Source: Cytophagia bacterium
Lineage (GTDB): Bacteria > Bacteroidota > Bacteroidia > Cytophagales > Spirosomataceae
Length of the DNA stretch: 64,000 nucleotides
NCBI GenBank assembly: GCA_004293645.1
Contig: REAB01000065.1
Coordinates: 1 to 64,000, forward strand
Direction of reading: 5' to 3'
Positions 1 to 64,000 of the stretch are shown here, piece by piece; positions within the stretch are counted from its first letter, which is position 1; each line of letters begins with the position of its first letter. The position numbers and the translations under genes were made by a program. Below the pieces are notes generated by a model, which was given only the letters and a program-made list of their open reading frames with translations, made no database searches and was not told where the DNA came from.

Positions 1-48
1 CGCTACGAAGAAACGGGGGAAATTCCCAATCTGAAAGAGGCGAAATGA
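1..48 (+). CDS. 3' end of an unidentified gene (partial)
   Basis: Frame 1 is open from the first base and gives 15 residues (RYEETGEIPNLKEAK) before a TGA at 46-48. The charged tail looks like an ordinary C-terminus. It would converge on the lipoprotein gene whose stop lies only four bases further on, a spacing typical of this compact genome. Too little is present to name a function, and the call is an inference from gene packing. Confidence 0.45.
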   Translation, partial: RYEETGEIPNLKEAK

Positions 49-52
49 GTAG

Positions 53-667
53 TTACTCTTCTGCGCCCAAAAATGCCGAAAAACGCGATGGCTGAAACCT
101 AATAGTATCTGGGTAAGTAGAATCTTTGGCTCCGAATGTTTTGATAAAAGATGCCATGAACTCACCTTCTACCAGCCCCGTTTGCTTATCCACCTTGGTT
201 ACTCGAAAGTAATTCTTTTCCGATTGCAACACCCGATAACTATCCTTGCCCGCATCGTGTTCAGAGGTGAAAAAAGCAGCCGCTGGAATGGTATCGGGGC
301 GGCAAGCATTGATTGGGCTTCCCCTAAGCTCATAACTGCCAACTCGCAACGGTATTGCACTAAACGAAAGACTCTCAAAATAGTAACGTGTATTGTCGTC
401 TGTGATGAAATAACGATAAAAAGCAACACCAAAAAAATTCTTATAATTATCACTTATTCGTTCTGCCCAACACGAATTACTAACAGTATGGGTAGAAACC
501 TTAGTACCTTTGGGTGTTATGTAGTTCCATACTTTGCCGCTCATCATTACCTCAGCGGAGTTGCGAGGAAGGGGTTTGACCTCTTCTTGGTCTTGGCGAC
601 AAGCAGCAATAAAGATTACAAAAAGTAGCCACAGCAGCCACTTCTGGGAAATAGGGCGATAGTTCAT
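53..667 (-). CDS. Putative lipoprotein of unknown function
   Basis: 204 residues. The start at 667 is preferred to 697 because it gives a compact signal peptide: a short basic stretch, a hydrophobic core and a lipobox ending FIAAC, with the lipid-modified Cys at residue 23. The mature part is about 180 residues with a WNYITPKG stretch near its start and alternating hydrophobic/polar residues suggesting a beta-rich outer-membrane or periplasmic lipoprotein. Small lipoproteins of this shape are common in Bacteroidetes, some in the DUF6252 group, but I cannot place this one. Product unknown. Confidence 0.75.
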   Translation of the reverse strand: MNYRPISQKWLLWLLFVIFIAACRQDQEEVKPLPRNSAEVMMSGKVWNYITPKGTKVSTHTVSNSCWAERISDNYKNFFGVAFYRYFITDDNTRYYFESLSFSAIPLRVGSYELRGSPINACRPDTIPAAAFFTSEHDAGKDSYRVLQSEKNYFRVTKVDKQTGLVEGEFMASFIKTFGAKDSTYPDTIRFQPSRFSAFLGAEE

Positions 668-726
668 GGCCTTACTTTGATAAGATGAGCTTTTCAACTT
701 TTACAAACGCACTTGTTAATTCAAGT

Positions 727-1845
727 TTACAAAAGTAAGAAACTTTCCAAAAAAGCCACTACGCGCGTTCCTGCTTGGCCATCGCCGTAGGGATTGCTGG
801 CCTCCGACATCTGGGCGTACAGCGGCGCGTTTTCCCACAGCTTGCGCACGGCGGCCACAATGTTGGCTTGGTTGGCCCCCACCAACTGCACCGTACCCGC
901 TTCTACGGCTTCGGGGCGTTCGGTGGTGTCGCGCATCACAAGTACGGGCTTGCCCAAACTCGGTGCTTCTTCTTGCACCCCGCCCGAGTCGGTTAAAATA
1001 ACCCAGCTTTGCTTCATGGCATACACAAAATCGGCATAGTCCATGGGCGCGGGCAAATGCACGTTGGCAAGGCTGCCAAGGCGGTCGTAAACAGGTTGTT
1101 GCACATTGGGATTGAGGTGCACGGGATACACAATTTCCAAATCGGGATATTGTTGGGCCAATTGGCGCAGGGCATCGCAGATTTGCACAAACCCATCGCC
1201 AAAATTTTCGCGGCGGTGGCCTGTTACGAGCAAAATTTTCTTTTCGGAGGCAAACACCGCCTGCACCGCCGTTGCCACTTGGCCCGAAAACCCGCTCACG
1301 CGCTCGCTCATGTACAAGAGCGCATCTATGACGGTATTACCCGTTTTTACGATTTTTTCGGGTGCTACGCCCTCGCGCAGGAGGTTTTGCACGTTGCGGT
1401 CGGTGGGGGCAAAATAATAATTGGCCAGGCGGTCGGTGATGAGGCGGTTGGCTTCTTCTGGAAACGGCGATTGGAGATTGCCCGTGCGTAAACCTGCCTC
1501 GACGTGGCCAACTTTAATGCCCGCATAAAACGCCGCCAACGACGCGGCCATGCAGGTAGTGGTGTCGCCGTGCACGAGTATGATGTCTGGCTGGTAGGTT
1601 TTGAACAACTCCCGCAAGCCCGTCAAAATGCGGCAAGTTACGTCGGTAAGGTCTTGGCCTGCTTGCATAATGTTGAGGTCAAAATCGGGGCTAATCTCAA
1701 AAAGTGCCAGTACTTGGTCGAGCATTTGGCGGTGCTGACCCGTTACGCACAGTTTGTGTTCGAGGCTTGATTGTTGGAGCTGCTTCACCAAAACGGCCAT
1801 TTTGATGGCTTCGGGGCGCGTACCAAAAACGGTTAATACTTTCAT
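727..1845 (-). CDS. wecB: UDP-N-acetylglucosamine 2-epimerase (non-hydrolysing)
   Basis: 372 residues, the usual length. It interconverts UDP-GlcNAc and UDP-ManNAc in the cytoplasm, supplying ManNAc-type sugars for surface polysaccharide. The family's signatures are all present in order: GTRPEAIKM at residues 8-16, GDTTT near 93, EAGLRTGN near 116, PEEANR near 128, TGHRREN near 206 and [10 protein letters not shown] near 285. These include the conserved Asp, Glu and His residues of the active-site cleft. It is the downstream gene of a pair: its ATG overlaps the TGA of the ArsC-like gene as ATGA, so the two are probably translationally coupled. No other polysaccharide gene is adjacent. Confidence 0.95.
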
Positions 1846-2177
1846 AATTCTGCGGGCTTCCAGCCAATTTTTACAATTTTATCGTTTTGTTCTATCACTG
1901 GCCGTTTAATCACGCTCGGCTTTCCGAGCATGAGCGCAATGGCACTTTCGTTGTCTTTTACGTCCGCTTTTTGCTCGTCCGAGAGCTGTTTCCAAGTTGT
2001 TCCCGCGCGGTTGATGAGCGTCTGATGGTCGGTTTGGGTGAGCCATTCGGTTAGTTTTTCGGGCGTTATGCCCTGTTTTTTATAATCGTGAAATTGATAT
2101 TCCAACCCGTTTTCTTTGAGCCAAACAATGGCTTTTTTGAGCGTATCGCAGTTGGGTATTCCGTAAACAGTGAGCAT
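1842..2177 (-). CDS. ArsC/Spx-family thioredoxin-fold reductase (YffB-like)
   Basis: 111 residues with the N-terminal motif [12 protein letters not shown] (residues 5-16) and a single catalytic-type Cys10, typical of the YffB/ArsC-like small thioredoxin-fold family (E. coli YffB is about 118 residues). True arsenate reductases share the fold, but there is no ars context here, so the substrate is unknown; glutathione- or thiol-dependent reduction is only a family-level guess. The gene's TGA overlaps the wecB start (ATGA), implying co-transcription and coupled translation. A GC-rich repeated element lies 14 bases upstream of the start codon. Confidence 0.85.
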
Positions 2178-2190
2178 AGTGGGATTTGAG

Positions 2191-2208
2191 CGGGGCCGCC
2201 TGAGCGGT
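2191..2208 (-). repeat. 18-base intergenic element, copy 1 of 3
   Basis: Read on the minus strand this is ACCGCTCAGGCGGCCCCG. Near-identical copies lie at 11698-11715 (plus) and 49510-49527 (minus). It contains a small potential stem-loop (CCGC-CTGA-GCGG on the plus strand) and sits 14 bases upstream of the ArsC-like start, pointing towards it. Function unknown. Confidence 0.45.
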
Positions 2209-2297
2209 TTGTGGTTTGAAGTGTATGATTGAGAGATATGGCGGGGATTGGGGTGCTAATAACTAAACTTTTTGGAGGTTTGCGGGGTTAGGTTTGA

Positions 2298-2732
2298 ATG
2301 AAACTTATTATTCAGACTCGCGTCAATCAGTCGTACTTGCAAGTATGGAACGGTTTTGACAAAAAACTTTTCGACCAACTCGCTCCGCCGTTCCCGCCCG
2401 TGCGGGTGGTGCGTTTTGACGGCTGCCTCGAAGGCCATGTGGTGGACTTAGAACTCAATTTTTTGTTGTTTAAGCAACGTTGGGTGAGCCACATTACCGC
2501 CCAAAACACCACCGATGCCGAAATTTATTTCATAGACGAAGGCCGACAATTGCCCTTTTTTCTGAGCAAATGGAAACACAAACACCGCATTTTAAAAGAC
2601 GGCACCCACGCCATTATTGCCGATGAAATTGAATTTCGGACTCCTTTTTTGCTAACCGACTACCTTTTTTACCCGCTTATGTGGGCGCAATTTGCCTACC
2701 GCAAACCCATTTATCGGCGCGTTTTTGCTTAG
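2298..2732 (+). CDS. SRPBCC (START-like) fold ligand-binding protein
   Basis: 144 residues. The pattern starting MKLIIQTRVNQSYLQVWNGF, a central WVSHITAQN strand and a C-terminal helix with LLTDYLFYPLMW fits the SRPBCC/START-like superfamily: a helix-grip fold that binds hydrophobic ligands or lipids. Bacteroidetes carry many stand-alone cytoplasmic members without known substrate. The gene converges on the MlaF-type ATPase gene and their last four bases overlap. No signal peptide is visible. The family call is from sequence pattern only. Confidence 0.7.
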   Translation: MKLIIQTRVNQSYLQVWNGFDKKLFDQLAPPFPPVRVVRFDGCLEGHVVDLELNFLLFKQRWVSHITAQNTTDAEIYFIDEGRQLPFFLSKWKHKHRILKDGTHAIIADEIEFRTPFLLTDYLFYPLMWAQFAYRKPIYRRVFA

Positions 2733-3475
2733 TTTCGCATATCGCGGAGTAGTTTGTTGGCAAAAATAAACTCGTTGAGTTCTGGCACGTCCGAATGAAT
2801 GATATTGGTATTGTTGCCTTCCCAGAGTTTTTTGCCTTTGTACAAAAATAGCACTTGGTCGCCCATTTCCAGCACCGAGTTCATGTCGTGCGTGATAACC
2901 ACCGTCGTAATGTTGTATTCGTCGGTTATTTCTTTAATCAATTCATCAATTTTTACCGACGTGAGCGGGTCGAGGCCAGAGTTGGGTTCATCACAAAACA
3001 AGTATTTGGGATTCATCACAATAGCCCGGGCTATGCCCACGCGCTTTTTCATGCCGCCGCTTAGTTCAGAAGGCATTCGGTCAATGGCGTGGTCGAGCCC
3101 CACCCGCGAGAGGCAAAAGCGAGCGCGTTCGTTTTTTTCGGTTTCCGAAAAATCGGTGAGCATATCGAGCGGAAAACGCACATTTTGGAGCGATGTTTTG
3201 GAGTCGAACAACGCCCCGCCCTGAAACAAAACGCCCATGTCGCGCCTTATTTCTTTGCGCACTTCGTCCGAATTTCCCCAAAAATCGCGCCCATTGTAAA
3301 GCACGGTGCCTGCGTCGGGTTTAATGAGGCCAATCAAACATTTGAGCAACACACTTTTGCCCGTACCGCTACCGCCAATCACCAGGCTGTTGTTGCTGGG
3401 CATAAACGTACCCGACACATTGTCCAAGATGGTGCGTCCTTCAAAACTTTTTGATATACTCGAAAACTCAATCAT
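2729..3475 (-). CDS. ABC transporter ATP-binding protein, MlaF-type
   Basis: 248 residues from the ATG at 3475, chosen because MIEFSSISKSFEGR is the normal N-terminus and because this ATG overlaps the tatC TGA as ATGA. It carries Walker A (GGSGTGKS, residues ~34-41), the signature LSGGMKKRVGIARA (~138-151), Walker B (LFCDEP) and the Asn-containing DEPNSGLDP typical of MlaF/Ttg2A ATPases, which drive lipid transport between membranes. The cognate MlaE permease and MlaD protein are not in the window; the gene downstream is convergent. So the partner must be encoded elsewhere, and the MlaF label is family-level. Confidence 0.88.
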   Translation of the reverse strand: MIEFSSISKSFEGRTILDNVSGTFMPSNNSLVIGGSGTGKSVLLKCLIGLIKPDAGTVLYNGRDFWGNSDEVRKEIRRDMGVLFQGGALFDSKTSLQNVRFPLDMLTDFSETEKNERARFCLSRVGLDHAIDRMPSELSGGMKKRVGIARAIVMNPKYLFCDEPNSGLDPLTSVKIDELIKEITDEYNITTVVITHDMNSVLEMGDQVLFLYKGKKLWEGNNTNIIHSDVPELNEFIFANKLLRDMRN

Positions 3476-4323
3476 AACGTTGGGTTTTGCTGTTCTAATT
3501 TGTTTTGCCGCTCCACCCAGCCCGACACCCAAATGCTAATTTCGTAAAGCAACGTAAGTGGTGTTGCCACCAATACTTGGCTCAACACGTCGGGCGAGGG
3601 CGTGATAATGGCCGCCACAATGAGAATAACCACAAAAGCATGGCGGCGATATTGACGCATGAAACGGGGGTTTAAAAAGCCAACCTTCGACAGCACAAAA
3701 GCCACCACGGGCAACTGAAAAGTAACTCCACAAGCCAACGTAAGCAACGAAATGAGGCTCACATAAGACGTAACATCGAACTGGTTTTTGATGGTAGGGT
3801 CTAATTTAAAATTAGCTAAAAAATTGATAGCCAGCGGCGAAACGATGTAGTAGCCAAAAAGAACGCCCGAAAAAAACAAAAACGTAACGTAAAAAACAGC
3901 ACCGCGCGCTGCCTTGCGCTCCGAAGATTTAAGGCCCGGTTTGATAAACCGCCACACTTCCCAGAAAGCGTAAGGAAACGCAAACAACAAGCCAATAATA
4001 ACCGCCGAAAGCATAGCCATCGAAAACTGGCCCGACATTTCCCGGCTTTGTAGTTCAAAATCAAGGTTTTGAATGCACAGGCCATCTGCCCCCGTAAAAG
4101 CAGCTATTTTGCACAACATTCGGTAGGTCCAAAAAGACGAGCGCGACGGGGCTAAAATAACAACATCGTATATTTTTTCAATAAAAGCGAAAGCAACAAT
4201 GGTAAAAGTTAAAATTGCGCCCACCGCCCGAATAATGTGCCAGCGTAATTCTTCAAGGTGCGACAGGAAAGTCATTTCTGCTCCTTCTTCGGCGTTTTCG
4301 TCGGTAGATTGATCTAATGGCAT
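3472..4323 (-). CDS. tatC: Sec-independent protein translocase subunit TatC
   Basis: 283 residues, six predicted membrane segments. TatC is the inner-membrane receptor that recognises twin-arginine signal peptides of folded exported proteins. The conserved N-terminal cytoplasmic HLEELRWHIIRA (residues 21-32) is present, as are a FAFPYAFWEVWRFIKPGL stretch before a membrane helix and a conserved C-terminal TPSPDVLSQ. The N-terminus has an acidic extension of about 15 residues and a loop near residues 65-90 is longer than in E. coli TatC (258 residues). No tatA is adjacent. It is coupled by ATGA overlap to the ABC ATPase. Likely clients in this window are the LD-carboxypeptidase and the DUF1501 protein, both with twin-arginine leaders. 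Confidence 0.95.
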   Translation of the reverse strand: MPLDQSTDENAEEGAEMTFLSHLEELRWHIIRAVGAILTFTIVAFAFIEKIYDVVILAPSRSSFWTYRMLCKIAAFTGADGLCIQNLDFELQSREMSGQFSMAMLSAVIIGLLFAFPYAFWEVWRFIKPGLKSSERKAARGAVFYVTFLFFSGVLFGYYIVSPLAINFLANFKLDPTIKNQFDVTSYVSLISLLTLACGVTFQLPVVAFVLSKVGFLNPRFMRQYRRHAFVVILIVAAIITPSPDVLSQVLVATPLTLLYEISIWVSGWVERQNKLEQQNPTL

Positions 4324-4467
4324 CGTGATAAATTAAATTTCAATGCACAAAGTTACGTTTTGCCGCCGTTTCTAAATCAAAAAATCACGAATTTTAACAT
4401 TCTAAGTGGGTATTATGCGGCCTTTTTACAACTTTTGAATATCTTTGGTCGAACAAAATATAAATCC

Positions 4468-4902
4468 ATGCACCCACTGGCCGATAAAATCACCACTTTT
4501 CATTCGCCTTTTGCCGATACCGAAGCCCAAAAAGCGGCTCTAAAAGAAGAATCGGACGCGCTCAAACAGCAGCTGGAAGGGCAAATAGATGGCTTCAAAA
4601 CCGATGCCACGCGCATTGGCAAGCAGGCCTTGGTGATTGGCGGTAGCATTATGGCTGTATATTTGCTGCTCGATTTATTATTGCCCAACAACAACAACGA
4701 CGAGACCGACCAACAAGGCAGTAACCCGTTGGCCGTTGGTTCGTCTAAAAACAGTACCCAATTCCCTTGGCTTGCCAAGTCGGTCAGTGCTTATGCTGTG
4801 ACTTGGCTGCTGGGTTTGGCGCGTGAAAAATTAATTGACTTTTTGGCTACTCAGAACCATAGCAATGCCGTTCCCAATACAAACTCAACTTCGGAAACAT
4901 AA
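4468..4902 (+). CDS. Small membrane protein, function unknown
   Basis: 144 residues from the ATG at 4468; the frame stays open upstream to 4360 but that part lacks coding character, and a -7-like TATCTTTG lies at 4440-4447, 20 bases before this start. Residues ~25-50 are charged and helical (coiled-coil-like), a membrane segment follows (LVIGGSIMAVYLLLDLLL), then an Asn/Asp-rich loop (NNNNDETDQQ), then a second hydrophobic helix (AYAVTWLLGLA). The two-helix layout resembles small envelope or holin-like proteins but no family is recognised. Its 3' end overlaps the GGGP synthase start by 38 bases. Confidence 0.72.
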   Translation: MHPLADKITTFHSPFADTEAQKAALKEESDALKQQLEGQIDGFKTDATRIGKQALVIGGSIMAVYLLLDLLLPNNNNDETDQQGSNPLAVGSSKNSTQFPWLAKSVSAYAVTWLLGLAREKLIDFLATQNHSNAVPNTNSTSET

Positions 4903-5629
4903 ACAAACAGGCAAAAAATCGTTTGCCGTTTTGCTCGATCCCGACAAGGTAGATTTAGCATCGTTTCCCTATTTATTGGCCGAAAGCGTACAACAGGGCG
5001 TGGATTATTTTTTTGTGGGGGGCAGCCTCATTACCCAATACGCCATGCCCGAAATGATTGCGGCCATTCGGAAGCACACCCAAATTCCGGCAATATTGTT
5101 TCCAGGTAGTAGTTTGCACATCGAACCTACCGCCGATGCCATCTTGCTGCTGTCGCTTATTTCGGGCCGAAACCCCGAACTGCTCATTGGCCAACACGTT
5201 ATTGCCGCACCAATTCTCAAACGCAGTGGGTTGGAGGTATTGCCAACGGGCTATATGTTGGTAGAAAGTGGCCGTTCTACTACTGTTTCGTACATTAGCA
5301 ACACCACGCCCATACCGCACGACAAGCCCAGCGTAGCCGCTTGTACGGCCATGGCGGGCGAGATGCTGGGCTTGCAGCTCATGTACTTGGACGCGGGCAG
5401 CGGCGCACAAAAACCCGTTTCGGCGGCTATGATTGCGGCCGTCCGCCAAGCCGTAGATACGCCCATTGTGGTAGGCGGCGGCATCAACAGCATTGACAAA
5501 GCCTACGCCGCCCTCGAAGCAGGGGCCGACGTGATTGTGGTGGGTAATGGCATCGAAGAAAACCCCGATTTACTCCCCGAAATAGCCCAAGCAGTTCGCG
5601 CTTTCAATGAGCGAATTGCGACATATTGA
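4865..5629 (+). CDS. Geranylgeranylglyceryl phosphate synthase (PcrB/GGGPS family)
   Basis: 254 residues, TIM barrel. The family joins a polyprenyl diphosphate to sn-glycerol 1-phosphate. Visible motifs are LLDPDKVDL (near residue 21), FVGGSLITQ, FPGSS, YLDAGSGAQKPVS and the phosphate-binding VVGGGINS followed by GADVIVVGNGIEEN. In archaea this makes the ether lipid backbone; bacterial group II enzymes in Bacteroidetes are known as active GGGP synthases with an unclear physiological role. The start at 4865 overlaps the upstream gene by 38 bases, so the two are likely co-transcribed. The G1P source (an AraM/G1PDH) is not in the window. Confidence 0.9.
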   Translation: MPFPIQTQLRKHKQTGKKSFAVLLDPDKVDLASFPYLLAESVQQGVDYFFVGGSLITQYAMPEMIAAIRKHTQIPAILFPGSSLHIEPTADAILLLSLISGRNPELLIGQHVIAAPILKRSGLEVLPTGYMLVESGRSTTVSYISNTTPIPHDKPSVAACTAMAGEMLGLQLMYLDAGSGAQKPVSAAMIAAVRQAVDTPIVVGGGINSIDKAYAALEAGADVIVVGNGIEENPDLLPEIAQAVRAFNERIATY

Positions 5630-5662
5630 CAAAAAATATCTACAACAAAACCTTCTAAATCC

Positions 5663-6637
5663 ATGAAAATCAACCCATTACTGCTCTTTTTTTGTGTGTT
5701 GCTGCATGGTGGCTTTCAAGCCATTGCCCAAAAAAACAAAACCATTAAAGTGTTAATCGTTGACGGCCAAAACAACCACGTACAGTGGCCCAAGATTACG
5801 TACATGATGAAACAATATTTGGAAGAAACGGGCAAGTTTTCGGTCAATGTTGAGCGCAGCTATTATACTTGGAAAGGCGATGAATACCTCCAAAAATACA
5901 AAATTGCGGGTTTGAGAAATACCCAAGCATTAGAAAAGCCACGCCCCGATTCGAGTTTTCGGCCAAATTTTGCGCAGTATGACGTGGTGGTTTGCAATTT
6001 TGGTTGGAATGCCGCCGACTGGCCCGCCCAAACCCAACAAGATTTTGAGCAGTTTGTGGCCAAAGGCGGCGGTTTGGTAGTAGTACACGCGGCCAACAAC
6101 TCGTTTCCGCTTTGGCCTGCCTATAATCAAATGATTGGATTGGGCGGCTGGGGCGACCGCAGCGAAAAAGATGGTCCGTACGTGTATTACGACCAAGAAG
6201 GGAAACTCGTGCGCGACACAGAACCTGGCAAGGCGGGGTCGCACGGGGCGCAAAATCCTTATCCTATCAACATCAGAAACCCTAAACACCCCATTACCAA
6301 AGGAATGCCCGCAACTTGGATGCACGCCAAAGACGAACTCTACGACCACCTGCGCGGCCCCGCCCAAAATATGGAAGTATTGGCAACGGCTTTTTCGCCC
6401 AAAAGCAACAAGGGGGCCGACCGCCACGAGCCTACGCTCTTTACCATTCAGTACGGCAAAGGACGCGTGTTTCATACTGTACTTGGCGACTCAGACTACT
6501 CCATTGAGTGCGTGGGTTTTATTGTTTCGCTGCAACGCGGCACGCAGTGGGCTGCTACGGGCAAGGTAAATATTCCGATTCCTGCCGATTTTCCAACCGA
6601 AACACAGGCGAGTTCACGCAAGTTTGTTGAAAAATAA
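5663..6637 (+). CDS. Secreted ThuA-domain protein
   Basis: 324 residues. A 22-residue signal peptide (hydrophobic LLLFFCVLL, cleavage near AIAQ) precedes one ThuA-like domain of the class I glutamine amidotransferase-like fold: VLIVDGQNNH at the start, VVVCNFGWNAADWP, GGGLVVVHAANNSFP and the conserved HAKDELYDHLRGP region, then GRVFHTVLGDSDYS. ThuA-like proteins in Bacteroidetes are periplasmic and associated with carbohydrate breakdown; in other bacteria the family links to trehalose utilisation. No sugar-use genes flank it, so substrate is unknown. Confidence 0.87.
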   Translation: MKINPLLLFFCVLLHGGFQAIAQKNKTIKVLIVDGQNNHVQWPKITYMMKQYLEETGKFSVNVERSYYTWKGDEYLQKYKIAGLRNTQALEKPRPDSSFRPNFAQYDVVVCNFGWNAADWPAQTQQDFEQFVAKGGGLVVVHAANNSFPLWPAYNQMIGLGGWGDRSEKDGPYVYYDQEGKLVRDTEPGKAGSHGAQNPYPINIRNPKHPITKGMPATWMHAKDELYDHLRGPAQNMEVLATAFSPKSNKGADRHEPTLFTIQYGKGRVFHTVLGDSDYSIECVGFIVSLQRGTQWAATGKVNIPIPADFPTETQASSRKFVEK

Positions 6638-6641
6638 GCAT

Positions 6642-8093
6642 TTACTCCACCCAACGCCAGTCTTTTCCAATAACCAGCTCTTTTTTCAAGCCCTGCGCCA
6701 CGAGTTGGTCGCGGGTTTTGTTGGTATTTAGTTTTTCGGCAGGAATCTCATCGGCGTTGGCCAAAGCGTAGAGTAGCATGGCCGAGAAGCGCGCGCCGTT
6801 GGTTATTTGGGTTTTGTTTACCAAATTAAAACGGTCGCAGTCGGCGTGGTAGCAGTTTATTACTTCGGTACTTAATGCGCCCATTGGTGCGCCCGTGGGT
6901 ATGCCTTCGAGCATAAACGGCTGGTGGTCAGAGTGTAAGCCCGCACGACTACTTACCTCGTTCATAAAATTGGGGTCTATTTGTTTGATTTGCTCGCCAA
7001 CGGTTTTAAAAAAAGCCATCAGTTCGTCGCGCCCACCTATGCTCATGCCATAAACGTTGTTGGTCATGTCGAGATTCATCATAAACCTTATTTTGTCGAG
7101 TTGTTTGGCACGAACGTATTCTTTTACGGCATGACGCGACCCCAGCAAGCCTTGCTCTTCTCCCATAAACAGCACAAAATCTATGGTACGTTTGGGCTTG
7201 ATTTTGAGTGCTTTAAAGGCGCGGGCAATCTCCATAATAGTAAACGAACCCAAGCCGTTGTCGGTAGCACCCGTGGCCAAATCCCACGAATCCAGGTGGC
7301 CGCCAATCACGATGCGCTCGCTCGATTTGCCTTTGAGGGTAGCCACTACGTTGCGGGCTTTTGTTTTTCTGCTGGAATTGCGCATATCCACAATAGCGTG
7401 CAGGTCGCGGTCCACTTTTTTCCATTGCCTAATTTGCTCCCCACTCTCTTTTGAAATACAGACCGCTGGAATACCAATCAACGCGCCAGTTACCGAGGCT
7501 GTTCCAGTAAGCAGCACATTGCCAGGCACTTGATTGACCATAATAATGCCCGTAGCTCCAAACTGAATGGCCAAAGCGGTTTTTTCGGAACGATGCAGGT
7601 TTTTAGCGCCAGCTTTGGCATTGATTAAACCCAAATTGGCCAGTACAATGTTGCCCTTCACTTGGGTTTTGAGGGCTTCAAAGTCTTCTTCTAAACCATT
7701 GCCTACGTCTATAATGGGCCCATTGACGCGAGCTTGCACGGGCGAGTAGGCCAACGCCACCACGGGTACTTCCCGAAAATTGTCGCTTTTGTTGGGTACA
7801 ATGTCAAGCGTAACAGTGTCGCGTTGCCAAGATTCTACCTCAAAAGGCTGAAACTTTACGTCGGTGTAGCCATATTTTTTGAGCAAGTTGAAGGCATATT
7901 GCTCGGCTTTTGCGCCGTTTAGGCTGCCCGTTAGGCGGTGGCCAATGGTGCTGGTGGCTTCGCCGAGGGTTTCGTAGGCTTTTCCATTTTGCAAGATATC
8001 TTGGTTGATGGCACTAAATGGGGCTGCCAATTCATTCTCGCCACGAAAAGACAGCAAAGTTGATAGACAAACAATTTTAAAAAAGCGACACAT
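6642..8093 (-). CDS. Secreted M28-family zinc aminopeptidase with PA domain
   Basis: 483 residues with a short N-terminal hydrophobic leader. A protease-associated (PA) insert lies around residues 140-245, followed by the M28 catalytic domain: GGHLDSWD (first metal His and Asp), GATDNGLG (bridging Asp), LFMGEEQGLLGS (catalytic and metal Glu), NLDMTN and GLHSDHQPF (last metal His). All ligands expected for a co-catalytic two-zinc aminopeptidase are present. It likely trims peptides in the periplasm or outside the cell. It converges with the ThuA gene, only four bases apart. Confidence 0.92.
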   Translation of the reverse strand: MCRFFKIVCLSTLLSFRGENELAAPFSAINQDILQNGKAYETLGEATSTIGHRLTGSLNGAKAEQYAFNLLKKYGYTDVKFQPFEVESWQRDTVTLDIVPNKSDNFREVPVVALAYSPVQARVNGPIIDVGNGLEEDFEALKTQVKGNIVLANLGLINAKAGAKNLHRSEKTALAIQFGATGIIMVNQVPGNVLLTGTASVTGALIGIPAVCISKESGEQIRQWKKVDRDLHAIVDMRNSSRKTKARNVVATLKGKSSERIVIGGHLDSWDLATGATDNGLGSFTIMEIARAFKALKIKPKRTIDFVLFMGEEQGLLGSRHAVKEYVRAKQLDKIRFMMNLDMTNNVYGMSIGGRDELMAFFKTVGEQIKQIDPNFMNEVSSRAGLHSDHQPFMLEGIPTGAPMGALSTEVINCYHADCDRFNLVNKTQITNGARFSAMLLYALANADEIPAEKLNTNKTRDQLVAQGLKKELVIGKDWRWVE

Positions 8094-8189
8094 AATGGGG
8101 TAAATTGAAGGGCTGATAGTAACTCCGTAAAGTTACGAAACTCAACGTCGTAAAGTTGGTGCCATTTTCAAAAATTTATCCTACGGTTT

Positions 8190-9470
8190 TCAATTTCTTA
8201 CCAACGACACGCCCACGGCGCAATGAAGGCATTTTTTGGGCGTACAAAACTCGTTATAGAGTTCAATAACAGCCTGCGAATCGAACGAAGTTTTGACGGT
8301 TAGCCCCAGGTTTTCCCATTTATCGGTAATGTGGTTCTGTTCGGCAGGCAAGTATTCGAGCAAACGCAGGGCTTTATCGAGAAACGCGCGGTTGTCTTTG
8401 GCCTGCGAATAAGCCACCAACAAAGGCACAACCGTGTTGATAATGATGTTTTCGACCGAACTTTTTCCCAAACCCGCTACTTTGGCTTCTGTTTTTTTAC
8501 CCAGCAAATAGTGCTGCTGCCAATAGCCCGATTGCTTTACTTGGAGCGTTTTGGCCAGTTCGTTGGCGTGTTCTACATTTATAAACAACGAAAACAGGCT
8601 GGACTGCTGCTGCACCAAAGCGGCCAATTGCGCCAACCGCACCGTCGGAAAATTGGCGGGCCGCAGCCGCAGCATTTGCCATTCGTGAGCGGGGAGTTGC
8701 TGCGCTTGGAGGCCGTATTTGGTGGCCAAAAAACTGTACTCACGGCACAATTGTTGGGTGTATTCGTCGTCAAAATCTGGGTTTTCGAGCCAGCCTGCCT
8801 GCCCCAGTAGCAAGGCTTCGGTTTGGAGTGGGCTATCGCGGTGCTTTTGTAACACTTTGAAAGGCAACCCTTTGGCCAATCGCAAAAAAGGTTCGCTGTT
8901 TATTTTAAAACCAAAATTATGAGCCAACAACTGATACGCCGTTTCTTCCCAATCGCCCTGGTTTTGTTGGTAAAGTTGCTGCACAAAAAGTGCCTTACGT
9001 TCCAAACGTTGCGTCGAAGCGCGGTCGAGCATGGTGAGTTTAGACATACTCGTTACGCTCGCAAACTGCGCCGCGCATGGTACCACGGCGGTACTTTCGA
9101 TGAGGGCGTAGTATTTTTTTAAGAACCCCGCCTGCACCCTATTTTTGAGCGTGAGCGTGGGTATCGGTGTGCCATCGGTACGCACTATGGGCGAGTCGTT
9201 TTCCCAAACTACGTGCAAAATTACGCTATCATAAGCGCGGTTGTGGGTGTGTTGGTGGCGTTGCCAGTCAGAGCTTCGGGTGTGAATTTCAACGTTGCCC
9301 GCCCATTCCAACCCGTCAATTAGCACGCGGGCATTGGTAAAATCGGGGCCAGCATCGGTGTTTTGTTGGCCTACGGCCGTTATTTGCAACGTTTCGTGTG
9401 CGTCGGTTTGCAGATTTTGCCGCTCAAAATGCTGCGTTTTCCACAAAAAACCGATTACATCTTCGTTCAT
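8190..9470 (-). CDS. DUF2851 family protein
   Basis: 426 residues. The N-terminus (EDVIGFLWKTQHFE) and the block with NTDAGPDFTNARVLIDGLEWAGNVEIH, then SDWQRHQHTHNRAYDSVILHVVWEND, match what I know as DUF2851, a Bacteroidetes-specific cytoplasmic family of about 420 residues. The paired acidic and His residues of that block look like a metal- or nucleic-acid-processing site, but no function is established. The C-terminus has CTPKKCLHCAVG with three Cys in CxxxxCxxC-like spacing. No signal peptide. Confidence 0.82.
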   Translation of the reverse strand: MNEDVIGFLWKTQHFERQNLQTDAHETLQITAVGQQNTDAGPDFTNARVLIDGLEWAGNVEIHTRSSDWQRHQHTHNRAYDSVILHVVWENDSPIVRTDGTPIPTLTLKNRVQAGFLKKYYALIESTAVVPCAAQFASVTSMSKLTMLDRASTQRLERKALFVQQLYQQNQGDWEETAYQLLAHNFGFKINSEPFLRLAKGLPFKVLQKHRDSPLQTEALLLGQAGWLENPDFDDEYTQQLCREYSFLATKYGLQAQQLPAHEWQMLRLRPANFPTVRLAQLAALVQQQSSLFSLFINVEHANELAKTLQVKQSGYWQQHYLLGKKTEAKVAGLGKSSVENIIINTVVPLLVAYSQAKDNRAFLDKALRLLEYLPAEQNHITDKWENLGLTVKTSFDSQAVIELYNEFCTPKKCLHCAVGVSLVRN

Positions 9471-9534
9471 AGAAACTTCGCTTAGGAATGGCTTTAAAAT
9501 AAGGTATCATTTTTGAACGTACTAAAAAACATGC

Positions 9535-9600
9535 TTTTGTCATGCCGAGAAACGAGGCATCTTTAACGACTTAGATACCTCGTTCCTCGGCATGACAAAA
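9535..9600. repeat. 28-bp stem palindromic element
   Basis: Arms at 9535-9562 and 9573-9600 are reverse complements except at two positions, with a 10-base loop. Both exceptions would be A-C type mismatches in a plus-strand transcript but G-U wobbles in a minus-strand transcript, so RNA read from the glycosyltransferase gene at 9689-10471 towards DUF2851 could fold fully. The arm begins TTTTGTCATGCCGAG. It could be a terminator for the GT gene or a mobile palindromic repeat. Confidence 0.8.
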
Positions 9601-9688
9601 TGTTATTTTATTTAATTCTCATCTCTTATTTAGAATGTCTAATTTACTAATAATTGCTAAATTAAATGATATTTTTGAAAAAACAATT

Positions 9689-10471
9689 TCAAGCAGCTTG
9701 TATTTGAAAAGCGTTTTCGGGGGTGGGAGTTGCAGTGTTGTGCCGAATGTAGGTTTTGAAAAAACTGCTGGCTTTCAAAAACAAAACTCCCAAAAAGCCT
9801 TCGTTGAATATTTTGGTGGACATTTTGGAAACGCCGAGCGTGCGGTCGGTAAAAATAATGGGTACTTCGGTGATTTGGTAGCCGTATTTCCAAGAGTTAA
9901 ACTTCATCTCAATCTGAAAAGCATAACCCACAAACCGAATTTGGTCTAAATTGATGCCTTCCAGCACTTCGCGCTTGTAGCACACAAAACCCGCCGTGGG
10001 GTCCATGATTTCCATGCGCGTAACAAAACGCACATAAACGCCCGCAAAATAAGACATCAAAACGCGCCCCATCGGCCAATTTACCACGTTAATACCCTTG
10101 ATATAACGCGAACCCACGGCCACATCGTAGCCGTCTTGGTCGCAGGCATTGTGTAGCCGCATGAGGTCGGTGGGGTTGTGCGAGAAGTCGGCGTCCATTT
10201 CAATTAAATAATGATACCCTTGGTGCAAAGCCCACTTAAAACCGTGGATGTAGGCGGTACCCAAACCCAGTTTTCCTTTGCGTTCCAAAATGTGCAAATG
10301 TCCCGCGTACTCGGTTTGCAATTCTTTTACTTTTTGGGCCGTGCCATCGGGCGAACCGTCGTCCACCACGAGTACGTCAAAAGGCTTGGCTAAGCCAAAA
10401 ACCGTACGGATAATGGACTCAATATTTTCAATTTCGTTGTAGGTTGGTACAATAACAATGCTCTTTTTCAT
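9689..10471 (-). CDS. Polyprenol-phosphate glycosyltransferase, GT2 (dolichol-P-mannose synthase-like)
   Basis: 260 residues. A GT-A fold family 2 enzyme: IVPTYNEIENI at the start, VVDDGSPDGTA (near 35-45) binding the nucleotide sugar, and IEMDADFSHNP (near 90-100) carrying the DxD-like metal site. Overall closest in pattern to the catalytic domain of DPM1, which moves mannose or another hexose from GDP/UDP-sugar to a polyprenyl phosphate carrier at the inner membrane. It lacks the C-terminal GtrA/membrane domain seen in some relatives. A second GT2 gene lies upstream in the same direction with a 119-base gap. Confidence 0.9.
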   Translation of the reverse strand: MKKSIVIVPTYNEIENIESIIRTVFGLAKPFDVLVVDDGSPDGTAQKVKELQTEYAGHLHILERKGKLGLGTAYIHGFKWALHQGYHYLIEMDADFSHNPTDLMRLHNACDQDGYDVAVGSRYIKGINVVNWPMGRVLMSYFAGVYVRFVTRMEIMDPTAGFVCYKREVLEGINLDQIRFVGYAFQIEMKFNSWKYGYQITEVPIIFTDRTLGVSKMSTKIFNEGFLGVLFLKASSFFKTYIRHNTATPTPENAFQIQAA

Positions 10472-10590
10472 GGCTTCGCTGGTTTTAGAATATGTGTTTT
10501 AATATCGTTTAATTAAGCTCACATTTGAAGTTCCTATCTATTGGGAGAGGAATTTGGGGTGAGGTTTTGGTAGATACAAATTCTTTTTTT

Positions 10591-11604
10591 TTAGGATGGG
10601 TACTCTACCGCCGCGCCTGTTTCGCGGTGGTTTTTGGGTTCGGTCAGTCGTTTGAAGCCTTCTTGGGCAAAACCTACGCCGTAACCAATCAACTGCACAA
10701 AAGCCGCAAAGACGCTCAGGAAACCTATTTTTACGCTTTTGGTTTGGCGGGTGGCATCGGTAAAAATAAGTAAACAAAAAAGCCCCAATAAGCCAACGGC
10801 CAAGCCCAACAACCACGGGTGAACAAAGCCTAAAAATGGAACACTGACGCAGCCTGCTGTGAATAAAAACGGAAATAAATGAACCGCTTTGAGTTCGTTT
10901 GGATAAAAACGCGCAATGTTGATACGCGCCCGACCAAAAAATTTGAGTTGTCGAAAAAAAGCCCCAAAATCAGTACGGCGTTTGTGGTAAATGAAGGCTT
11001 CGGGAATGAGTGCCGACCGAAAACCAAGTCGTAAGGCTGTGATACTGAAAATGATGTCTTCGCCCATGCGGCTAATTTGAAACCCACCCGTGCGCTCCCA
11101 AACCTGCCGCGAAAGCCCCATATTGAAACTACGCGGGTGGAAAACACCGCCCAAATTTGTTTTTTTACCCCTAATTCCCCCCGTCGTAAATACCGAAGTC
11201 ATGGAGTAACTGATGGCTTTTTGAATGGGTGTAAAACTGGGGTGGTCGGTGTCGGGGCCGCCGTACAAATCTACGTAATGGGTGCGGAGGCGGTGGGCTA
11301 CAATTTCTAAATAAGTAGGTTCGATGAGTGCGTCAGAATCAAAAATAATAAAATACTGGCCTTTGGCGTGCTTAAAACCTGCATTGCGCGCAAAACCTTG
11401 CCCCGTATTGGCCTGATAAAAATACGAAATATCTAACTGCGGCTTGAATTTTTCTACCACTTGGTCGGCTTGCACTACCGAGCCATCTTCTATAACCACT
11501 ACCTCAAAATACCGATAAGTTTGCCCCGCCAAACAAGTGAGCAGCTCGGTCAGTTCGTCGGGGCGATTGTAAACAGGAATAATAACTGAAAATTGAATGT
11601 TCAT
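10591..11604 (-). CDS. Family 2 glycosyltransferase, membrane-anchored
   Basis: 337 residues from the ATG at 11604, giving the normal MNIQFSVIIPVYNRPDEL start. Signatures are VVIEDGS (nucleotide binding), FIIFDSDALIEP (the DSD metal site, near residue 90), and GEDIIFSITALRLGF (the ED motif near the acceptor site). Two hydrophobic helices near the C-terminus (FLFTAGCVSVPFLGF and a following LGLAVGLLGLFCLLIF) anchor it in the inner membrane. It probably extends a surface glycan; the acceptor and sugar cannot be told. A run of eight T after 10580 follows the gene on the plus strand. Confidence 0.88.
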   Translation of the reverse strand: MNIQFSVIIPVYNRPDELTELLTCLAGQTYRYFEVVVIEDGSVVQADQVVEKFKPQLDISYFYQANTGQGFARNAGFKHAKGQYFIIFDSDALIEPTYLEIVAHRLRTHYVDLYGGPDTDHPSFTPIQKAISYSMTSVFTTGGIRGKKTNLGGVFHPRSFNMGLSRQVWERTGGFQISRMGEDIIFSITALRLGFRSALIPEAFIYHKRRTDFGAFFRQLKFFGRARINIARFYPNELKAVHLFPFLFTAGCVSVPFLGFVHPWLLGLAVGLLGLFCLLIFTDATRQTKSVKIGFLSVFAAFVQLIGYGVGFAQEGFKRLTEPKNHRETGAAVEYPS

Positions 11605-11639
11605 TTTTTTCGGTTTGACGCGGCAAGATACTATTTTTG

Positions 11640-11677
11640 TCAAATATCAAATAACAGATATCAAATATCACATCACC
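11640..11677. repeat. AT-rich short-period repeat (ATATCAAAT units)
   Basis: Three imperfect ATATCAAAT units occur in 38 bases between the divergent GT2 and radC genes. Similar simple-sequence blocks stand upstream of the PSP1, NifU and quinone oxidoreductase genes. No function is evident. Confidence 0.55.
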
Positions 11678-11697
11678 TCCATACCCCATAAATCCAT

Positions 11698-11715
11698 ACC
11701 GCACGGGCGGCCCCG
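11698..11715 (+). repeat. 18-base intergenic element, copy 2 of 3
   Basis: ACCGCACGGGCGGCCCCG on the plus strand, 37 bases before the radC start and pointing towards it. It differs from copy 1 (2191-2208) at two positions and copy 3 (49510-49527) at one. Confidence 0.45.
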
Positions 11716-11752
11716 ACCTTAAAACCGTACACCTTACTCCCTAAAAACTCCT

Positions 11753-12457
11753 ATGGCCGAAGTTGATTACATTGTTTCGCGCAAGATTTTGAGTTGGGCC
11801 GAAGACGACCGCCCGCGCGAAAAAATGCTGCTCAAAGGCAACGCCGCACTTTCTGATGCCGAACTGATTGCCATTTTGATTGGCTCTGGTACGGTAGATT
11901 TGTCGGCGGTAGATGTGGGCAAGCTCATTTTACAAAAAGCCAACAACAACCTCAACGAATTGGCCAAACTGTCGCTCAAAGATTTGATGAAAGTAAAGGG
12001 AATTGGCGAAGCCAAAGCCATTACCATTGCCGCTGCCCTCGAACTGGGCCGCCGCCGCAAAGATGCCGAAACCCTAAGAAGGCCAAAAATAACCTCTTCG
12101 CGCGATGCCTACGACCAAATAAAACCCTACTTGCTTGACTTGCCGCACGAAGAGTTCTGGATTTTATTGCTGAGCCGCTCCAACGAAGTGATTCGGCCCG
12201 TGCAGATTAGTCAGGGCGGGGTTTCGGGCACTATTGCCGACCCCAAATTGATTTTTAAGCACGCCATCGAACACTTGGCCAGCGCTATTATTTTGACCCA
12301 TAACCACCCCTCAGGCAACCTCACTCCCAGCCAAGCCGACAAAGACCTCACCAAACGGCTGAAAGAAGCAGGAAAATTGTTGGACACGCCCGTGCTTGAC
12401 CACTTGATTTTTACTGACTCAGCCTATTTTAGCTTTGCCGACGAAGGCTTACTTTGA
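11753..12457 (+). CDS. radC: RadC family JAB/MPN-domain protein
   Basis: 234 residues. N-terminal helix-hairpin-helix region (LSLKDLMKVKGIGEAKAI, residues ~75-92) followed by the RadC JAB1/MPN-like metalloprotease-fold domain with Glu (LPHEEFWILLL), THNHPSGNLTPSQAD (the HxH...D zinc signature) and the C-terminal LLDTPVLDHLIF. Named for an old DNA-repair allele, but its cellular role is not established. The last 34 bases overlap the convergent thioredoxin gene. Confidence 0.93.
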   Translation: MAEVDYIVSRKILSWAEDDRPREKMLLKGNAALSDAELIAILIGSGTVDLSAVDVGKLILQKANNNLNELAKLSLKDLMKVKGIGEAKAITIAAALELGRRRKDAETLRRPKITSSRDAYDQIKPYLLDLPHEEFWILLLSRSNEVIRPVQISQGGVSGTIADPKLIFKHAIEHLASAIILTHNHPSGNLTPSQADKDLTKRLKEAGKLLDTPVLDHLIFTDSAYFSFADEGLL

Positions 12458-13881
12458 GACATGGCGCGGGTACGCGCCTCATGAAAATCCAGAAAACCAT
12501 CTAACTGATCGGCGGGCATTCGCCGAGCCAAAATGGTTTTATTTTTGTCTAATACATAAATAGCGGGCGTAGTAATGACATCAAAATTGCGGCGAAAATC
12601 AATTGTAAAGCTCAAATCATAGCCGTGAATCCAATCGGCTATGCCAAATTCCCGAATGTATTTTTTCCATTGGTCGGGCGAGCGGGTTACCGATGCTGCA
12701 AAAATTTGGACGTTTCGACTGGTTTTATTTTTCTCATAAAATGCCTTCAAAACAGGGGTAGATTCGCGGCAATGCCCGCAGTCGGGGTCATAAAAAACGA
12801 CAATGGTATAGCTTGCTTTGATGTCTGCCAGCGACCGTAGCACGCCAGCGGTGTCGGTGAGTGCCAGCGCAGGCATGGTTTTGCCAGCCAGCAGCGGCTT
12901 CAACGTTGTTACTCTTTCTCGGATATTTTTGATGGTGCTCGAATCGGTAACGGGCATCACGCCCGTGAGGTAGTATTTTTCGGCCAAATGCACAAAAGTA
13001 GCTTCTATGCCCACTATTTCGGGGTTTTCGTATTTGCTGGTTAAATACCAAATGCAGTAGGCTTTCATTTCGCGGTTGTTGGCGGCCAGGGTTTTGCCAA
13101 TGGTAAAGTCGGCGGCGGCCATGAGGGAGTCAGCTACTGGGTAGGTCAAATTTTCCATGTAGCGGTCGAGTTTTCGTTGCAAAAATGGCGTGCGCACGAG
13201 TGCTTCTTCGCTAAAATCGAAATTGTCCCAAAAATGTGCCCTGTAATATCGAAACAACCAAGCTGAATCAGGGCGACCGTCGGGGCGTTTGGGGGGCGTG
13301 GGGAGTTCTATTTCATGGCTGGCTTTGAGCAATTTGGCCGTTAAAGACCCCGCATTTTCTTTTACAAAAGATTGGTAATAAGTGTTCATTTCATTACGAA
13401 TACCCCCTATTTTATTTTGCAAAATTTGTTGCCCCACGTTGTCATTACGCACTTTTGCTTGCATTTGGAGTAGTTTAATTTCGTCGGCTTGGCGTTTTAT
13501 TTGTTTTTGGTACAAGTAAAAAAGCTCATTTTCACGCGAGCCAGTTATTTTCATGTTGCCAATCAAGTCGGTGGTATCGGTTTCAAACGAAAACTGCTGG
13601 CTTTTGTCAATTACCAACTCGACCATTTTTTGTTTTTTAGGATTCAACACTAAATACAGGCCGTTGGGAAGAACATTTTTTCCTTCAAAGAGCAGCTTGC
13701 CGTCGGCGGCAGCTTGGGCAGTATCTTTGACAATAAACTGACTATGACCAAAATAATGGGCAAGAAAATAACCACCTGGTGCGGTTTTATCAATGCGGCC
13801 TTTGATGGAGTAAGTTGTATTTTGCGCTGCCGCTTGCCCCACAATAAAGAGCAGCAGCACGGCTTGTATTATTTTTCGCAT
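12424..13881 (-). CDS. Secreted TlpA-like thioredoxin with DUF4369/DUF5106-type N-terminus (paralogue B)
   Basis: 485 residues. A signal peptide (KIIQAVLLLFIVGQAAAQ) is followed by an N-terminal beta domain (YSIKGRIDKTAPGGYF, DUF4369-like), a helical middle region with a KRQADEIKLLQMQAKV coiled stretch, and a C-terminal thioredoxin fold with CGHC near residue 370 (DPDCGHCRES). It should act in the periplasm as a disulfide reductase or isomerase. It lies four bases after a paralogue of the same layout (13886-15307), so the pair is a tandem duplication and probably one operon. Its 3' end overlaps radC by 34 bases. Confidence 0.88.
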   Translation of the reverse strand: MRKIIQAVLLLFIVGQAAAQNTTYSIKGRIDKTAPGGYFLAHYFGHSQFIVKDTAQAAADGKLLFEGKNVLPNGLYLVLNPKKQKMVELVIDKSQQFSFETDTTDLIGNMKITGSRENELFYLYQKQIKRQADEIKLLQMQAKVRNDNVGQQILQNKIGGIRNEMNTYYQSFVKENAGSLTAKLLKASHEIELPTPPKRPDGRPDSAWLFRYYRAHFWDNFDFSEEALVRTPFLQRKLDRYMENLTYPVADSLMAAADFTIGKTLAANNREMKAYCIWYLTSKYENPEIVGIEATFVHLAEKYYLTGVMPVTDSSTIKNIRERVTTLKPLLAGKTMPALALTDTAGVLRSLADIKASYTIVVFYDPDCGHCRESTPVLKAFYEKNKTSRNVQIFAASVTRSPDQWKKYIREFGIADWIHGYDLSFTIDFRRNFDVITTPAIYVLDKNKTILARRMPADQLDGFLDFHEARTRAMSQSKPSSAKLK

Positions 13882-13885
13882 GGTT

Positions 13886-15307
13886 TTATTTGGTAGTTTT
13901 GGCAGCTTTGGCTTGGAAAGCGGTGCGTTGTTGATAGAGTTTCAAAAATGGTTCTAAGTCTTCGGTGCCAATGCGGCGGGCAATAATTTTCTTGTTTTTG
14001 TCCAACACATACACGGTAGGCGTTGAAAAAACGTCGTAATCTTTGTTATAATTGACTTGGCGGTTAGCCACGAGGCCGTAGCCGTTATTGAGGTTTTCCC
14101 ACTTCATTTCTTTGATAAATTTCTTCCAATCTTCTTGCGTTCCTTCCGTAGCAATGGTCATAATTTCTACGCCCTGGGCACGGTATTTGTCATAAAATGC
14201 TTTGAGTTTGGGGGCCGACTCGCGGCAGTGTCCGCAAGTGGGCGAGTAAATAAAGACCACGTTGTAGCTGCCCCTCATGCCGTGAATAAACGTCATGTTG
14301 TCTTTTTCGCCCTGCACGCCCAAATCGGGAATGGTACGCCCTACCAATAGCGGTTTGAGTATATTGACGCGGTCTTTGATTTGGCGCAGACTCGATGTGT
14401 CGCTCAAAGGCATGATGCCCGTATAATAGTATTTTTCGGCTACGTACACAAAAACGCCCTCTGTTCCCACTATTTTGGGGTTTTGGTACTCGCTAAACGG
14501 GTAATTGATGGTGTAGCCAATGAGTTCTTTTTGTTTGCCCGCTATGGCCTTGCCCACCACATAATCTACCTCTTTGTTGAGGGAGTCTTCTACTTGCACG
14601 GTCAGTTCTTTGAAGTAGCGTTCCAGTTTTTGTTGTAAAAATGGGGTGCGGAGTAGCCGCTCGTCGGCAAAGTCAAAATTGTCCCAGAAGTGCGCTTTGT
14701 AGTAATTAAACTGCCACACCGAGTCTATTTTGCCGTTGGGCAATTTGGGCGCGGGCGGCAGTTCGGGCTCAGCCGAAGTTTTGAAAAGTTTAACGGCAAA
14801 ACTGTTGGCGTTGTCTATCATAAATTGGTCATAAAATGCTTTGCGTTGGTCTTGCAAGTCTTTTATTTTTTTGTCCAAATCTTTGGGTTTTGCTGCACGA
14901 AGGGCTTGAGCTTGTTCTTCTTTGTTTTTCATGAATCGCTGAAAATCGTAGAAAAGCTCGGTGTCGCGGCCATTTTTTACTTTGATGCTGCCAATAACAT
15001 CGGCGGTGTCCACCACAAAGCTAAATTGTTGCTCATTGGCAATAACGAGCCGAACGAGGGTTTTGAGGTCGGGCAGCACCACTTCGTAAAGGCCGCCTGG
15101 CAAGGGTGTTTTACCCTCAAAAACGATATTTCCGTTGGCATCGACTTGGGCAGTATCTTTGGAATATAAGCTGGTAGATAGGTAGTTAGCCAAAATACAG
15201 TTACCACTTTTGAGTCCTTTTATTTGTCCTTCAATTCGATAAGCGGTTTGCGCGAAGCTGTTTTGGCACAGAAAAAATGCAAGCAGAAAAGCAATATTTT
15301 TAATCAT
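13886..15307 (-). CDS. Secreted TlpA-like thioredoxin with DUF4369/DUF5106-type N-terminus (paralogue A)
   Basis: 473 residues, same domain order as its neighbour: signal peptide ending NSFAQ, a YRIEGQIKGLKSGNC beta domain, a central helical region with an NYYKAHFWDNFDF block shared almost word for word with the paralogue, then thioredoxin with SPTCGHCRES and a cis-Pro loop (FSTPTVYVLDKNKKI). Probably a periplasmic thiol-disulfide oxidoreductase. Both copies keep the CGHC site, so neither looks decayed. Confidence 0.88.
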   Translation of the reverse strand: MIKNIAFLLAFFLCQNSFAQTAYRIEGQIKGLKSGNCILANYLSTSLYSKDTAQVDANGNIVFEGKTPLPGGLYEVVLPDLKTLVRLVIANEQQFSFVVDTADVIGSIKVKNGRDTELFYDFQRFMKNKEEQAQALRAAKPKDLDKKIKDLQDQRKAFYDQFMIDNANSFAVKLFKTSAEPELPPAPKLPNGKIDSVWQFNYYKAHFWDNFDFADERLLRTPFLQQKLERYFKELTVQVEDSLNKEVDYVVGKAIAGKQKELIGYTINYPFSEYQNPKIVGTEGVFVYVAEKYYYTGIMPLSDTSSLRQIKDRVNILKPLLVGRTIPDLGVQGEKDNMTFIHGMRGSYNVVFIYSPTCGHCRESAPKLKAFYDKYRAQGVEIMTIATEGTQEDWKKFIKEMKWENLNNGYGLVANRQVNYNKDYDVFSTPTVYVLDKNKKIIARRIGTEDLEPFLKLYQQRTAFQAKAAKTTK

Positions 15308-15374
15308 GTTTGTTTGATGCGGTTTGATGGTACATTTGCGGTTTCAAAATTAACGAATAACCGCGTTTTTTCTT

Positions 15375-16151
15375 ATGTTCTACGTACTTTCCAAAACCAT
15401 TGATGTGCTGTTGATGCCGCTGACGCTGGCGTTTCTTGTTTTTTTGTTCGCACTTTTTACCAAATACCCACATCGCAAAAGGCGTGCCATAATTGGTGGC
15501 TTGGTTTGGTTGTATATTATCAGTTGCCCATTGCTGGTAGATGTTGTTTTGGGTTGGTGGGAACCCGCCCGCGTCGCTCCCGCACAAGTTGATAAAAAAT
15601 ACAAAGTAACCGTGATTTTGACGGGCGGCATGAGCAAAGCCGAAATGGAGCAACCTCCCCACCACATGTGGGCGGGGTTTAGTTTTGACCGTGTGGCGCA
15701 GGCGTTGCAGCTCTACAAGGCAGGCAAAATGGAGTATATCTTGATTAGCGGCGGGCAAGGTCGGCTTTCGGGGGCTGAAAAAAACGGCAACGAAGGCCGC
15801 GCCGTGCGACACTATTTGATAGCGTCGGGGGTGCCTGCCAATAAAATTTTGTTAGAACCAAACGCGCGCAATACCCACGAAAACGCCGTATTCTCGGCAC
15901 AAATACTGCGCAGCACCTTCAAAACCAACGAGTGCCTGCTCATTACATCGGCGTTTCACTTGCCGAGAGCGGTGGCCTGTTTCAAAAAAGAAGGCATCAA
16001 AACCACTTCTTGCCCTGCGCATTTTATGAAACAAACCACCCCATTTTGGTTCGATAAACTATTTCCAAGTGAAGAAAAAATGGCGCATTTTTATTTGGTA
16101 TGGCACGAATGGCTGGGCATAGCCATGTACAAAATAGTGGGTTACATCTAA
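15375..16151 (+). CDS. YdcF/ElyC-like DUF218 membrane protein
   Basis: 258 residues. Two N-terminal membrane helices (VLLMPLTLAFLVFLFALF and GGLVWLYIISCPLLV) anchor a DUF218 domain: VTVILTGGMS, YILISGGQGRLSG, the NTHENAVFSAQIL segment after LLEPNARNT, and LLITSAFHLPRAVACFKKEG. The E. coli relatives ElyC/YdcF act in envelope biogenesis (peptidoglycan and lipid-carrier metabolism); the reaction is unknown. It converges on pfkA with a four-base overlap. Confidence 0.88.
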   Translation: MFYVLSKTIDVLLMPLTLAFLVFLFALFTKYPHRKRRAIIGGLVWLYIISCPLLVDVVLGWWEPARVAPAQVDKKYKVTVILTGGMSKAEMEQPPHHMWAGFSFDRVAQALQLYKAGKMEYILISGGQGRLSGAEKNGNEGRAVRHYLIASGVPANKILLEPNARNTHENAVFSAQILRSTFKTNECLLITSAFHLPRAVACFKKEGIKTTSCPAHFMKQTTPFWFDKLFPSEEKMAHFYLVWHEWLGIAMYKIVGYI

Positions 16152-17125
16152 ACGCTCAAAATCTTAACCATTCGCAACAAGTCTTCGTTGATGGGCTTTG
16201 GCAACCTGATGGTGTCTTTAAATGGCGTATAAACAATCTCGTTGTTGATAATGCCCGCCATTACGCCTTTTTGCCCACCCATCAAACCTTCTACGGCGGC
16301 CAAGCCCAAACGACTGGCCAAAATGCGGTCGTAGGCGGTAGGAATACCCCCGCGCTGAATGTGGCCGAGCGTTGTAACCCGAATATCAATGTCAATACCG
16401 ATGCGATTTTTTATTTTTTCGGCTACTTCGGCGGCATTGCCTTCTTCGTCGCCTTCGGCCACAATCACAATCGACGACGATTTGGAGCGGCTCCAGCCCT
16501 GTTTGAGTACTTCGGTTACTTCGGCAATGGGCGTGAGTACTTCGGGCACCATCACGAGTTCAGCTCCACCCGCAATACCCGACTGAATGGCAATATAGCC
16601 CGAGTCGCGGCCCATTACTTCGATAAAAAACACGCGGTCGTGCGAGTCGGCGGTGTCCCGAATTTTATCAATGGCATCGAGTGCTGTATTGACGGCGGTG
16701 TCAAACCCAATGGTGTGGTCGGTGCCGTAGAGGTCGTTGTCAATGGTGCCAGGTGCGCCCACGGCAGGTATGCCAAACTCATCATAAAAAATAGATGCCC
16801 CCGTAAATGTGCCGTTGCCACCAATGGCCACTAAACCCTGAATACCATTGTTTTGGAGTTGTTCAAAGGCTTTTTGGCGGCCATCTTTGGTCATAAACTC
16901 TTTGCTCCGCGCCGACTTGAGAATGGTGCCCCCGCGCTGAATAATATTGCTGACCGAATGAGATTTCATTTCAAAGATATCGCCCGAAATCATGCCATTG
17001 TAGCCACGCCTAATGCCATAGACTTCAATGCCATAATAAACTGCCGACCGCACCACTGCTCTGATGCAGGCGTTCATGCCAGGCGCGTCGCCGCCCGAGG
17101 TAAAAACTGCAATTTTGTTCATCAT
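16148..17125 (-). CDS. pfkA: ATP-dependent 6-phosphofructokinase
   Basis: 325 residues, normal for bacterial PfkA (about 320). It phosphorylates fructose 6-phosphate to the 1,6-bisphosphate in glycolysis. Motifs are TSGGDAPGMNACIR (residues 9-22), the PGTIDND catalytic loop with general-base Asp at 129, MGRDSGYIA, and VTTLGHIQRGG. One feature is odd: the nucleotide/Mg loop, normally GGDGS/T, reads IGGNGTF here, with Asn104 (codon AAC) where Asp is expected. Gly105 is kept, which argues for ATP rather than pyrophosphate as donor. A weak alternative start one codon later (MNKIAVF) is possible. Confidence 0.95.
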   Translation of the reverse strand: MMNKIAVFTSGGDAPGMNACIRAVVRSAVYYGIEVYGIRRGYNGMISGDIFEMKSHSVSNIIQRGGTILKSARSKEFMTKDGRQKAFEQLQNNGIQGLVAIGGNGTFTGASIFYDEFGIPAVGAPGTIDNDLYGTDHTIGFDTAVNTALDAIDKIRDTADSHDRVFFIEVMGRDSGYIAIQSGIAGGAELVMVPEVLTPIAEVTEVLKQGWSRSKSSSIVIVAEGDEEGNAAEVAEKIKNRIGIDIDIRVTTLGHIQRGGIPTAYDRILASRLGLAAVEGLMGGQKGVMAGIINNEIVYTPFKDTIRLPKPINEDLLRMVKILSV

Positions 17126-17351
17126 AAGTTTAAGGTGTTTCTATGGCTTGTGCTTTTTCAATAAAAGCAATTGTGGGTTATTATTTAAGTGCTGTTGCGC
17201 AAATTTATTCGCAATATCGTAGAAATAAGCACAGAATTGCAGTTTTCTTTAAAAATTAACGTTGCTCTTTGCCAACTTTCTTTTCACGTTGGCGGTGGTT
17301 TTTGGTTATATTTGGCCCGAAAAAAGTTTTTTATCCTTTTATTTTAACCCA

Positions 17352-18422
17352 ATGAACAAACATATTTTGGTGATTCCTGGCGACGGAATCGGCAAGGAAG
17401 TCGTAACCGTAAGCCAGCAAGTATTACAAAAAGTAGCTACTCGTTTTGGCCATACTTTTACCTTCGACGAAGCCCTGATTGGCCACGCAGCCATCGAAGC
17501 CACGGGCAACCCACTACCCCAAGAAACCATCGACAAATCCAACGCCTCCGACGCTATTTTGTTTGGCGCGGTGGGCCACCCCAAATACGACAACGACCCC
17601 TCGGCCAAAGTGCGCCCCGAACAAGGATTGTTGGGCATCCGAAAAGCGTTGGGGTTGTATGCCAACCTGCGACCCATCAAGTTGTTTGACGAACTGCTGT
17701 CGGCCTCTTCGATTCGGCCAGAAATACTGCGCGGGGCCGACATTTTGTTTTTTAGAGAACTAACGGGCGATATTTATTTTGGCGAAAAAGGCCGCAAAGA
17801 CAACGGCGATACCGCCTACGACATTGCCATTTATAGCCGTTACGAAGTAGAGCGCATAGCCCGCAAAGCGTTTGATTCGGCCATGACGCGCCGCAAAAAA
17901 CTCTGCTCGGTGGATAAAGCCAATGTGCTGGAAAGCAGCAGATTATGGCGAGAAGTAGTACAAAAAATGGCACTCGAATACCCCGAAGTAGAAGTAGAAC
18001 ACCAGTTTGTAGATGCCGCCGCCATGCTGCTCATCAAAGACCCGCGCCGTTTTGATGTGGTGCTAACGGGCAACTTGTTTGGCGATATTTTGACCGACGA
18101 GGCCAGCCAAATTGCGGGTTCGATGGGCATGTTGGCTTCGGCTTCGATTGGCGACACCGTGGGGCTGTACGAGCCTATTCACGGCTCGGCGCACGACATT
18201 ACGGGCAAAGGCTTGGCCAATCCGTTGGCTTCTATTTTGTCGGCGGCGTTGTTGTTGGACATTTCGTTTGGCCTCAAAACCGAAAGCGAAGCCATTTTGG
18301 AAGCCGTAGATGCCACCCTCAAAGCGGGCCTTCGCACCCGCGACATTGCCGACAGCAGCACTCCCGCCAATCTAATTTTGGGAACAGATGCCATGGGCGA
18401 AGCTATTTTGGCACGCTTATAA
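17352..18422 (+). CDS. leuB: 3-isopropylmalate dehydrogenase
   Basis: 356 residues from the ATG at 17352 (MNKHILVIPGDGIGKEV); the in-frame upstream part is hydrophobic non-coding-like sequence. It oxidises and decarboxylates 3-isopropylmalate in leucine synthesis. GDGIG, LLGIRKALGLYANLRP, RELTGDIYFGEKG, the Asp-rich metal/substrate segment VLTGNLFGDILTDEAS and GSAHDITGKGLANPLA (NAD binding, near residue 280) are all present. The YFG/LxxGRK pattern supports LeuB over isocitrate or tartrate dehydrogenases. The other leucine genes are not in the window. Confidence 0.93.
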   Translation: MNKHILVIPGDGIGKEVVTVSQQVLQKVATRFGHTFTFDEALIGHAAIEATGNPLPQETIDKSNASDAILFGAVGHPKYDNDPSAKVRPEQGLLGIRKALGLYANLRPIKLFDELLSASSIRPEILRGADILFFRELTGDIYFGEKGRKDNGDTAYDIAIYSRYEVERIARKAFDSAMTRRKKLCSVDKANVLESSRLWREVVQKMALEYPEVEVEHQFVDAAAMLLIKDPRRFDVVLTGNLFGDILTDEASQIAGSMGMLASASIGDTVGLYEPIHGSAHDITGKGLANPLASILSAALLLDISFGLKTESEAILEAVDATLKAGLRTRDIADSSTPANLILGTDAMGEAILARL

Positions 18423-18522
18423 CTTACAGTGTTGAGGGGTTTTCAATGAGGTGTTTATTCTAAAAACGAAGGAAGTAGATTAGAGTGCCGTAAGTCTTGA
18501 TGCAAATAAAACTCGTTGTCCC

Positions 18523-19359
18523 ATGCAAGTTTTACCCAAAACGGTTCTGATTACGGGCTGCGCCAATGGCATTGGCCGCCACCTCACCGAAACATTTTAT
18601 GCACAAGGCTACCAAATCATGGCGGTGGACATTGAGATTGGGCCGCTGCTTTACGACATCGACGGTGTTTGGGACAAAAAACGGTATGTCATTGAGCCAT
18701 TAGACGTAACCGACCCCATTGGGTGGGATAAGATTATGGGATTTGCCCTTCAAGTATTTGGTAAAATAGATATTTTTATCAACAATGCGGGAGTTATTGT
18801 ACCAGGTTTTATGGCTGACATTACGCTGGAAGATATTGATAAACAGGTAGATACCAATCTAAAAGGCGTAATGTATGGGTCTAAGTTTGCCACCGATTTA
18901 TTCCTAAAACAAGGTTTTGGTCACCTTATTAACGTGGCTTCGTTGGCGGGTGTGGCTCCCATCGAAGGTCTATCGGTTTATTCGGCTACTAAATTTGGCG
19001 TGCGGGCTTTTTCGCTGGCCATTGCGCAAGAGCTGCGCGCCAAAAATATTTACGTGTCGGTGTTTTGCCCCGATTTAGTAAATACCCAAATGCTAACCGA
19101 CCAACTCGAACACGAAGCCGCCAACATTACGTTTTCGGGGGAGCGCGTCCTGTCGGTAGAAGAAATAACGGCAACTATTTTGCACAGAGCCGTCAAAAAC
19201 AAAGAGTTAGAGATTTTGTATCCCCGCTACCGGGGTTTTTTGGCCAAATTGGGTAATTCTTTTCCAAAACTATCGGCCTACATTTCGCGTTTTATGGCCA
19301 AAAAAGGAAACCAACAACGGCTCAAAATTCGGGAAGAGCGACAGCAGAAATTAGTCTAA
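18523..19359 (+). CDS. Short-chain dehydrogenase/reductase
   Basis: 278 residues, classical SDR Rossmann fold. The nucleotide-binding TGCANGIG (residues 11-18), the NNAGVIVPG motif, catalytic Ser in NVASLAG and the YSATKFGV Tyr-Lys pair are all visible. After the core domain, a basic C-terminal tail (KLSAYISRFMAKKGNQQRLKIREERQQK) suggests membrane association or an oligomer contact. Substrate unknown; the tail resembles that of SDRs acting on lipids, but this is only a guess. Confidence 0.88.
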   Translation: MQVLPKTVLITGCANGIGRHLTETFYAQGYQIMAVDIEIGPLLYDIDGVWDKKRYVIEPLDVTDPIGWDKIMGFALQVFGKIDIFINNAGVIVPGFMADITLEDIDKQVDTNLKGVMYGSKFATDLFLKQGFGHLINVASLAGVAPIEGLSVYSATKFGVRAFSLAIAQELRAKNIYVSVFCPDLVNTQMLTDQLEHEAANITFSGERVLSVEEITATILHRAVKNKELEILYPRYRGFLAKLGNSFPKLSAYISRFMAKKGNQQRLKIREERQQKLV

Positions 19360-19898
19360 AACGGGTGTAAGTTTAAATTGAGGTAGTCTAAATAACAAGT
19401 AATGCCACTAAGTAAAATAAGGATATAAGTTTGTAAAAATAATTGATCACAAAAATTGTACTATAGCATGACCCAAAACTACGGTTGGGATATGGTTGAG
19501 TTATTTTGGATAAAATGGCTCGTCAGCTTGTTTTGGTATTTTGCACTTCCCGCGTCATCTTCCCTTTATGAGGGTTTTACACGCACTTTCAGTTTTGATA
19601 CACCCAACGGCTTACTTCTACTTTGCCATGGGAACTTGCGTATTTTTTTGTGCAACAAACTTCTCCACCTATCTCTATTCGCTTGCTTGAAACTTGATTT
19701 TTTTAGCCCACCAACAACAAGGCCGCTTGCGAGGGGGCAGCGCACTGATGACAACCAAACCATGGGCTACAATTATAGCGACGATACGCAGCTGTTTATT
19801 AAATACTTGTGGCCTAAAATGTTGATAATCAGCAGTTTTTTTAAAATATTCCGCTGCAACCTAAAAAGTTGGCGTTAAAATAGAGGGTCATTTTTGCC
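19360..19898. other. 540-base intergenic stretch with no supported gene
   Basis: A plus-strand open frame at 19456-19878 (140 codons) exists, but its product is rich in Phe, Leu, Trp and Cys without any domain or a normal start context, and the neighbours' codon preferences are absent. No tRNA, no known small-RNA signature and no repeat was recognised. It could hold an untranslated RNA or a decayed gene; nothing in it can be named. Confidence 0.5.
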
Positions 19899-19932
19899 AA
19901 AAGCCCAAATGCCGCGCGGCATTTGGGCTTTT
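19899..19932. terminator. Perfect 34-base palindrome, bidirectional terminator
   Basis: Arms 19899-19915 and 19916-19932 are exact reverse complements (AAAAGCCCAAATGCCGC and its complement) and the right arm continues into a T run. A GC-rich stem followed by U tract fits an intrinsic terminator in both directions. A TATTTTTG -7-like box begins at 19940, immediately after it, and is the likely promoter element for prfB. Confidence 0.8.
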
Positions 19933-19994
19933 TTATGCGTATTTTTGCGCCCTAAAAACAATTCATTCACCAATTATCTACACACGCATCTGCT

Positions 19995-21072
19995 ATGACA
20001 ACTGACCAGTTGAAGGACGTGAAGGCCCGCATTGCGGCCTTGAGGGGGTATCTTTGACTACGATACCAAAAAAGAACGACTTTCCGAATTAGAACAAGTA
20101 CAAAGCCAACCCGAATTTTGGAATGATGCCGCCAAAGCCGAACAAACCATGAAAGAGGTGCGCGGTATTAAAGGCTGGACCGAAAGCTACGAAATTGTAG
20201 AGCGGCAAATAGACGACTTGGAAACGCTGCAAGAATTTTTGGAAATGGGCGAAGGCACCGAAGCCGAAGTGGCCGCCCAGTATAAATCTACCGTTACCGC
20301 ACTTGAAGCATTGGAGTTGAAAAAAATGCTCTCGAACGAAGAAGACCAACTAAGCGCGGTAATCGAAATCAACTCGGGGGCAGGCGGCACCGAAAGCCAA
20401 GACTGGGCTGAAATGCTGTACCGAATGTACGTAATGTGGGCCGAGAAACACGGTTACAAAGTTACCCAAATAGACTACCAAGAAGGCGACGGCGCGGGCA
20501 TCAAATCGGCGACGATTGAGGTGGACGGCCCGCTTGCTTACGGCTACTTGCAGTCCGAAAATGGCGTGCATCGGCTCGTGCGTATCTCTCCGTTCGACTC
20601 CAACGCCCGCCGACATACTTCTTTTGCATCGGTATATGCCTATCCGCTCATTGACGACACCATCGAGGTAGAAGTAAACGTAGCCGACATTGACTGGGAC
20701 ACGTTCCGGTCGGGCGGGGCGGGTGGCCAAAACGTAAACAAAGTAGAGACCGCCGTGCGCCTGCGCCACAAGCCGTCGGGTATTGTGATTGAGTGCCAAC
20801 AAGAGCGCAGCCAACACATGAACCGCGACGTAGCACTGCGGCTTTTGAAATCGAGATTGTACCAAATTGAAGTAGAAAAACGCAACGCCGCTCGCGCCGA
20901 AGTAGAAGCCTCCAAGCGCAAAATAGAGTGGGGTTCGCAGATACGCAACTACGTAATGCACCCCTACAAACTCGTAAAAGACGTACGAACAGGTGTGGAA
21001 ACGTCTGATGTACAGGGTGTTATGAATGGCGATTTAGACGAATTTATTAAGGCTTATTTGATGTTGCAGTAA
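19995..21072 (+). CDS. prfB: Peptide chain release factor 2, with programmed +1 frameshift
   Basis: RF2 recognises UGA and UAA stop codons. Translation starts at the ATG at 19995, reads 20 codons to CTT at 20052-20054, meets an in-frame TGA at 20055-20057, and continues in the +1 frame from GAC at 20056 to the stop at 21072: 358 residues in total. The post-shift protein carries GGQ for peptide release ([18 protein letters not shown]) and [22 protein letters not shown]. The site has the standard parts: AGGGGG, then TATCTTTGAC. Reading only from the ATG at 20149 would lose the N-terminal domain. Confidence 0.97.
20043..20058 (+). promoter_or_regulatory. RF2 autoregulatory +1 frameshift site
   Basis: AGGGGGTATCTTTGAC: a Shine-Dalgarno-like AGGGGG three bases before the slippery CTT, then in-frame TGA and C. 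Low RF2 activity lets the ribosome pause at UGA and slip +1, restoring RF2 synthesis. All elements of the well-known prfB site are present. Confidence 0.96.
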
Positions 21073-21109
21073 AATAATTTTTTTGTAAATTGCCAAAAAA
21101 TTAGAAAAA

Positions 21110-21406
21110 ATGACAGAACGCGAACGCCTAACACAAATCGAAGAAGTCGTTTCGGATATTCTTCAGAAACAAGATAGAATAGCCGAAGAACTGACTCATC
21201 TAACCATGAAAGTAGCTTCCAATTCCATTGATATTCTTTCACTAAAAAAAACAGTAGCTGGCTTAGAAAACCGAATTGAGCGATTGGAAGGCAAAATAGA
21301 TAATCATACCCAAATGATTATTGAACTTCAACATGATGTTCGGTCTGGGCAAAACCAATTAAAAACAGGTATGGAAGCTATTTTGCAAGCCATTCAAAGC
21401 AAATAA
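21110..21406 (+). CDS. Small coiled-coil protein
   Basis: 98 residues, almost entirely heptad-patterned and charged (QIEEVVSDILQKQDRIAEEL and KKTVAGLENRIERLEGKID), so one long dimeric or trimeric coiled coil. No membrane segment, signal or Cys. It lies 37 bases after prfB on the same strand, with no terminator between, so it may be read with it. Short coiled-coil proteins of this kind are widespread in Bacteroidetes and have no assigned role. Confidence 0.7.
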   Translation: MTERERLTQIEEVVSDILQKQDRIAEELTHLTMKVASNSIDILSLKKTVAGLENRIERLEGKIDNHTQMIIELQHDVRSGQNQLKTGMEAILQAIQSK

Positions 21407-21506
21407 CTGACGTACATTCGTACAGATTAACTATGTTTTCGTAGTGGGTAAATTCCAATGTTGGTTCTGTTTGACATTTTTTAGCCTTCATTTTAAATTG
21501 GTTTGC

Positions 21507-21536
21507 AGTAGCGACACCATGCTTGGTGTCGCTACT
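21507..21536. terminator. 13-bp stem hairpin between convergent genes
   Basis: AGTAGCGACACCA at 21507-21519 pairs with 21524-21536 across a four-base loop, and overlaps the first base of the thioesterase stop codon. It separates the coiled-coil gene and the convergent thioesterase gene. The T tract is weak on both sides, so it may instead be a dispersed palindromic repeat. Confidence 0.6.
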
Positions 21537-22282
21537 TATTCTTCCTTCCCAAACCAAACCGTAGTAGCTTGAGATAGCTCCGTACCACTCTGATTTTCAA
21601 TGCGATGCAAAAAAATATTATTGCCAAGAGACTGATAAAAAGACAACACAACGTCGCCGCGCTGGCATTCGTTTTTGAAGATAATATCCACACTTCCTAA
21701 GGTGTGGCTGTCAATAAAAGCATCGCTAAAAGGCTCTAACAACCACTGAAAATAAGCACTATTATTGACGTGGTTGTTGTGGTCAAATTCGTTTTTACGC
21801 ACAATCACCTGCTGGCTTTTGCTTTGCACAGCTTCCAAAACAGGTAGTTTTTGCTTGGCGGGAGTCAATCGAGGCAACGCCCTAAACTGCTCAAATTTGG
21901 CCAGTACATCGGCGGGCACCGAAATCACTTGGCGTTTGGCTACGTCTATCACCAGCCAAGTGCTGGTAGCTTGCCCAATCAGCTCGCCTGTCTGGTCGTA
22001 CAAATAAAAATCGCGGTACAAAAAAACGCGCTCAATGCCCGACGGATACGTTTTGACGGTGATATTTTCTAAGTAATTGGGCAAGCGGCTCATCTGGAGG
22101 TGCATGCGGTGCAACACCCAAGACAAGCCCCGCCCCAACAGCTGCGCCACCGACACATCGAGGGCAGAGGCGTGGCGGTCGGCGGTGTCTTGGAGGTAGT
22201 TGGCCAACGACACCAAGTGGACATTGTTTTGCGTATCGGCTTCGTAACTGCGAATATTGTAGGTTTCTTCGTAAATTGGCAT
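21536..22282 (-). CDS. Acyl-ACP thioesterase (FatA-like double hotdog)
   Basis: 248 residues, two hotdog domains. The N-terminal half starts YEETYNIRSYEADTQNNVHL and contains WVLHRMHLQMSRLPNYLENITVKTYP; the C-terminal half carries DHNNHVNNSAYFQWL with the Asn and His typical of the FatA/FatB active site. The reaction is release of a free fatty acid from acyl carrier protein in the cytoplasm. Divergent from panC with 38 bases between start codons, which must hold both promoters. Confidence 0.9.
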   Translation of the reverse strand: MPIYEETYNIRSYEADTQNNVHLVSLANYLQDTADRHASALDVSVAQLLGRGLSWVLHRMHLQMSRLPNYLENITVKTYPSGIERVFLYRDFYLYDQTGELIGQATSTWLVIDVAKRQVISVPADVLAKFEQFRALPRLTPAKQKLPVLEAVQSKSQQVIVRKNEFDHNNHVNNSAYFQWLLEPFSDAFIDSHTLGSVDIIFKNECQRGDVVLSFYQSLGNNIFLHRIENQSGTELSQATTVWFGKEE

Positions 22283-22320
22283 CGTTTAGGTTTGTACATT
22301 TAGGCCGTAAAGTTATCAAA

Positions 22321-23163
22321 ATGTTTCTTTTTCATACCATCAAAGCCCTGCGCGATTATTTGTACCACCAACGCCAAGCGGGCAAAAGTGTAGGTTTTGT
22401 GCCAACCATGGGCGCGTTGCACACGGGGCATTTGTCGCTCATTTTGGCCTCAAAAGCGGCCAACGACTTGACCATTTGCAGCATTTTTGTAAATCCCATT
22501 CAGTTCAATAATCCCGACGATTTGTCGCGCTACCCCCGCACCCTCACCGCCGACTGCACGCTGCTCGAAGGCGCGGGCTGCGATGCCGTTTTTGCGCCAT
22601 CTGCCGACGAAATGTACCCCGACACGCCCGCCCTAAAATTTAATTTTGGCGATTTAGAGCGCGTTATGGAGGGGCAATTTCGGCCTGGGCATTTCAACGG
22701 TGTAGCCATTGTGGTTTCCAAATTGTTCAACATGGTGCAGCCCGACCGTACTTATTTTGGCCAAAAAGATTTGCAACAAGTGGCCGTGGTGCGGCGCATG
22801 ATGCTCGACTTGGGCTTTCAGATTGAACTCTGCCCGCAGCCTACCCTCCGCGAAACAGACGGCTTGGCCATGTCGTCGCGCAACCGCAACCTAACTGACG
22901 AAGAACGCCCCGTGGCGGCGCACATTTTTAAGGTTTTGACCCTTGCCAAAGAAGCAATTTTGGCAGGCCAAAGCCCCGCCGAAGCCCGTCAATTGGCCTA
23001 CGCGCATTTTGCCCAAGAACCTGCTTTTCGGCTCGAATATTTTGAAATTGTGAACGCCCACTCGCTCCAAACCGTTGAAACCACACAACTCCACAACCAA
23101 ACCGCCCTCTGCGTGGCAGCCTATCTGGGAAAAGTCCGTTTAATTGATAATTTCGTTTTTTAA
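22321..23163 (+). CDS. panC: Pantothenate synthetase
   Basis: 280 residues from the ATG at 22321. It condenses pantoate with beta-alanine, using ATP, to form pantothenate, the coenzyme A precursor. Motifs are [15 protein letters not shown] (HIGH-like), [42 protein letters not shown] and [13 protein letters not shown] (KMSKS-like loop). It sits 44 bases before panD, which makes its beta-alanine substrate, so the pair forms the expected operon. The longer frame from 22276 is unlikely since it would run into the thioesterase promoter and start. Confidence 0.95.
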
Positions 23164-23207
23164 GCGACCTTTGCGCCATTCGTTCAATATTCAACGCACA
23201 AAACCAA

Positions 23208-23555
23208 ATGTTTGTAACGCTTTTTAAGTCAAAAATTCACCGCGTTAAAGTAACGCAAGCCGAGCTAAATTACGTAGGTAGTATCACCATTGACCAAGAT
23301 TTGATGGATGCCGCTGGCATGATGGAACACGAACAAGTACACATTGTAAACAACAACAACGGCGAACGGCTCGTTACGTATGTCATTAAGGGTGAGCGCG
23401 GTACGGGCATTATTTGCCTCAACGGGGCCGCCGCCCGCAAAGCCGAAGTAGGCGACATCATTATCATTATTTCTTACGGCCTAATGACCCTCGACGAAGC
23501 CAAAAACCACACCCCCAAAATAGTTTTTACCGACGACAACAACCGACTTATCTAA
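23208..23555 (+). CDS. panD: Aspartate 1-decarboxylase (pyruvoyl-dependent)
   Basis: 115 residues. It makes beta-alanine from aspartate. The chain self-cleaves between Gly24 and Ser25 in NYVGSITID, turning Ser25 into the pyruvoyl group; Lys9 ([10 protein letters not shown]), the [15 protein letters not shown] loop and the [20 protein letters not shown] stretch are the normal family pattern. It follows panC closely and probably shares its mRNA. E. coli PanD is 126 residues. Confidence 0.96.
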
Positions 23556-23585
23556 CCCTCTTTCCTTACCTGACTACTCGCTAAG

Positions 23586-24581
23586 ATGCTAAAAAATATC
23601 ATAAAATACGTGCTTTCGCTGGCAGTGGCTGGGGGCTTAATGTGGTACGTTTTTAAAGACATGGATTTGGGCGCAATGTGGGCCAAGTTTGAAAACGCCA
23701 ATCATTGGTGGCTGGTATTGGTTGCTGTTTTTACGGCCGTAGCAGGTTGGAGCAGAGCCGCCCGTTGGAACATGCTACTCGAGCCAGTAGGCTACCGCCC
23801 GTCTGCTTTTGATGCGACGCTGGCCGTTTTTACGGGCTATTTTGCCAATCAGCTCATTCCACGCGCGGGCGAGGTTACCCGCTGCGGCACACTCAACCGC
23901 TTGGAGCGCGTACCCGTAAACGTGAGTTTTGGGACCGTCGTAGCCGAACGTATTTTCGACGTACTGGTGTTGTTGCTGCTCATTGCGTTGGCTTTTGTAC
24001 TCGAATTCAACCGCCTCAGCGATTTCTTTATGGATTTTTTTAGCTCAAAATTGGGAGCATCCAGTAGCTCAAATCGAACTGCGCTGCTGGCTGGTGGTGC
24101 TATCGTGATTTTGATTGGTGTTGGAGTAGCTTGGTGGTTTTATAACAAAAACGCGGCGAAACTGCGGCAAAATGCGCTTTTTACCAAAGTAGAATCTTTT
24201 GTTTTGGGGCTCATAGAAGGGCTTTTGAGCGTCCGTAAACTCCGCAATCCAGGTCTGTTTGTGTTTCATACGGTTTTGATTTGGACCATGTATTTGTTGA
24301 GTTCTTACGTTTGTTTTTTTGTGCTGCCCGAGTCTTCCAACCTCGGCTTGCTGGCTGGGCTTACGGTACTGATTATGGGTGGCTTGGGTATGTCGGCACC
24401 CGTGCAAGGCGGCATTGGGCCTTACCATATTTTGGTGAGTGGCGCACTGGTACTGTACGGATTATCGAAAGAAAACGGCTTGGCACTCGCTACTTACATT
24501 CACGGTACGCAGTTGTTACTTATGTTGTTGTTTGGTGGTATTTCTTTTATTATTGTATTGATAAAAAGCCCCAAGGTTTGA
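23586..24581 (+). CDS. Lysylphosphatidylglycerol synthase TM-region/flippase-like protein
   Basis: 331 residues, seven to eight membrane helices. The pattern FTAVAGWSRAARWNMLLEPVGYRPS, FTGYFANQLIPRAGEVTRCGTLNR and the MGGLGMSAPVQGGIGPYH segment near the C-terminus match the UPF0104 / LPG_synthase_TM domain, the membrane half of MprF. No C-terminal aminoacyl-transfer domain is attached, so this is a stand-alone flippase-like protein of unknown lipid. It starts 30 bases after panD and may be co-transcribed. Confidence 0.87.
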   Translation: MLKNIIKYVLSLAVAGGLMWYVFKDMDLGAMWAKFENANHWWLVLVAVFTAVAGWSRAARWNMLLEPVGYRPSAFDATLAVFTGYFANQLIPRAGEVTRCGTLNRLERVPVNVSFGTVVAERIFDVLVLLLLIALAFVLEFNRLSDFFMDFFSSKLGASSSSNRTALLAGGAIVILIGVGVAWWFYNKNAAKLRQNALFTKVESFVLGLIEGLLSVRKLRNPGLFVFHTVLIWTMYLLSSYVCFFVLPESSNLGLLAGLTVLIMGGLGMSAPVQGGIGPYHILVSGALVLYGLSKENGLALATYIHGTQLLLMLLFGGISFIIVLIKSPKV

Positions 24582-24656
24582 ATATATACACGCAGAATTG
24601 ATTATGAAAAATAACCAGACTGCTTAAAGAATGACCATTTTTAAAATCTTTAGAGC

Positions 24657-24685
24657 TTTGTGACAAAAGAAAACAAGTATCTTTG
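24657..24685 (+). promoter_or_regulatory. Bacteroidetes-type promoter for the restriction-modification genes
   Basis: TTTG at 24657-24660 and TATCTTTG at 24678-24685, 17 bases apart, match the -33/-7 form used by Bacteroidetes primary sigma. The methyltransferase ATG at 24691 is five bases after the -7 box, about where transcription would begin, so the mRNA may be leaderless or nearly so. Confidence 0.6.
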
Positions 24686-24690
24686 AGCTT

Positions 24691-25449
24691 ATGGAAGCAT
24701 TTAAAAATATTAATAAAATCATTAGTCTCTTTAGTGGGGCAGGTGGAATGGATATCGGTTTTGAGATGGCTGGCTTTGAAACGGTTGTAGCGGTAGAATA
24801 CGATATTTCATGTTGTGATACACTTAGAAAAAACCGCCCTCAGTTACCTATAATTCATGGTGATATTTCCAAAATTACCACTGCGGAAATATTGAGGGTG
24901 GGAGGTCTGAAACCGACAGAAGCTGCTGTTGTAGTTGGAGGGCCTCCGTGTCAATCTTTTAGTTTGGCGGGAAAAAGGATGGGAATGAATGACCCAAGAG
25001 GAAAGCTTGTGTTAGAGTTTATAAGGGTTGTTAAAGAAAGCTTACCTAAGGTATTTGTAATGGAAAATGTCCGAGGAATGGTAAATTGGCAAGATGGAAA
25101 AGCAATTGAGGCGATTATGAGTGAAATTTCCGAACCAATTTATTTTGAAGGGACAGAATATATGTATAAAGTAAAAAAAGCTATACTTAATGCTGCAGAT
25201 TATGGCGTTCCTCAATATAGAGAGCGTGTGTTTATCATTGGTAATCGCTTAAATAAGAATTTTGAGTTTCCTGAACCTACACACACAGATTTACGAGGAG
25301 AAACATTAAATATTTTTGGCCATAACAAACAAAAAATCAGAACTGTTGGGGATGCGATAAGTAATTTACCCAAGGCAGATGCCCCTTCTGAAACGGCCTT
25401 AAGAGTATCTGAAACGATCAAAGAAAGAATTATAAAACATGGATATTAA
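24691..25449 (+). CDS. C5-cytosine methyltransferase, alpha part (motifs I-VIII), M.AquI-like
   Basis: 252 residues. It has motif I FSGAGGMDIGF (14-24), motif IV GGPPCQSF with the catalytic Cys87, motif VI ENV (125-127) and motif VIII QYRERV (175-180), then ends without motifs IX-X. Those are supplied by the next gene, whose ATG at 25439 lies inside the last codons of this one in the +1 frame. M.AquI is known to be encoded as two overlapping genes cut at the same place, with, as I recall, about 248 and 139 residues. The downstream endonuclease is AvaI/BsoBI-like, the same specificity group as AquI, so a working two-chain enzyme for CYCGRG is likely. A frameshift is the alternative. Confidence 0.9.
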   Translation: MEAFKNINKIISLFSGAGGMDIGFEMAGFETVVAVEYDISCCDTLRKNRPQLPIIHGDISKITTAEILRVGGLKPTEAAVVVGGPPCQSFSLAGKRMGMNDPRGKLVLEFIRVVKESLPKVFVMENVRGMVNWQDGKAIEAIMSEISEPIYFEGTEYMYKVKKAILNAADYGVPQYRERVFIIGNRLNKNFEFPEPTHTDLRGETLNIFGHNKQKIRTVGDAISNLPKADAPSETALRVSETIKERIIKHGY

Positions 25450-25846
25450 GAATCATCAACAAACTGCTCATTCTCCTTCGACACTTGAGAAAATAGAACT
25501 CGTTCCAATTGGTGGAAAATTGGCAGATATTACCCAAACCTTTGGCTCTACTTACAGAAGACTTGACCCCAATAAACCTTCACCAACAGTAACCAGAAGC
25601 GGGTATCGTGATTTTATTCATCCACACGAGAATAGAATGTTAACAGTTAGAGAATTAGCTTGTTTACAAACTTTTCCACTTGATTGGGAGTTCGTTGGCA
25701 CTCGCTTAGATTCTTACAGCAGTAAAAGAGTGGTTGCAATGACCCAGTTTGGTCAAGTTGGGAACGCAGTTCCACCATTGTTAGCAAATGCGATTGCAAG
25801 TGCTATAAAAATTCAATTTTTTGAAAACGATAGCAATGATAAATAA
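25439..25846 (+). CDS. C5-cytosine methyltransferase, beta part (motifs IX-X), M.AquI-like
   Basis: 135 residues. It supplies the end of a C5 methyltransferase: part of the target-recognition region (GGKLADITQTFGSTYRRLD, SGYRDFIHPHENR), motif IX RELACLQTFP (71-80) and motif X QVGNAVPPLLANAIA (106-120), which pairs with motif I to close the AdoMet site. It cannot methylate alone. The start ATG overlaps the alpha gene's final 11 bases, allowing coupled translation. Its own stop overlaps the endonuclease start region, so all three genes form one tight unit. Confidence 0.9.
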   Translation: MDIKNHQQTAHSPSTLEKIELVPIGGKLADITQTFGSTYRRLDPNKPSPTVTRSGYRDFIHPHENRMLTVRELACLQTFPLDWEFVGTRLDSYSSKRVVAMTQFGQVGNAVPPLLANAIASAIKIQFFENDSNDK

Positions 25847-26801
25847 TTATGTTCAGAGAGCTAATGACCTCGTAACTACTCGTGAATCACACAGAAATGG
25901 TTTTTTAGAATACGCCCTCAGAAAAAGCAAAGAATCAGTTCCATATGTTGACAAAACCAAAGTCTTGAAACTTATTCTTGAACAAGAAACAAAAAACCCA
26001 CGTGATATTTTAGCACTTGAAAAAATAAAAAACAGTTGTTATGCAGCCGCAGGAGTTTCCGTCAAAGCAAATAATTATTTAAGCACAGATGACTTAAATG
26101 ACATTCTTCTTGAATTTATTAAAGAATTTCTTGAACCTGCTGGTAATCAGTATATTGACGAACTTATTTATCGCTATTTGCTGACATTAGGCGATGCGCT
26201 TGGCGGTAAAATGCGAAATTTAGTGGGCGCTATCGCTAATGAAAAATTGACGCGGTTTGTTGTGTCGCAGCTACAGGTGCTTGAGTTAGATTTTGCTTAT
26301 TACAACAAAGCAGCTAAGACTTGGCTTGATGGTAAAGATTATAGAATAAACCAAGTTTCGGATATTCGGGCAATTCAATGGACTTTAAAAACAAATGAAA
26401 AACGGCAGCTCATCTATAACCTGAACGTTCCGATTGTGAACAAAAATATTGATTTGGTTATCCTAAATTGCCACACGAAAGATTTGACTGGTGAAGAGTT
26501 TAAAAACATAACTCAAAACCCTGTAAACTATAAAATACTGGGGGAGTTAAAAGGTGGAATAGACCCTGCAGGTGCAGATGAACATTGGAAAACAGCAAGT
26601 ACGGCATTGGCAAGAATAAGAGAGAGTTTCAAAAAATACGATATAAATATTCCGATTGTATTTATTGGTGCTGCGATTGAAATAAATATGTCGAAAGAGA
26701 TTTTTGCTCAATATACCGATGGGCGAATTACCAACTGTGCAAATTTAACGATTGATAATCAATTCATAAGTTTATGTAACTGGTTAGTAACAATGGTGTA
26801 A
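25836..26801 (+). CDS. Type II restriction endonuclease, AvaI/BsoBI family
   Basis: 321 residues from the ATG at 25836, which overlaps the beta methyltransferase stop; the frame is open five codons further up. The active site reads NKNIDLVIL (Asp206), then GELKGGIDPAGADEHWKTA with Glu237, Lys239 and His250. In BsoBI the corresponding residues are D212, E240, K242 and the proposed catalytic H253: the Glu-Lys and Glu-His spacings (2 and 13) are identical. Length also matches (BsoBI about 323). It should cut CYCGRG. One 60-base line of this gene counts 32% GC against 62% in the next host gene, a sign of transfer. Confidence 0.93.
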   Translation: MINNYVQRANDLVTTRESHRNGFLEYALRKSKESVPYVDKTKVLKLILEQETKNPRDILALEKIKNSCYAAAGVSVKANNYLSTDDLNDILLEFIKEFLEPAGNQYIDELIYRYLLTLGDALGGKMRNLVGAIANEKLTRFVVSQLQVLELDFAYYNKAAKTWLDGKDYRINQVSDIRAIQWTLKTNEKRQLIYNLNVPIVNKNIDLVILNCHTKDLTGEEFKNITQNPVNYKILGELKGGIDPAGADEHWKTASTALARIRESFKKYDINIPIVFIGAAIEINMSKEIFAQYTDGRITNCANLTIDNQFISLCNWLVTMV

Positions 26802-26876
26802 CTACATTATCAACAACTCTTCTCATTCGTTCGCATCTGCAATACTAATCTTCGAATAAGCATTTACAGCTCGCCC

Positions 26877-27359
26877 ATGCTCGAAACCGCTCTTAAAATA
26901 AATACTTGGCAAGTTGCCGCCGCAAAAGTACGTGCTTGGCAAGCCGAAGGTCAGCAGGTGGTTTTTACCAATGGCTGCTTTGACATTGTGCATTTGGGGC
27001 ACATAGATTACCTCGAAAAAGCCCGCGCGTTGGGCAATAAACTGGTGCTGGGCCTCAACACCGATGCCTCCGTAAACCGACTCAAAGGCCCCACGCGCCC
27101 CGTTGTCAATGAGTATGCCCGTGCGCGCATGATGGCCGCTTTTGCCTTTGTAGATGCTGTCATTTTGTTTGACGAACCCACTCCTTTGGCGTTAATTCAG
27201 ACAATTTGTCCTGATATTTTGGTAAAAGGCGACGATTATGCCGCCCAAGACATCGTTGGCGCAGATTTTGTGATTAGCAACGGCGGTGAGGTAAAAACAA
27301 TTAGCTTGGTGGCGGGTTATTCCACTACTGCTTTGATAAACAAAATCAAAAACCTGTAA
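26877..27359 (+). CDS. rfaE2: D-glycero-beta-D-manno-heptose 1-phosphate adenylyltransferase
   Basis: 160 residues. A nucleotidyltransferase-fold enzyme with [20 protein letters not shown] (the HxGH site), [22 protein letters not shown] and [22 protein letters not shown]. It adenylates heptose 1-phosphate on the way to ADP-heptose for LPS inner core. It corresponds to the C-terminal half of E. coli HldE; the kinase half is not adjacent, which is common in Bacteroidetes. Codon use is back to the host pattern. Confidence 0.92.
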
Positions 27360-27395
27360 TTTTAACTTTTCAAACAACTTCTAAACAACAAAACA

Positions 27396-28103
27396 ATGGG
27401 AGGTTTAATCGTAATTGGACTGGTATTTATGGTGCTGGGTATGTTTGTACAGTGGCGCCTCAAAAGCAAATTTACCGAATATTCGCAGGTGGGTTTGAGC
27501 AATGGCATGAGCGGCCAAGAAGTAGCCGAAAGAATGTTGCGCGACAACGGCATTGGCAACGTGAGAATCACGCAAGTAGAAGGTACACTCACCGACCACT
27601 ACAACCCCGCCGACCAAACCGTCAATCTGAGTTCGGAGGTGTATTATGGCCGTAGCGTAGCAGCAGCGGCGGTAGCCGCCCACGAGTGTGGCCACGCCGT
27701 GCAGCACGCCCAAGCATACGGGCCACTCAAAATGCGCTCGGCGTTGGTGCCAGCCGTCAATATTTGCAATACCCTGCTGCAATATTTCAACATGGGAATG
27801 TTGTTTTTTGGTGGGTATATTTTTTACAATCAAGGCCTGGTTAGCACCACGCTGCTTACTATTTTGGTGGCGGCCAACGCAGGCATCACGCTTTTTGCGT
27901 TTATTACGCTGCCCGTAGAATTTGATGCCAGCCGCCGCGCTTTGGCGTGGGTAGAATCGAGGGGCATTGTGAACCGCAACGAATACGCCGATGCCAAAGA
28001 CGCGCTTTGGTGGGCAGCTACCACCTACGTCGTGTCGGCTTTGGGGGCATTGGCAAACTTGCTCTATTTTGCCAGTATGCTCTTTGGCCGTCGCAGCGAT
28101 TAA
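27396..28103 (+). CDS. YugP-like membrane zinc metallopeptidase
   Basis: 235 residues with four membrane helices. The zinc site is HECGHAVQHA (near residues 97-106), preceded by VYYGRSVAAAAVAA and followed after the next helix pair by LPVEFDASRRALAWVE, the Zn_peptidase_2 (DUF/YugP) signature. N-terminus starts with a membrane segment (LIVIGLVFMVLGMFVQW). Function in the membrane is unknown; substrates of this family have not been established to my knowledge. Confidence 0.92.
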   Translation: MGGLIVIGLVFMVLGMFVQWRLKSKFTEYSQVGLSNGMSGQEVAERMLRDNGIGNVRITQVEGTLTDHYNPADQTVNLSSEVYYGRSVAAAAVAAHECGHAVQHAQAYGPLKMRSALVPAVNICNTLLQYFNMGMLFFGGYIFYNQGLVSTTLLTILVAANAGITLFAFITLPVEFDASRRALAWVESRGIVNRNEYADAKDALWWAATTYVVSALGALANLLYFASMLFGRRSD

Positions 28104-28112
28104 TTTTTGAAA

Positions 28113-28173
28113 CTGTTTTTTCGACACAAAAGAGGCTTCCGATGGAAGCCTCTTTTGTGTCGAAAAAACAGTA
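28113..28173. terminator. 29-bp perfect stem, bidirectional terminator
   Basis: Arms 28113-28141 and 28145-28173 are exact complements with a three-base loop; each arm begins with a run of A and T (ACTGTTTTTTCGACAC...). It lies between the convergent zinc-peptidase and FKBP genes and can stop transcripts from both sides. Confidence 0.88.
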
Positions 28174-28193
28174 GCCATCAGGGCTTTGGTTTA

Positions 28194-29039
28194 TCATTTG
28201 AGTACTTCTACTTCAAAAGCCAGCGGCGCGTAACCAGGAATATTGGCACTCGGCGAGGTACCGCCGTAGCCCAAATCAGAACTAAAAACAAGCGTGGCTT
28301 TTTCGCCGCGCCGCATTTTGGCAATGCCTTCTTCAAAACCTTTAATGGTGCGCCCTGCACCCACAGTAACGGCAAATTGTCCGCTGTCAAATACCTTGTC
28401 GTTTAGGAGTTTACCCGTGTATTTTACCTGTACTGTTTGTCCCGTTTTTACCAGCTCTTCGGTAGAAGCGGTTGTGCGAATGAAGCGCAAACCAGAGGTT
28501 GTTTTCTCGGTAAGGGTCAGTTTTTTGTCAATTATATACTCATCTACTTGCTGGGTTTCGGTGCGTACTTTCAAGATTTCCATGGTTGAGCCCAAGGCCG
28601 AATAAGCAGGCAAAATATCGGACGACTGCGACCCAAAGGCCAACGGGTGGTTCATCAAAACCTGAATTTTTTCGCCCTTTTTAGAAAGAAACAGGCCTTC
28701 TTCCATGCCAGGTAGCAAGCGTGTGCCACCGTAAGCGAAAGCGTAAGGTTTGTTTTTGAGGCGTTCGGTGCTGTCCAAAATAGCTCCTCTGAGCGTATAA
28801 AGCGTGAAATGAATGGTTAGCTCGTCGCCTACTTTAAAACCATCGCCCATTGGGTTTTCTTTTAATTTTTGGTAATAAAGCCCCGTCGCCGTTTTGGTAA
28901 TTTTCAAGTTTTGGGCTGTGATGTAATTCTGAATATCTACTTCATTTTGGTTCAAAGCCGTTTCGGCGTCGCTCTCTAATTTTTTTTGACAAGCCATTAG
29001 GCTCATTCCCAACCACACACACATCAACAATTTTTTCAT
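28194..29039 (-). CDS. FKBP-type peptidyl-prolyl isomerase, lipoprotein
   Basis: 281 residues from the ATG at 29039 (MKKLLMCVWLGMSLMAC), giving a lipobox with Cys17 and so an outer-membrane or periplasmic lipoprotein. Two FKBP domains follow: the first (GDELTIHFTLYTLRGAILDST ... EGLFLSKKGEKIQVLMNHPLAFG) is divergent; the second (GQTVQVKYTGKLLNDKVFDSG, GFEEGIAKMRRGEKATLVFSSDLGYG, PLAFEVEVLK) keeps the canonical pattern and probably carries the isomerase activity. Role: folding of exported proteins. Ends just inside the shared terminator. Confidence 0.92.
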   Translation of the reverse strand: MKKLLMCVWLGMSLMACQKKLESDAETALNQNEVDIQNYITAQNLKITKTATGLYYQKLKENPMGDGFKVGDELTIHFTLYTLRGAILDSTERLKNKPYAFAYGGTRLLPGMEEGLFLSKKGEKIQVLMNHPLAFGSQSSDILPAYSALGSTMEILKVRTETQQVDEYIIDKKLTLTEKTTSGLRFIRTTASTEELVKTGQTVQVKYTGKLLNDKVFDSGQFAVTVGAGRTIKGFEEGIAKMRRGEKATLVFSSDLGYGGTSPSANIPGYAPLAFEVEVLK

Positions 29040-29148
29040 TTGATTTTTTGACATTTTGACGTTATTGTAGAAAAATACTTACACAAATATTGCTAAATAT
29101 TTTTGACGCTAACAAGTAACAAGGCATTTTTTGACGTAAAAAAGAAGT

Positions 29149-29676
29149 TTACAAAGGCTTTTCAACTAAGGTATTGATTTCAAATAGGCAACAATCTGGT
29201 TCGGTTTGATAATGAAGCGGTAGCGTTGCGGTGTTTGCCAGTTCAACTATTCCTAAAAACTCAAACCCCGCCGATGTGTAGTGTTCGATGAGTTTGGTGT
29301 TGTTGCCCAACGTATCGAGCCGTACAAACTGCTTGCCCATTTGGGAAGCATACGCCCTTGCCCACGCCACAATTGCTTCAATGTATCTGTTGCCGCGCCG
29401 CGTTGGGTTGGTGCATATTCGGTGAATATAAATGGCATCGCCCTGGTCTTTTTCTTCCCAAATTTCCTTGTCTTCAAAAGTAATGGCCCAATTGCAGGCT
29501 ATTGTGTCTTCGTCCACTATTTTCCATTGCCTTTGCTCTCGTATTTCTTTTTCCACAAACGATTTTTCAAAAAAAGGCCATACCACCATTTGGCGTTGGG
29601 TTTGAAGATTTCTGGCTGCCTCATAAAGGGCTAAAATTTGGTCGGCATCGGTTTCTAAACAATTTCTAATTTCCAT
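29149..29676 (-). CDS. GNAT family N-acetyltransferase
   Basis: 175 residues. The N-terminus IRNCLETDADQILALYEAA, the beta4 segment and the acetyl-CoA loop around IHRICTNPTRRGNRYIEAIVAWARAYASQMG (with RRGNRY in place of the Q/RxxGxG/A motif), then VRLDTLGNNTKLIEHYTSAGFEFLG, match the GNAT fold. Substrate unknown. It lies 42 bases after the Ada-like gene on the same strand, so the two may be co-transcribed. Confidence 0.88.
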   Translation of the reverse strand: MEIRNCLETDADQILALYEAARNLQTQRQMVVWPFFEKSFVEKEIREQRQWKIVDEDTIACNWAITFEDKEIWEEKDQGDAIYIHRICTNPTRRGNRYIEAIVAWARAYASQMGKQFVRLDTLGNNTKLIEHYTSAGFEFLGIVELANTATLPLHYQTEPDCCLFEINTLVEKPL

Positions 29677-29718
29677 TTTTTATTGATTTGTGTTTTGTTG
29701 GACTTGTTAAAAAAGCTA

Positions 29719-30564
29719 CTAATCAAGGTTCGTTTTTACGGCCTCCCAGCCTATTATTGCCGCTTTTCGGGTACTGCCCCACATATAGTTGCCCAGTTCG
29801 CCCGAAAACGGAATGACCCGATGACATGGAATTAAAAAAGCGATGGGATTGCTTCCAATGGCCGTTCCTACTGCTCTCGAAGCCTTAGAGTTCTCAATTT
29901 TGTTGGCAATATGGCCGTAGCTGGTCAATCGTCCCGTTGGGATTTTTAGGAGCGTTTGCCAAACTTTTAACTGAAAATCAGTGCCTTTTAAGTGCAGTTT
30001 TATTTTTTGAAGATTTGTCCAGTCGTCCGCAAAAATACCGAGTGCATTTTGCTGAATTGAATCGGTTTGTTGAACGAAATGAGCATTCGGAAAATGGCTT
30101 TGCATGGTAGAGAACGCGTCGAAAACAGGGTCTATAAATGCCATGTAACAAATGCCTTTTTCGGTTGAAGCCACTATGATGTGGCCAAACGGGCTCTGGG
30201 CAAAACTATAATTGATGGCCAAGTTTTTGCCGCCATTTTTGTATTCGGCGGGAGTCATGCCTTCCATATTGACAAACAAATCGTGCAACCGACCCGTGCC
30301 CGAAAGCCCTGTTTCGTGGGCGGTTTCAAAAATAGTGGCTTGGTCTTCTTTCAAAAGTGTTTTGGCATATTCTAAACTGATGTATTGCAAAAATTTTTTG
30401 GGGCTTGTACCTGCCCATTCGCTAAAAAGTCGTTGAAAATGAAACGGACTCAAATGAACCCGCTCGGCCACTTCGTCTAAATTTGGCTGCGCTTTGAAGT
30501 TGGTTTTAATAAACGCAATCGCTTCGGCAATTCGGTTATAATTGAGGTTGTCTTGGGTGTTCAT
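29719..30564 (-). CDS. AraC-type regulator fused to O6-methylguanine-DNA methyltransferase (Ada-like)
   Basis: 281 residues. Residues 1-100 form an AraC helix-turn-helix pair (LDEVAERVHLSPFHFQRLFSEWAGTSPKKFLQYI ... GRLHDLFVNMEGMTPAEYKNGG); the rest is an alkyltransferase ending with the acceptor-Cys motif IPCHRVIPFSGELGNYMWG near residue 250. The domain order is that of Ada without its N-terminal zinc domain, so it cannot sense methyl phosphotriesters by the E. coli route. It repairs O6-alkylguanine by suicide transfer and may regulate genes. Confidence 0.93.
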   Translation of the reverse strand: MNTQDNLNYNRIAEAIAFIKTNFKAQPNLDEVAERVHLSPFHFQRLFSEWAGTSPKKFLQYISLEYAKTLLKEDQATIFETAHETGLSGTGRLHDLFVNMEGMTPAEYKNGGKNLAINYSFAQSPFGHIIVASTEKGICYMAFIDPVFDAFSTMQSHFPNAHFVQQTDSIQQNALGIFADDWTNLQKIKLHLKGTDFQLKVWQTLLKIPTGRLTSYGHIANKIENSKASRAVGTAIGSNPIAFLIPCHRVIPFSGELGNYMWGSTRKAAIIGWEAVKTNLD

Positions 30565-30642
30565 TGGAATGGGGTTTTATACCGCAAAAATCGAAACAAA
30601 TACAACGGCATAAAACCCGAAACTTGCTAAGATTTGACCTAC

Positions 30643-30738
30643 CTACCCAGCCCAACTTTCGCGGTCTAAGCTGCGGTACTGAATGGCCTCGGCAAGGTGT
30701 TCAATTTTGATGTTGCTGTAATGTCGAGGATTATCCAT
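30643..30738 (-). pseudogene. comM 3'-end remnant: 31-codon frame ending in the ComM tail
   Basis: The minus strand from ATG 30738 to TAG 30643 encodes MDNPRHYSN followed by IKIEHLAEAIQYRSLDRESWAG, the exact last 22 residues of the intact ComM encoded at 33044-34585. The DNA repeat itself is 30647-30713 against 33048-33114: 65 of 67 bases are identical and both differences are silent. Upstream of it the sequences are unrelated. It starts six bases after the XRE stop codon. Best read as a scar left when the cassette to its right entered the 3' end of comM, not as a functional gene. Confidence 0.8.
30647..30713. repeat. 67-bp direct repeat, left copy (comM 3' end)
   Basis: Left boundary of a 2401-bp unit; the partner is 33048-33114. 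Mismatches are G at 30670 against A at 33071 and A at 30694 against G at 33095. It looks like an attachment-site duplication, although no integrase is present. Confidence 0.9.
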
Positions 30739-30744
30739 TTTTGC

Positions 30745-31113
30745 TTAGTCAGTAAATTTATTTCTGGATTCTATTTTTTCTAATAAATCTATCAATCTCT
30801 GTCTTTCTTGGCGCATATGAGTCATTTCAGAAATAAGCAAATTCAAAATTTCTTTTGGACATTCATATTGTATGAAACCCCCTTTGATAGATTTGTTATT
30901 ATTGAAGTATAGAATTGGTTGATCGTTTGACAACAGTTCTTGAATGGATACCTCCAGTATGTTGGCTATGTCTTGAAAACGATCAATTGTTATTTTGATT
31001 TGGCCATTTTCCATTCGAGAATATGTGTTCTGAGAAACTCCAAGTTGTTCAGCCATATAGTCTTGTGTGTAATTTTTCAATTCTCGAATAATCTTTATTT
31101 TCTGTGTTATCAT
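30745..31113 (-). CDS. XRE-family HTH transcriptional regulator
   Basis: 122 residues. The helix-turn-helix (YTQDYMAEQLGVSQNTYSRME, residues ~15-36, with the following KITIDRFQDIANILEVSIQELL) is canonical. A C-terminal ~55-residue extension ends in a charged coiled coil (SEMTHMRQERQRLIDLLEKIE), probably for dimerisation. It is transcribed divergently from the lipoprotein gene, 99 bases away, and an inverted repeat in that gap is a candidate operator. AT-rich like the rest of the cassette. Confidence 0.9.
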   Translation of the reverse strand: MITQKIKIIRELKNYTQDYMAEQLGVSQNTYSRMENGQIKITIDRFQDIANILEVSIQELLSNDQPILYFNNNKSIKGGFIQYECPKEILNLLISEMTHMRQERQRLIDLLEKIESRNKFTD

Positions 31114-31150
31114 AATGTTATCGTTTTTAAGAAATTAGATTTAAGAATAA

Positions 31151-31173
31151 ACTATCCCTTTTTTGGGAATAGT
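31151..31173. promoter_or_regulatory. Candidate operator between xre and the lipoprotein gene
   Basis: ACTATCCC at 31151-31158 and GGGAATAGT at 31165-31173 form an imperfect inverted repeat. It lies just before a TATCTTTC -7-like box (31178-31185) serving the lipoprotein gene, so a bound XRE dimer would block that promoter. Assignment is by position and symmetry only. Confidence 0.4.
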
Positions 31174-31212
31174 CGGTTATCTTTCGTTAAAATAACTAAA
31201 CATTTTACACAA

Positions 31213-32595
31213 ATGAAAACACTATTCGTAAAATTAGCTTCGTTGTTTCTTATTATCGTTCTCTCATTGAGTTGCGAGAACAAAGAATCGCTTGAAACAC
31301 TTCAAGAAACCCCCGTGTCTTTGGTTCAAAATACAGGGCAAATGGACGTATCAAAAGCCAAAGTATGGTTTGAGAAAAATGTACAACTTTCTAAAAAATC
31401 AGCAAGATTGGGGGCTGAGTCAATTAAGAAAGCCAATTGGGAGACCGCATTGCAAATGTTTTCTACCAAGAGGGGATGGTATTTGCAAATACCCATATCC
31501 CGCGATAATGTGAGCCTTACCTATTCTGACAGAGCAAACGGCAAAAATGAAAAAATAGACCCGTTACCTCTTCCGACAGAAATGCTGTATATCTTTGATG
31601 ATAATGGAAGGTACAATCATTATGTAGTAGAACTACTGCCAGATGCCGACTACCTCAAAAAGCTGAAAGACAGAAAAGAAAAAGTGCAAATTTTTGACAA
31701 GAAAAAGTATTCAGGTTACTTCTTCACCAAGGAATGGGATGATACCCCAAAAGAAGGATGGTACATGAAAAATGGTAAAGTGTTAAAAACTTTGTCCCCC
31801 CAGAATTTAAAAAAAAACGGTAGAACAACTGGTTGTGATTGGTTTACACGTTACCATTTTAGTATTGTTTGTATGACAGGTGGTGAAATAACTATAATAG
31901 GTCATCAAGAATCTTTACCTGGTGATAATCCAAACGCAGGATATTCATTAGCATCGACTATACCACAGCCAACGGGTCACAATTGTAGGCATAGTTCATG
32001 GCAGTTTACCGAGGCAGATCTGTATATGGTTTGCCATTTTGATGATAATGGAGTACCAGAACCAATAGAATATTTCCCATTTATACCTACTGAGCCATTG
32101 GGTCCAGGGATATGGACACCATTAACCATGATAAATTACTTTAATTTAAGCTCTCAACTTAATAGTGCAGAAATCAATTTTTATAGTGGTAATACATGGA
32201 TGATTCCGATGTCAATGGTAAATAGAGCCTCTGCAAATAATAAAATTGAAGAGTACTATTGTAATAATGCTGACGATTTTAACGGTAATGCCTTTAAACA
32301 TGCCTACTGGTCGGCACTCAATACGTGGACTTTTGGGGCTGGATATGCCCAAACGATGGGGCAATTACACGAGGGAGGAAGCAATAGTGCGTTGAAAAGC
32401 GAAATGGATTTGCATAATAACCAATTGGGAATTACAATTGCATTAGGAATTCCGAGTTCTGCTGGAGAAGATGTTTTAATACAAAGTATTTTAAATGCCA
32501 TCAGCAGTGGACAAGGAAAACGATTAGCCCTTATACCAGGGGATAATTCATTCACTTTTACTGTTTCAACCGATGGCACGAACCGTTGTAATTAG
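31213..32595 (+). CDS. Cassette lipoprotein with C-terminal His/Trp-rich domain (DUF6973-like), function unknown
   Basis: 460 residues from the ATG at 31213; the frame is open further up but that part is antisense to the XRE gene. A signal peptide with lipobox LSLSC (Cys21) predicts a membrane lipoprotein facing outward. After about 300 residues with no recognised domain (a CDWFTRYHFSIVCMTGG segment in the middle, with several Cys), the C-terminus reads AFKHAYWSALNTWTFGAG, GQLHEGG and SEMDLHNNQLGI. This His-Trp, HE and DLHNN set resembles the DUF6973 domain found at the ends of diverse Bacteroidetes surface proteins and toxin-like proteins. Its 3' end overlaps the next gene by 23 bases. Confidence 0.8.
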   Translation: MKTLFVKLASLFLIIVLSLSCENKESLETLQETPVSLVQNTGQMDVSKAKVWFEKNVQLSKKSARLGAESIKKANWETALQMFSTKRGWYLQIPISRDNVSLTYSDRANGKNEKIDPLPLPTEMLYIFDDNGRYNHYVVELLPDADYLKKLKDRKEKVQIFDKKKYSGYFFTKEWDDTPKEGWYMKNGKVLKTLSPQNLKKNGRTTGCDWFTRYHFSIVCMTGGEITIIGHQESLPGDNPNAGYSLASTIPQPTGHNCRHSSWQFTEADLYMVCHFDDNGVPEPIEYFPFIPTEPLGPGIWTPLTMINYFNLSSQLNSAEINFYSGNTWMIPMSMVNRASANNKIEEYYCNNADDFNGNAFKHAYWSALNTWTFGAGYAQTMGQLHEGGSNSALKSEMDLHNNQLGITIALGIPSSAGEDVLIQSILNAISSGQGKRLALIPGDNSFTFTVSTDGTNRCN

Positions 32596-32995
32596 ATGCT
32601 TAATCATTGTGGTAATTGTGGGGGCATTGATACTACTGGGTAATCGAAATATCTACACTTATGATGTTCAAGATGTGGGTATTCGGAATAATTTTAAACC
32701 CCAAGTGAGTAACCCATTTGGTACAGAACACTACTCAATGCACGTTCAAGGAGAATTGGACGGGACGGCTGAATTGCATCTACTCGGGCCTAAATTTGAC
32801 CTCAATAAAGAGATTGATTGCACAAGATATTTATGCAGCAAATTAGACTCGGGCAAAATAGATAAATACTTTTATGACGATTATTATGGTGAATTTGAAA
32901 CTCCTAATCTTTGCTACGTGCCCTGCACGGCAAAGAAAGGACATCTAACCATTACAATTTCTTTTGGTCGAGACCTTCGAAAGTCTTGGTGGTAA
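32573..32995 (+). CDS. Small membrane-anchored protein of unknown function
   Basis: 140 residues. An N-terminal membrane helix (CLIIVVIVGALILLG) is followed by a ~110-residue extracytoplasmic domain with a paired-Cys pattern (CTRYLC, and NLCYVPC), suggesting two disulfides. No family recognised. The start overlaps the lipoprotein gene by 23 bases in another frame, so the two are probably made together. It ends 48 bases before comM's stop. It could be a partner or immunity-like protein for the lipoprotein, but that is speculation. Confidence 0.75.
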   Translation: MARTVVIRCLIIVVIVGALILLGNRNIYTYDVQDVGIRNNFKPQVSNPFGTEHYSMHVQGELDGTAELHLLGPKFDLNKEIDCTRYLCSKLDSGKIDKYFYDDYYGEFETPNLCYVPCTAKKGHLTITISFGRDLRKSWW

Positions 32996-33043
32996 AATAA
33001 TAAATCGGTGGTGCGACTTCAAGTTGTGCCACCGCTTTATTGT

Positions 33044-34585
33044 TTATCCAGCCCAACTTTCGCGGTCTAAACTGCGGTACTGAATGGCCTCGGCGAGGTG
33101 TTCAATTTTGATGTCGGGGCTGGCCGATAGGTCGGCAATGGTGCGCGATACTTTTAAGATGCGGTCGTAGGCCCGGGCTGAGAGGCCGAGGCGTTCCATG
33201 GCAGTTTTGAGCAAGGCTTTGCCTGCATCGCTAATCTGACAAATTTCTTTTACCATCTGTGAGGGCATCATGGCGTTGCAATACACCCCCGCTTGGCCTT
33301 TGAAGCGTTCGGTTTGAATCTCGCGGGCTTTGATGACGCGCTCCCTGATTTGCCCGCTGGCCTCGGTGCGGCGCGTGGAGGCAATCTGGTCAAAACTGAC
33401 AGGCGTAACTTCTACGTGCAGGTCAATGCGGTCGAGGAGCGGGCCACTTATTTTGTTCAAATACCGCTGCACGGCCCCTGGCGGACACACACATTCTTTG
33501 TCGGGGTGGTTGTAATAGCCGCAGGGGCAGGGGTTCATGCTGGCAATGAGCATAAAATTGGCAGGAAACTCTACCGCCCATTTGGTGCGCGAGATGGTTA
33601 CTTTGCGTTCTTCGAGGGGTTGCCGCATTACTTCGAGGGCGCTGCGTTTGTATTCGGGGAGCTCGTCCAAAAACAGCACGCCGTTGTGGGCCAACGATAT
33701 TTCGCCAGGTTGCGGAAAACTCCCGCCCCCCACCAGCGCGGCATCGCTCACGGTGTGGTGCGGCGACCGAAAAGGCCGCCGCGATACCAACGACGACTGC
33801 TTTCCGAGCTTACCCGCCACCGAGTGAATTTTGGTGGTTTCGAGGGCTTCTACGAGCGTAAGCGGCGGCAAAATAGACGGCAACCGCTTGGCCAACATGG
33901 TTTTGCCCGCGCCAGGCGGGCCAATCATAATGACATTGTGGCCACCCGCCGCCGCAATTTCGAGGGCGCGTTTGATATTTTCTTGGCCTTGCACGTGCTC
34001 AAAGTCGGCCTCGTAGTCGTTTACGGTATTAAAAAACAAATCGCGGGTGTCTATTTGGAGTGGTTCAATGTGTTTTTTACCTTCCAAATATTCAACGGCA
34101 TCTTGCAGCGTTTCTACGCCAATTACGTCCAACTGATTGACAATGGCGGCCTCGTGGGCATTTTCGGCGGGCAAAATAAACCCCTTAAAACCCTGCTTGC
34201 GGGCTTCGACGGCAATGGGAAGCACGCCTTTAATGGGCCGCAGCTTGCCATCGAGCGAAAGTTCTCCCATGATAACGTACTGCTCCAAGTTGCGTTCGGG
34301 TTGCATTTGCTCCGACGACTGCAACACGCACAGCGCAATGGGCAGGTCGTAGGCCGAGCCTTCCTTGCGGATGTCGGCGGGGGCTAAATTGACCACCACT
34401 TTTTGACGGGGCATTCGGTAATTAAAAAACTTCAAAGACGCTTCTACCCGCTGTTCGCTTTCTTTGACGGCACTGTCGGCCAAGCCTACCATAAAAAAAC
34501 GCATACCCTGCCCCACCGTTACTTCGATGGTAATCATGGTGGCACTCACGCCATAAACTGCACTGCCAAAGGTTTTTGCGAGCAT
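33044..34585 (-). CDS. comM: ComM/YifB Mg-chelatase-like AAA+ ATPase
   Basis: 513 residues, full length, with the typical MLAKTFGSAVYGV start. Walker A GPPGAGKTMLAKRLP (near residue 220), Walker B LFLDELPEYKRSALEVMRQPLEERKV, a sensor-type HMASMNPCPCGYYNHP analogue (LIASMNPCPCGYYN) with the four-Cys zinc element, and the C-terminal AEAIQYRSLDRESWAG helix. ComM is a hexameric helicase that promotes branch migration and natural transformation in the bacteria where it was studied. Its last 67 bases are duplicated at 30647, so its 3' end is an insertion point. Confidence 0.95.
   Translation of the reverse strand: MLAKTFGSAVYGVSATMITIEVTVGQGMRFFMVGLADSAVKESEQRVEASLKFFNYRMPRQKVVVNLAPADIRKEGSAYDLPIALCVLQSSEQMQPERNLEQYVIMGELSLDGKLRPIKGVLPIAVEARKQGFKGFILPAENAHEAAIVNQLDVIGVETLQDAVEYLEGKKHIEPLQIDTRDLFFNTVNDYEADFEHVQGQENIKRALEIAAAGGHNVIMIGPPGAGKTMLAKRLPSILPPLTLVEALETTKIHSVAGKLGKQSSLVSRRPFRSPHHTVSDAALVGGGSFPQPGEISLAHNGVLFLDELPEYKRSALEVMRQPLEERKVTISRTKWAVEFPANFMLIASMNPCPCGYYNHPDKECVCPPGAVQRYLNKISGPLLDRIDLHVEVTPVSFDQIASTRRTEASGQIRERVIKAREIQTERFKGQAGVYCNAMMPSQMVKEICQISDAGKALLKTAMERLGLSARAYDRILKVSRTIADLSASPDIKIEHLAEAIQYRSLDRESWAG
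33048..33114. repeat. 67-bp direct repeat, right copy (inside comM)
   Basis: Last coding bases of the intact comM. Paired with 30647-30713 at an offset of exactly 2401 bases; right boundary of the cassette. Confidence 0.9.
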
Positions 34586-34738
34586 AAAGATTTTTGGTTA
34601 TTTTGATTTTCCCCTCAAAAATAATAGGACAAATTGAATTTTACGAATTAAAGGCCAATTGGCAACATTCTGGCAAATCCTTTTCTGAAATCTCAACTAT
34701 TCGTCTATCTTTGCAATCCTTATTTTTCGATATACGTC

Positions 34739-35212
34739 ATGTTACAACGCATTCAATCTCTATTTTTGGCCATCGTAGGCATTTCAATGGGTATTTTTGT
34801 GGTTCTTCCTATCTGGAACAAAACCGCCACCGACCAGTCGCAGACCGTCGTTTTAAATGCCCTTCGGCTGGTTCATAAGCAAGGTATTACCGAGTCTATT
34901 ACGCCCGTTTGGTACATTGCTGTGCTGGCTGTGGTGGTAGCTGGTGTGGCTTTTTTTGCCCTCTTTCAGTACAAAAATCGGCTTTTACAATCGGGCGTTT
35001 GCGCGCTCAATTCTATTTTAATGACGGTTTTGATGGCTTTGGTGATGTATTTTGTTTTTGGCAAAGCCCAAGATTTTTTCGACCCCACGCTGCAAGGCCA
35101 TTTCGACTTTGGTTTTTACGCGCTGGTTACGGCGTTGTTGTCCAATGTATTGGCCAATCGGTTCATTCGCCGCGACGAAAAATTTGTGCGCGCCCAAGAC
35201 CGAATGCGTTAG
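34739..35212 (+). CDS. DUF4293 family membrane protein
   Basis: 157 residues with four membrane helices. The start MLQRIQSLFLAIVGISMG and the segment WYIAVLAVVVAGVAFFALFQYKNRLLQ, then CALNSILMTVLM, are what I know as DUF4293, a small Bacteroidetes-specific inner-membrane family of unknown role. A TATCTTTG -7-like box at 34706-34713 gives a short leader before the ATG. No partner gene is obvious. Confidence 0.82.
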   Translation: MLQRIQSLFLAIVGISMGIFVVLPIWNKTATDQSQTVVLNALRLVHKQGITESITPVWYIAVLAVVVAGVAFFALFQYKNRLLQSGVCALNSILMTVLMALVMYFVFGKAQDFFDPTLQGHFDFGFYALVTALLSNVLANRFIRRDEKFVRAQDRMR

Positions 35213-35436
35213 CCTTCATAATTGCCCTAAAAACGCATTTTGAATAACCAACGCGCATCAATGAAGCAAATACAATATCCGTTTTGTGGCTTGCGAGATT
35301 GTTTTTTATTTTTTAGAAAAAAAATCTTGCGTTCATTCTGAATATTTTCATTAACTTCAATTTTGGAATCTTAATGTAGTGATTGCTTTTGCCCTCACTA
35401 CTCATATTTTAACTACTAAAAATCGTAACGAGTAGC

Positions 35437-37659
35437 ATGATAGTTCAATTAGAGCAGGCGGTTCAGCAGACGCTGAAGGAAAGGCTAAAAGATGTCTTTG
35501 GGTTTAGCCAATTTCGGGGCGCACAAGAAGATATTATTCACAATGTACTGGCCAGCCGGAATACCTTTGTTATTATGCCCACTGGTGCAGGCAAGTCGCT
35601 TTGTTACCAACTGCCAGCTATTACGAGCGCGGGCATGGCTATTGTTATTTCGCCGCTCATTGCCTTGATGAAAAATCAGGTGGACCAGCTCACGGCTTTT
35701 GGCATCAATGCCCAATTTCTGAACTCTACGCTCAACAAGGCCGAGATAAACCGCGTTAAAAAAGATGCCCTCAACGGTACGCTCAAACTGCTTTATATAG
35801 CTCCCGAGTCGCTGACCAAAGAAGACAATTTAGATTTTTTACAACGTGCCAATGTGTCGTTTGTGGCCATTGACGAAGCTCACTGTATATCAGAGTGGGG
35901 CCACGATTTTAGACCAGAATACCGCCGAATTCGGGGCATTATTGACAACATCAATGCCGAGCTGCCCATTATTGCGCTTACGGCCACGGCCACGCCCAAA
36001 GTGCAGCAAGATATTATCAAAAACCTGCGCCTGGAAGAAGCCGAACTGTTCAAAACGTCGTTCAACCGCAAAAATTTGTACTACGAAGTGCGCCCCAAAA
36101 TAGGCGACGTGAACAAGCAGCTCATCAAGTACATTAAAAACAACAAGGGTAAATCGGGGATTGTGTATTGCCTAAGCCGCAAAACGGTGGAAGAAGTAGC
36201 CCAACTGTTGGTAGTGAACGACATCAAAGCCTTACCCTACCATGCTGGCCTCGACCCGCACACCCGCATGAACAACCAGGACGCTTTTTTGAACGAAGAA
36301 GCCGACGTAATTTGTGCCACCATTGCGTTTGGAATGGGCATTGACAAACCCGACGTGCGTTTTGTGATTCACTACGACGCACCCAAATCTTTGGAAGGCT
36401 ACTACCAAGAAACAGGCCGCTCGGGCCGCGACGGGCTGGAAGGCAACTGCGTGATGTTTTATAGCATTGACGACATCATGAAGTTGGAAAAATTCAACAA
36501 AGACAAGCCCGTAACCGAACGCGACAACGCCAAGCATTTGCTCCACGAAATGGTAGCTTATGCCAATTTGGGCGCGTGCCGCCGTCGGCAGTTGTTGAGT
36601 TACTTTGGCGAACACATGGAAAAAGACTGCGGCTTTTGTGATAATTGCCTCAAACCAACGCCCAAATTTAAAGTACAAGAAGAAGCGGTCATTATTTTGA
36701 AGGCCGTGCAGCAAACCGACGAGCGTTTTGACGGCGACCACATTGCCGACTTGGTAACCGCCACCGACAATATTTACGTAACCAGCTACGAACACAACAA
36801 ACTCGACACCTACGGCGCGGGCAAGGCGTTTCAAGAAGAAGTAAACGTGGACTACTGGCGGTCGTTGGTGCGGCAACTGGTGATTTATGGCTACTTGGGC
36901 AAAGACCCCGAAAATTTTGGTGTGCTGACACTATCCGAAAAAGGGCAAGCCTATATCAACGACCCGTACCCCATCACCATGTCGAAAGAGCATACTTTTG
37001 ACGAAAACGAAAACAAAAACGAAGACGAAGACCGCGACAACAACGCGGCCAACGGCGGCGTTGCCTACGACGAAGCGCTGCTGGGCTTGCTCAAAGCATT
37101 GCGCAAAAAAATAGCGAAAGAAAAAAACCTGCCGCCTTACGTTATTTTTCAAGACCCGTCGCTCGAAGAAATGGCCACCACTTACCCCACCACGGCGCAA
37201 GAAATGGCGCAAATAAACGGCGTGGGCATGGGCAAGGTGCAGAAATTTGGTAAGCCATTTGTAGATACCATTACCAAATACGTAGAAGAAAACGACATCG
37301 AAACCGCCCAAGACGTGGTGGTTAAATCAACCGCCAACAAGTCGAAGGTCAAAATTTTTATTATTCAACAGATAGACCGCAAGGTGGACTTGGACGAAAT
37401 TGCCGAGTCGAAGGGCCTTGCAATGGAAGAAATCATTGAAGAGATTGAACACATTTGTTTTTCGGGTACCAAACTGAACTTAGATTATTACATCAACCAA
37501 ATCATGGACAGCGACCGCCAAAGCGACATCTATGATTATTTTATGGTCGCCGAAACCGACAGTATTAAAGATGCGATGGACGAGTTTGCCGCCGACGATA
37601 TGAGCGAAAACGAAATCCGACTGATGCGCATCAAGTTCTTGTCGGAAGTAGCAAACTAA
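35437..37659 (+). CDS. recQ: ATP-dependent DNA helicase RecQ
   Basis: 740 residues. 3'-5' helicase acting in recombination repair. Motifs: Walker A MPTGAGKSLCYQLP (near 48-61), DEAHC (near 147), the IVYCLSRKTVEE domain 2 start, GMGIDKPDVRFVIH, QETGRSGRDG; then the zinc-binding CRRRQLL...CGFCDNC and winged helix, and an HRDC domain (IAKEKNLPPYVIFQDPSLEEMA). An acidic, Asn-rich linker of about 20 residues (DENENKNEDEDRDNN) separates the RQC and HRDC parts. After the HRDC there is a further ~110-residue C-terminal extension. Confidence 0.96.
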   Translation: MIVQLEQAVQQTLKERLKDVFGFSQFRGAQEDIIHNVLASRNTFVIMPTGAGKSLCYQLPAITSAGMAIVISPLIALMKNQVDQLTAFGINAQFLNSTLNKAEINRVKKDALNGTLKLLYIAPESLTKEDNLDFLQRANVSFVAIDEAHCISEWGHDFRPEYRRIRGIIDNINAELPIIALTATATPKVQQDIIKNLRLEEAELFKTSFNRKNLYYEVRPKIGDVNKQLIKYIKNNKGKSGIVYCLSRKTVEEVAQLLVVNDIKALPYHAGLDPHTRMNNQDAFLNEEADVICATIAFGMGIDKPDVRFVIHYDAPKSLEGYYQETGRSGRDGLEGNCVMFYSIDDIMKLEKFNKDKPVTERDNAKHLLHEMVAYANLGACRRRQLLSYFGEHMEKDCGFCDNCLKPTPKFKVQEEAVIILKAVQQTDERFDGDHIADLVTATDNIYVTSYEHNKLDTYGAGKAFQEEVNVDYWRSLVRQLVIYGYLGKDPENFGVLTLSEKGQAYINDPYPITMSKEHTFDENENKNEDEDRDNNAANGGVAYDEALLGLLKALRKKIAKEKNLPPYVIFQDPSLEEMATTYPTTAQEMAQINGVGMGKVQKFGKPFVDTITKYVEENDIETAQDVVVKSTANKSKVKIFIIQQIDRKVDLDEIAESKGLAMEEIIEEIEHICFSGTKLNLDYYINQIMDSDRQSDIYDYFMVAETDSIKDAMDEFAADDMSENEIRLMRIKFLSEVAN

Positions 37660-37669
37660 ACCTTATCAG

Positions 37670-38959
37670 ATGAATATTTTAATTCTTGGGTCGGGAGGGC
37701 GCGAACACGCATTTGCGCTAAAAACGATTCAAAGCCCACATTGTACCAACCTTTACGTAGCTCCTGGCAACGCGGGTACGGCCTCAATAGCCACCAACTT
37801 GCCCATTGGTTACAACGATTTTGAAGCCATTACGCAAGCCATTTTGACCCACCAAATAGACTTGGTACTGGTGGGGCCAGAAGAGCCGCTCGTCAATGGC
37901 TTGGTTGATTTATTGCAACAGCACCCGCAACTGCCTCATATCAAAGTAGTTGGACCTACCCGCGCTGGCGCACAGTTGGAAGGAAGCAAGGATTTTTCGA
38001 AGCAATTCATGCAGAAATACCACATTCCAACGGCAGCTTCGCAGACCTTTACGCGCCAAAATCTGGAAGAAGGCTTGGCTTACATCGAAACCCACGCCCT
38101 GCCAATTGTCTTGAAAGCCGACGGACTGGCGGCGGGTAAGGGCGTAATTATTGCCGAAACCCGCACCGAGGCGCAAGCTACACTACGGGCTATGCTCGAA
38201 GACCAAAAATTTGGGGAGGCGGGCAGTAAAGTAGTCATTGAGCAGTTTTTGCGTGGCATCGAGCTGTCAGTATTTGTGTTGAGCGACGGCACTCACTATA
38301 AAATCTTGCCCGAAGCCAAAGACTACAAACGAATCGGCGAAAAAGACACGGGTCTCAACACAGGTGGCATGGGGGCAGTTTCGCCCGTGGTTTTTGCCGA
38401 CCGTAATTTTCTCCATAAAGTAGAAGAAAAAGTAGTAAAGCCTACTCTGGCAGGTTTGCAGGCCGAAGGAATTGCGTACGTTGGCTTCATTTTTGTAGGA
38501 CTAATGAATGTAAAAGGCGAACCGTACGTTATTGAGTACAACGCTCGCATGGGCGACCCCGAAACCGAAGTAGTGCTGCCCCGCATTCAGTCAGATTTTG
38601 TAGAATTGATGCTGGCAGCGACTGAGCAAAAGTTAGACCAAACCGAGTTGGTCGTCTCTTCTCAAACGGCAGTAGCAACGGTGGTGGTGTCTGGGGGGTA
38701 TCCAGAAGATTATGAAAAAGGCAAAAAAATAGAGAACTTAGAAAAAATAGATGATGTGGCGGTTTTTCACGCGGGTACAGCCCACGACCAAGCTGGGAAC
38801 GTGCTGACCAGCGGCGGGCGCGTACTCGTAATGACTGCGTTGGCTAACTCGCTCGAAGGAGCCGTCAGTCGCTCGCAGAAGGCCGCGTCAACAGTAAGTT
38901 TTGAAGGAAAATACTACCGAAAAGACATCGGTTTGGACTTAATTAGGTACAACGACTGA
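37670..38959 (+). CDS. purD: Phosphoribosylamine-glycine ligase (GAR synthetase)
   Basis: 429 residues, ATP-grasp enzyme of purine synthesis joining phosphoribosylamine and glycine. LILGSGGREHAFALK (1-18), GPEEPLVNGLVD, the ATP-grasp core VLKADGLAAGKGV near 145, EFLRGIELSVF-type VIEQFLRGIELSVFVLSDG, and NTGGMGAVSP are as expected, followed by YNARMGDPETEVVLPRI. It starts ten bases after recQ and may share its message. Confidence 0.96.
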   Translation: MNILILGSGGREHAFALKTIQSPHCTNLYVAPGNAGTASIATNLPIGYNDFEAITQAILTHQIDLVLVGPEEPLVNGLVDLLQQHPQLPHIKVVGPTRAGAQLEGSKDFSKQFMQKYHIPTAASQTFTRQNLEEGLAYIETHALPIVLKADGLAAGKGVIIAETRTEAQATLRAMLEDQKFGEAGSKVVIEQFLRGIELSVFVLSDGTHYKILPEAKDYKRIGEKDTGLNTGGMGAVSPVVFADRNFLHKVEEKVVKPTLAGLQAEGIAYVGFIFVGLMNVKGEPYVIEYNARMGDPETEVVLPRIQSDFVELMLAATEQKLDQTELVVSSQTAVATVVVSGGYPEDYEKGKKIENLEKIDDVAVFHAGTAHDQAGNVLTSGGRVLVMTALANSLEGAVSRSQKAASTVSFEGKYYRKDIGLDLIRYND

Positions 38960-38965
38960 AAAGAA

Positions 38966-39043
38966 ATGTATGATGTGAGATGTATGATATAAGCGCGTAT
39001 TTAGCACCCACATCATACACCATACATCATAGTATCATACATC
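38966..39043. repeat. Short-period inverted repeat upstream of the PSP1 gene
   Basis: ATGTATGATG units at 38966-38990 face CATCATACA/CATACATCAT units at 39011-39042, so the 80 bases just upstream of the ATG at 39050 can fold. The same CATACATCATACATC word occurs at 56061-56085 before the quinone oxidoreductase gene. Confidence 0.6.
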
Positions 39044-39049
39044 AAAAAT

Positions 39050-40204
39050 ATGGCTTGTAAATCTTGTTCGACGGGGAGTTGCGGCGCAAAAGCTGCCGAT
39101 GGCACCACTGCTGGTTGCCAAAACAATGGCGCTTGCGGCACGGGTGGTTGCAATAAAATGAACGTTTTTGACTGGTTGAGCGACATGGATGTTCCAACGG
39201 CGCAGCGGTTTGACGTGGTAGAAATAAAATTTAAGGGTGGTCGGAAAGAATATTTTCGGAACGTCAATAAAATTGAACTCACCACGGGCGACTACGTAGC
39301 CTGCGAAATGGCCACGGGCTACCACATCGGGTCGGTGTCGTTGCAGGGCGAGTTGGTGCGCTTGCAAATGATGAAAAAAGGCGTAAAAAACGACGAAAGC
39401 CTCAAAACAATTTATCGGGTAGCCAACCAACGCGACCTCGAAAAGCACGAGCAGAGCGTAGCCCGCGACCTCACCACCATGTATCGTACCCGCCAGATAA
39501 TCAGTGAGTTGAAACTCAAAATGAAACTCTCGGACGTGGAGTACCAATCTGACAACACCAAGGCCGTTTTTTATTATTCTGCCGACGACCGCGTGGATTT
39601 TCGGGAACTCATTAAACTGTTGGCGGGGGAATTTAAAATTCGGGTAGAAATGCGGCAAATCAGCCTCCGCCAAGAAGCAGGGCGGCTGGGTGGCTTAGGA
39701 GCTTGCGGCCGCGAATTGTGCTGCTCTACGTGGCTTACCGACTTTAAAAACATCACCACTTCGGCGGCGCGTTACCAAAACCTGTCGCTCAATGCCAGCA
39801 AATTGTCGGGGCAATGTGGCCGCCTCAAATGTTGCCTCAATTACGAACTCGAAACTTACGTGGACGCGCTCAAAGATATTCCGAACGTGGACGTACCGCT
39901 CAAAACCCAAAAAGGCAACGCGCATTTACAAAAAACCGATATTTTTAAAAAAATGATGTGGTTTGGCTACGAAAGTGACAGCAGTACTTGGCATCCCGTA
40001 ACCATCGAAACCGTTAAGCAAATCTTAGAAATTAACAAAAAAGGACTAAAACCTGCCGCCCTCGATTTGCTGCAAACCGAAGAAGTAGTGGCCGAACCCA
40101 TTGGCAAAATCAACAGCGATTTGTCCCAAATGGATAAGAAATTTAGCAACCGCGACAGCCGCAACAAAAACCGACGCAAAAAACCAAAAGGCGATAATAA
40201 ATGA
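39050..40204 (+). CDS. PSP1-domain (RicT/YaaT-like) Cys-rich protein
   Basis: 384 residues. The PSP1 domain includes DYVACEMATGYHIG, GVKNDESLKTIYRVANQRDL, the FYYSADDRVDFRELIKLLAGEFKIRVEMRQI stretch and GACGRELCCSTWL, QCGRLKCCLNYELE. The N-terminal 40 residues are unusual: eight Cys in short spacing (MACKSCSTGSCG..., GCQNNGACGTGGC), likely binding iron-sulfur or zinc. B. subtilis RicT belongs to a Fe-S containing complex that affects mRNA processing and competence; a matching role here is only analogy. Basic C-terminal tail (RNKNRRKKPKGDN). Confidence 0.9.
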   Translation: MACKSCSTGSCGAKAADGTTAGCQNNGACGTGGCNKMNVFDWLSDMDVPTAQRFDVVEIKFKGGRKEYFRNVNKIELTTGDYVACEMATGYHIGSVSLQGELVRLQMMKKGVKNDESLKTIYRVANQRDLEKHEQSVARDLTTMYRTRQIISELKLKMKLSDVEYQSDNTKAVFYYSADDRVDFRELIKLLAGEFKIRVEMRQISLRQEAGRLGGLGACGRELCCSTWLTDFKNITTSAARYQNLSLNASKLSGQCGRLKCCLNYELETYVDALKDIPNVDVPLKTQKGNAHLQKTDIFKKMMWFGYESDSSTWHPVTIETVKQILEINKKGLKPAALDLLQTEEVVAEPIGKINSDLSQMDKKFSNRDSRNKNRRKKPKGDNK

Positions 40205-40205
40205 A

Positions 40206-40349
40206 TTTGAAAATGTGAAAATGAGGTAATTTGAAAATAGTGGATTAATTTTCAAATTGACAAATTCTCAAATTTTCAAACTAACGAATTGCCAAATTTT
40301 CAAACTAACGAATTTTCAAATTGGCACATTTTCAAATTTTCAAATTAAA
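40206..40349. repeat. AT-rich tandem-like repeat (TTTTCAAAT units)
   Basis: About 140 bases of degenerate TTTTCAAAT/AATTTGAAAA units, including two near-exact copies of AATTTTCAAACTAACGAATT. It runs up to the ATG of the NifU gene. Inverted copies at its left end mean a transcript could fold. Possibly slipped-strand expanded. Confidence 0.75.
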
Positions 40350-40940
40350 ATGACACAACCTGTTTTTATTTATACCGAAGCCAGCCCCAACCCAAACTCC
40401 ATGAAGTTTATGTTGAATTTTGAACTGGCTCCCAGCGGTTTATCTTTCGATTATCCCAGCTTGCTGGCTACCCAAGAAGAAGGCAAAGCCTCGCCATTGG
40501 CTGCCGATTTGTTTCAGTTTCCGTTTGTGCAGCGCGTCTTTATTGCGGCCAATTTCGTAACCGTTACCAAAGACGATGCCACCGATTGGGGCGAAGTGAT
40601 TTACGACACCAAGCAGTTTTTGAAAATTTATTTTGACGAAAACCACCCCGTTTTTGTCAAAAAAACCGTCGAAAGCCACACCGCTATCTTAGATACCGAC
40701 ACCGACACCGTTCGCAAAATAAAAACCGTACTCGACGACTACGTGCGCCCCGCCGTAGAATCAGACGGCGGGGCCATTTCGTTTCATTCTTTTGAAGAAC
40801 AAACGGGTCTCGTCAAAGTCCTGTTGCAAGGGTCGTGCAGTGGTTGCCCTTCTTCGACGCTCACCCTCAAAGCGGGCATCGAAAACCTGCTAACCAACTT
40901 AGTCCCCGAAGTAAAAGAGGTAGTAGCTGAGGGCGTGTAG
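40350..40940 (+). CDS. NifU-family iron-sulfur scaffold (Nfu)
   Basis: 196 residues from the ATG at 40350. N-terminal Nfu/NifU N domain (IYTEASPNPNSMKFMLNF) and a C-terminal NifU domain with SDGGAISFHSFEEQTGLVKVLLQGSCSGCPSS: the CSGC pair in CxxC spacing binds a [4Fe-4S] cluster between two monomers. It carries assembled clusters to target proteins. The frame is open further upstream but only across the AT-rich repeat, so that start is rejected. A hairpin terminator follows. Confidence 0.92.
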   Translation: MTQPVFIYTEASPNPNSMKFMLNFELAPSGLSFDYPSLLATQEEGKASPLAADLFQFPFVQRVFIAANFVTVTKDDATDWGEVIYDTKQFLKIYFDENHPVFVKKTVESHTAILDTDTDTVRKIKTVLDDYVRPAVESDGGAISFHSFEEQTGLVKVLLQGSCSGCPSSTLTLKAGIENLLTNLVPEVKEVVAEGV

Positions 40941-40964
40941 CTTCGCACAAAGCATTTTTGAATA

Positions 40965-41013
40965 AAAAACAAACACCACGCCGATTTAATAAATCGGCGT
41001 GGTGTTTGTTTTT
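40965..41013. terminator. 23-bp perfect stem terminator
   Basis: Arms 40965-40987 and 40991-41013 are exact complements with a three-base loop (begins AAAAACAAACACC), followed by T and a TATTTTTG -7-like box at 41017-41024 for the OmpA gene. It ends the nifU transcript. Confidence 0.86.
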
Positions 41014-41046
41014 GTGTATTTTTGCAGACCTTAACTAAATTAAAGT

Positions 41047-43260
41047 ATGCGTTACCGTTTTTCCATTTTGCTATTTTATGGACTTTCGTGGCTGTTGCCG
41101 TTGTTTGCCCAAGATGAATTTAAACTCGCCATCGAAGTACGCGACAAACGCACCCAACGCCCCATTCTTGCCATTGTTTCGGTAGTAGCTATTGACAGCA
41201 AAAACGAATTGAAAGGCAAAATGGTCAATGAAAAATACGAAATATCAGTAAAAGCAGGGGTGCAGTATCGGGTGTTTGCAGCTTCTCAAGAATACAAAAC
41301 CTACCGCCAAACGCACGTTTTTGAGAAAAATTCTGCTCAAAATCCGAAGGTTTTTTTGCTTGACTTAGAGCCACTTGGTGATGGCACAAACACCGCCGTA
41401 GCCCGCTCCTCCCTTCAAAAAATAAGGATAATAGACCGCAAGCAGCAAAATGTTTTGAGCCAAGCTACGGTGCTCATCAAAGATAATACTGGCCAAACCA
41501 TTGTACCTACCAAAGCTGCCGACGGCACTTGGCTGGTCGAGCTAAAAGAATCTGAAACCTATGTGGTAGAAGTTAAAGCTGCCGATTATGAAACGTATAA
41601 AAATGAATTGAGAATAGAACCCAATGCACCGATAGAAATTGCGCTCAATCTATCGGTCAAAAATCGGTTTTTGTTTCAGGCCGTTGATGCCTTAACGGGC
41701 AAACCAGTAGCTGCGCGTTTTAAAATAACCGACAAAGTGCGCGAAACTTATTCTGGAACAACCAACGCCGAGGGGAGTTTTTATGAAATAACCCTGCCCC
41801 CGCAAACGCAAACCTACGACCTAATAGCAACTGCAGCGGGCTACCGCACCCAGCAAAGTACGCTGGTGGTCAATGCAAATCTGATTGCCGACCAAACCCG
41901 CCGCGTTTTGAAGTTGAGTAAAGCCGATATTTCGGTTAAATTTCAAATACGTAACGCCCAAACGGGGCAACCGCTGGTGGCCAACGTGCGCGTAATTGAC
42001 CAAACCGACAAACGCGCCATTTTGAACGTAAAAAATACCCCCAAAGGCGAAGCTGCCGTTCAAATTAATCCCGAACGCAAGTACGTGTTGGAAGTAGAAT
42101 CGGCGGGCTTTATGCCTTACCAGCAGCCATTAGAAAAAGCCATCTTGCAACTCGAAACCGAGAATAGCCTCATTATCAAAATGAACCAAATAGGCGATGC
42201 CTTTGCCAGTTTGGCGGCAGTAGATGGCGCAACGGGCAAACGCATTGCGGCAATTTTCAAGATTTCTTCCAATCAAGACGATGAACCTACGCAGTCTAAG
42301 ACCACCGAAATTGCGTTGGTTGCCAAGTTTAAAATATCGGAGCCAGCCATTTTTACCATCGAAACCACGGCCCAGGGTTACCGTGCGCACAAAGGGCAAC
42401 TCGATGCCGAAGAGTTTAACGCGGGTAAGGTCTTTACGTACGAAGCCGTGCTAACTACCGAACCGAAAATTGAACCAAAAGTAGAACCCAAAAAGGCAGA
42501 AAAAGTAGCCGAAACCCCCAAAGTAACTCCTCCCACCACCCCACCGCCGCCGCTCCCCGCCGTGGTTGAAAAAAAGTTGCCCGCTTCTTTTGTGTTTAGT
42601 CTGAGAGCTACCGACGTGCAGACAAATAAAATTATCAACGGGGCGCGTTTTAAAATTGTGAACGCGGGCAATCGGCAGCCCGTGGTAGGCAAAGGCAACG
42701 CCAGCAATTACCAAGCACAATTGCAAGCCGCTCAGGGTTATTTGATAGAAGTAGAAGCATTTAATTATGACAAGTTTTTGACAAAAATTGAACTCAGCGA
42801 TAACCCAAGCCCCGCCGATTTGAGGCGCGAAATAAAACTCATCAAAAAAACCGCCAACGCCAAAGCAAAAGCAGCTTTTGTGAACGACCAAGTTTTTGAA
42901 AATGCCAAACTCGGCGAAGCCGTAACCATTGAAGACAACGTGTATTTTGACCAAAGTAGCTACATTTTACGCCCCGAAGCCCACAGCCAACTTAACCAAT
43001 TGGTAGTTTTGATGGCCAAAAATACCAAATTGAAAGTACAAATTGCAGGCTTTACCGACAACGTGGGCGACCCCAGGCTCAACCTCATTTTGTCAGAAAA
43101 TAGGGCGAAAGTTATTGCCAACTACTTGGTTTACAAAGGAATAACTGAGTCGCGCATTACGCACTTGGGCTACGGGCAAACCAAGCCCATAACGCCCAAC
43201 GACACCGAAGACAACAAACGCAAAAACCGCCGTGTAGAATTTATCATCAAAGACAACTAA
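41047..43260 (+). CDS. OmpA-family protein with repeated carboxypeptidase-like modules
   Basis: 737 residues. Signal peptide (LLFYGLSWLLPLFAQ). About five repeated beta modules each starting with a D-x-x-T/N-x-[KRQ]-x-hydrophobic core (RDKRTQRPILAIVSV, DALTGKPVAARF, NAQTGQPLVANVRV, DGATGKRIAAIF, DVQTNKIINGARF), of the carboxypeptidase-regulatory/Ig-like type. A Pro-rich linker (TPPTTPPPPLPAVVEKK, near 500) leads to a C-terminal OmpA domain (VYFDQSSYILRPEA, FTDNVGDPRLNLILSENRAK) that binds peptidoglycan. It tethers the outer membrane to the wall; the modules may bind a surface ligand. Confidence 0.92.
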   Translation: MRYRFSILLFYGLSWLLPLFAQDEFKLAIEVRDKRTQRPILAIVSVVAIDSKNELKGKMVNEKYEISVKAGVQYRVFAASQEYKTYRQTHVFEKNSAQNPKVFLLDLEPLGDGTNTAVARSSLQKIRIIDRKQQNVLSQATVLIKDNTGQTIVPTKAADGTWLVELKESETYVVEVKAADYETYKNELRIEPNAPIEIALNLSVKNRFLFQAVDALTGKPVAARFKITDKVRETYSGTTNAEGSFYEITLPPQTQTYDLIATAAGYRTQQSTLVVNANLIADQTRRVLKLSKADISVKFQIRNAQTGQPLVANVRVIDQTDKRAILNVKNTPKGEAAVQINPERKYVLEVESAGFMPYQQPLEKAILQLETENSLIIKMNQIGDAFASLAAVDGATGKRIAAIFKISSNQDDEPTQSKTTEIALVAKFKISEPAIFTIETTAQGYRAHKGQLDAEEFNAGKVFTYEAVLTTEPKIEPKVEPKKAEKVAETPKVTPPTTPPPPLPAVVEKKLPASFVFSLRATDVQTNKIINGARFKIVNAGNRQPVVGKGNASNYQAQLQAAQGYLIEVEAFNYDKFLTKIELSDNPSPADLRREIKLIKKTANAKAKAAFVNDQVFENAKLGEAVTIEDNVYFDQSSYILRPEAHSQLNQLVVLMAKNTKLKVQIAGFTDNVGDPRLNLILSENRAKVIANYLVYKGITESRITHLGYGQTKPITPNDTEDNKRKNRRVEFIIKDN

Positions 43261-43269
43261 ACCTGCTCA

Positions 43270-44139
43270 ATGAAAATTGCCAACTTCTACCTGCTTGCCC
43301 TCGGCCTGTGTTTGGGGTGTCAATCTAAAAACCAACAAACTTCCCAAACGGACACCGCTACCGCCGACAGTAGCGCATCGGCAGTGGCAACAATACCCCC
43401 GCCCAACGACTCGTTGTCGCTTTATTTTGCCGATTTACAAGCCCAAAACAAACTTGGTGCGCTCACTGCCATTCAAGTAGCCAACGACCCCGTTTTTCAC
43501 AAGGCTAAGTCGTATCAGGGTGTCTTGATGAAAACCATTTTGGAAAAATATACGCTCCTAAAAAACCTCAACCCCCAGCAAAGCCAGATTGTGTTTGAGT
43601 GCGAAGACGGCTACAATCCATCTATGTCGTTGGCGTTGTTTTTGAGCAAAACGGCCTATTTGGCCACCAAAGACAACGATGCGCCCGCAGGGCAAGATTG
43701 GGTAAACCCCACCAAAGACGGGCGCGAAATGAAAATAGCTCCTTTTTACGTGGTTTATACCGACGTAGCTCCCAGCGCCACCGACTTCAAATGGCCGTAC
43801 AACTTGGTTAAAATAAGTTTGGTAGAAACCCAAAAAGAATTTGCGGCGGTCTATCCCAAAGACGACGACACCATGGTCAAAGGTTTTGGGTTGTTTCAGC
43901 ACAACTGCATGACTTGCCACGCCCTCAACAAAGTGGGCGGCATCATGGGGCCAGAACTCAACTACCCCAAAAACATCACCGAATATTGGCAAGTATCAGA
44001 CCTCAAACCGTTCATCAAAAACCCCGCTTCTTACCGCCACAATTGTAAAATGCCCGCCGTTACCAACCTATCCGACAAAGACTTGGACGAAATAATTAGG
44101 TACTTGCAATACATGGCCAAGCACAAAATAAAGGCGTAG
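43270..44139 (+). CDS. Cytochrome c lipoprotein
   Basis: 289 residues. Lipobox LCLGC (Cys16) gives a periplasmic lipoprotein; a Thr/Ser/Ala-rich linker follows. The haem site is CMTCH (near residue 213) in the C-terminal half, with the sixth ligand most likely the Met of CKMPAVTNLSDKD. The N-terminal half (about residues 45-200) with FYVVYTDVAPSATDFKWPYNLVKI has no recognised fold. Starts ten bases after the OmpA gene, so likely co-transcribed. Partner oxidoreductase unknown. Confidence 0.88.
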   Translation: MKIANFYLLALGLCLGCQSKNQQTSQTDTATADSSASAVATIPPPNDSLSLYFADLQAQNKLGALTAIQVANDPVFHKAKSYQGVLMKTILEKYTLLKNLNPQQSQIVFECEDGYNPSMSLALFLSKTAYLATKDNDAPAGQDWVNPTKDGREMKIAPFYVVYTDVAPSATDFKWPYNLVKISLVETQKEFAAVYPKDDDTMVKGFGLFQHNCMTCHALNKVGGIMGPELNYPKNITEYWQVSDLKPFIKNPASYRHNCKMPAVTNLSDKDLDEIIRYLQYMAKHKIKA

Positions 44140-44161
44140 TGGCTTGCCCATTTTTTTAGCA

Positions 44162-45586
44162 TCAAAGTTCAAAATAAGCCTTGGCGTTGTAGTAGCAAAT
44201 ATCTTGCACCATTTTGCCAAGCCAGGGCAAATCGTTGGGAAGTTCCTGATTTTCAACATCTTGCCCAATTAAATTGCACAAAATTCTTCTAAAATATTCG
44301 TGGCGTGGGTACGACAAAAAGCTGCGCGAGTCGGTGAGCATACCCACAAATTGGCTCAAAAGCCCCATGTTTGAGAGCGCGTTTATTTGGCGTTCCATGC
44401 CATCTTTTTGGTCCAAAAACCACCACCCCGACCCAAATTGAATCTTACCCGCTACGGTGCCGTCTTGAAAATTGCCAATCATAGCCGCCATCATTTCGTT
44501 GTCGGCGGGGTTGAGGTTGTACAAAATGGTTTTGGCGAGTTGGTTGGTCGAATCAAGTTTGTTGAGGTATTTGGAAAGGCTACGCGCCTGCGAAAAATCG
44601 CCGATGGAATCGAAGCCTGTGTCGGGGCCGAGCGCGGCCAGAAGCCGTTGGTTGTTGTTGCGCAAAGCCCCCAAATGAAACTGCTGCACCAAACCGTTCG
44701 CGTGGTTTTGTTGGCCAAACCACAGCAACATCGCCGACTTAAATTTCAGGATTTCGAGCGGCGTAATAGCCTGTAAATCAAGCACTTTTTTAAAAATTAT
44801 CTTTGCCTCGGTTTCGGTGCAATCTTCGGCGTAGATTTGCTCCAAGCCGTGGTCGGAGGCTTTGCAGCCTAAGGACACAAAATGCGCGTATCGGCTGGCA
44901 AGTGCCGCCAAAAAATCGTCGAAATGGGCAATTTGTACGCCGCTTGCCGCAGTTAATTTTTGTACATAAGCCAAAAAATCTGGTGTGTTTTCAACCGCCA
45001 TCGCTTTATCAGGCCGAAAAGTAGGCAGCATCAACCCACCAAACGAAGGTTTATTGCCAAGCTGTTGGTGGTATTGCAGCGAGTCGGTGGGGTCGTCGGT
45101 AGTACCTACGAGCTCTACTTTCATTTTGCGCAACAAGTTTTGGGTACTAAAATCGGGGCGTTTTAGCTTGGTCGAACACTCCTCATAAATCTCGGCGGCG
45201 GTGTCTTTGTTGAGCAAAATATCCACGTCAAAATACCGCAAAAGCTCCAAATGCGTCCAGTGGTAGATCGGATTGCGCATGGTATATGGCACGGTTTCGG
45301 CGTACTTTTGAAACTTCTCTTGGTCGGAGGCATCGCCCGTGCAGTAGCGTTCGTCTATGCCGTTGGTGCGCATGGCCCGCCACTTGTAATGGTCGCCGTA
45401 AAGCCACACCTGCGTCAGGTTTTCAAATACGGTATCGTCGGCTATTTGTCTCGGAATGAGGTGATTATGGTAGTCAATAATCGGCATTTGTTGGGCAAAA
45501 TCGTAGTAAAGCCGCTTGGCCGTTTCCGATTTTAGCAAGAACTCTTCGGTGATGAATGTTTTCAAATCTTGATGTAAATAATTCAT
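44162..45586 (-). CDS. uxaC: Glucuronate isomerase
   Basis: 474 residues from ATG 45586, two bases after the uxuA stop. It turns D-glucuronate into D-fructuronate (and galacturonate into tagaturonate). Amidohydrolase-fold features are DYHNHLIPRQIADD near residue 32 (HxH metal site), GDHYKWRAMRTNGI, TTDDPTDSLQYH, TFRPDKAM and the C-terminal LTDSRSFLSYPRHEYFRRILC. Together with uxuA this gives the hexuronate route to 2-keto-3-deoxygluconate. Pathway partners beyond these (uxuB, kdgK) are not in the window. Confidence 0.94.
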   Translation of the reverse strand: MNYLHQDLKTFITEEFLLKSETAKRLYYDFAQQMPIIDYHNHLIPRQIADDTVFENLTQVWLYGDHYKWRAMRTNGIDERYCTGDASDQEKFQKYAETVPYTMRNPIYHWTHLELLRYFDVDILLNKDTAAEIYEECSTKLKRPDFSTQNLLRKMKVELVGTTDDPTDSLQYHQQLGNKPSFGGLMLPTFRPDKAMAVENTPDFLAYVQKLTAASGVQIAHFDDFLAALASRYAHFVSLGCKASDHGLEQIYAEDCTETEAKIIFKKVLDLQAITPLEILKFKSAMLLWFGQQNHANGLVQQFHLGALRNNNQRLLAALGPDTGFDSIGDFSQARSLSKYLNKLDSTNQLAKTILYNLNPADNEMMAAMIGNFQDGTVAGKIQFGSGWWFLDQKDGMERQINALSNMGLLSQFVGMLTDSRSFLSYPRHEYFRRILCNLIGQDVENQELPNDLPWLGKMVQDICYYNAKAYFEL

Positions 45587-45588
45587 AA

Positions 45589-46812
45589 TCAGCAATTATC
45601 TGTTGCATCGGTGTTATCAGTGTGCAGGAAAGACCTTGAAATTCCCATTTCCAAACCGCGCAACTCGGCCAAACCGCGCAATCGGCCAATGGCCGTGTAA
45701 CCTGGATTGGTTTTTTTGTTGGGGTTCAAATCGTCCAACATTCGGTGGCCGTGGTCGGGCCGAAATGGCAGGCGGTAGTCGGGTCTATTTTCGGTTATTC
45801 TTCTTTTTTGTTCCATCAGCAAAGCCCGCATCACGCCGTACATATCCACGTCGCCCGCCAAGTGGTCGGCTTCGTAAAAATTGCCCTCGGTGTCGCGTTG
45901 GGTGGCGCGGAGATGCACAAAATTGATGCGATTGCCCATGCGCTGCACCATGCCCGTCAGGTCGTTGTCGGGCCGCACGCCGTAGCTACCCGTGCAAAAG
46001 CACAGGCCATTGTGCTTGCTTTCGTAGGCGGCCAAAAGCTGCCGGGCATCGGTTTCGGTGCTAACTACGCGCGGCAATCCCAAGATTGGAAACGGCGGGT
46101 CGTCGGGGTGAATGGCCAACAAAACACCCGCCGACTCGGCCACGGGCGTTATTTCTCTGAGAAAACTGTACAGATTTTTGCGCAGGGCGGCATCGTCTAT
46201 TTGGTGGTAGGTTTGGAGTACTTCGGCAAACTGCTCAATGCCAAAACTCGCCTCACTGCCAGGCAAACCTGCAATTATATTCCTGACAAGTCTTTCAATA
46301 TCAGCATTTTGTGCTTTTTCAAGCCAATTTTTAGCTTTCTGCAACTGCGCCGCCGAATAGCCCTGCTGGGCATTGGCACGTTTTAAAATATAAACTTCAA
46401 AAGCGCAAAACTCGGTCATGTCAAAGCGCAAGGCCGTCGAGCCGTCGGGCAGCGGGTAGTCTAAATCGGTGCGGGTCCAGTCGAGTACGGGCATAAAATT
46501 ATAACAAACCGTGTCAATGCCGCAAGCCGCCAAATTGACCAAACACTCCTTGTAATTTTCGATGTATTGTTTGTAATTGCCCGCTGCTTTTTTGATGTCT
46601 TCGTGCACGGGTACGCTCTCCACCACCGACCACACCAAGCCCGCGTTTTCGATTTGTGTTTTGCGCTTCTTGATTTCTTCTTGGGTCCAAACAGCCCCGT
46701 TCGGTATGTGGTGCAACGCCGAGACCACGCCCGTTGCGCCCGCTTGCCGCACGTCGGCCAAGCTCACGGGGTCGTTTGGCCCATACCAGCGCCAAGTTTG
46801 TTCTAATGCCAT
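45589..46812 (-). CDS. uxuA: Mannonate dehydratase
   Basis: 407 residues, full length. It dehydrates D-mannonate to 2-keto-3-deoxygluconate using Mn2+ or Fe2+. [20 protein letters not shown] at the start, [38 protein letters not shown] (metal His near 227), [21 protein letters not shown] and [13 protein letters not shown] are the family signature. Placed between a GH3-like gene four bases upstream and uxaC two bases downstream, all on one strand: one operon for glucuronate use. Confidence 0.95.
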
Positions 46813-46816
46813 ATTT

Positions 46817-48310
46817 TTATGATTTTTTGGTTAATTGTTCAGCAATTTTACGGTCGTTTGAGAGGCGCGGCACTTTGTTTTGGCCACCCAATTTGCCTTC
46901 GCGGCGCATGTAATCAATAAACGAGTTGCGGGGTAAAGCACTGATTTTGAGCGGATGTAAGATATTCCCCACTATCAAATCTTGGTAATACACGTTGATT
47001 TGGGTGAGGCGCGTGTCTAAGTCTTTGGCAAACGCGGCTTCGTTGTGCGGCGGCGTAGCAAACTCAACCAGCCACTCGTGGTAAGGTAAGCCTTCGGTGG
47101 GCGTTACCATTGGGGCCACGGTCAGTTCTACCACCTCGGTTTCGGGGTGGCGTTGCATGGCATATTGCAAAGCTTTTTCTACTTCTTCGCCAATGACGTG
47201 TTCGCCAAAAGCCGAAATAAAATGCTTGATTCGGCCCGTAACCACGAGGCGGTAAGGGTCTTTGGACACAAACTTCACAGTATCGCCGATGGAATAGCCC
47301 CACAGCCCCGCGTTGTTGTTGATGATGAGCGCGTAATTTTTACCAATCTCTATTTCGCTGATATTCAGGCGAGTAGGGTTGGCGTTGAAGTATTCGTCGG
47401 CGGGTACAAACTCAAAAAAAATGCCCGTGTCGAGCAGCAACAACATACCCTCGGCGCGTTGCAAATCTTGGTAGGCAATGAAGCCTTCGGAGGCGGGGTA
47501 CAACTCAATGGAATCGATGGGGCGGCCAATGGTTTCCAATAATTTGGCGCGGTAAGGTTCAAAATTGACTCCACCGTACACAAACAACTGAAAATCGGGA
47601 AAAACGTCTTTGATGGGTCGGTTGGTGCGGGCTACAATTCGGTCAAAATACATCTGCACCCAGGGCGGAATTCCCGAAATGAGCGACATGGGTTGGTGCA
47701 GCGTTTCGTCAATGATGCGTTCGAGTTTGGTTTCCCAATCTTCTATGCAATTGGTATCGTAGCTGGGCATTTGGTTGCTGCGCAAATAAGCTGGCACGTG
47801 GTGATTGACCATCCCCGACAGCCGCCCCGTTGGAATAGCACCTTTGGTATCGAGCACGGGGCTACCCGATAAAAATATGAGTTTTTTGTCCAAAAATGCG
47901 GCCTTGTCCGTTTCGTGTACGTAGTTGAGCAGCGCGTTGCGAGCCGAATTGATGTGGTTTGAAATCGAATCTGAGCTAATTGGAATGTACTTCGCACCCG
48001 AAGTAGTGCCCGAGGTTTTGGCAAAATAAAGCGGTTTGCCTGGCCAAATCACGTCGCTTTGCCCATCAATAATTTGCGAAATATAGGGTTTTAAGTCTTC
48101 GTAATCGCGCAGCGGCACGGCCTGTTTAAAATCTTCGTGGCTGTTGATGTCTTGGAAATAGTGCGCCCGCCCAAAAACCGTATTTTTGGCTTTTTGTACC
48201 AATTTTTTGCGCCATTGCTCCTGAACTGCCCCCGCTTGGTACATCCAGTTTTGCTGCTGATTGACTATAAATTGCGCCAGTGGTTTGCTTAATGCCGAAC
48301 GAAAACCCAT
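46817..48310 (-). CDS. GH3-family (auxin-responsive promoter-like) acyl-adenylate/amino-acid conjugase protein
   Basis: 497 residues. The ATP-binding [17 protein letters not shown] (near residues 90-106), the aromatic-rich [13 protein letters not shown] and the C-terminal [26 protein letters not shown] segment match the GH3/firefly-luciferase fold family. In plants GH3 proteins join hormone carboxylates to amino acids; the bacterial members have no established substrate. Here it heads the uxuA-uxaC operon with only four bases to uxuA, so a sugar-acid or uronate carboxylate substrate is worth considering. Confidence 0.88.
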
Positions 48311-48434
48311 TTAATTATCTTTGAAAAACGTTGAAAACACCGCCAAAAGTAAGCAAAATGAGTTTCTGAAAGGCAAAAAATAAAAAAACAAGCTGGAATA
48401 CACGACGAGCGTCCGAAAGCAAAAACGTCGCACA

Positions 48435-48485
48435 AAAAATGGCTTGACTAACCAGTTACAGAAACTGGTTAGTCAAGCCATTTTT
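48435..48485. terminator. 23-bp perfect stem terminator
   Basis: Arms 48435-48457 and 48463-48485 are exact complements (AAAAATGGCTTGACTAACC...) with a five-base loop and flanking A/T runs on both sides, so it works in both directions. It closes the minus-strand mini-operon that follows. It lies 125 bases upstream of the GH3 start codon on that strand, isolating the GH3 operon. Confidence 0.85.
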
Positions 48486-48515
48486 CCTACTTCCTAAACC
48501 AGTGCTGCAGCCACT

Positions 48516-48629
48516 CTACACCACTCGGGCGTTCCGATTGCCGAGGTTGTCGTAGGTATAGCTGATGGTTTGGCTGCGCACACCAATTGTAGCAAACCAC
48601 ATACAGGCAAAAATGATGATAAATCTCAT
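48516..48629 (-). CDS. 37-residue secreted YD-repeat fragment, probably frameshifted
   Basis: Starts at ATG 48629, ends at TAG 48516. A signal peptide (MRFIIIFACMWFATIGVRS) is followed by TISYTYDNLGNRNARVV. YTYDNLGNR is the typical YD/RHS repeat start. In the adjacent frame the sequence continues as QSERPSGVEWLQHWFRK and stops at 48487, just before the terminator. A single indel would join the two parts to a protein of about 47 residues. It may be the stub of a larger RHS-like gene or a genuine mini-protein. It lies eight bases after the 37-residue lipoprotein gene. Confidence 0.55.
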   Translation of the reverse strand: MRFIIIFACMWFATIGVRSQTISYTYDNLGNRNARVV

Positions 48630-48637
48630 GGAAAAAC

Positions 48638-48751
48638 CTATTTTAAACAATCTTTTTCTCCGTTGGCCGCCGTGGGGTCTTTGACCGTTTGGGCGTTGCA
48701 GCTTTGCAACAATACCCCCGCCATTGCTAAAATGTACAAACTCTTCTTCAT
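48638..48751 (-). CDS. 37-residue small lipoprotein
   Basis: A short frame from ATG 48751 to TAG 48638: MKKSLYILAMAGVLLQSC then NAQTVKDPTAANGEKDCLK. The lysine pair, hydrophobic core and lipobox LLQSC (Cys18) are those of a lipoprotein; the mature peptide would be only 20 residues with a second Cys near the end. It lies 24 bases after the 161-residue gene and eight before the YD fragment on the same strand, so the three form an operon. No known family; entericidin-like size is only a resemblance. Confidence 0.68.
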   Translation of the reverse strand: MKKSLYILAMAGVLLQSCNAQTVKDPTAANGEKDCLK

Positions 48752-48775
48752 GGTTTTGTGGTTTTTTTAGGGTTT

Positions 48776-49261
48776 TTAAAATTTGACTACCAAGCCCAAA
48801 TGGCTTATTTGGTTTTGTTGGTAAAATAAAGGTGCAAACGATACTTTTGGGGGGCTAACTTTACCATTGTACAGCCCAATTGCCTCTTTGAGCGATTTAT
48901 TGGCACTACCATTCAGCAACAGCCCAATGGCCGCCACGCCCAAGCCCCCCGCAAAAAGACCTGTTTGAAATTCTCGCCCAGCAATAAGCCCACCCAGCGG
49001 GTAGCCGATACCAAGCCCGCCCACAAAACCAAACACCGCCCCCGCCCCACGATTGGCTTTGTATTTCTCAAAGTGTAGGGCTATTTGCGGGTCTTGATTT
49101 TTGAGCAAAATGGGGGCTATTTGGGCAGGTTTTAGATACGCTTTGCCTTGATAAAGCACCCCACCTCCCCGTGCAAAAGACAGCGTATCGGCACTTTGCG
49201 AGTAGGCCAACTGCCCAGCCAGTAGTAGTGAAAAGAATAAAGTGAAAGCGTTGATTTTCAT
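48776..49261 (-). CDS. Secreted protein of unknown function
   Basis: 161 residues. Signal peptide (FTLFFSLLLAGQLAYSQ) then a mature domain with LSFARGGGVLYQGKAYLKP, and a strongly Gly-rich hydrophobic pair (GAGAVFGFVGGLGIGYPLGG and FAGGLGVAAIGLLL) that could be two membrane helices or a glycine-zipper. Glycine-zipper proteins often form oligomers in outer membranes. It is the first gene of the mini-operon with the small lipoprotein and the YD fragment. Family not recognised. Confidence 0.74.
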   Translation of the reverse strand: MKINAFTLFFSLLLAGQLAYSQSADTLSFARGGGVLYQGKAYLKPAQIAPILLKNQDPQIALHFEKYKANRGAGAVFGFVGGLGIGYPLGGLIAGREFQTGLFAGGLGVAAIGLLLNGSANKSLKEAIGLYNGKVSPPKVSFAPLFYQQNQISHLGLVVKF

Positions 49262-49601
49262 CGGTTTAATTGGAAAAAATATGTGAATGTAAGTTGCTGA
49301 AAGTAGGTAAGTTGGGAGATAGACCCGTGATGCAAGTTGTTGGTGACAACACCAACAATGGCAGTAATACTCTTATAATGAGGGGCTTATGGGGTGGTTT
49401 TTTTAGAGTTTTCTGGCTGTAAATTTGGCCTGTTTTAAGGTCGAAGATGGCGGAGGTTTGTTGCGTTTGTGGTGGGTAGCGGTCGGAGACCTTTTGACAC
49501 CCGTGCGTACGGGGCTGCCCGTGCGGTTAAAAACTACGCACAACGGGAGGCAGAGAGCGGGCTTTTTTTAAAATGAAAGACACTTTTGTTTGTGAAGTAT
49601 G
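49262..49601. other. 340-base non-coding stretch
   Basis: No supported reading frame. It holds a nine-bp stem hairpin (TTGTTGGTG at 49337-49345 with CACCAACAA at 49350-49358), the 18-base GC-rich element at 49510-49527, and a GCCCGC-type fold near its right end. No RNA family is recognised. It could be the long 5' leader of the 161-residue gene on the minus strand. Confidence 0.5.
49510..49527 (-). repeat. 18-base intergenic element, copy 3 of 3
   Basis: On the minus strand ACCGCACGGGCAGCCCCG, one mismatch from copy 2 (11698-11715). As in the other copies it points towards the next gene, here the 161-residue secreted protein. Confidence 0.45.
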
Positions 49602-50159
49602 TTAATCAAAAGCAACGCGGTCGTAGATGGCTTCGATGTCAATTTCGCAGTTGCCAATGCTGAGTTTGCCCGATTTATAAACGTGATGCACCCACTCGGC
49701 ATTTTGATTTTTACGAAATACTTCCACTTTTTTCTTCTTGGAGGCTACCAACACATATTCTTGCAAGCTGGATAAAGTCTGGTAGCACTCCAACTTTTCG
49801 GAGCGGTCGTAGAGTTCGGTAGAGTCAGAAAGCACCTCGATGATAATGGTAGGATTGAGCAAAGCGTCTAAGCCTCCTGGCGATTTTTCGTAAACAGGCG
49901 CGTCGCACACAATTACCAAATCGGGAAAAGTATAAATTTCGCATTGTTCAATTTTAACAAGCTGGTCGGACGACATAATGAGGCAGCCTTGCTTTTTGAA
50001 ACATTGGAAAAATTCGCCCAAAATATTAGCCACCGCAATGTTATGACCAGGTTGTGCGCCCGCCATGGCCACGATTTCGCCCGCGTGGTATTCCAACTTT
50101 ACGTCCGACTCGCGCAGTAATTCAAAATAATCTTGTACAGAAACCAGCGTCGTTACCAT
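49602..50159 (-). CDS. Uma2-family (DUF820) putative nuclease-fold protein
   Basis: 185 residues from ATG 50159 (MVTTLVSVQDYFELLRESDVKLEYHAGEIVAMAG). The PD-(D/E)xK-like pattern is visible: the conserved Glu and His after the first helix, YTFPDLVIVCD and PTIIIEVLSDSTELYDRSEKLECY (E-x-L with Asp/Glu near residue 120), and LQEYVLVASKKKKVEVF. These are widespread in Bacteroidetes and cyanobacteria and, despite the restriction-endonuclease-like fold, have no established activity. The frame to 50213 is rejected since the ATG at 50159 gives the canonical start. A solo gene. Confidence 0.85.
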   Translation of the reverse strand: MVTTLVSVQDYFELLRESDVKLEYHAGEIVAMAGAQPGHNIAVANILGEFFQCFKKQGCLIMSSDQLVKIEQCEIYTFPDLVIVCDAPVYEKSPGGLDALLNPTIIIEVLSDSTELYDRSEKLECYQTLSSLQEYVLVASKKKKVEVFRKNQNAEWVHHVYKSGKLSIGNCEIDIEAIYDRVAFD

Positions 50160-50285
50160 ATTTATCCGTTTTTTGTTAGCCAAATATACTAAATATTGCA
50201 ATGAAAAATCCAAACCCTATGACTCACGCCACCGAATAGCCGTAAAAGTGATGGGTACTTACCTGTTTTCAAAAACCTGTTTTCG

Positions 50286-52022
50286 ATGAAATCTCTTTTA
50301 TTTGTAGCTTTTCTGCTGTTGAGTTTGGTTAATTATGGCCAGCAACGCACCTACTGTAATCCCATGGATATTGGGTATCGGTACAATTTTGAACAACAAA
50401 ACGAGCGCGTATCTTACCGCTCTGGGGCCGACCCAGTCATTGTCAATCACAAATCCGAGTATTTTTTGTTCGTTACCATTTCGGGTGGCTGGTGGCATTC
50501 CAAAGATTTGATAAATTGGAACTACATAACGCCCGACAAATGGCCCATGGAAGATATGTGCGCGCCCGCCGCGCTGTCGGTGCGCGATACGCTCTACTTG
50601 TTTCAGTCCACGTTTGAGCAACGCCCCATTTTTGCGAGCGTGCAGCCCGAACAAGGCAAACTGCTCTTTTATAACCGTTGGCTACCGCGCGTGCCAGGCG
50701 CAGACGGCCCCTGGGACCCCGCCATCTTTCACGACCCCGACACCGACCGCTGGTTTATGTACTGGGGTTCGTCGAATGTATTTCCGCTGTATGGCATCGA
50801 ACTCGATAAATCGCGGCAACTTACCTACAAAGGCATGGCCAAAGAATTGTTTTATTTGTACCCCCAAAAACACGGTTGGGAACGTTTCGGCCAAAACCAT
50901 ACTTCCACCATTCGCCCTTTTACTGAGGGCGCGTGGATGACCAAACACAACGGCAAATATTACCTCCAATATGGCGCGCCCGGTACCGAATACAACGTCT
51001 ATGCCACGGGAACATACGTAGCCGACAACCCACTTGGGCCATTTGTTTACGCGCCCTACAATCCTGTTTCGTACAAACCAGGGGGCTTTATGAACGGGGC
51101 AGGCCACGGCAATACATTTCAAGACAATTTTGGCAATTATTGGAACACAGGTACGCCCTGGATTGCCGTAAACTGGCCCATGGAGCGGCGCGTAGCCATG
51201 TTTCCAGCGGGTTTTGACAAAGACGACGTGATGTATTCAAACACCCGTTTTGGCGATTTTCCGCATTATTTACCCAACCGAAAACTCCAAAACAAAGATG
51301 AGTTGTTTACAGGCTGGATGTTGCTTTCGTACCAAAAAAAAGCCACCGCATCTTCGACCCGCGACACGCTTCATGCCAACAAAGCCACCGACGAAAACCC
51401 GCGTACTTTTTGGGTAGCCAATCAAAACCGCAACGGCGAAATATTGACCGTGGATTTAGAAAAAGAATCAGAAGTGCGGGCGGTACAGATTAATTATACC
51501 GACTACAAATCGAATGTTTTTAACTCAGATTCGAGCGTAAAAACGCAGTTTGAAATTTATGGCTCATTGGACAATCAAAACTGGCAATTACTGGCCGATT
51601 TGTCGCAAGAGCAAAAAGATCGGCCGTGTGCGTATGTGGAGCTGGCCAAGCCCGTTCGGGCGCGTTGGGTGCGCTACAAACACGTTTATACCAAAGCCCC
51701 CAACTTGGCCATATCAGCTTTGCGGGTGTTTGGCAACGGCCTCGGTGCTGCGCCCCAAACGCCTTCCAACCTGACCGCTCAACGTGATAAAGACGAACGC
51801 AACGCGCTTGTGAAATGGCACAAAGTGGCGGGGGCAGTGGGCTACAATGTGCTGTGGGGTATTGCCAAAGATAAACTCTACCAAACGTATCAAGTCTGGA
51901 GCGATGCACCTAATGTACTCGAATTGAGGGCATTGAGCGTTGGGCAAAGTTACTACGTGGCCATCGAAGCCTTCAACGAAAGCGGGGTTTCTCAGGTCAG
52001 CGAAGCCGTTTTTGTGAAGTAA
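50286..52022 (+). CDS. Secreted glycoside hydrolase family 43-like protein with discoidin and FN3 domains
   Basis: 578 residues. Signal peptide (LLFVAFLLLSLVNYGQQ), then a five-bladed propeller with SGADPVIVNHKSEYFLF (catalytic-base Asp position), PDKWPMEDMCAPAA, DGPWDPAIFHDPDTDRWFMYW and the GAPGTEYNVYATGTYV region. From ~360 a discoidin/F5-8C domain (ATDENPRTFWVANQNRNGEILTVDL, VRYKHVYTKAPN), from ~495 an FN3 domain (NALVKWHKVAGAVGYNVLWG). GH43 enzymes cut arabinan or xylan side chains. The uronate operon nearby is compatible with plant polysaccharide use. Confidence 0.86.
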   Translation: MKSLLFVAFLLLSLVNYGQQRTYCNPMDIGYRYNFEQQNERVSYRSGADPVIVNHKSEYFLFVTISGGWWHSKDLINWNYITPDKWPMEDMCAPAALSVRDTLYLFQSTFEQRPIFASVQPEQGKLLFYNRWLPRVPGADGPWDPAIFHDPDTDRWFMYWGSSNVFPLYGIELDKSRQLTYKGMAKELFYLYPQKHGWERFGQNHTSTIRPFTEGAWMTKHNGKYYLQYGAPGTEYNVYATGTYVADNPLGPFVYAPYNPVSYKPGGFMNGAGHGNTFQDNFGNYWNTGTPWIAVNWPMERRVAMFPAGFDKDDVMYSNTRFGDFPHYLPNRKLQNKDELFTGWMLLSYQKKATASSTRDTLHANKATDENPRTFWVANQNRNGEILTVDLEKESEVRAVQINYTDYKSNVFNSDSSVKTQFEIYGSLDNQNWQLLADLSQEQKDRPCAYVELAKPVRARWVRYKHVYTKAPNLAISALRVFGNGLGAAPQTPSNLTAQRDKDERNALVKWHKVAGAVGYNVLWGIAKDKLYQTYQVWSDAPNVLELRALSVGQSYYVAIEAFNESGVSQVSEAVFVK

Positions 52023-52031
52023 AAAAACAAA

Positions 52032-52099
52032 ATGCGCCAACAAGTTGTAATTGATGCAAGCCTTGTTGCTTATCCAGAAAGAATGATAACTTTGCGCAT
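52032..52099. other. Nested inverted repeats between GH43 and aquaglyceroporin
   Basis: ATGCGC (52032-52037) pairs with GCGCAT (52094-52099) and, inside, CAACAAG (52038-52044) pairs with CTTGTTG (52062-52068). The A and T runs outside the outer stem suggest a terminator with a branched loop for the GH43 gene. Confidence 0.45.
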
Positions 52100-52138
52100 T
52101 GTTTTTAGCAAATACCAACCCTAAACTCTTAAAAAATA

Positions 52139-52837
52139 ATGCAAAATTCTCCTTTTCTGGGCGAGCTAATTGGCACCATGGTGCTGATTTTATTGGGCAA
52201 TGGCGTGGTGGCCAACGTCGTTTTGAAAAAAACCAAAGGCGAAAACGGCGGCTGGATGGTCATCACGGCTGGCTGGGCGTTTGCCGTTACCATTGGTATT
52301 TTTGTGGCTACGGCTTTTGGCAGTGCCGATGCCCACCTCAATCCTGCTGTTACGCTGGGCTTTGCGGTTTCGACCAACGATTTCTCAAAAGTGTTGCCGT
52401 ATTTTTCGGCCCAGCTTATTGGCGCGTTTTTGGGTGCTACTTTGGTCTGGGTTTATCACCTGCCACACTGGAAAGAAACCCCCGGCAAAGGTGCAAAATT
52501 GGCCGCTTTTGCCACTGGGCCCGCCATTCGCACGGCCGTACCCAATTTTGTGGGTGAACTCATCGGTACGCTGGTATTGTTGGCTGGTTTGAAGGGAATT
52601 GGTAGCATTACAACTGGCCTCGGCCCATTTGCGGTAGGTATTTTGGTCTGGGCCATCGGCCTGTCGTTGGGCGGCACCACGGGCTATTGCATCAATCCTG
52701 CCCGCGACTTAGGACCTCGCATAGCCCACGCCTTGCTACCCATCGCCGACAAAGGCTCTTCCGATTGGGCGTATGGCTGGCTGCCCGTCGCAGCACCGCT
52801 CACCGCCGCTTTGATAGCTGGTTTGTTGTTTTTATAA
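52139..52837 (+). CDS. Aquaporin/aquaglyceroporin (MIP family)
   Basis: 232 residues, six membrane helices. Two NPA boxes are in order: HLNPAVTLGFAV (near residue 66) and INPARDLGPRIAHAL (near 188). The Asp directly after NPAR (NPARD) is the residue typical of glycerol facilitators (GlpF-like) rather than strict water channels. N-terminus SPFLGELIGTMVLILLGNGVVANVVLKKTKGENGGWM fits the family. Glycerol or small polyol uptake is the likely job. A TPR lipoprotein gene follows after 13 bases. Confidence 0.93.
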   Translation: MQNSPFLGELIGTMVLILLGNGVVANVVLKKTKGENGGWMVITAGWAFAVTIGIFVATAFGSADAHLNPAVTLGFAVSTNDFSKVLPYFSAQLIGAFLGATLVWVYHLPHWKETPGKGAKLAAFATGPAIRTAVPNFVGELIGTLVLLAGLKGIGSITTGLGPFAVGILVWAIGLSLGGTTGYCINPARDLGPRIAHALLPIADKGSSDWAYGWLPVAAPLTAALIAGLLFL

Positions 52838-52850
52838 AAATTAGATTTGA

Positions 52851-53564
52851 ATGAAAAAATTATTGTTGCGTCATCTTTGGGTACTTTTTTGCGTTTGTTT
52901 GGTAGCGTGTGGGGCATCGGCCGACGCGCTTTTGGAGCAAGGCAAAACGTTGATGAAAGCAGGAAAATTTCGGGAAGCACTCGAATATCTCAACCAAGCC
53001 GTTGAGAAAAACGACCAAAACGCCGAATATTTTAATGCCCGTGGCGTAGCCTATTTTGAACTAAAAGAGTTTGACCATGCCCTGTTAGACTACGAACAAG
53101 CCATCAAAATAGACGGAGAATTTTATCGGCCTTATTACAACCGCGCTTTGCTGCGCACTGCCCAAAACGACAATGACAACGCGCTCAAAGACTATTCGGA
53201 AGCCCTGCGACGCAATCCCGAAAATGCCGAAATTTTGGTAAATCGCGGCCAATTATTGGCAGCTACGGGTCAGAATAGTGCCGCCAGCAACGACTTTGAA
53301 GCGGCCACAAAAATTGACCCCAAAAATGCGTTGGCTTGGTTCAATCAAGGAAATATATTGTTTAAAGAAGAAAAACTGCCCCAAGCTATTGCGTATTTTC
53401 AGAAAGCCGTGGCGCAAGACCCCAAATTTGGCAAAGCCTACTACGCGCTGGGCATTGCACAATTGGCGGAGCAAAAGCAAGACGTGGGTTGCCTCAATCT
53501 TAAACAAGCCCAAAAATTAGGCTACGCCGATGCCCAAGTAGCCATTGAGCAATATTGCAAGTAG
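52851..53564 (+). CDS. Tetratricopeptide-repeat lipoprotein
   Basis: 237 residues. Signal peptide with lipobox LVAC (Cys20). At least five 34-residue TPR units follow (AGKFREALEYLNQAVEKNDQ, NARGVAYFELKEFDHALLDYEQAIKID, NRALLRTAQNDNDNALKDYSEALRR, NRGQLLAATGQNSAASNDFEAATKID, NQGNILFKEEKLPQAIAYFQKAV), ending in DVGCLNLKQAQKLGYADA. A protein-protein scaffold in the periplasm; partner unknown. Starts 13 bases after the aquaglyceroporin. Confidence 0.92.
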   Translation: MKKLLLRHLWVLFCVCLVACGASADALLEQGKTLMKAGKFREALEYLNQAVEKNDQNAEYFNARGVAYFELKEFDHALLDYEQAIKIDGEFYRPYYNRALLRTAQNDNDNALKDYSEALRRNPENAEILVNRGQLLAATGQNSAASNDFEAATKIDPKNALAWFNQGNILFKEEKLPQAIAYFQKAVAQDPKFGKAYYALGIAQLAEQKQDVGCLNLKQAQKLGYADAQVAIEQYCK

Positions 53565-53645
53565 CTGATAATTAGCTACTTTTCTCAAAAATTGACTGGT
53601 AAAAATAAAAGTTTATTGTTGCAATCATTTTACATTATCTAACTG

Positions 53646-54671
53646 ATGCACCGCCGCGACCTGCTCAAAACTCTATCTGCCACCGCGTTGTCGGGCACTA
53701 CTTTGGCCCAAAACGGCATCCCAAAAATCATAAAACCCAATCGGCTGTATGCGGGCGACACCATCGCCATTGTAGGCCCTGCCGCGCCCGCGTACAGCCG
53801 TGAGCAAGTGCAAGTTACGGTTGAGTCGTTGGAAGCACTGGGCTTGAAAGTAAGCATTGGAAAGCACATTTACGACCGCTACGGCTACCTCGCAGGCCGC
53901 GATGCCGACCGCGCCGCCGACTTAAACGCCGCTTTTGCCGACCCCAACATCAAGGGCATTATTGCCATGCACGGCGGCTGGGGCTGCGCCCGTTTGCTGC
54001 CGTTGCTCCACTACGATGTTATTGCCAAAAACCCCAAACCGCTCTTGGGTTACAGCGATATTACGGCTCTTTTGTTGGGTATTTACGCCAAAACAGGGTT
54101 GGTTACTTTTCACGGCCCCGAAGGTGCGGCTACTTGGAATCAATTCACAGTCAAGCATTTACAACAGGTTTTGTTTGGTGCAGAAGCCATTTTGATGCAA
54201 AACCCCAAAGACAAAGGCGACTTACTGGTGCAAGAAAAAGACCGTACTACCACGCTTGTTTCGGGCAAGGTACGCGGCAAACTCATCGGCGGCAATCTCA
54301 CCGTACTGAGCCATATTGTAGGTTCGCCTTATTTGCCCGATTTCAAAAATGCCATTTTGTTTTTGGAAGATGTACATGAAGAACCTTACAGCGTGGACCG
54401 GATGCTGACCCAGCTCAAATTGGCGGGTATTTTAGACCAAATTGCGGGCTTTGTGTTTGGCAAATGCACCCAATGCGACGCTCAGGGCGGTTATGGTTCG
54501 CTCACGCTCTGGGATTTGTTCGACGACCACATTGTGCCGCTCAAAAAACCTGCCTACACGGGGGCTATGATTGGCCACATCAAAGATAAATTTACGGTGC
54601 CACTCGGCATCGAAGCCGAACTCGATGCCGACGCAGGAACTATTCAGCTCTTAGAATCAGCGGTTTTATAA
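53646..54671 (+). CDS. LD-carboxypeptidase, S66 family, Tat-exported
   Basis: 341 residues. N-terminal HRRDLLKTLSATALSGTTLA is a twin-arginine leader. The S66 serine peptidase fold then has the nucleophile in LGYSDITALLLGIYAKTG, Glu in ILFLEDVHEEPYSVDRML and His in IGHIKDKFTVPLG, completing the Ser-His-Glu triad; RNase-like MHGGWGCARLLPLL matches the strand before the nucleophile. LdcA-type enzymes cut the L-D bond of murein tetrapeptides for wall recycling. MccF-type immunity enzymes are an alternative; export argues for a wall role. Confidence 0.9.
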   Translation: MHRRDLLKTLSATALSGTTLAQNGIPKIIKPNRLYAGDTIAIVGPAAPAYSREQVQVTVESLEALGLKVSIGKHIYDRYGYLAGRDADRAADLNAAFADPNIKGIIAMHGGWGCARLLPLLHYDVIAKNPKPLLGYSDITALLLGIYAKTGLVTFHGPEGAATWNQFTVKHLQQVLFGAEAILMQNPKDKGDLLVQEKDRTTTLVSGKVRGKLIGGNLTVLSHIVGSPYLPDFKNAILFLEDVHEEPYSVDRMLTQLKLAGILDQIAGFVFGKCTQCDAQGGYGSLTLWDLFDDHIVPLKKPAYTGAMIGHIKDKFTVPLGIEAELDADAGTIQLLESAVL

Positions 54672-54684
54672 GTATCATTGCAAA

Positions 54685-56055
54685 ATGGACAAACTGTTTT
54701 CAAAAATACGGCAGTCGAAGACTGAACTCGACGCATTGAGGCCGCTCGAAAAAGACCGCGAACTGGCTGTCATGCAAAAGTTGCGATTGGATTGGAACTA
54801 TCATTCCAACCATTTGGAGGGCAATACGTTGTCGTATGGTGAAACCAAAGCATTGATTTTGTTTGGGATAACGGCTCAAGGAAAGCCTTTGAAAGACCAT
54901 TTTGAAATAACGGGGCACGACGAAGCCGTTAAGTGGATTGAAGAAGTGGTAAAGGAAGAACGCCCACTTACCGAAAACTTTATTCGAGAACTGCATAAAC
55001 TCATTTTAAAACAACCTTACGAAACAAAGGCCATTACGCCCGAAGGTGCAACAACCTACAAGCAGGTGAAAGTGGGTCAGTACAAAACCACGCCCAACCA
55101 CGTTAAAACCCAGACAGGCGAGATTTTTCGATTTGCTACTCCCGAAGAAACCCCCGCTTTGATGCACGATTTGCTGGAATGGTACCGCCACAAAAAGCAG
55201 GAGTTAGACACAGAGCCGCTTTTGTTGGCGGCGGAGTTTCATTACAAGTTCATCAGAATTCATCCTTTCGACGATGGCAACGGGCGCACGGCCCGCATCT
55301 TGATGAATTTTATTTTGATGCAATCTGGCTATCCACCCGTTGTTATCAAAACCGAAGACAAGCAATTGTATATCAGCGTTTTGCAACAAGCAGATGCGGA
55401 TATTTTAGAACCTTTTTTCAATTATATTGGCCAAAACCTCCTACGCTCGCTTGACATCATGCTCAAAGGAGCAAAAGGTGAGCCTATTGAAGACCCCAAT
55501 GATTTGGACAAAGAAATTGCGCTTTTAGAACAGAAGCTGAAAGGCGTTGGGGAGAAAGTTCAAGTGAAAAGTTCGGCAGAATCTACAAATAGAATTCTTT
55601 TAAAAACGATACCAATGTTACATTCGGAGATGGAAAAAGTAGCTGATAAATTCAAAAATTTTTATTTTAGTGAGCCAGAACAATACTTGCACTTCATTTA
55701 TTCTCCTCAAAAACCGATTGTAAGCTTTTCGCCTGTAAGCGATTTTTACGCGCTCTCGACCAATGAAATGAACGAAAAATTGAAAGCTATTGATGCTGTT
55801 GAAATAGAATACAGATTTGGATCTTTGAACAGGGTTGAATTAGCCGAAAAGTTTTCGTCAAAAATCAGAATTAAGTTTGATGAATTGAAATATTCAATAG
55901 CTGGAGATGGATTTATCAAGAGCATTGAAAAATTATATCATCAAAGTTTCTTGAATGAAGTAGAAATCGCTCAAATAGTCAAAGCCGAATCTAAGCGTCA
56001 TTTAAAATTTATTGAAGAACAAATAGAAGCCCACACACACAAAAAAGTCGACTAA
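54685..56055 (+). CDS. Fic-family AMP-transferase with self-inhibitory helix
   Basis: 456 residues. The inhibitory helix motif (NYHSNHLEGNTLSYGE, residues ~32-47) precedes the Fic core with HPFDDGNGRTARILMNFIL (near 193-211), where His is catalytic and Asp binds metal: a class II layout that keeps the enzyme inactive until relieved. Fic proteins attach AMP (or another nucleotide part) to protein Ser/Thr/Tyr. After ~290 the composition changes to AT-rich (30-35% GC in two counted 60-base lines against 45% in the Fic core) and a ~165-residue C-terminal domain has no known family. The join may be mosaic. Confidence 0.9.
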   Translation: MDKLFSKIRQSKTELDALRPLEKDRELAVMQKLRLDWNYHSNHLEGNTLSYGETKALILFGITAQGKPLKDHFEITGHDEAVKWIEEVVKEERPLTENFIRELHKLILKQPYETKAITPEGATTYKQVKVGQYKTTPNHVKTQTGEIFRFATPEETPALMHDLLEWYRHKKQELDTEPLLLAAEFHYKFIRIHPFDDGNGRTARILMNFILMQSGYPPVVIKTEDKQLYISVLQQADADILEPFFNYIGQNLLRSLDIMLKGAKGEPIEDPNDLDKEIALLEQKLKGVGEKVQVKSSAESTNRILLKTIPMLHSEMEKVADKFKNFYFSEPEQYLHFIYSPQKPIVSFSPVSDFYALSTNEMNEKLKAIDAVEIEYRFGSLNRVELAEKFSSKIRIKFDELKYSIAGDGFIKSIEKLYHQSFLNEVEIAQIVKAESKRHLKFIEEQIEAHTHKKVD

Positions 56056-56060
56056 AAATA

Positions 56061-56085
56061 CATCAAATACCATACATCATACATC
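56061..56085. repeat. Short CATACATCAT-type repeat
   Basis: CATCAAATACCATACATCAT followed by ACATC ends two bases before the quinone oxidoreductase ATG and shares its word with the block at 39011-39043. A simple-sequence block, not an RBS. Confidence 0.5.
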
Positions 56086-56086
56086 C

Positions 56087-57052
56087 ATGAAAGCACTCCT
56101 TTGCAAACAATATGGCCCGCCCAGCTCGCTGGTAGTAGAAGAAATACCGTCACTCAAAGCCGAAAAAGGCCAAGTTGTGATTGACGTAAAAGCCTGCGGG
56201 GTCAATTTTCCCGATACACTCATTATTGAGGGCAAATACCAGTTTAAGCCGCCGTTTCCGTTTTCGCCTGGGGGCGAAGTAGCGGGGGTAGTCAAAGAAG
56301 TGGGCGAGGGCGTGGCACACCTCAAAGTGGGCGACAACGTGTTTGCCATGACTGGCTGGGGTGGGTTTGCGCAAGAAGTGGCGGTAGCGGCCAACCGCGC
56401 TTTTCCGATGCCCGTTGGCATGGATTATGCCGTGGCCGCGTCGTTGATGTACACCTACGGTACTTCTTACCACGCCCTAAAAGACCGCGCCAGCCTCCAA
56501 GCGGGCGAAACCCTGCTGGTGTTGGGGGCGGCGGGCGGCGTGGGTTTGGCCGCACTTAATTTGGGCAAAATAATGGGCGCAAAAGTAATTGCAGCGGCCT
56601 CAAACCCCGAAAAACTGGCACTTTGCCAAGTATATGGTGCCGACGAACTCATTGATTATACCCAAGAAGACCTCCGCGAGCGGCTCAAAGCAATCGGTGG
56701 CGTGGACGTAATCTACGACCCCGTGGGTGGGCCATACACCGAGCCTGCTCTCCGCGCCATGAACTGGAAAGGGCGTTATTTGGTAGTGGGTTTTGCGGCA
56801 GGCCAAATTCCGAACATTCCGCTCAACCTGCCTCTGCTCAAAGGCTGCGCCGTAATGGGCGTATTTTGGGGTTCGTTTGCCGAGCGCGAACCCAAAGCCA
56901 ATTATCAAAATGTGCTTGAATTGCTTGAGTTTTACCGCAACGGTCAGATGAAACCACACATTCAACGGATATGTTCGCTCGAAGAAGCGCCAGAAGCACT
57001 TTACGACATGCTCGAAAGGCGCGTCATGGGGAAACTGGTGGTAGCACCTTAA
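56087..57052 (+). CDS. NADPH:quinone oxidoreductase-like MDR protein
   Basis: 321 residues, zinc-free medium-chain dehydrogenase. CGVNFPDTLIIEGKYQFKPPFPFSPGGEVAG, VGDNVFAMTGWGGFAQEV, then Rossmann LVLGAAGGVGLAALNLGKIMGAKVIAAASNPEKL and GRYLVVGFAAGQIPNIPLN. Lack of the structural and catalytic zinc Cys and the AAGGVG Rossmann loop fit the quinone oxidoreductase/zeta-crystallin class. Substrate probably a small quinone or enone; exact activity unknown. Terminator follows immediately. Confidence 0.9.
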   Translation: MKALLCKQYGPPSSLVVEEIPSLKAEKGQVVIDVKACGVNFPDTLIIEGKYQFKPPFPFSPGGEVAGVVKEVGEGVAHLKVGDNVFAMTGWGGFAQEVAVAANRAFPMPVGMDYAVAASLMYTYGTSYHALKDRASLQAGETLLVLGAAGGVGLAALNLGKIMGAKVIAAASNPEKLALCQVYGADELIDYTQEDLRERLKAIGGVDVIYDPVGGPYTEPALRAMNWKGRYLVVGFAAGQIPNIPLNLPLLKGCAVMGVFWGSFAEREPKANYQNVLELLEFYRNGQMKPHIQRICSLEEAPEALYDMLERRVMGKLVVAP

Positions 57053-57084
57053 AGAAAAACCCCGCTTCGACGGGGTTTTTCTTT
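57051..57084. terminator. 14-bp stem terminator overlapping the stop codon
   Basis: AAAGAAAAACCCCG at 57051-57064 pairs with 57071-57084 across the CTTCGA loop and ends in T runs on each strand. The stem starts inside the TAA of the quinone oxidoreductase gene and abuts the convergent lipoprotein gene, so it serves both. Confidence 0.88.
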
Positions 57085-57085
57085 A

Positions 57086-57559
57086 TTACAAAACGCTTTT
57101 GAGCATTTCTTCGGCTTTGGCCAAGTCAGCTTTTATTTTTTCGATGTTTTTCTTCATCTCCTGCTGAATTTCCAGCATCTGGTCGGGCGTAACGTCGGGA
57201 GTAGGTTTGTGCTCATGCTCGTGGTTGTGGGCTTCGCCTTCGGCGTGCTTGTGTTCGAGGCCAGGCACGCCCACAATGTTTTCTTCCCATTCGGCAAAAG
57301 CCTTTTGCACACTTTCCAGAGCGGCACTGGTCGAGTCCAAACGCGCCAAGGCGGCAGCATCGGTTATGGTTTTTTTCTTATCTGCCAACATTATTTTCAA
57401 CGAATCAATGCCCTCAATTTGGGCTTCGAGGGCTTCGCCTATTTCGTGGGCTTCGTTGTGAATTTTACCCGCTTCTTCGAGTTTGGGGTCTTTTTTGTCG
57501 GCGCAAGCTAATGCACTTATTACCAAGGCAATAGATAGAAAATAAGCAAGTGTTTTCAT
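57086..57559 (-). CDS. His-rich helical lipoprotein (possible metal binding)
   Basis: 157 residues. Lipobox LISALAC (Cys19); the mature part is mostly alpha-helical, with two coiled stretches (KIHNEAHEIGEALEAQIEGI and LEIQQEMKKNIEKIKADLAKAE) joined by a His/Glu cluster (EHKHAEGEAHNHEHEHKP, near residue 102-119). Such clusters bind Zn, Ni or Cu and are common in periplasmic metal scavengers. It follows a membrane gene with an HMA-like domain by 26 bases, so the pair may handle a metal. No family recognised. Confidence 0.8.
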   Translation of the reverse strand: MKTLAYFLSIALVISALACADKKDPKLEEAGKIHNEAHEIGEALEAQIEGIDSLKIMLADKKKTITDAAALARLDSTSAALESVQKAFAEWEENIVGVPGLEHKHAEGEAHNHEHEHKPTPDVTPDQMLEIQQEMKKNIEKIKADLAKAEEMLKSVL

Positions 57560-57585
57560 TGTTTTTGGGTTTATGGTTTGTACAT

Positions 57586-58128
57586 TTATAATGCTTCTAC
57601 GGCGTAGCCTTGTTGGCGCAAAATAGCCAAAATAACTGGCTTGGAAGTTTTGCCCGACCGATACCGCACGCTCAGTTTTTGATTCTCAATTTCAATTTGT
57701 GAAGGCACTACGCCCTCTACCAATTGTAGCGTGTTGTTGAGTTCTTGGGGCGACTTAATCTTTTTGCTAAACTTAAACTCAGCCACTCGCGTGCTGGCGT
57801 AGCGTTCCATTTGAGCTTGAGCCAAACGGCTTTCTTCGCGTTGAAAATAGCGGTGTGGCACGGTATTGAGAAATATTGTTAAACACACAATTGCCCACAA
57901 AGTTCCTTTTTCGGCGCGGCTGTGGGCGTGGTTTGGTCGTCCATATACATCATAAAACGACCACGCCAATACTACCAACTGAATGATAATGAGCGGAATA
58001 CGGTATTGGTTGAGCCAATTGAAGGCTGCGTTGTTTACCAGTGCCATCAACAGCGGAAGCCAGCAACACAGCAAATGTACAAAGGCCGTAAAAGTAAATT
58101 GAAAAGTAACGGAAAGTAATCGAGTCAT
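57586..58128 (-). CDS. Membrane protein with degenerate HMA-like C-terminal domain
   Basis: 180 residues from the ATG at 58128 (MTRLLSVTFQFTFTAFVHLLCC). Three membrane helices (AFVHLLCCWLPLLMALV, IPLIIIQLVVLAWSF and TLWAIVCLTIFLN) with a CC-xL-P pair in the first, reminiscent of MerT/MerC-type metal-carrying helices. The C-terminus has a ferredoxin-like fold (SRVAEFKFSKKIKSPQELNNTLQLVEGVVPSQIEIENQKLSVRYRSGKTSKPVILAILRQQGYAVEAL) like an HMA domain but without the CxxC. Metal role is inferred, not shown. Operon with the His-rich lipoprotein. Confidence 0.75.
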   Translation of the reverse strand: MTRLLSVTFQFTFTAFVHLLCCWLPLLMALVNNAAFNWLNQYRIPLIIIQLVVLAWSFYDVYGRPNHAHSRAEKGTLWAIVCLTIFLNTVPHRYFQREESRLAQAQMERYASTRVAEFKFSKKIKSPQELNNTLQLVEGVVPSQIEIENQKLSVRYRSGKTSKPVILAILRQQGYAVEAL

Positions 58129-58234
58129 TTCTTGTTTGCAATAATGTTGCAAATATACAAACAAATTTATGACGGTAAAAAATTCCTGCTTGGTTCTTTA
58201 ATATTTTAGAACACAAACAAACACTTTTATTGAT

Positions 58235-59431
58235 ATGCAAAAAATTGCCATGCTTGGTTCAGGTTTTATCGGGCGTTTTTATGCCGAATCAATTCACGGT
58301 CAGCGCAGCCGCGACCGCGTGGTGGCCATTTACGCTCGGCGCGAAGAAAGTGCCAAAAAGTTTGCCGCCGACTACGGTTGCAGCATTTGGGACACCGACA
58401 TGGAGGCCGTCATAGCACACCCCGACGTAAATATGGTGTGCGTGGCTTTGCCCAACAATCTCCACGAGGCCGCCGTGATGCTGTGCGCCAAACACAAAAA
58501 AAACGTGGTAACCACCAAGCCATTGGGCCGCAACGGAGAAGAAGCCTTGCGCATGATGAAAGCCGTAGAGGAATCGGGGATTTTTGGCGGCTATTTGGAA
58601 GATTTGTGCTACACGCCCAAGTTTTTGAAAGCCTTAGAAAGTGTCAAATCGGGTAGTTTGGGGCGTATTTTGTGGGCAAAGTCGCGCGAGGCGCACCCTG
58701 GCCCTCATTCCAACTGGTTTTGGGACAAAGAGCAAGCGGGCGGGGGTTGTATCTTAGATTTGGGGTGTCATTGCATCGAAATCTCGCGCAATTTTATTGG
58801 CAAAGACGTGCGGCCCGTCGAAGTAATGTGCTGGGCTGCTACCCAAGTAAAACCCATTGAGGCCGAAGACCACGCCATTGCGCTGGTTAAATACGAAAAC
58901 GGGGCCATTGGCCAATTTGAGGTAAGCTGGGCATTTAGGGGCGGCATGGACTTGCGCGACGAAGTGATGGGCACCGAAGGCACCATTTGGATTAATAACT
59001 TTTTGCGGACGGGCTTTGAGATGTACACCACGGGCAAAGGAACTGACTACGTAGCCGAAAAAGCGGAGTCAAATTCGGGCTGGCTCTTTCCAGTGGGCGA
59101 CGAAGTAAACGACTTGGGCTATAACCACATGTTTACCGATATGTTTTTTGCCGCCGAAGAGGGCCGCGAAGCTGCCGAAACATTTTATGATGGCTACGTG
59201 GTAAACGCCGTCATTGACGCTTGCTACAAATCGGCTCAAACCAAGCAGTGGGAACCCATCAATCTGCCCGTTTGGCGCGGCCAAGAAGGGTTCACTGCCG
59301 CCACCACTTTGGTAGAATACGATGCCGATTTTTACCTCATCAAAGAAGAATTAACCCACGATGGTCGCCACAAAGTGATTTTGAAAGACAAAAAATCGGG
59401 CGAAATCATTGAAAAAGACTTGAAAAAGTAA
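58235..59431 (+). CDS. Gfo/Idh/MocA-family oxidoreductase
   Basis: 398 residues. Rossmann start KIAMLGSGFIGRFYAESIHG, the VCVALPNNLHEAAVMLCAKHKKNVVTTKPLG segment (the Lys of the TKPLG catalytic motif), then the C-terminal sheet domain with HPGPHSNWFWDKEQAGGGCILDLGCHCIEI. An NAD(P)-dependent sugar or inositol dehydrogenase; the substrate cannot be told from sequence. The C-terminus is extended by a basic tail (LTHDGRHKVILKDKKSGEIIEKDLKK). Single gene. Confidence 0.88.
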   Translation: MQKIAMLGSGFIGRFYAESIHGQRSRDRVVAIYARREESAKKFAADYGCSIWDTDMEAVIAHPDVNMVCVALPNNLHEAAVMLCAKHKKNVVTTKPLGRNGEEALRMMKAVEESGIFGGYLEDLCYTPKFLKALESVKSGSLGRILWAKSREAHPGPHSNWFWDKEQAGGGCILDLGCHCIEISRNFIGKDVRPVEVMCWAATQVKPIEAEDHAIALVKYENGAIGQFEVSWAFRGGMDLRDEVMGTEGTIWINNFLRTGFEMYTTGKGTDYVAEKAESNSGWLFPVGDEVNDLGYNHMFTDMFFAAEEGREAAETFYDGYVVNAVIDACYKSAQTKQWEPINLPVWRGQEGFTAATTLVEYDADFYLIKEELTHDGRHKVILKDKKSGEIIEKDLKK

Positions 59432-59514
59432 GGAAATTAGCGCATATTGTGACCAAGGATGTGATGGTAGTTTGCTGTACACATTCAAAATTACATCTTT
59501 ACACCTCATTAAAA

Positions 59515-60912
59515 ATGACTATTCAATTTTGTGGCGCGGCGCGCCAAGTAACCGGCAGTAAGCACCTCATTACCACCCAAAAAGGCACTAAAATACTGCT
59601 TGATTGTGGTTTATTTCAGGGTATAAATACGCAAGAACTAAACCAAAAATTTGGTTTTGACCCCGCCGAAATAGACTTTCTGTTGCTTTCGCACGCCCAC
59701 ATTGACCACGCAGGTCTTATTCCACGCTTGGTGAGTTTGGGTTTCAAAGGCCCCATTTATTGTACCGCCGCCACCGCCGACTTATGCAGCATTATGCTCA
59801 TGGACAGTGCGCGTATTCAAGAAAAAGACACCGAGCGCATCAATGAACGCCGCCAAAAACGGGGCGAGCCACTCTTGGAAATACTTTACGATGCCGCCGA
59901 CGTAACAAAAACCATCGAACTGCTCGTGCCAGTGGCCTACAACCAAACTTTTTGGCTCAATACCAACGAAATAAGCGTTATTTTTACTGACACAGGCCAT
60001 ATTTTGGGCAGTGCCGCCGTGCATTTGGGTATTCAAGAAGACGGTAAAACCAAGCACATTTCGTTTTCGGGCGATATTGGGCGACCCAACGATAAGATTT
60101 TGCGCAGCCCTGCGCCTTTTCCACAGGCCGATGTCATCATTTGTGAATCTACTTACGGCAACCGCCTCCATGAGCCAGAACCCGACATGAAAGCCCACCT
60201 CTTGCGCATTGTGCGCGATACCTGCGTGGTGCGGCGCGGCAAAGTTATTATTCCTGCTTTTGCGGTAGATCGTACCCAAGAACTCATCTATGCCCTCGAC
60301 CAACTGGCCGAAGCCAACCTTTTGCCTCACATTAAAGTGTTCATTGACAGTCCGTTGGCCGTTAAAGCCACCGATATTATGCGAAAAAATGAGGAATGTT
60401 TTAACCCCGAAATTTTGGCTTACATTAAAAAAGACGGCGATGCGTTCAGCTTTCCCAACTTGGTGTATGTGTCGGATATCAACCAATCGAAGGCCATCAA
60501 CGACTCCAAAGAGCCTTGCATTATCATTTCGGCATCGGGCATGGCCGAGGCGGGGCGCATCAAACACCACATCAAAAACAACATCAACGACCCCAACAGC
60601 ACCATTTTGTTGGTGGGCTATTGCTCGCCCAACAGCTTGGGCGGGGCACTCAAACGCGGCGACAACGAAGTGCAAATATTTGGCGAGCGGCACGCTGTGA
60701 AGGCGCGGGTAGAAGTGATGGACTCGTTTTCGGCCCACGCCGACTACGAAGAAATGCTCGACTATTTGGCTTGCCAAGATGCAACACGGGTACAAAAGCT
60801 GTTTTTGGTACACGGCGACTACGACACCCAATTGGCTTTTAAACAAAAACTCACCAAAGCGGGTTTTCAAGATGTTTATATCCCAGATTTATACGAGCAA
60901 GTGGGGGTTTAA
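59515..60912 (+). CDS. Metallo-beta-lactamase/beta-CASP nuclease (RNase J/CPSF73-like)
   Basis: 465 residues from the ATG at 59515; the upstream frame to 59449 lacks coding character. The MBL zinc motif HAHIDHAG (SHAHIDHAG), a further His in DTGHILGSAAV, and in the beta-CASP insert GDIGRPNDKILRSPAPFPQADVIICESTYGNRLHE, then ISASGMAEAGRIKHHIKNN and DSFSAHADYEEMLD. Acts on RNA 3' or 5' ends in this superfamily. The AEAGR-type KH loop is close to CPSF73-like bacterial/archaeal enzymes. Cytoplasmic. Confidence 0.93.
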   Translation: MTIQFCGAARQVTGSKHLITTQKGTKILLDCGLFQGINTQELNQKFGFDPAEIDFLLLSHAHIDHAGLIPRLVSLGFKGPIYCTAATADLCSIMLMDSARIQEKDTERINERRQKRGEPLLEILYDAADVTKTIELLVPVAYNQTFWLNTNEISVIFTDTGHILGSAAVHLGIQEDGKTKHISFSGDIGRPNDKILRSPAPFPQADVIICESTYGNRLHEPEPDMKAHLLRIVRDTCVVRRGKVIIPAFAVDRTQELIYALDQLAEANLLPHIKVFIDSPLAVKATDIMRKNEECFNPEILAYIKKDGDAFSFPNLVYVSDINQSKAINDSKEPCIIISASGMAEAGRIKHHIKNNINDPNSTILLVGYCSPNSLGGALKRGDNEVQIFGERHAVKARVEVMDSFSAHADYEEMLDYLACQDATRVQKLFLVHGDYDTQLAFKQKLTKAGFQDVYIPDLYEQVGV

Positions 60913-60971
60913 GAATGGAAACTTTTAGATTTATTTAATTGATAGTGAGTATTTTACGAAGAGTTTTGAAA

Positions 60972-61661
60972 ATGAATAATCGAAGAAAAGTAACAGCAAA
61001 ACAGATTTATGACATGCTGTTGAATGAGTTTAAAATCAAGCAACAAATAGGCAGTGTAGAGATAATTTTGGGAGGTATTTCGGCAAAATATGGCGGTAAA
61101 GATGCGATTGGCGATTTGTTGCAAGAGTGGCTTGCCGAATGGTTAAAGCAAAACAACATTTATTTCAGAACACGAGCGAATACGCAGGAGTTTCCCGATT
61201 TTTTGCTTGCCGAAGATGATAAAAGTGGGTTCTTGGAAATAAAAACGTTTGATGGTAGTGCAACACCAGCGTTTGACATTGCCAATTTTGACTCTTACAA
61301 CAAATCCTTACTTATCAAACCCGAGCGGCTTGATGCAGATTATTTGATTTTGAGCTACAAGATGGTAAATGCTGTTTTGAGTATAGAAAACGTGTGGCTA
61401 ATGAAAGTTTGGGAAATGGCAGGAGATTCGGGCAAAAATCCTGTTAATATGCAAACTAAAAATGGGCAACCTTACAACCTAAGACCGATAAAGTGGTATG
61501 CTAAAAAAGCTAAAAATAAGCCATTTACCGATAAGTTAAGTTTTATAACTGCCATTGCTGAAACGCTTAGGAAATATCCTTACAGTACAGGTAGTTACAA
61601 CGATAATTGGTTGGAAAAAGTAAAAGAGAGATATTTTGCGAACACAGAGCTTAGATTGTAA
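60972..61661 (+). CDS. Type II restriction endonuclease, NgoBV-like
   Basis: 229 residues from ATG 60972 (the frame is open to 60939). It carries VEIILGGISAKYGGKDAIGDLLQEWLAEWL, then FRTRANTQEFPDFLLAE with Asp/Glu residues, GFLEIKTFDGSATPAFDIANFDSY (E-x-K of a PD-(D/E)xK site) and RLDADYLILSY. These match my memory of the NgoBV endonuclease family, which cuts GGNNCC. It lies tail to tail with a C5 methyltransferase, an expected partner, the last 11 bases overlapping. AT-rich relative to host genes. Confidence 0.88.
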   Translation: MNNRRKVTAKQIYDMLLNEFKIKQQIGSVEIILGGISAKYGGKDAIGDLLQEWLAEWLKQNNIYFRTRANTQEFPDFLLAEDDKSGFLEIKTFDGSATPAFDIANFDSYNKSLLIKPERLDADYLILSYKMVNAVLSIENVWLMKVWEMAGDSGKNPVNMQTKNGQPYNLRPIKWYAKKAKNKPFTDKLSFITAIAETLRKYPYSTGSYNDNWLEKVKERYFANTELRL

Positions 61662-63042
61662 CAGATAACAATTCACTTTCGGCCTCTACTATTTCATAAT
61701 TATCGCTTTGCCAAACATCTAAAATTCTATCACTGATTGCCTTAATGACAGGAACTACAACCGTATTTCCTAATAAATCAAAGGCCAAACTTTCTTTGAC
61801 TGGTATTTCGTAGCTTTCAGGATAACCAAACAAGCGTAACCCTTCCCGTTTAGTTAATTTTCTAAGACCATTTCCGTCTGGAACTACAATTTTCACCATA
61901 TCGGTTGCTACCAAAGTGGGAGCAATTTCAAATGGGCTTAAAATTTTATTGATTTCAAAACTTAGCTTTCCAGTTACAATATTATACCCTTTGGGCTTTG
62001 TTTCATCGTAAACGCGAGAACTAATTACACCATTTTCTGTATTTTCATTTATCAATTTTTTAGGATATTCAAATCTTAGATACCCTTTTTCAACCAAGTC
62101 GTCTAAAAGTACTTTAACATCAATACTTTCAAACAAATTATTGGTCGGAAAAAATGACTGAATTTGTTCGAGCGTTAGGGGCATTCCGTCCATCCAATCA
62201 ATTCCTATTTCACTTGCCCATTGTTTTTTTCTTCGTTCTTTGAATAACCTATTCAACAAATAAATCTGCTCTTTTGAACATTCTCCTTTTATTCCAATAT
62301 CCCAACTATGAATGTTGTTCTCGCCGCCACGCTTATCTTTTATTGATTTTCCATAGAGTTCTTTTATTGTAAAATGTGAAAGTAGTCGCCTCGTAAAATC
62401 GGTGTTCATGGTAGGTTTTCCTACTTCTAAAATATCTTTTATAACTTTGTAAGTAGGCTCAAAACCTGTTAACGAGACCTTTCTTTTGGGAGTGGCTCTT
62501 TTCTTTGTCCCAACTATAAAAACTCTTTTTCTTGATTGCGGAACCCCAAAGTGTACACTGTCCAAAACTTTCCAAGTAACTTGGTATTCCAGTTCATTTT
62601 CAAGTTTCTCCAAAATTATTCGAAGTGTGCGCCCTATTTCATCGTTTTTATTTTCTAAATCGTGTTTTACCAAGCCTTCAACATTTTCAAGAATGAATCC
62701 TTCTGGCTGATGAAATCTTATAATACGTTCAATTTCAAAAAATAGCGTTCCTCGTGTATCAGCAAAACCATTCCTTTTACCACTTGCACTAAATGGTTGG
62801 CAAGGAAAACCACCAAACAAAAAATCGAACGGAGGAATATCTTCGTTCTTAACTTTAAAAATATCGCCAACAAAATGCTCATGCTGGTGGTTGTGTTTAA
62901 GCGTCTGAATAGCATAAGGTTTAATTTCAGAAGTTAACACACATTCGGTTTCAATGCCTTTTTCTTTACAAGCTTGTTCAAAACCAAGTCTAATACCTCC
63001 AAGACCCGCGAATAAATCTATAAATTTTAGTTTATTTCTCAC
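61651..63042 (-). CDS. C5-cytosine DNA methyltransferase (NgoBV-type partner)
   Basis: 463 residues with all C5 motifs in one chain: I FIDLFAGLGGIRLGF (8-22), IV FGGFPCQPFSASG with catalytic Cys81, VI FILENVEGL (116-124), VIII FGVPQSRKRVFIVG (near 167-180), IX LTKREGLRLFGYP, X LLGNTVVVPVIKAI. A long target-recognition region (~190-395) is present. The start codon is GTG at 63042, overlapping the TGA of the DUF6471-type gene (GTGA), which couples its translation to that gene. It protects the host from the endonuclease downstream; specificity GGNNCC is inferred from the partner. Confidence 0.94.
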   Translation of the reverse strand: MRNKLKFIDLFAGLGGIRLGFEQACKEKGIETECVLTSEIKPYAIQTLKHNHQHEHFVGDIFKVKNEDIPPFDFLFGGFPCQPFSASGKRNGFADTRGTLFFEIERIIRFHQPEGFILENVEGLVKHDLENKNDEIGRTLRIILEKLENELEYQVTWKVLDSVHFGVPQSRKRVFIVGTKKRATPKRKVSLTGFEPTYKVIKDILEVGKPTMNTDFTRRLLSHFTIKELYGKSIKDKRGGENNIHSWDIGIKGECSKEQIYLLNRLFKERRKKQWASEIGIDWMDGMPLTLEQIQSFFPTNNLFESIDVKVLLDDLVEKGYLRFEYPKKLINENTENGVISSRVYDETKPKGYNIVTGKLSFEINKILSPFEIAPTLVATDMVKIVVPDGNGLRKLTKREGLRLFGYPESYEIPVKESLAFDLLGNTVVVPVIKAISDRILDVWQSDNYEIVEAESELLSVTI

Positions 63043-63368
63043 TTTTTGATTGTTTTAAATTCAACATTTGGTTCTGCCGCTATCAAGTTTGAAGACGTGT
63101 CTGATAGTTGCTGCAAAACAGGGAAATTATTACGAATGTCAATTAGCTGATACTCCTCAATTTCAATTTTTGTACACCCAATGACATACAAACACTGCAT
63201 AAAAAACGAAGCACTGAATGTACCTCGGCTGATTTTACTATCTACACTTGATTTTGTTTCAGCACAACCGTTCTCGTTTAATAAAAGCGTTAAATCCTCA
63301 TTAGATAGCCCTCTTTTTATTAACTCAGATTTAAGTATTCGTTTAACTTTGCTGTTCCATTCAGACAT
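63039..63368 (-). CDS. DUF6471-type putative controller protein of the second R-M unit
   Basis: 109 residues from ATG 63368. The core WNSKVKRILKSELIKRGLSNEDLTLLLNENGCAETKSSVDSKISRGTFSASFFMQCLYVIGC is the short helical domain I know as DUF6471, an XRE-like fold that is frequently found beside C5 methyltransferases. Position and size suggest a transcriptional controller of the R-M module, as C proteins are, but DNA binding is inferred. It is upstream of, and overlaps, the methyltransferase start. Candidate operators lie 18-53 bases upstream of its start. Confidence 0.82.
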   Translation of the reverse strand: MSEWNSKVKRILKSELIKRGLSNEDLTLLLNENGCAETKSSVDSKISRGTFSASFFMQCLYVIGCTKIEIEEYQLIDIRNNFPVLQQLSDTSSNLIAAEPNVEFKTIKK

Positions 63369-63385
63369 AAAGCAGAAATATTGTT

Positions 63386-63421
63386 TTTGCAAATATGCAA
63401 AAAATAATACGAATATGCAAA
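63386..63421. promoter_or_regulatory. Candidate operators for the DUF6471-type controller
   Basis: AATATGCAAA occurs at 63392-63401 and 63412-63421, starts 20 bases apart (two helical turns). The first copy is part of a palindrome TTTGCAAATATGCAAA at 63386-63401. Located just upstream of the controller start codon at 63368. Layout is like that of operators of R-M controller proteins; binding is untested. Confidence 0.5.
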
Positions 63422-63483
63422 TTAAAATACAAAAACACAAAAAAAATTTATTTTAATTATATTCAACATAAAAAGTGCTTTTA

Positions 63484-63491
63484 TATCTTTG
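63484..63491 (+). promoter_or_regulatory. -7-like promoter box for the DUF1501 gene
   Basis: TATCTTTG, 14 bases before the ATG at 63506, matches TAnnTTTG. No convincing TTTG at the -33 position is present, because the upstream bases are AT-rich sequence of the R-M module. Confidence 0.4.
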
Positions 63492-63505
63492 ACAACAACA
63501 CAACC

Positions 63506-64000
63506 ATGGAAAAGCTACTCAAAGAACTTCAACACGCTGATTTGCAGCGTCAAACGCGGCGGCATTTTTTGCAAACTACCAGCTTGGGGCTGGGGGCTTT
63601 GGGCTTGGGCGGGTTGCTCAACAGTTGCGGCTGGAAAGACAAAACCACCAACGCCGCGCCGCTCCAATCTACCGACCCCATGGCCGTACGGCTCTCGCAG
63701 TTTGCTCCCAAAGCCAAGCGCGTCATTTATATTCACATGGCGGGCGCACCTTCGCAGTTGGAGTTGTTCGATTATAAACCAGAATTGCAGAAGTTTCACG
63801 GCAAAGATTGCCCGCAAGAATTTTTGGAAGGCAAAAAATTTGCGTTCATCAAGGGTGTACCCAAAATGCTCGGTTCGGTGGCCAATTTCAAACAAAATGG
63901 CCAGTCGGGGGCTTGGGTGTCCGACTACCTGCCTTATTTGCAAACCGCCGCCGATAAAGTGTCGTTTTTGAAAGCCATGTACACCGACCAGTTCAACCAC
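63506..64000 (+). CDS. DUF1501 family protein, Tat-exported (3' truncated by window end)
   Basis: First 165 residues of a longer gene. QTRRHFLQTTSLGLGALGLGGLLNSC combines a twin-arginine leader with a lipobox (LLNSC), so it would be a Tat-exported lipoprotein. The following VIYIHMAGAPSQLELFDYKPELQKFHGKDCP and LPYLQTAADKVSFLKAMYTDQFNH are typical of DUF1501, a sulfatase-like alkaline-phosphatase-fold family. These genes usually follow a DUF1549/1553 gene; here the R-M module lies upstream instead. Starts at ATG 63506 with clear codon bias. Confidence 0.93.
   Translation, partial: MEKLLKELQHADLQRQTRRHFLQTTSLGLGALGLGGLLNSCGWKDKTTNAAPLQSTDPMAVRLSQFAPKAKRVIYIHMAGAPSQLELFDYKPELQKFHGKDCPQEFLEGKKFAFIKGVPKMLGSVANFKQNGQSGAWVSDYLPYLQTAADKVSFLKAMYTDQFNH

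What the first reader, a model, noticed from the sequence alone, without database searches (positions are those of the whole stretch)
24691..25846. Split C5 methyltransferase in the M.AquI arrangement
Seen: motifs I-VIII on a 252-residue chain and IX-X on a 135-residue chain, with an 11-base overlap and an internal ATG in the +1 frame. Known: M.AquI, whose endonuclease belongs to the AvaI/BsoBI group, is made as two chains cut at the same place. The downstream endonuclease here is of the same group, so the split appears inherited rather than a frameshift.
Basis: partly seen in the sequence, partly recalled or inferred. Interest (0 to 1): 0.6.

Follow-up and report, generated by a model that had tools for sequence, protein, structure and literature searches.

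The report
Two-chain AquI-type DNA methyltransferase system

Summary
Alpha (24691-25449, 252 aa, C5-methyltransferase motifs I-VIII) and beta (25439-25846, 135 aa, recognition region and motifs IX-X) overlap by 11 nt, beta in the +1 frame. An intact AvaI/BsoBI-family endonuclease (25836-26801) follows, itself overlapping beta by 11 nt. Thirteen bacterial loci with the endonuclease, one more from a genome survey, and phage contigs without it carry the same two-chain enzyme cut at the same point; the overlap was 11 nt in all 17 loci measured. One is Picosynechococcus PCC 7117, with chains of 248/139 aa, the lengths I recall for M.AquI. No close single-chain relative was found: beta scores 262-270 bits inside the family, at most 70 outside. 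Endonucleases paired with the split enzyme form one fully supported clade; nearly all others examined have an N4-type methyltransferase. The operon is a low-GC insertion (flanking genes adjacent in 11 of 11 relatives). CYCGRG is depleted in the host (observed/expected 0.32-0.38 against 0.72-0.83 in two relatives), consistent with activity. It is a new member of a known kind; the phylum-wide spread, invariant overlap and phage orphans seem less well known. Methylation itself was not testable.

The parts
24658..24685 (+). candidate Bacteroidota-type promoter: TATCTTTG ending 5 nt before the alpha ATG, with a TTG ending 30 nt before the ATG; a transcription start this close to the ATG would give a nearly leaderless mRNA
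   Evidence: TTTG lies 3-5 nt before the alpha ATG in 6 of 6 Bacteroidota loci, full TAnnTTTG in 4 of 6; the motif occurs about 0.9 times per kb per strand in the window, so this is suggestive only
24691..25449 (+). alpha chain of the split C5 methyltransferase (252 aa; motifs I-VIII, catalytic Cys87 in PPCQ, E125 in ENV)
25439..25449 (+). 11-nt overlap ATGGATATTAA: beta start codon and alpha stop codon
   Evidence: 11 nt in 17 of 17 loci
25439..25846 (+). beta chain (135 aa; target-recognition region plus motifs IX-X)
25836..25846 (+). 11-nt overlap of the endonuclease start with the beta stop
   Evidence: 11 nt in window and L030-L033, 8 nt in L121, 0 in L036
25836..26801 (+). AvaI/BsoBI-family type II restriction endonuclease, 321 aa, residues D206/E237/K239 aligned with BsoBI D212/E240/K242
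   Evidence: PF09194 E 5.8e-107; BsoBI 1dc1 E 2e-84
24582..26876 (.). inserted low-GC segment (about 35-39% G+C against mostly 46-54% in the near flanks) between an LPG_synthase_TM-domain gene and a cytidylyltransferase-like gene that are adjacent in relatives

Best explanation
This is a horizontally acquired type II restriction-modification operon of the AquI kind, expected to act on CYCGRG. Alpha carries the AdoMet-binding and catalytic lobe. Beta carries the target-recognition region and motifs IX and X, the last of which completes the AdoMet pocket in single-chain relatives. Neither chain should be active alone; together they form a heterodimeric C5 methyltransferase that protects the host from the downstream AvaI/BsoBI-type endonuclease. 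Beta is most likely made by ribosomes that finish alpha and restart at the ATG 8 nt back (translational coupling), and the endonuclease is probably coupled to beta in the same way. Shown: gene anatomy, intact catalytic motifs, conserved split and overlap, co-inheritance with the endonuclease, insertion site, site depletion. Inferred: heterodimer, coupling, CYCGRG specificity, activity.
For: Complementary PF00145 coverage and intact motifs. Chain ends match a single-chain alignment with no missing block. Same cut and 11-nt overlap in 17 of 17 loci, from Bacteroidota, Cyanobacteriota, Pseudomonadota, Fibrobacterota, Kiritimatiellota and phage contigs. The beta spacer before the conserved [IL]KNH varies by 0, 2 or 5 codons while the overlap length does not. 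The alpha residue covering the beta start varies (His, Tyr, Phe) but its codon always ends in T, keeping ATG or TTG (product of T-fractions over 16 loci about 0.006, not corrected for shared ancestry). An in-frame stop lies 6 nt before the beta ATG in the window. Endonucleases with the split enzyme form one clade, SH-aLRT 100, against N4-linked ones; enzyme and endonuclease trees share the main groups. BsoBI catalytic residues kept. CYCGRG observed/expected 0.32-0.38 in the host, 0.72-0.83 in two relatives. A paper states that M.AquI (CYCGRG) is two polypeptides, motifs I-VIII and IX-X (PMC3404938), and another that AquI is an AvaI isoschizomer (PMC8066212).
Against: No methylation, expression or binding data. 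Specificity is inferred by homology; the site depletion uses about 317 kb of the host and two control genomes, and other palindromes (GRCGYC, GRGCYC) are depleted even more in this host. No Shine-Dalgarno-like site precedes beta in the window, as expected for reinitiation but not proof of it. The beta model alone has low confidence, and the complex was not modelled.
Confidence: 0.9

Rival explanations
1. Programmed +1 frameshifting at the end of alpha joins alpha and beta into a single chain of about 380 residues, wholly or in part.
For: Reading through in the +1 frame gives a seamless join (HGY-K-NHQQTAHS) that aligns well with single-chain enzymes.
Against: The codon before the stop is TAT, TAC or CAC in different loci, and none re-pairs well in +1 (inference from codon-anticodon rules); a beta start codon is kept in 17 of 17 loci; the RNA around the junction is less structured than its shuffles, z +2.06; the two M.AquI chains are described as separate polypeptides.
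Confidence: 0.06
2. A recent frameshift (mutation or assembly error) has broken a single-chain methyltransferase gene, leaving a dead or dying enzyme.
For: The split is a +1 frame change, which a single indel could give.
Against: Same junction in 17 loci of independent assemblies and distant taxa, all motifs intact, beta 71-91% identical to the window's across the family; no close single-chain relative.
Confidence: 0.01
3. The genes are real but the system has a different specificity from CYCGRG, or is not active in this host.
For: Specificity and activity were not measured. Identity to BsoBI is moderate.
Against: BsoBI catalytic residues aligned and invariant; beta, which holds the recognition region, is 78% identical to the Picosynechococcus beta; CYCGRG is depleted in the host.
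Confidence: 0.08

Closest known systems
M.AquI / AquI system (Agmenellum quadruplicatum, Synechococcus PCC 7002)
   Same: Two-chain C5 methyltransferase with motifs I-VIII on the larger and IX-X on the smaller chain, cut in the variable region; AvaI-isoschizomer endonuclease. The Picosynechococcus PCC 7117 locus L035 (alpha 248, beta 139 aa) shows the same 11-nt overlap; identities to the window are alpha 63%, beta 78-81%, endonuclease 53%.
   Different: Window beta starts directly with MDIKNHQQ, L035 beta has five extra residues (MDIKNVHIKNH). Host is a Bacteroidota bacterium.
AvaI and BsoBI systems
   Same: Same endonuclease family (PF09194).
   Different: Partner methyltransferase: the other AvaI/BsoBI-family loci examined carry a roughly 475-aa SPPY-type (N4) enzyme; that AvaI and BsoBI themselves use N4 enzymes is from memory.
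M.EcoHK31I (YGGCCR)
   Same: Natural two-polypeptide C5 methyltransferase.
   Different: There only motif IX is on the small chain and motif X stays on the large one (PMC3404938); here IX and X are both on beta.
M.HaeIII / M.HhaI
   Same: Alpha motifs and fold; best PDB match of the alpha model is M.HaeIII 1dct.
   Different: Single chains.

Membership tests
M.AquI-type split C5 methyltransferase | motifs I-VIII on the large chain, IX-X on the small chain, cut in the variable region | tested here: met
M.AquI-type split C5 methyltransferase | sequence clusters with the Picosynechococcus locus rather than with single-chain enzymes | tested here: met
   the tree had only six single-chain rows, support 91 between the groups
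M.AquI-type split C5 methyltransferase | linked AvaI-isoschizomer-family endonuclease | tested here: met
M.AquI-type split C5 methyltransferase | both chains needed; active as a complex on CYCGRG | not testable with these tools
   site depletion is only indirect
M.AquI-type split C5 methyltransferase | direct alignment with the deposited M.AquI sequence | not tested
   no PCC 7002 record was retrieved; PCC 7117 (L035) was used in its place
AvaI/BsoBI restriction endonuclease | PF09194 over full length with the D/E/K catalytic residues | tested here: met
   that these BsoBI residues are catalytic is from memory
M.EcoHK31I-type two-chain methyltransferase | motif X retained on the large chain | tested here: not met
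   motif X is on beta
programmed +1 frameshift gene (prfB-like) | slippery P-site codon with a stimulatory element | tested here: not met
   TAT/TAC/CAC before the stop, no structured RNA, no upstream SD in the window

The most novel reading that the evidence does not exclude
The split enzyme is an ancient single-origin fission kept, together with an invariant 11-nt stop/start overlap, across at least five bacterial phyla and in phage contigs. The overlap itself would be the selected element, a translational-coupling device that fixes the alpha:beta ratio. Phages have taken the two-chain enzyme without the endonuclease, presumably to protect their DNA from AvaI-type restriction.
Probability: 0.5. 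Interest if true: 0.45.

Novelty: new member of a known kind. Interest (0 to 1): 0.33.

Why it matters
Natural split C5 methyltransferases are rare; only two characterised cases are named in the source read here. A conserved family with one invariant junction gives natural break points and partners for the split-methyltransferase tools used in targeted methylation. It also makes testable whether the overlap sets subunit balance in restriction-modification operons. The endonuclease tree shows a single exchange between an N4-type and a split C5-type partner within one endonuclease family.

Tried and rejected
Plasmid and phage record collections held no close relative of beta, best about 42%. A search centred on a locus id failed. 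The original M.AquI paper is not held. The first outgroup extraction missed several single-chain enzymes, so the tree has only six; the junction alignment with seven single chains and pairwise scores were used besides. Considered and rejected: assembly frameshift, degraded gene, programmed frameshift, EcoHK31I-type split.

Full report
Observation. Alpha (24691-25449) and beta (25439-25846) are two open frames that overlap in ATGGATATTAA (25439-25449), beta being in the +1 frame. PF00145 is divided between them, profile positions 1-201 and 245-323. Alpha holds motifs I, IV, VI and VIII; beta holds IX and X. A 321-aa endonuclease of PF09194 (E 5.8e-107) starts at ATG 25836, again overlapping by 11 nt; its only PDB relative by sequence is BsoBI (E 2e-84), and D206, E237 and K239 align with BsoBI D212, E240 and K242.

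Relatives. A scan of one genome per GTDB species with an alignment of eight endonucleases kept the 80 best of 436 loci. Thirteen of these encode both alpha and beta, and a further one, L034, shows only the end of beta at a contig edge; the others have no such C5 enzyme in the stretch held. Hosts are Bacteroidota (L030-L033), Cyanobacteriota (L035 Picosynechococcus, L036 Microcoleus), Pseudomonadota (L037, L038, L043, L044), Fibrobacterota (L042) and Kiritimatiellota (L046, L048). A survey of 395 genomes of the window's class added L121. Six phage contigs of 20 to 297 kb carry the two-chain enzyme without the endonuclease nearby; the endonuclease scan of the same collection returned three other contigs only.

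Junction. The overlap is 11 nt in 17 of 17 loci counted (window, 13 bacterial loci, L121 and two of the phage contigs); the other four phage contigs have the same junction. Beta starts with ATG in 16 and TTG in one. The alpha stop is always TAA. The last alpha codon is TAT, TAC or CAC, and the residue over the beta start codon is His, Tyr or Phe, always with T in the third position. The spacer between the overlap and the conserved [IL]KNH of beta is 0, 2 (L121, phages) or 5 codons (L035). The overlap length is thus kept while the neighbouring protein sequence changes, which favours a role in translation. In the window the beta frame is closed by a stop 6 nt before its ATG. There is no Shine-Dalgarno-like site before beta in the window and the RNA is unstructured there. 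Restart after termination is the simplest mechanism; this is an inference.

Single chains. The nearest single-chain enzymes found are 31-34% identical over the full length. In alignment the cut lies just before the conserved Asn-His of the segment that leads into the target-recognition region, and nothing is missing between the two chains. Of 74 other C5 enzymes in viral contigs, 72 run through this point in one frame. In a tree with six single-chain enzymes the split enzymes lie on one side, support 91; this tree is small and its outgroup branches are long.

Endonuclease tree. Sixteen endonucleases linked to the split enzyme form one side of a branch, SH-aLRT 100; 72 others have an N4-type enzyme and seven were not classified (of those seven, the two plasmid loci are annotated with a DNA methyltransferase gene directly downstream). 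The Bacteroidota, gammaproteobacterial/Pelagibacter and Fibrobacter/Kiritimatiellae groups appear in both the endonuclease and the methyltransferase tree, so the genes have largely travelled together.

Host. The operon has about 35-39% G+C in a region of mostly 46-54%. In the 11 relatives examined the two flanking genes are neighbours, so the operon is an insertion. CYCGRG occurs 51 times where 134-160 are expected in 317 kb of the host; in two relatives observed/expected is 0.72-0.83. This is consistent with a system that has been active in the host, with the caution that other palindromes are depleted there too.

Structure. The alpha model (pLDDT 78) matches M.HaeIII and M.HhaI. Beta alone is predicted with low confidence, which is compatible with a chain that needs its partner but may equally reflect the shallow alignment.

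Verdict. The finding is right in observation and interpretation: a further member of the M.AquI kind. The spread of the family, the fixed overlap and the phage orphans go a little beyond what I could find described; the literature search was limited to open-access text.

Noticed in passing
L113-L118 (IMG/VR contigs of 20-297 kb), alpha 3229-3999 and beta 3989-4408 or 3989-4432: Phage contigs carry the two-chain AquI-type methyltransferase with the same 11-nt overlap but no AvaI/BsoBI endonuclease; a nearby ORF in L118 is an ATP-dependent DNA ligase (PHROG 114).
   Followed up: partly
window 60972-63042: A second restriction-modification pair in the same window: an NgoBV-family endonuclease (PF09564, E 8e-47) convergent with a single-chain C5 methyltransferase of 463 aa.
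   Followed up: partly
genome G000 (317 kb sampled): GRCGYC is depleted about 20-fold (16 observed, 293 expected) and GRGCYC about 5-fold, far more than in two relatives; the genome has about a dozen PF00145 genes, so other active restriction systems are likely.
   Followed up: no
window 24678-24690 and the same place in L030-L033, L121: TTTG lies 3-5 nt before the alpha ATG in all six Bacteroidota loci, with TAnnTTTG in four; this would put transcription start near the ATG and give a nearly leaderless mRNA.
   Followed up: partly
L138 (IMG/VR 203-kb contig), 3992-6118: A single-chain C5 methyltransferase of about 700 aa whose N-terminal part is 49% identical to alpha, with repeated NH segments and two motif IX-X-like blocks; perhaps a multispecific phage enzyme.
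   Followed up: no

What the first reader, a model, noticed from the sequence alone, without database searches (positions are those of the whole stretch)
30643..33114. 2.4-kb cargo cassette framed by 67-bp direct repeats made of the comM 3' end
Seen: 30647-30713 and 33048-33114 are 65/67 identical at an offset of 2401 bases; both mismatches are silent and both copies keep the last 22 ComM residues. Between them is an AT-rich block (one 60-base line counts 32% GC, against 53% in comM) with an XRE regulator and, divergently, a lipoprotein gene overlapping a small membrane-anchored gene. The left copy is followed by unrelated sequence, so one is a scar. Inferred: the block entered by recombination at the 3' end of a conserved gene and brought, or copied, a fresh 3' end, as attachment sites do. 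No integrase is in the cassette, so it may move by an outside recombinase or homologous exchange. The cargo is not a system I know.
Basis: partly seen in the sequence, partly recalled or inferred. Interest (0 to 1): 0.78.

Follow-up and report, generated by a model that had tools for sequence, protein, structure and literature searches.

The report
Conflict-gene cassette inserted after comM
A three-gene cassette that looks like a bacterial toxin, its antidote and a regulator seems to have been inserted just behind the DNA-uptake gene comM, bringing a spare copy of that gene's end, and the same spot holds different cassettes, several of them defence or toxin genes, in about a dozen related bacteria.

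Summary
Confirmed: the last ~68 nt of comM recur 2401 bp away around a three-gene block. It is not a one-off. Of 222 genomes of the family, 179 match a comM 3'-end pattern; 12 of these carry an extra comM end downstream on the same contig, around unrelated inserts of 0.5-56 kb (BREX, Ssp/Pbe and PD-Lambda-2-like genes, an IS, others). For 7 of the 12, not the window, a relative has the empty site and matches the DNA beyond the distal copy, so there that copy is native and displaced. Stops differ between copies in 8 of 12; in all 5 informative cases the distal stop equals the relative's, so the comM-attached end came with the insert. No tyrosine or large serine recombinase was found in the inserts. 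Repeats start 42-131 nt before the stop (483 and 654 in two genomes). Elsewhere the layout is rare: 2 of 348 control genes (one a paralogue pair) and none of about 897. The lipoprotein's DUF6973 domain is related to a solved Bacteroides T6SS effector; the small protein is its likely immunity partner. Most likely a crossover inside comM's coding end, probably homologous; a recombinase in trans is the main rival. New variant of a known kind.

The parts
33044..34585 (-). comM (YifB-type Mg-chelatase-like AAA ATPase), 513 codons, intact
   Evidence: Mg_chelatase E 4e-97; 87% identical protein in Runella
33045..33114 (-). proximal copy: the functional comM 3' end, inferred to have come with the insert
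   Evidence: by analogy with carriers whose distal copy is native
33006..33034 (.). imperfect inverted repeat between the convergent ends of the small gene and comM, possible two-way terminator
   Evidence: read by eye; not scored by a tool
32573..32995 (+). 140-aa protein, N-terminal hydrophobic helix then beta strands; likely immunity protein; related proteins share a C-terminal A-K-K-G-like motif
31213..32595 (+). 460-aa predicted lipoprotein (LSLSC lipobox, by reading) with C-terminal DUF6973 (residues 338-433); likely toxin
   Evidence: (PF22322, E 1.9e-18)
30745..31113 (-). 122-aa XRE/Cro-C1 regulator, divergent from the lipoprotein
   Evidence: HTH_3, E 1.1e-16; no family over its cut-off among those shown
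30644..30713 (-). distal copy: last 22 codons of comM with its own TAG stop, inferred displaced native end (scar)
   Evidence: analogy
29719..30564 (-). ada-like gene (AraC domain plus methylguanine methyltransferase): first gene beyond the distal copy
   Evidence: no other copy in the comM loci compared

Best explanation
The 2.4-kb block is a mobile cassette of conflict genes (regulator, DUF6973 lipoprotein toxin, membrane-anchored immunity protein). Incoming DNA that carried a comM 3' end followed by the cargo crossed over with the resident comM within its last ~70 nt. The resident gene received the incoming 3' end and stop codon and stayed intact; the native end was pushed to the far side as a scar. 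Shown for the window: the block, the coding-end repeat with two different stops, no recombinase. Shown for relatives: recurrence at this gene with different cargo, empty sites, native distal ends. Inferred: that the window's own block has the same history; that the crossover is homologous recombination of a circle or transforming molecule needing about 45 nt of homology; and that crossover between the two repeats could release the cassette as a circle with one comM end.
For: 12 of 179 pattern-matched genomes (222 searched) have the extra end downstream on the same contig and strand; empty sites for 7 of 12; stops differ in 8 of 12 carriers, and in the 5 of 7 empty-site cases where the two copies differ, the distal stop equals the relative's each time; codon differences wholly silent in 6 of 12 carriers: 41/41 (G214), 9/9 (G236), 4/4 (G216), 3/3 (window), 1/1 (G188, G017); in the six carriers compared plus the window the two copies are closer to each other than to any of the other loci held; 5' limits scattered, 3' limit at the stop codon in most; no tyrosine or large serine recombinase in inserts; comM ends in series in G178; a clpB example.
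Against: A purely homologous process should hit many genes, yet the controls gave one non-paralogous case in 348 genes and none in about 897. Four 5' limits lie between -42 and -50. No circle or excision product was seen. Inside the repeats, relatives match now one copy, now the other, so the crossover is not located; the two relatives compared with G188 share the stop of its comM-attached copy, not the distal one. No empty site is known for the window, G168, G178, G188 and G236.
Confidence: 0.48

Rival explanations
1. Site-specific recombination in trans: the last ~48 bp of comM are an attachment site, and a recombinase encoded elsewhere (another element, a phage or the host) moves recombinase-less cassettes in and out, as Xer does for dif modules.
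For: Strong preference for comM over about 1245 control genes; in the order, outside the family, only G345 of about 311 genomes had two matches, on separate contigs (this search missed the carrier G207); no further, shorter repeats in 51 and 80 comM loci at the thresholds used; cargo differs between carriers; recombinases can use this gene, as viral contigs with a PF00239 recombinase beside a truncated comM show. The window's genome has six PF00589 genes elsewhere, untested.
Against: 5' limits are spread, not fixed; by eye no shared sequence at the cargo ends; no recombinase identified; no dif-like half-site in the repeat (a crude test).
Confidence: 0.3
2. Remnant of an integrative element: a phage or island with its own integrase entered comM and supplied a new 3' end; deletion inside removed integrase and backbone, leaving cargo between attL and attR (CIME-like).
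For: Viral contigs L162, L163, L164 and genome G151 carry a 534-618-aa PF00239 recombinase next to a comM copy truncated at about codons 278, 344, 216 and 226; viral contig L167 ends in a comM fragment from about codon 468 but holds no PF00239 or PF00589 match.
Against: Each of the 12 carriers would have had to lose the integrase; in the short inserts (0.5-2.4 kb) I read no phage genes; repeat copies are closer to each other than to other species (94% against at most 85% for G214), unlike a fixed phage-borne end.
Confidence: 0.14
3. Target duplication or tandem duplication in the resident genome (insertion with long target duplication in the literal sense): the repeat was copied from the resident gene.
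For: Layout and variable length match that description; G168 repeats the comM end, 59 nt beyond it and a paralogue-like downstream gene; in G021 (second copy on another contig) the copies are identical over 72 nt and 8 nt from the stop on; stops are equal in 4 of 12 carriers.
Against: Stops differ in 8 of 12 carriers, the window included, and codon differences are wholly silent in 6 of 12, so two functional genes are the likely sources.
Confidence: 0.08

Closest known systems
Insertion with long target duplication (restriction-modification genes, Helicobacter pylori; Nobusato et al. 2000, Furuta et al. 2010)
   Same: Insert of selfish or defence genes flanked by long, variable direct repeats of the target (passages read in PMC1643837 and PMC3031569; of the two original papers one was not held, and the other was not opened).
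   Different: Here one gene's 3' end is hit repeatedly across genera, the gene is preserved, and the second copy looks imported rather than copied from the resident gene.
dif modules of Acinetobacter plasmids
   Same: Cargo modules between short recombination sites, moved by a recombinase encoded elsewhere (abstract of PMC6449649; listing).
   Different: Sites there are Xer/dif; the comM repeat shows no dif half-site and is protein-coding.
AbaR islands and defence-carrying elements in comM of Acinetobacter baumannii
   Same: comM as a target of elements that often carry defence systems (passages of PMC11472951).
   Different: Those interrupt and inactivate comM; here comM stays open.
CIMEs and 3'-end attachment of prophages (for example e14 at icd)
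   Same: A gene's 3' end is replaced by an element-borne copy and the native end displaced (recalled, no call).
   Different: Those have, or derive from, an element with a recombinase; none is seen here.
T6SS effector-immunity pairs of Bacteroidales
   Same: DUF6973 region aligns with a solved B. fragilis T6SS effector (PDB 9uu0, E 3.4e-9); adjacent, often tandem, small partner genes.
   Different: Here the domain sits on a predicted lipoprotein; delivery route and toxicity unknown.

Membership tests
Insertion with long target duplication | insert flanked by a long direct repeat of target DNA and absent in a relative | tested here: inconclusive
   repeat met; empty site found for 7 of the 12 carriers, the window not among them
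Insertion with long target duplication | both repeat copies derive from the resident target | tested here: not met
   different stops and three silent codon differences in the window; stops differ in 8 of 12 carriers and the distal stop equals the relative's in 5 of 5 informative cases
Integrase-bearing integrative element | tyrosine or large serine recombinase in the element | tested here: not met
   window ORFs and Pfam; PF00589 and PF00239 in 10 of 12 carriers (in one search a few weak rows of G017 and G209 were not listed); own HMM on the inserts held, G162, G207, G017 and G209 included. One small resolvase lies in the 56-kb G214 insert
dif/Xer module | XerC/XerD binding site in the repeat | tested here: not met
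   no TTATGTTAA-like site (up to 1 mismatch) in either repeat; the half-site is recalled from E. coli and the variant of this phylum was not modelled
Gene 3'-end attachment site | fixed crossover point shared by independent insertions | tested here: inconclusive
   5' limits from -42 to -131 and two longer; four lie between -42 and -50
Toxin-immunity pair (DUF6973 lipoprotein and small protein) | conserved adjacency, and homology of the toxin domain to a known effector | tested here: met
   small partner genes at 11 of 11 homologous loci listed, of 19 fetched
Toxin-immunity pair (DUF6973 lipoprotein and small protein) | toxicity and neutralisation | not testable with these tools
   needs expression tests

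The most novel reading that the evidence does not exclude
The 3' end of comM is the common docking site of an integron-like cassette system in this family (Spirosomataceae by the record titles and recall): recombinase-less cassettes of defence, toxin-antitoxin and toxin-immunity genes, each tagged with one comM end, are exchanged and can be stacked (G178) by one recombinase acting in trans, while comM itself is kept working.
Probability: 0.2. Interest if true: 0.85.

Novelty: new variant of a known kind. Interest (0 to 1): 0.62.

Why it matters
Defence and toxin cassettes spread quickly, but how those without a recombinase move is poorly understood. This locus gives a dozen natural examples at one gene, with empty sites for seven, ends defined nearly to the base, and stop codons and silent differences that reveal which end was imported. 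It also contrasts with Acinetobacter, where elements destroy comM: here they settle behind it and leave it intact.

Tried and rejected
Chance repeat: rejected (and controls). Assembly artefact: the window's genome is in 241 contigs, but the same layout occurs on contigs of 4 to 8.9 Mb (G178, G168, G194, G214, G207, G216), so the layout is real; the window's own join was not checked with reads. Transposon with short target duplication: the repeat is coding and the stops differ. tRNA or RNA target: none. Xer/dif site: no half-site. Locating the crossover from relatives: too noisy. Tyrosine integrase near comM: none in the loci held with a home-made HMM whose leave-one-out check found 20 of 20; the 80 loci were not scanned with it. 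Phage and plasmid collections: comM hits in 17 and 49 records, 52-78% identical in the rows shown, not followed. Viral contigs with the lipoprotein: none; plasmids: 7 records with partial matches. Structure of the lipoprotein: pLDDT 53.8, Foldseek found nothing at E 0.001. Small protein: pLDDT 83.9; 21 Foldseek matches at E 0.001 or better, to assorted beta-sandwich proteins at TM about 0.35-0.5, not used. Literature: no description of a comM 3'-end cassette site in the results; the word DUF6973 in no held paper; some searches were seen as listings only.

Rows dropped or set apart: 43 of 222 genomes had no match and are outside the 179; of the 15 genomes with two or more matches, G163 (second match in another 527-codon frame), G013 and G021 (second copy on another contig) are outside the 12. 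G151 has a second, 70% copy on another contig and was not seen twice by the pattern. G013's second copy is a diverged one from codon 339, which the ungapped rule cuts at -36; it is left out of the list of limits, G021 (-72) is in it. G168 reaches codon 465 but -126 by the rule. The decayed G207 copy escapes the thresholds, so negatives there are not absolute.

Full report
Observation. The repeat is real: 30644-30713 and 33045-33114, 67/70 identical, 2401 bp apart. Over the 64-kb window the only other direct repeats of 36 nt or more are two pairs at 74-75%. It is the coding end of comM. The comM-attached copy ends in TAA, the distal copy in TAG, and the three codon differences are silent. The block holds three genes, an XRE regulator and, divergently, a lipoprotein gene overlapping a small gene, with 31 nt between the regulator and the distal copy and 48 nt between the small gene and comM. 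Its G+C (30-41%) is low against comM (50-60%) but less so against ada (41-45%).

Recurrence. A search of 222 genomes of the same family with the last 56 residues of ComM, 14 of them again in detail, and a 33-base degenerate pattern with up to 2 mismatches (179 of 222 genomes match, reversed-pattern control zero in each row) gave 15 genomes with two or more pattern matches. In 12 the extra end lies downstream of comM on the same contig and strand: the window's genome (2.4 kb), G017 (20.0 kb), G162 (0.5), G168 (1.27), G178 (1.5 and 28.6 kb, comM ends in series), G188 (0.8), G194 (1.44), G207 (0.49), G209 (10.5), G214 (55.6), G216 (6.9) and G236 (1.8). The named relatives are mainly Runella, Spirosoma, Fibrella, Larkinella, Dyadobacter and other genera of the order. 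In the wider order (390 genomes, about 311 outside the family) only G345 outside the family had two matches, on separate contigs; that search found five of the six known cases it covered (window, G017, G021, G162, G194) and missed G207.

Rare at other genes. Among 348 open frames of 150 or more codons in twenty-five 20-kb stretches of carrier genomes, two had a second copy of their last 45 nt (38 or more matches): one pair of tandem paralogues and one clpB gene whose end is repeated 798 bp downstream around a decayed VapC-like toxin-antitoxin cassette (gene labels by reading). In 80 named comM loci plus the window, 978 such frames gave three hits, each of them comM (3 of 81), so none of about 897 others. 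Fisher tests: 12/179 against 2/348, p 8e-5; within 11 kb, 10/179 against 2/348, p 6e-4; the two searches do not cover equal lengths of DNA, and the control stretches come from carriers.

Empty sites. For the 12 carriers I compared up to 2 kb beyond each end with 3 kb behind comM in 37 non-carrier loci. DNA beyond the distal copy matches DNA behind a single comM in a relative for 7 carriers: G017 with G164 (87.6% over 1751 nt), G162 with G007 (79%), G194 with G190 (91.5% over 2001 nt), G207 with G227 (91%), G209 and G214 with G228 (82%), G216 with G213 (78%). On the comM side, three carriers (G162, G194, G207) have matches; these lie beyond the insert except two short ones in G194 (21 nt right after the stop, where its repeat runs on, and a 31-nt repeat). 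So in these seven the distal copy is native and displaced. For the window, G168, G178, G188 and G236 no such relative was found; G236 had only 250 nt to compare. For the window this step is by analogy.

Source of the new end. Stops differ between the copies in 8 of 12 carriers. Among the seven with an empty-site relative they differ in five (G162, G194, G207, G214, G216), and in all five the distal stop equals that of the relative; in G017 and G209 the copies share a stop that the relative lacks. In G188, without an empty-site relative, the two relatives compared share the stop of the attached copy. Codon differences are wholly silent in six carriers: 41 of 41 (G214), 9 of 9 (G236), 4 of 4 (G216), 3 of 3 (window), 1 of 1 (G188, G017); the others include amino-acid changes or stops: G162 1 of 4, G168 2 of 3, G178 3 of 9 in each copy, G194 1 of 3, G207 5 of 7, G209 2 of 6. 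One search assumed 27% silent for random change. The reading: the attached end came with the insert from a functional comM of a close relative, and the displaced end decays. In G214 the copies are 94% identical while the other loci held reach 85% at most; the same ranking holds for G178, G236, G216, G209, G017 and the window.

Limits of the repeat. By an ungapped rule the 3' limit lies within 4 nt of the first stop base except in G021 (+8), G194 (+25) and G168 (+59). The 5' limits are -42, -48, -48, -50, -68 (window), -72 (G021, other contig), -90, -102, -108, -126, -131, and -483 (both copies in G178) and -654 (G214). No further repeats, down to 30 nt in 51 loci and 21 nt in 80 loci, were found at the thresholds used; the decayed G207 copy escapes those.

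Cargo. PADLOC profiles identify BrxB, BrxC, PglZ, BrxL and AbiEii in the G017 insert, PD-Lambda-2 A and the first third of PD-Lambda-2 B in G188, a weak candidate match (PDC-M03A, E 1.5e-4) for the HipA-like gene of G236, and SspA, PbeA and SspD in G216. By reading only: G194 a transposase, G168 a paralogue-like copy of the gene downstream, G209 metabolic genes, G178 and G214 mixed genes with transposases, G162 two short frames, G207 no clear gene. So at least four or five of twelve inserts are defence or toxin-antitoxin genes; the others are not. PF00589 and PF00239 searches of ten carriers showed no match inside an insert except a small resolvase in G214's (one search left a few weak rows unlisted for G017 and G209); a home-made integrase HMM found none in the loci held, which include the inserts of G017, G209, G162 and G207.

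The window's cargo. The lipoprotein carries DUF6973 (PF22322, E 1.9e-18). A profile of 11 homologues matches a solved Bacteroides fragilis T6SS effector, PDB 9uu0, E 3.4e-9, over the NAFKHAxW...HE...DLxNNxLG region. At 11 of 11 homologous loci listed (of 19 fetched) a small gene of one diverse family, often two or three in tandem, accompanies it; 18 such proteins, the window's included, were aligned (identities to the window's 18-42%). One of those loci also has a divergent XRE-like gene (L087, by reading). This is the usual layout of toxin and immunity genes; toxicity is untested. PADLOC and NCBIfam gave no family for the lipoprotein. Forty-six of 222 family genomes, own included, match the lipoprotein at E 0.001, mostly in part, and in the loci compared only the window's copy lies beside comM.

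Mechanism. The facts call for incoming DNA with a comM end followed by cargo, and a crossover inside the coding end. Homologous recombination of a circle or transforming strand explains the missing recombinase, the scattered 5' limits, a minimum near 45 nt, the import from close relatives and the clpB case. Its weak point is the strong preference for comM, which a recombinase acting in trans on the last ~48 bp would explain better. Recombinases do use this gene: three viral contigs and one genome carry a PF00239 recombinase of 534-618 aa beside a comM copy truncated near codon 216, 226, 278 or 344, so the inserts with long repeats (G178, G214) could be relics of such elements. I put 0.48 on the homologous model and 0.3 on a recombinase in trans.

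Comparison. Insertion with long target duplication, described for restriction-modification genes of Helicobacter pylori, is the nearest known pattern (passages), but there the repeat is understood as a target duplication. comM is a known target of defence-bearing elements in Acinetobacter baumannii, where it is inactivated (passages). I found no description of the comM 3' end as a cassette site in the searches.

Noticed in passing
L162, L163, L164 (viral contigs) and L080 (G151): A PF00239 recombinase gene of 534-618 aa sits directly beside a comM copy truncated near codon 278, 344, 216 or 226, which suggests that several phages or islands integrate into conserved internal motifs of comM and supply a replacement 3' part.
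   Followed up: partly
L154 (G216, 20-kb control stretch), about 8820-12306, minus strand: The end of clpB is repeated 798 bp downstream around a decayed antitoxin and PIN-type toxin gene: the same layout at another conserved gene.
   Followed up: partly
window 28112-28172: Perfect 29-bp inverted repeat with a 3-nt loop between the convergent ends of two genes (27396-28103 + and 28194-29054 -), probably a two-way terminator.
   Followed up: no
window 12944-15161: Two direct repeats at 74-75% identity, about 1.4 kb apart, possibly tandem paralogous genes.
   Followed up: no
L083 (G191) and L093 (G196): Short or broken DUF6973 fragments next to one or two small immunity-like genes, beside a proA-like gene (by reading), as seen in polymorphic toxin loci.
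   Followed up: no
L074 (G209) and L073 (G214), first ~33 nt after the comM stop: Two inserts with different cargo share about the first 33 nt behind comM, and the DNA beyond both matches the same relative, which suggests cargo turnover at one ancestral insertion.
   Followed up: partly
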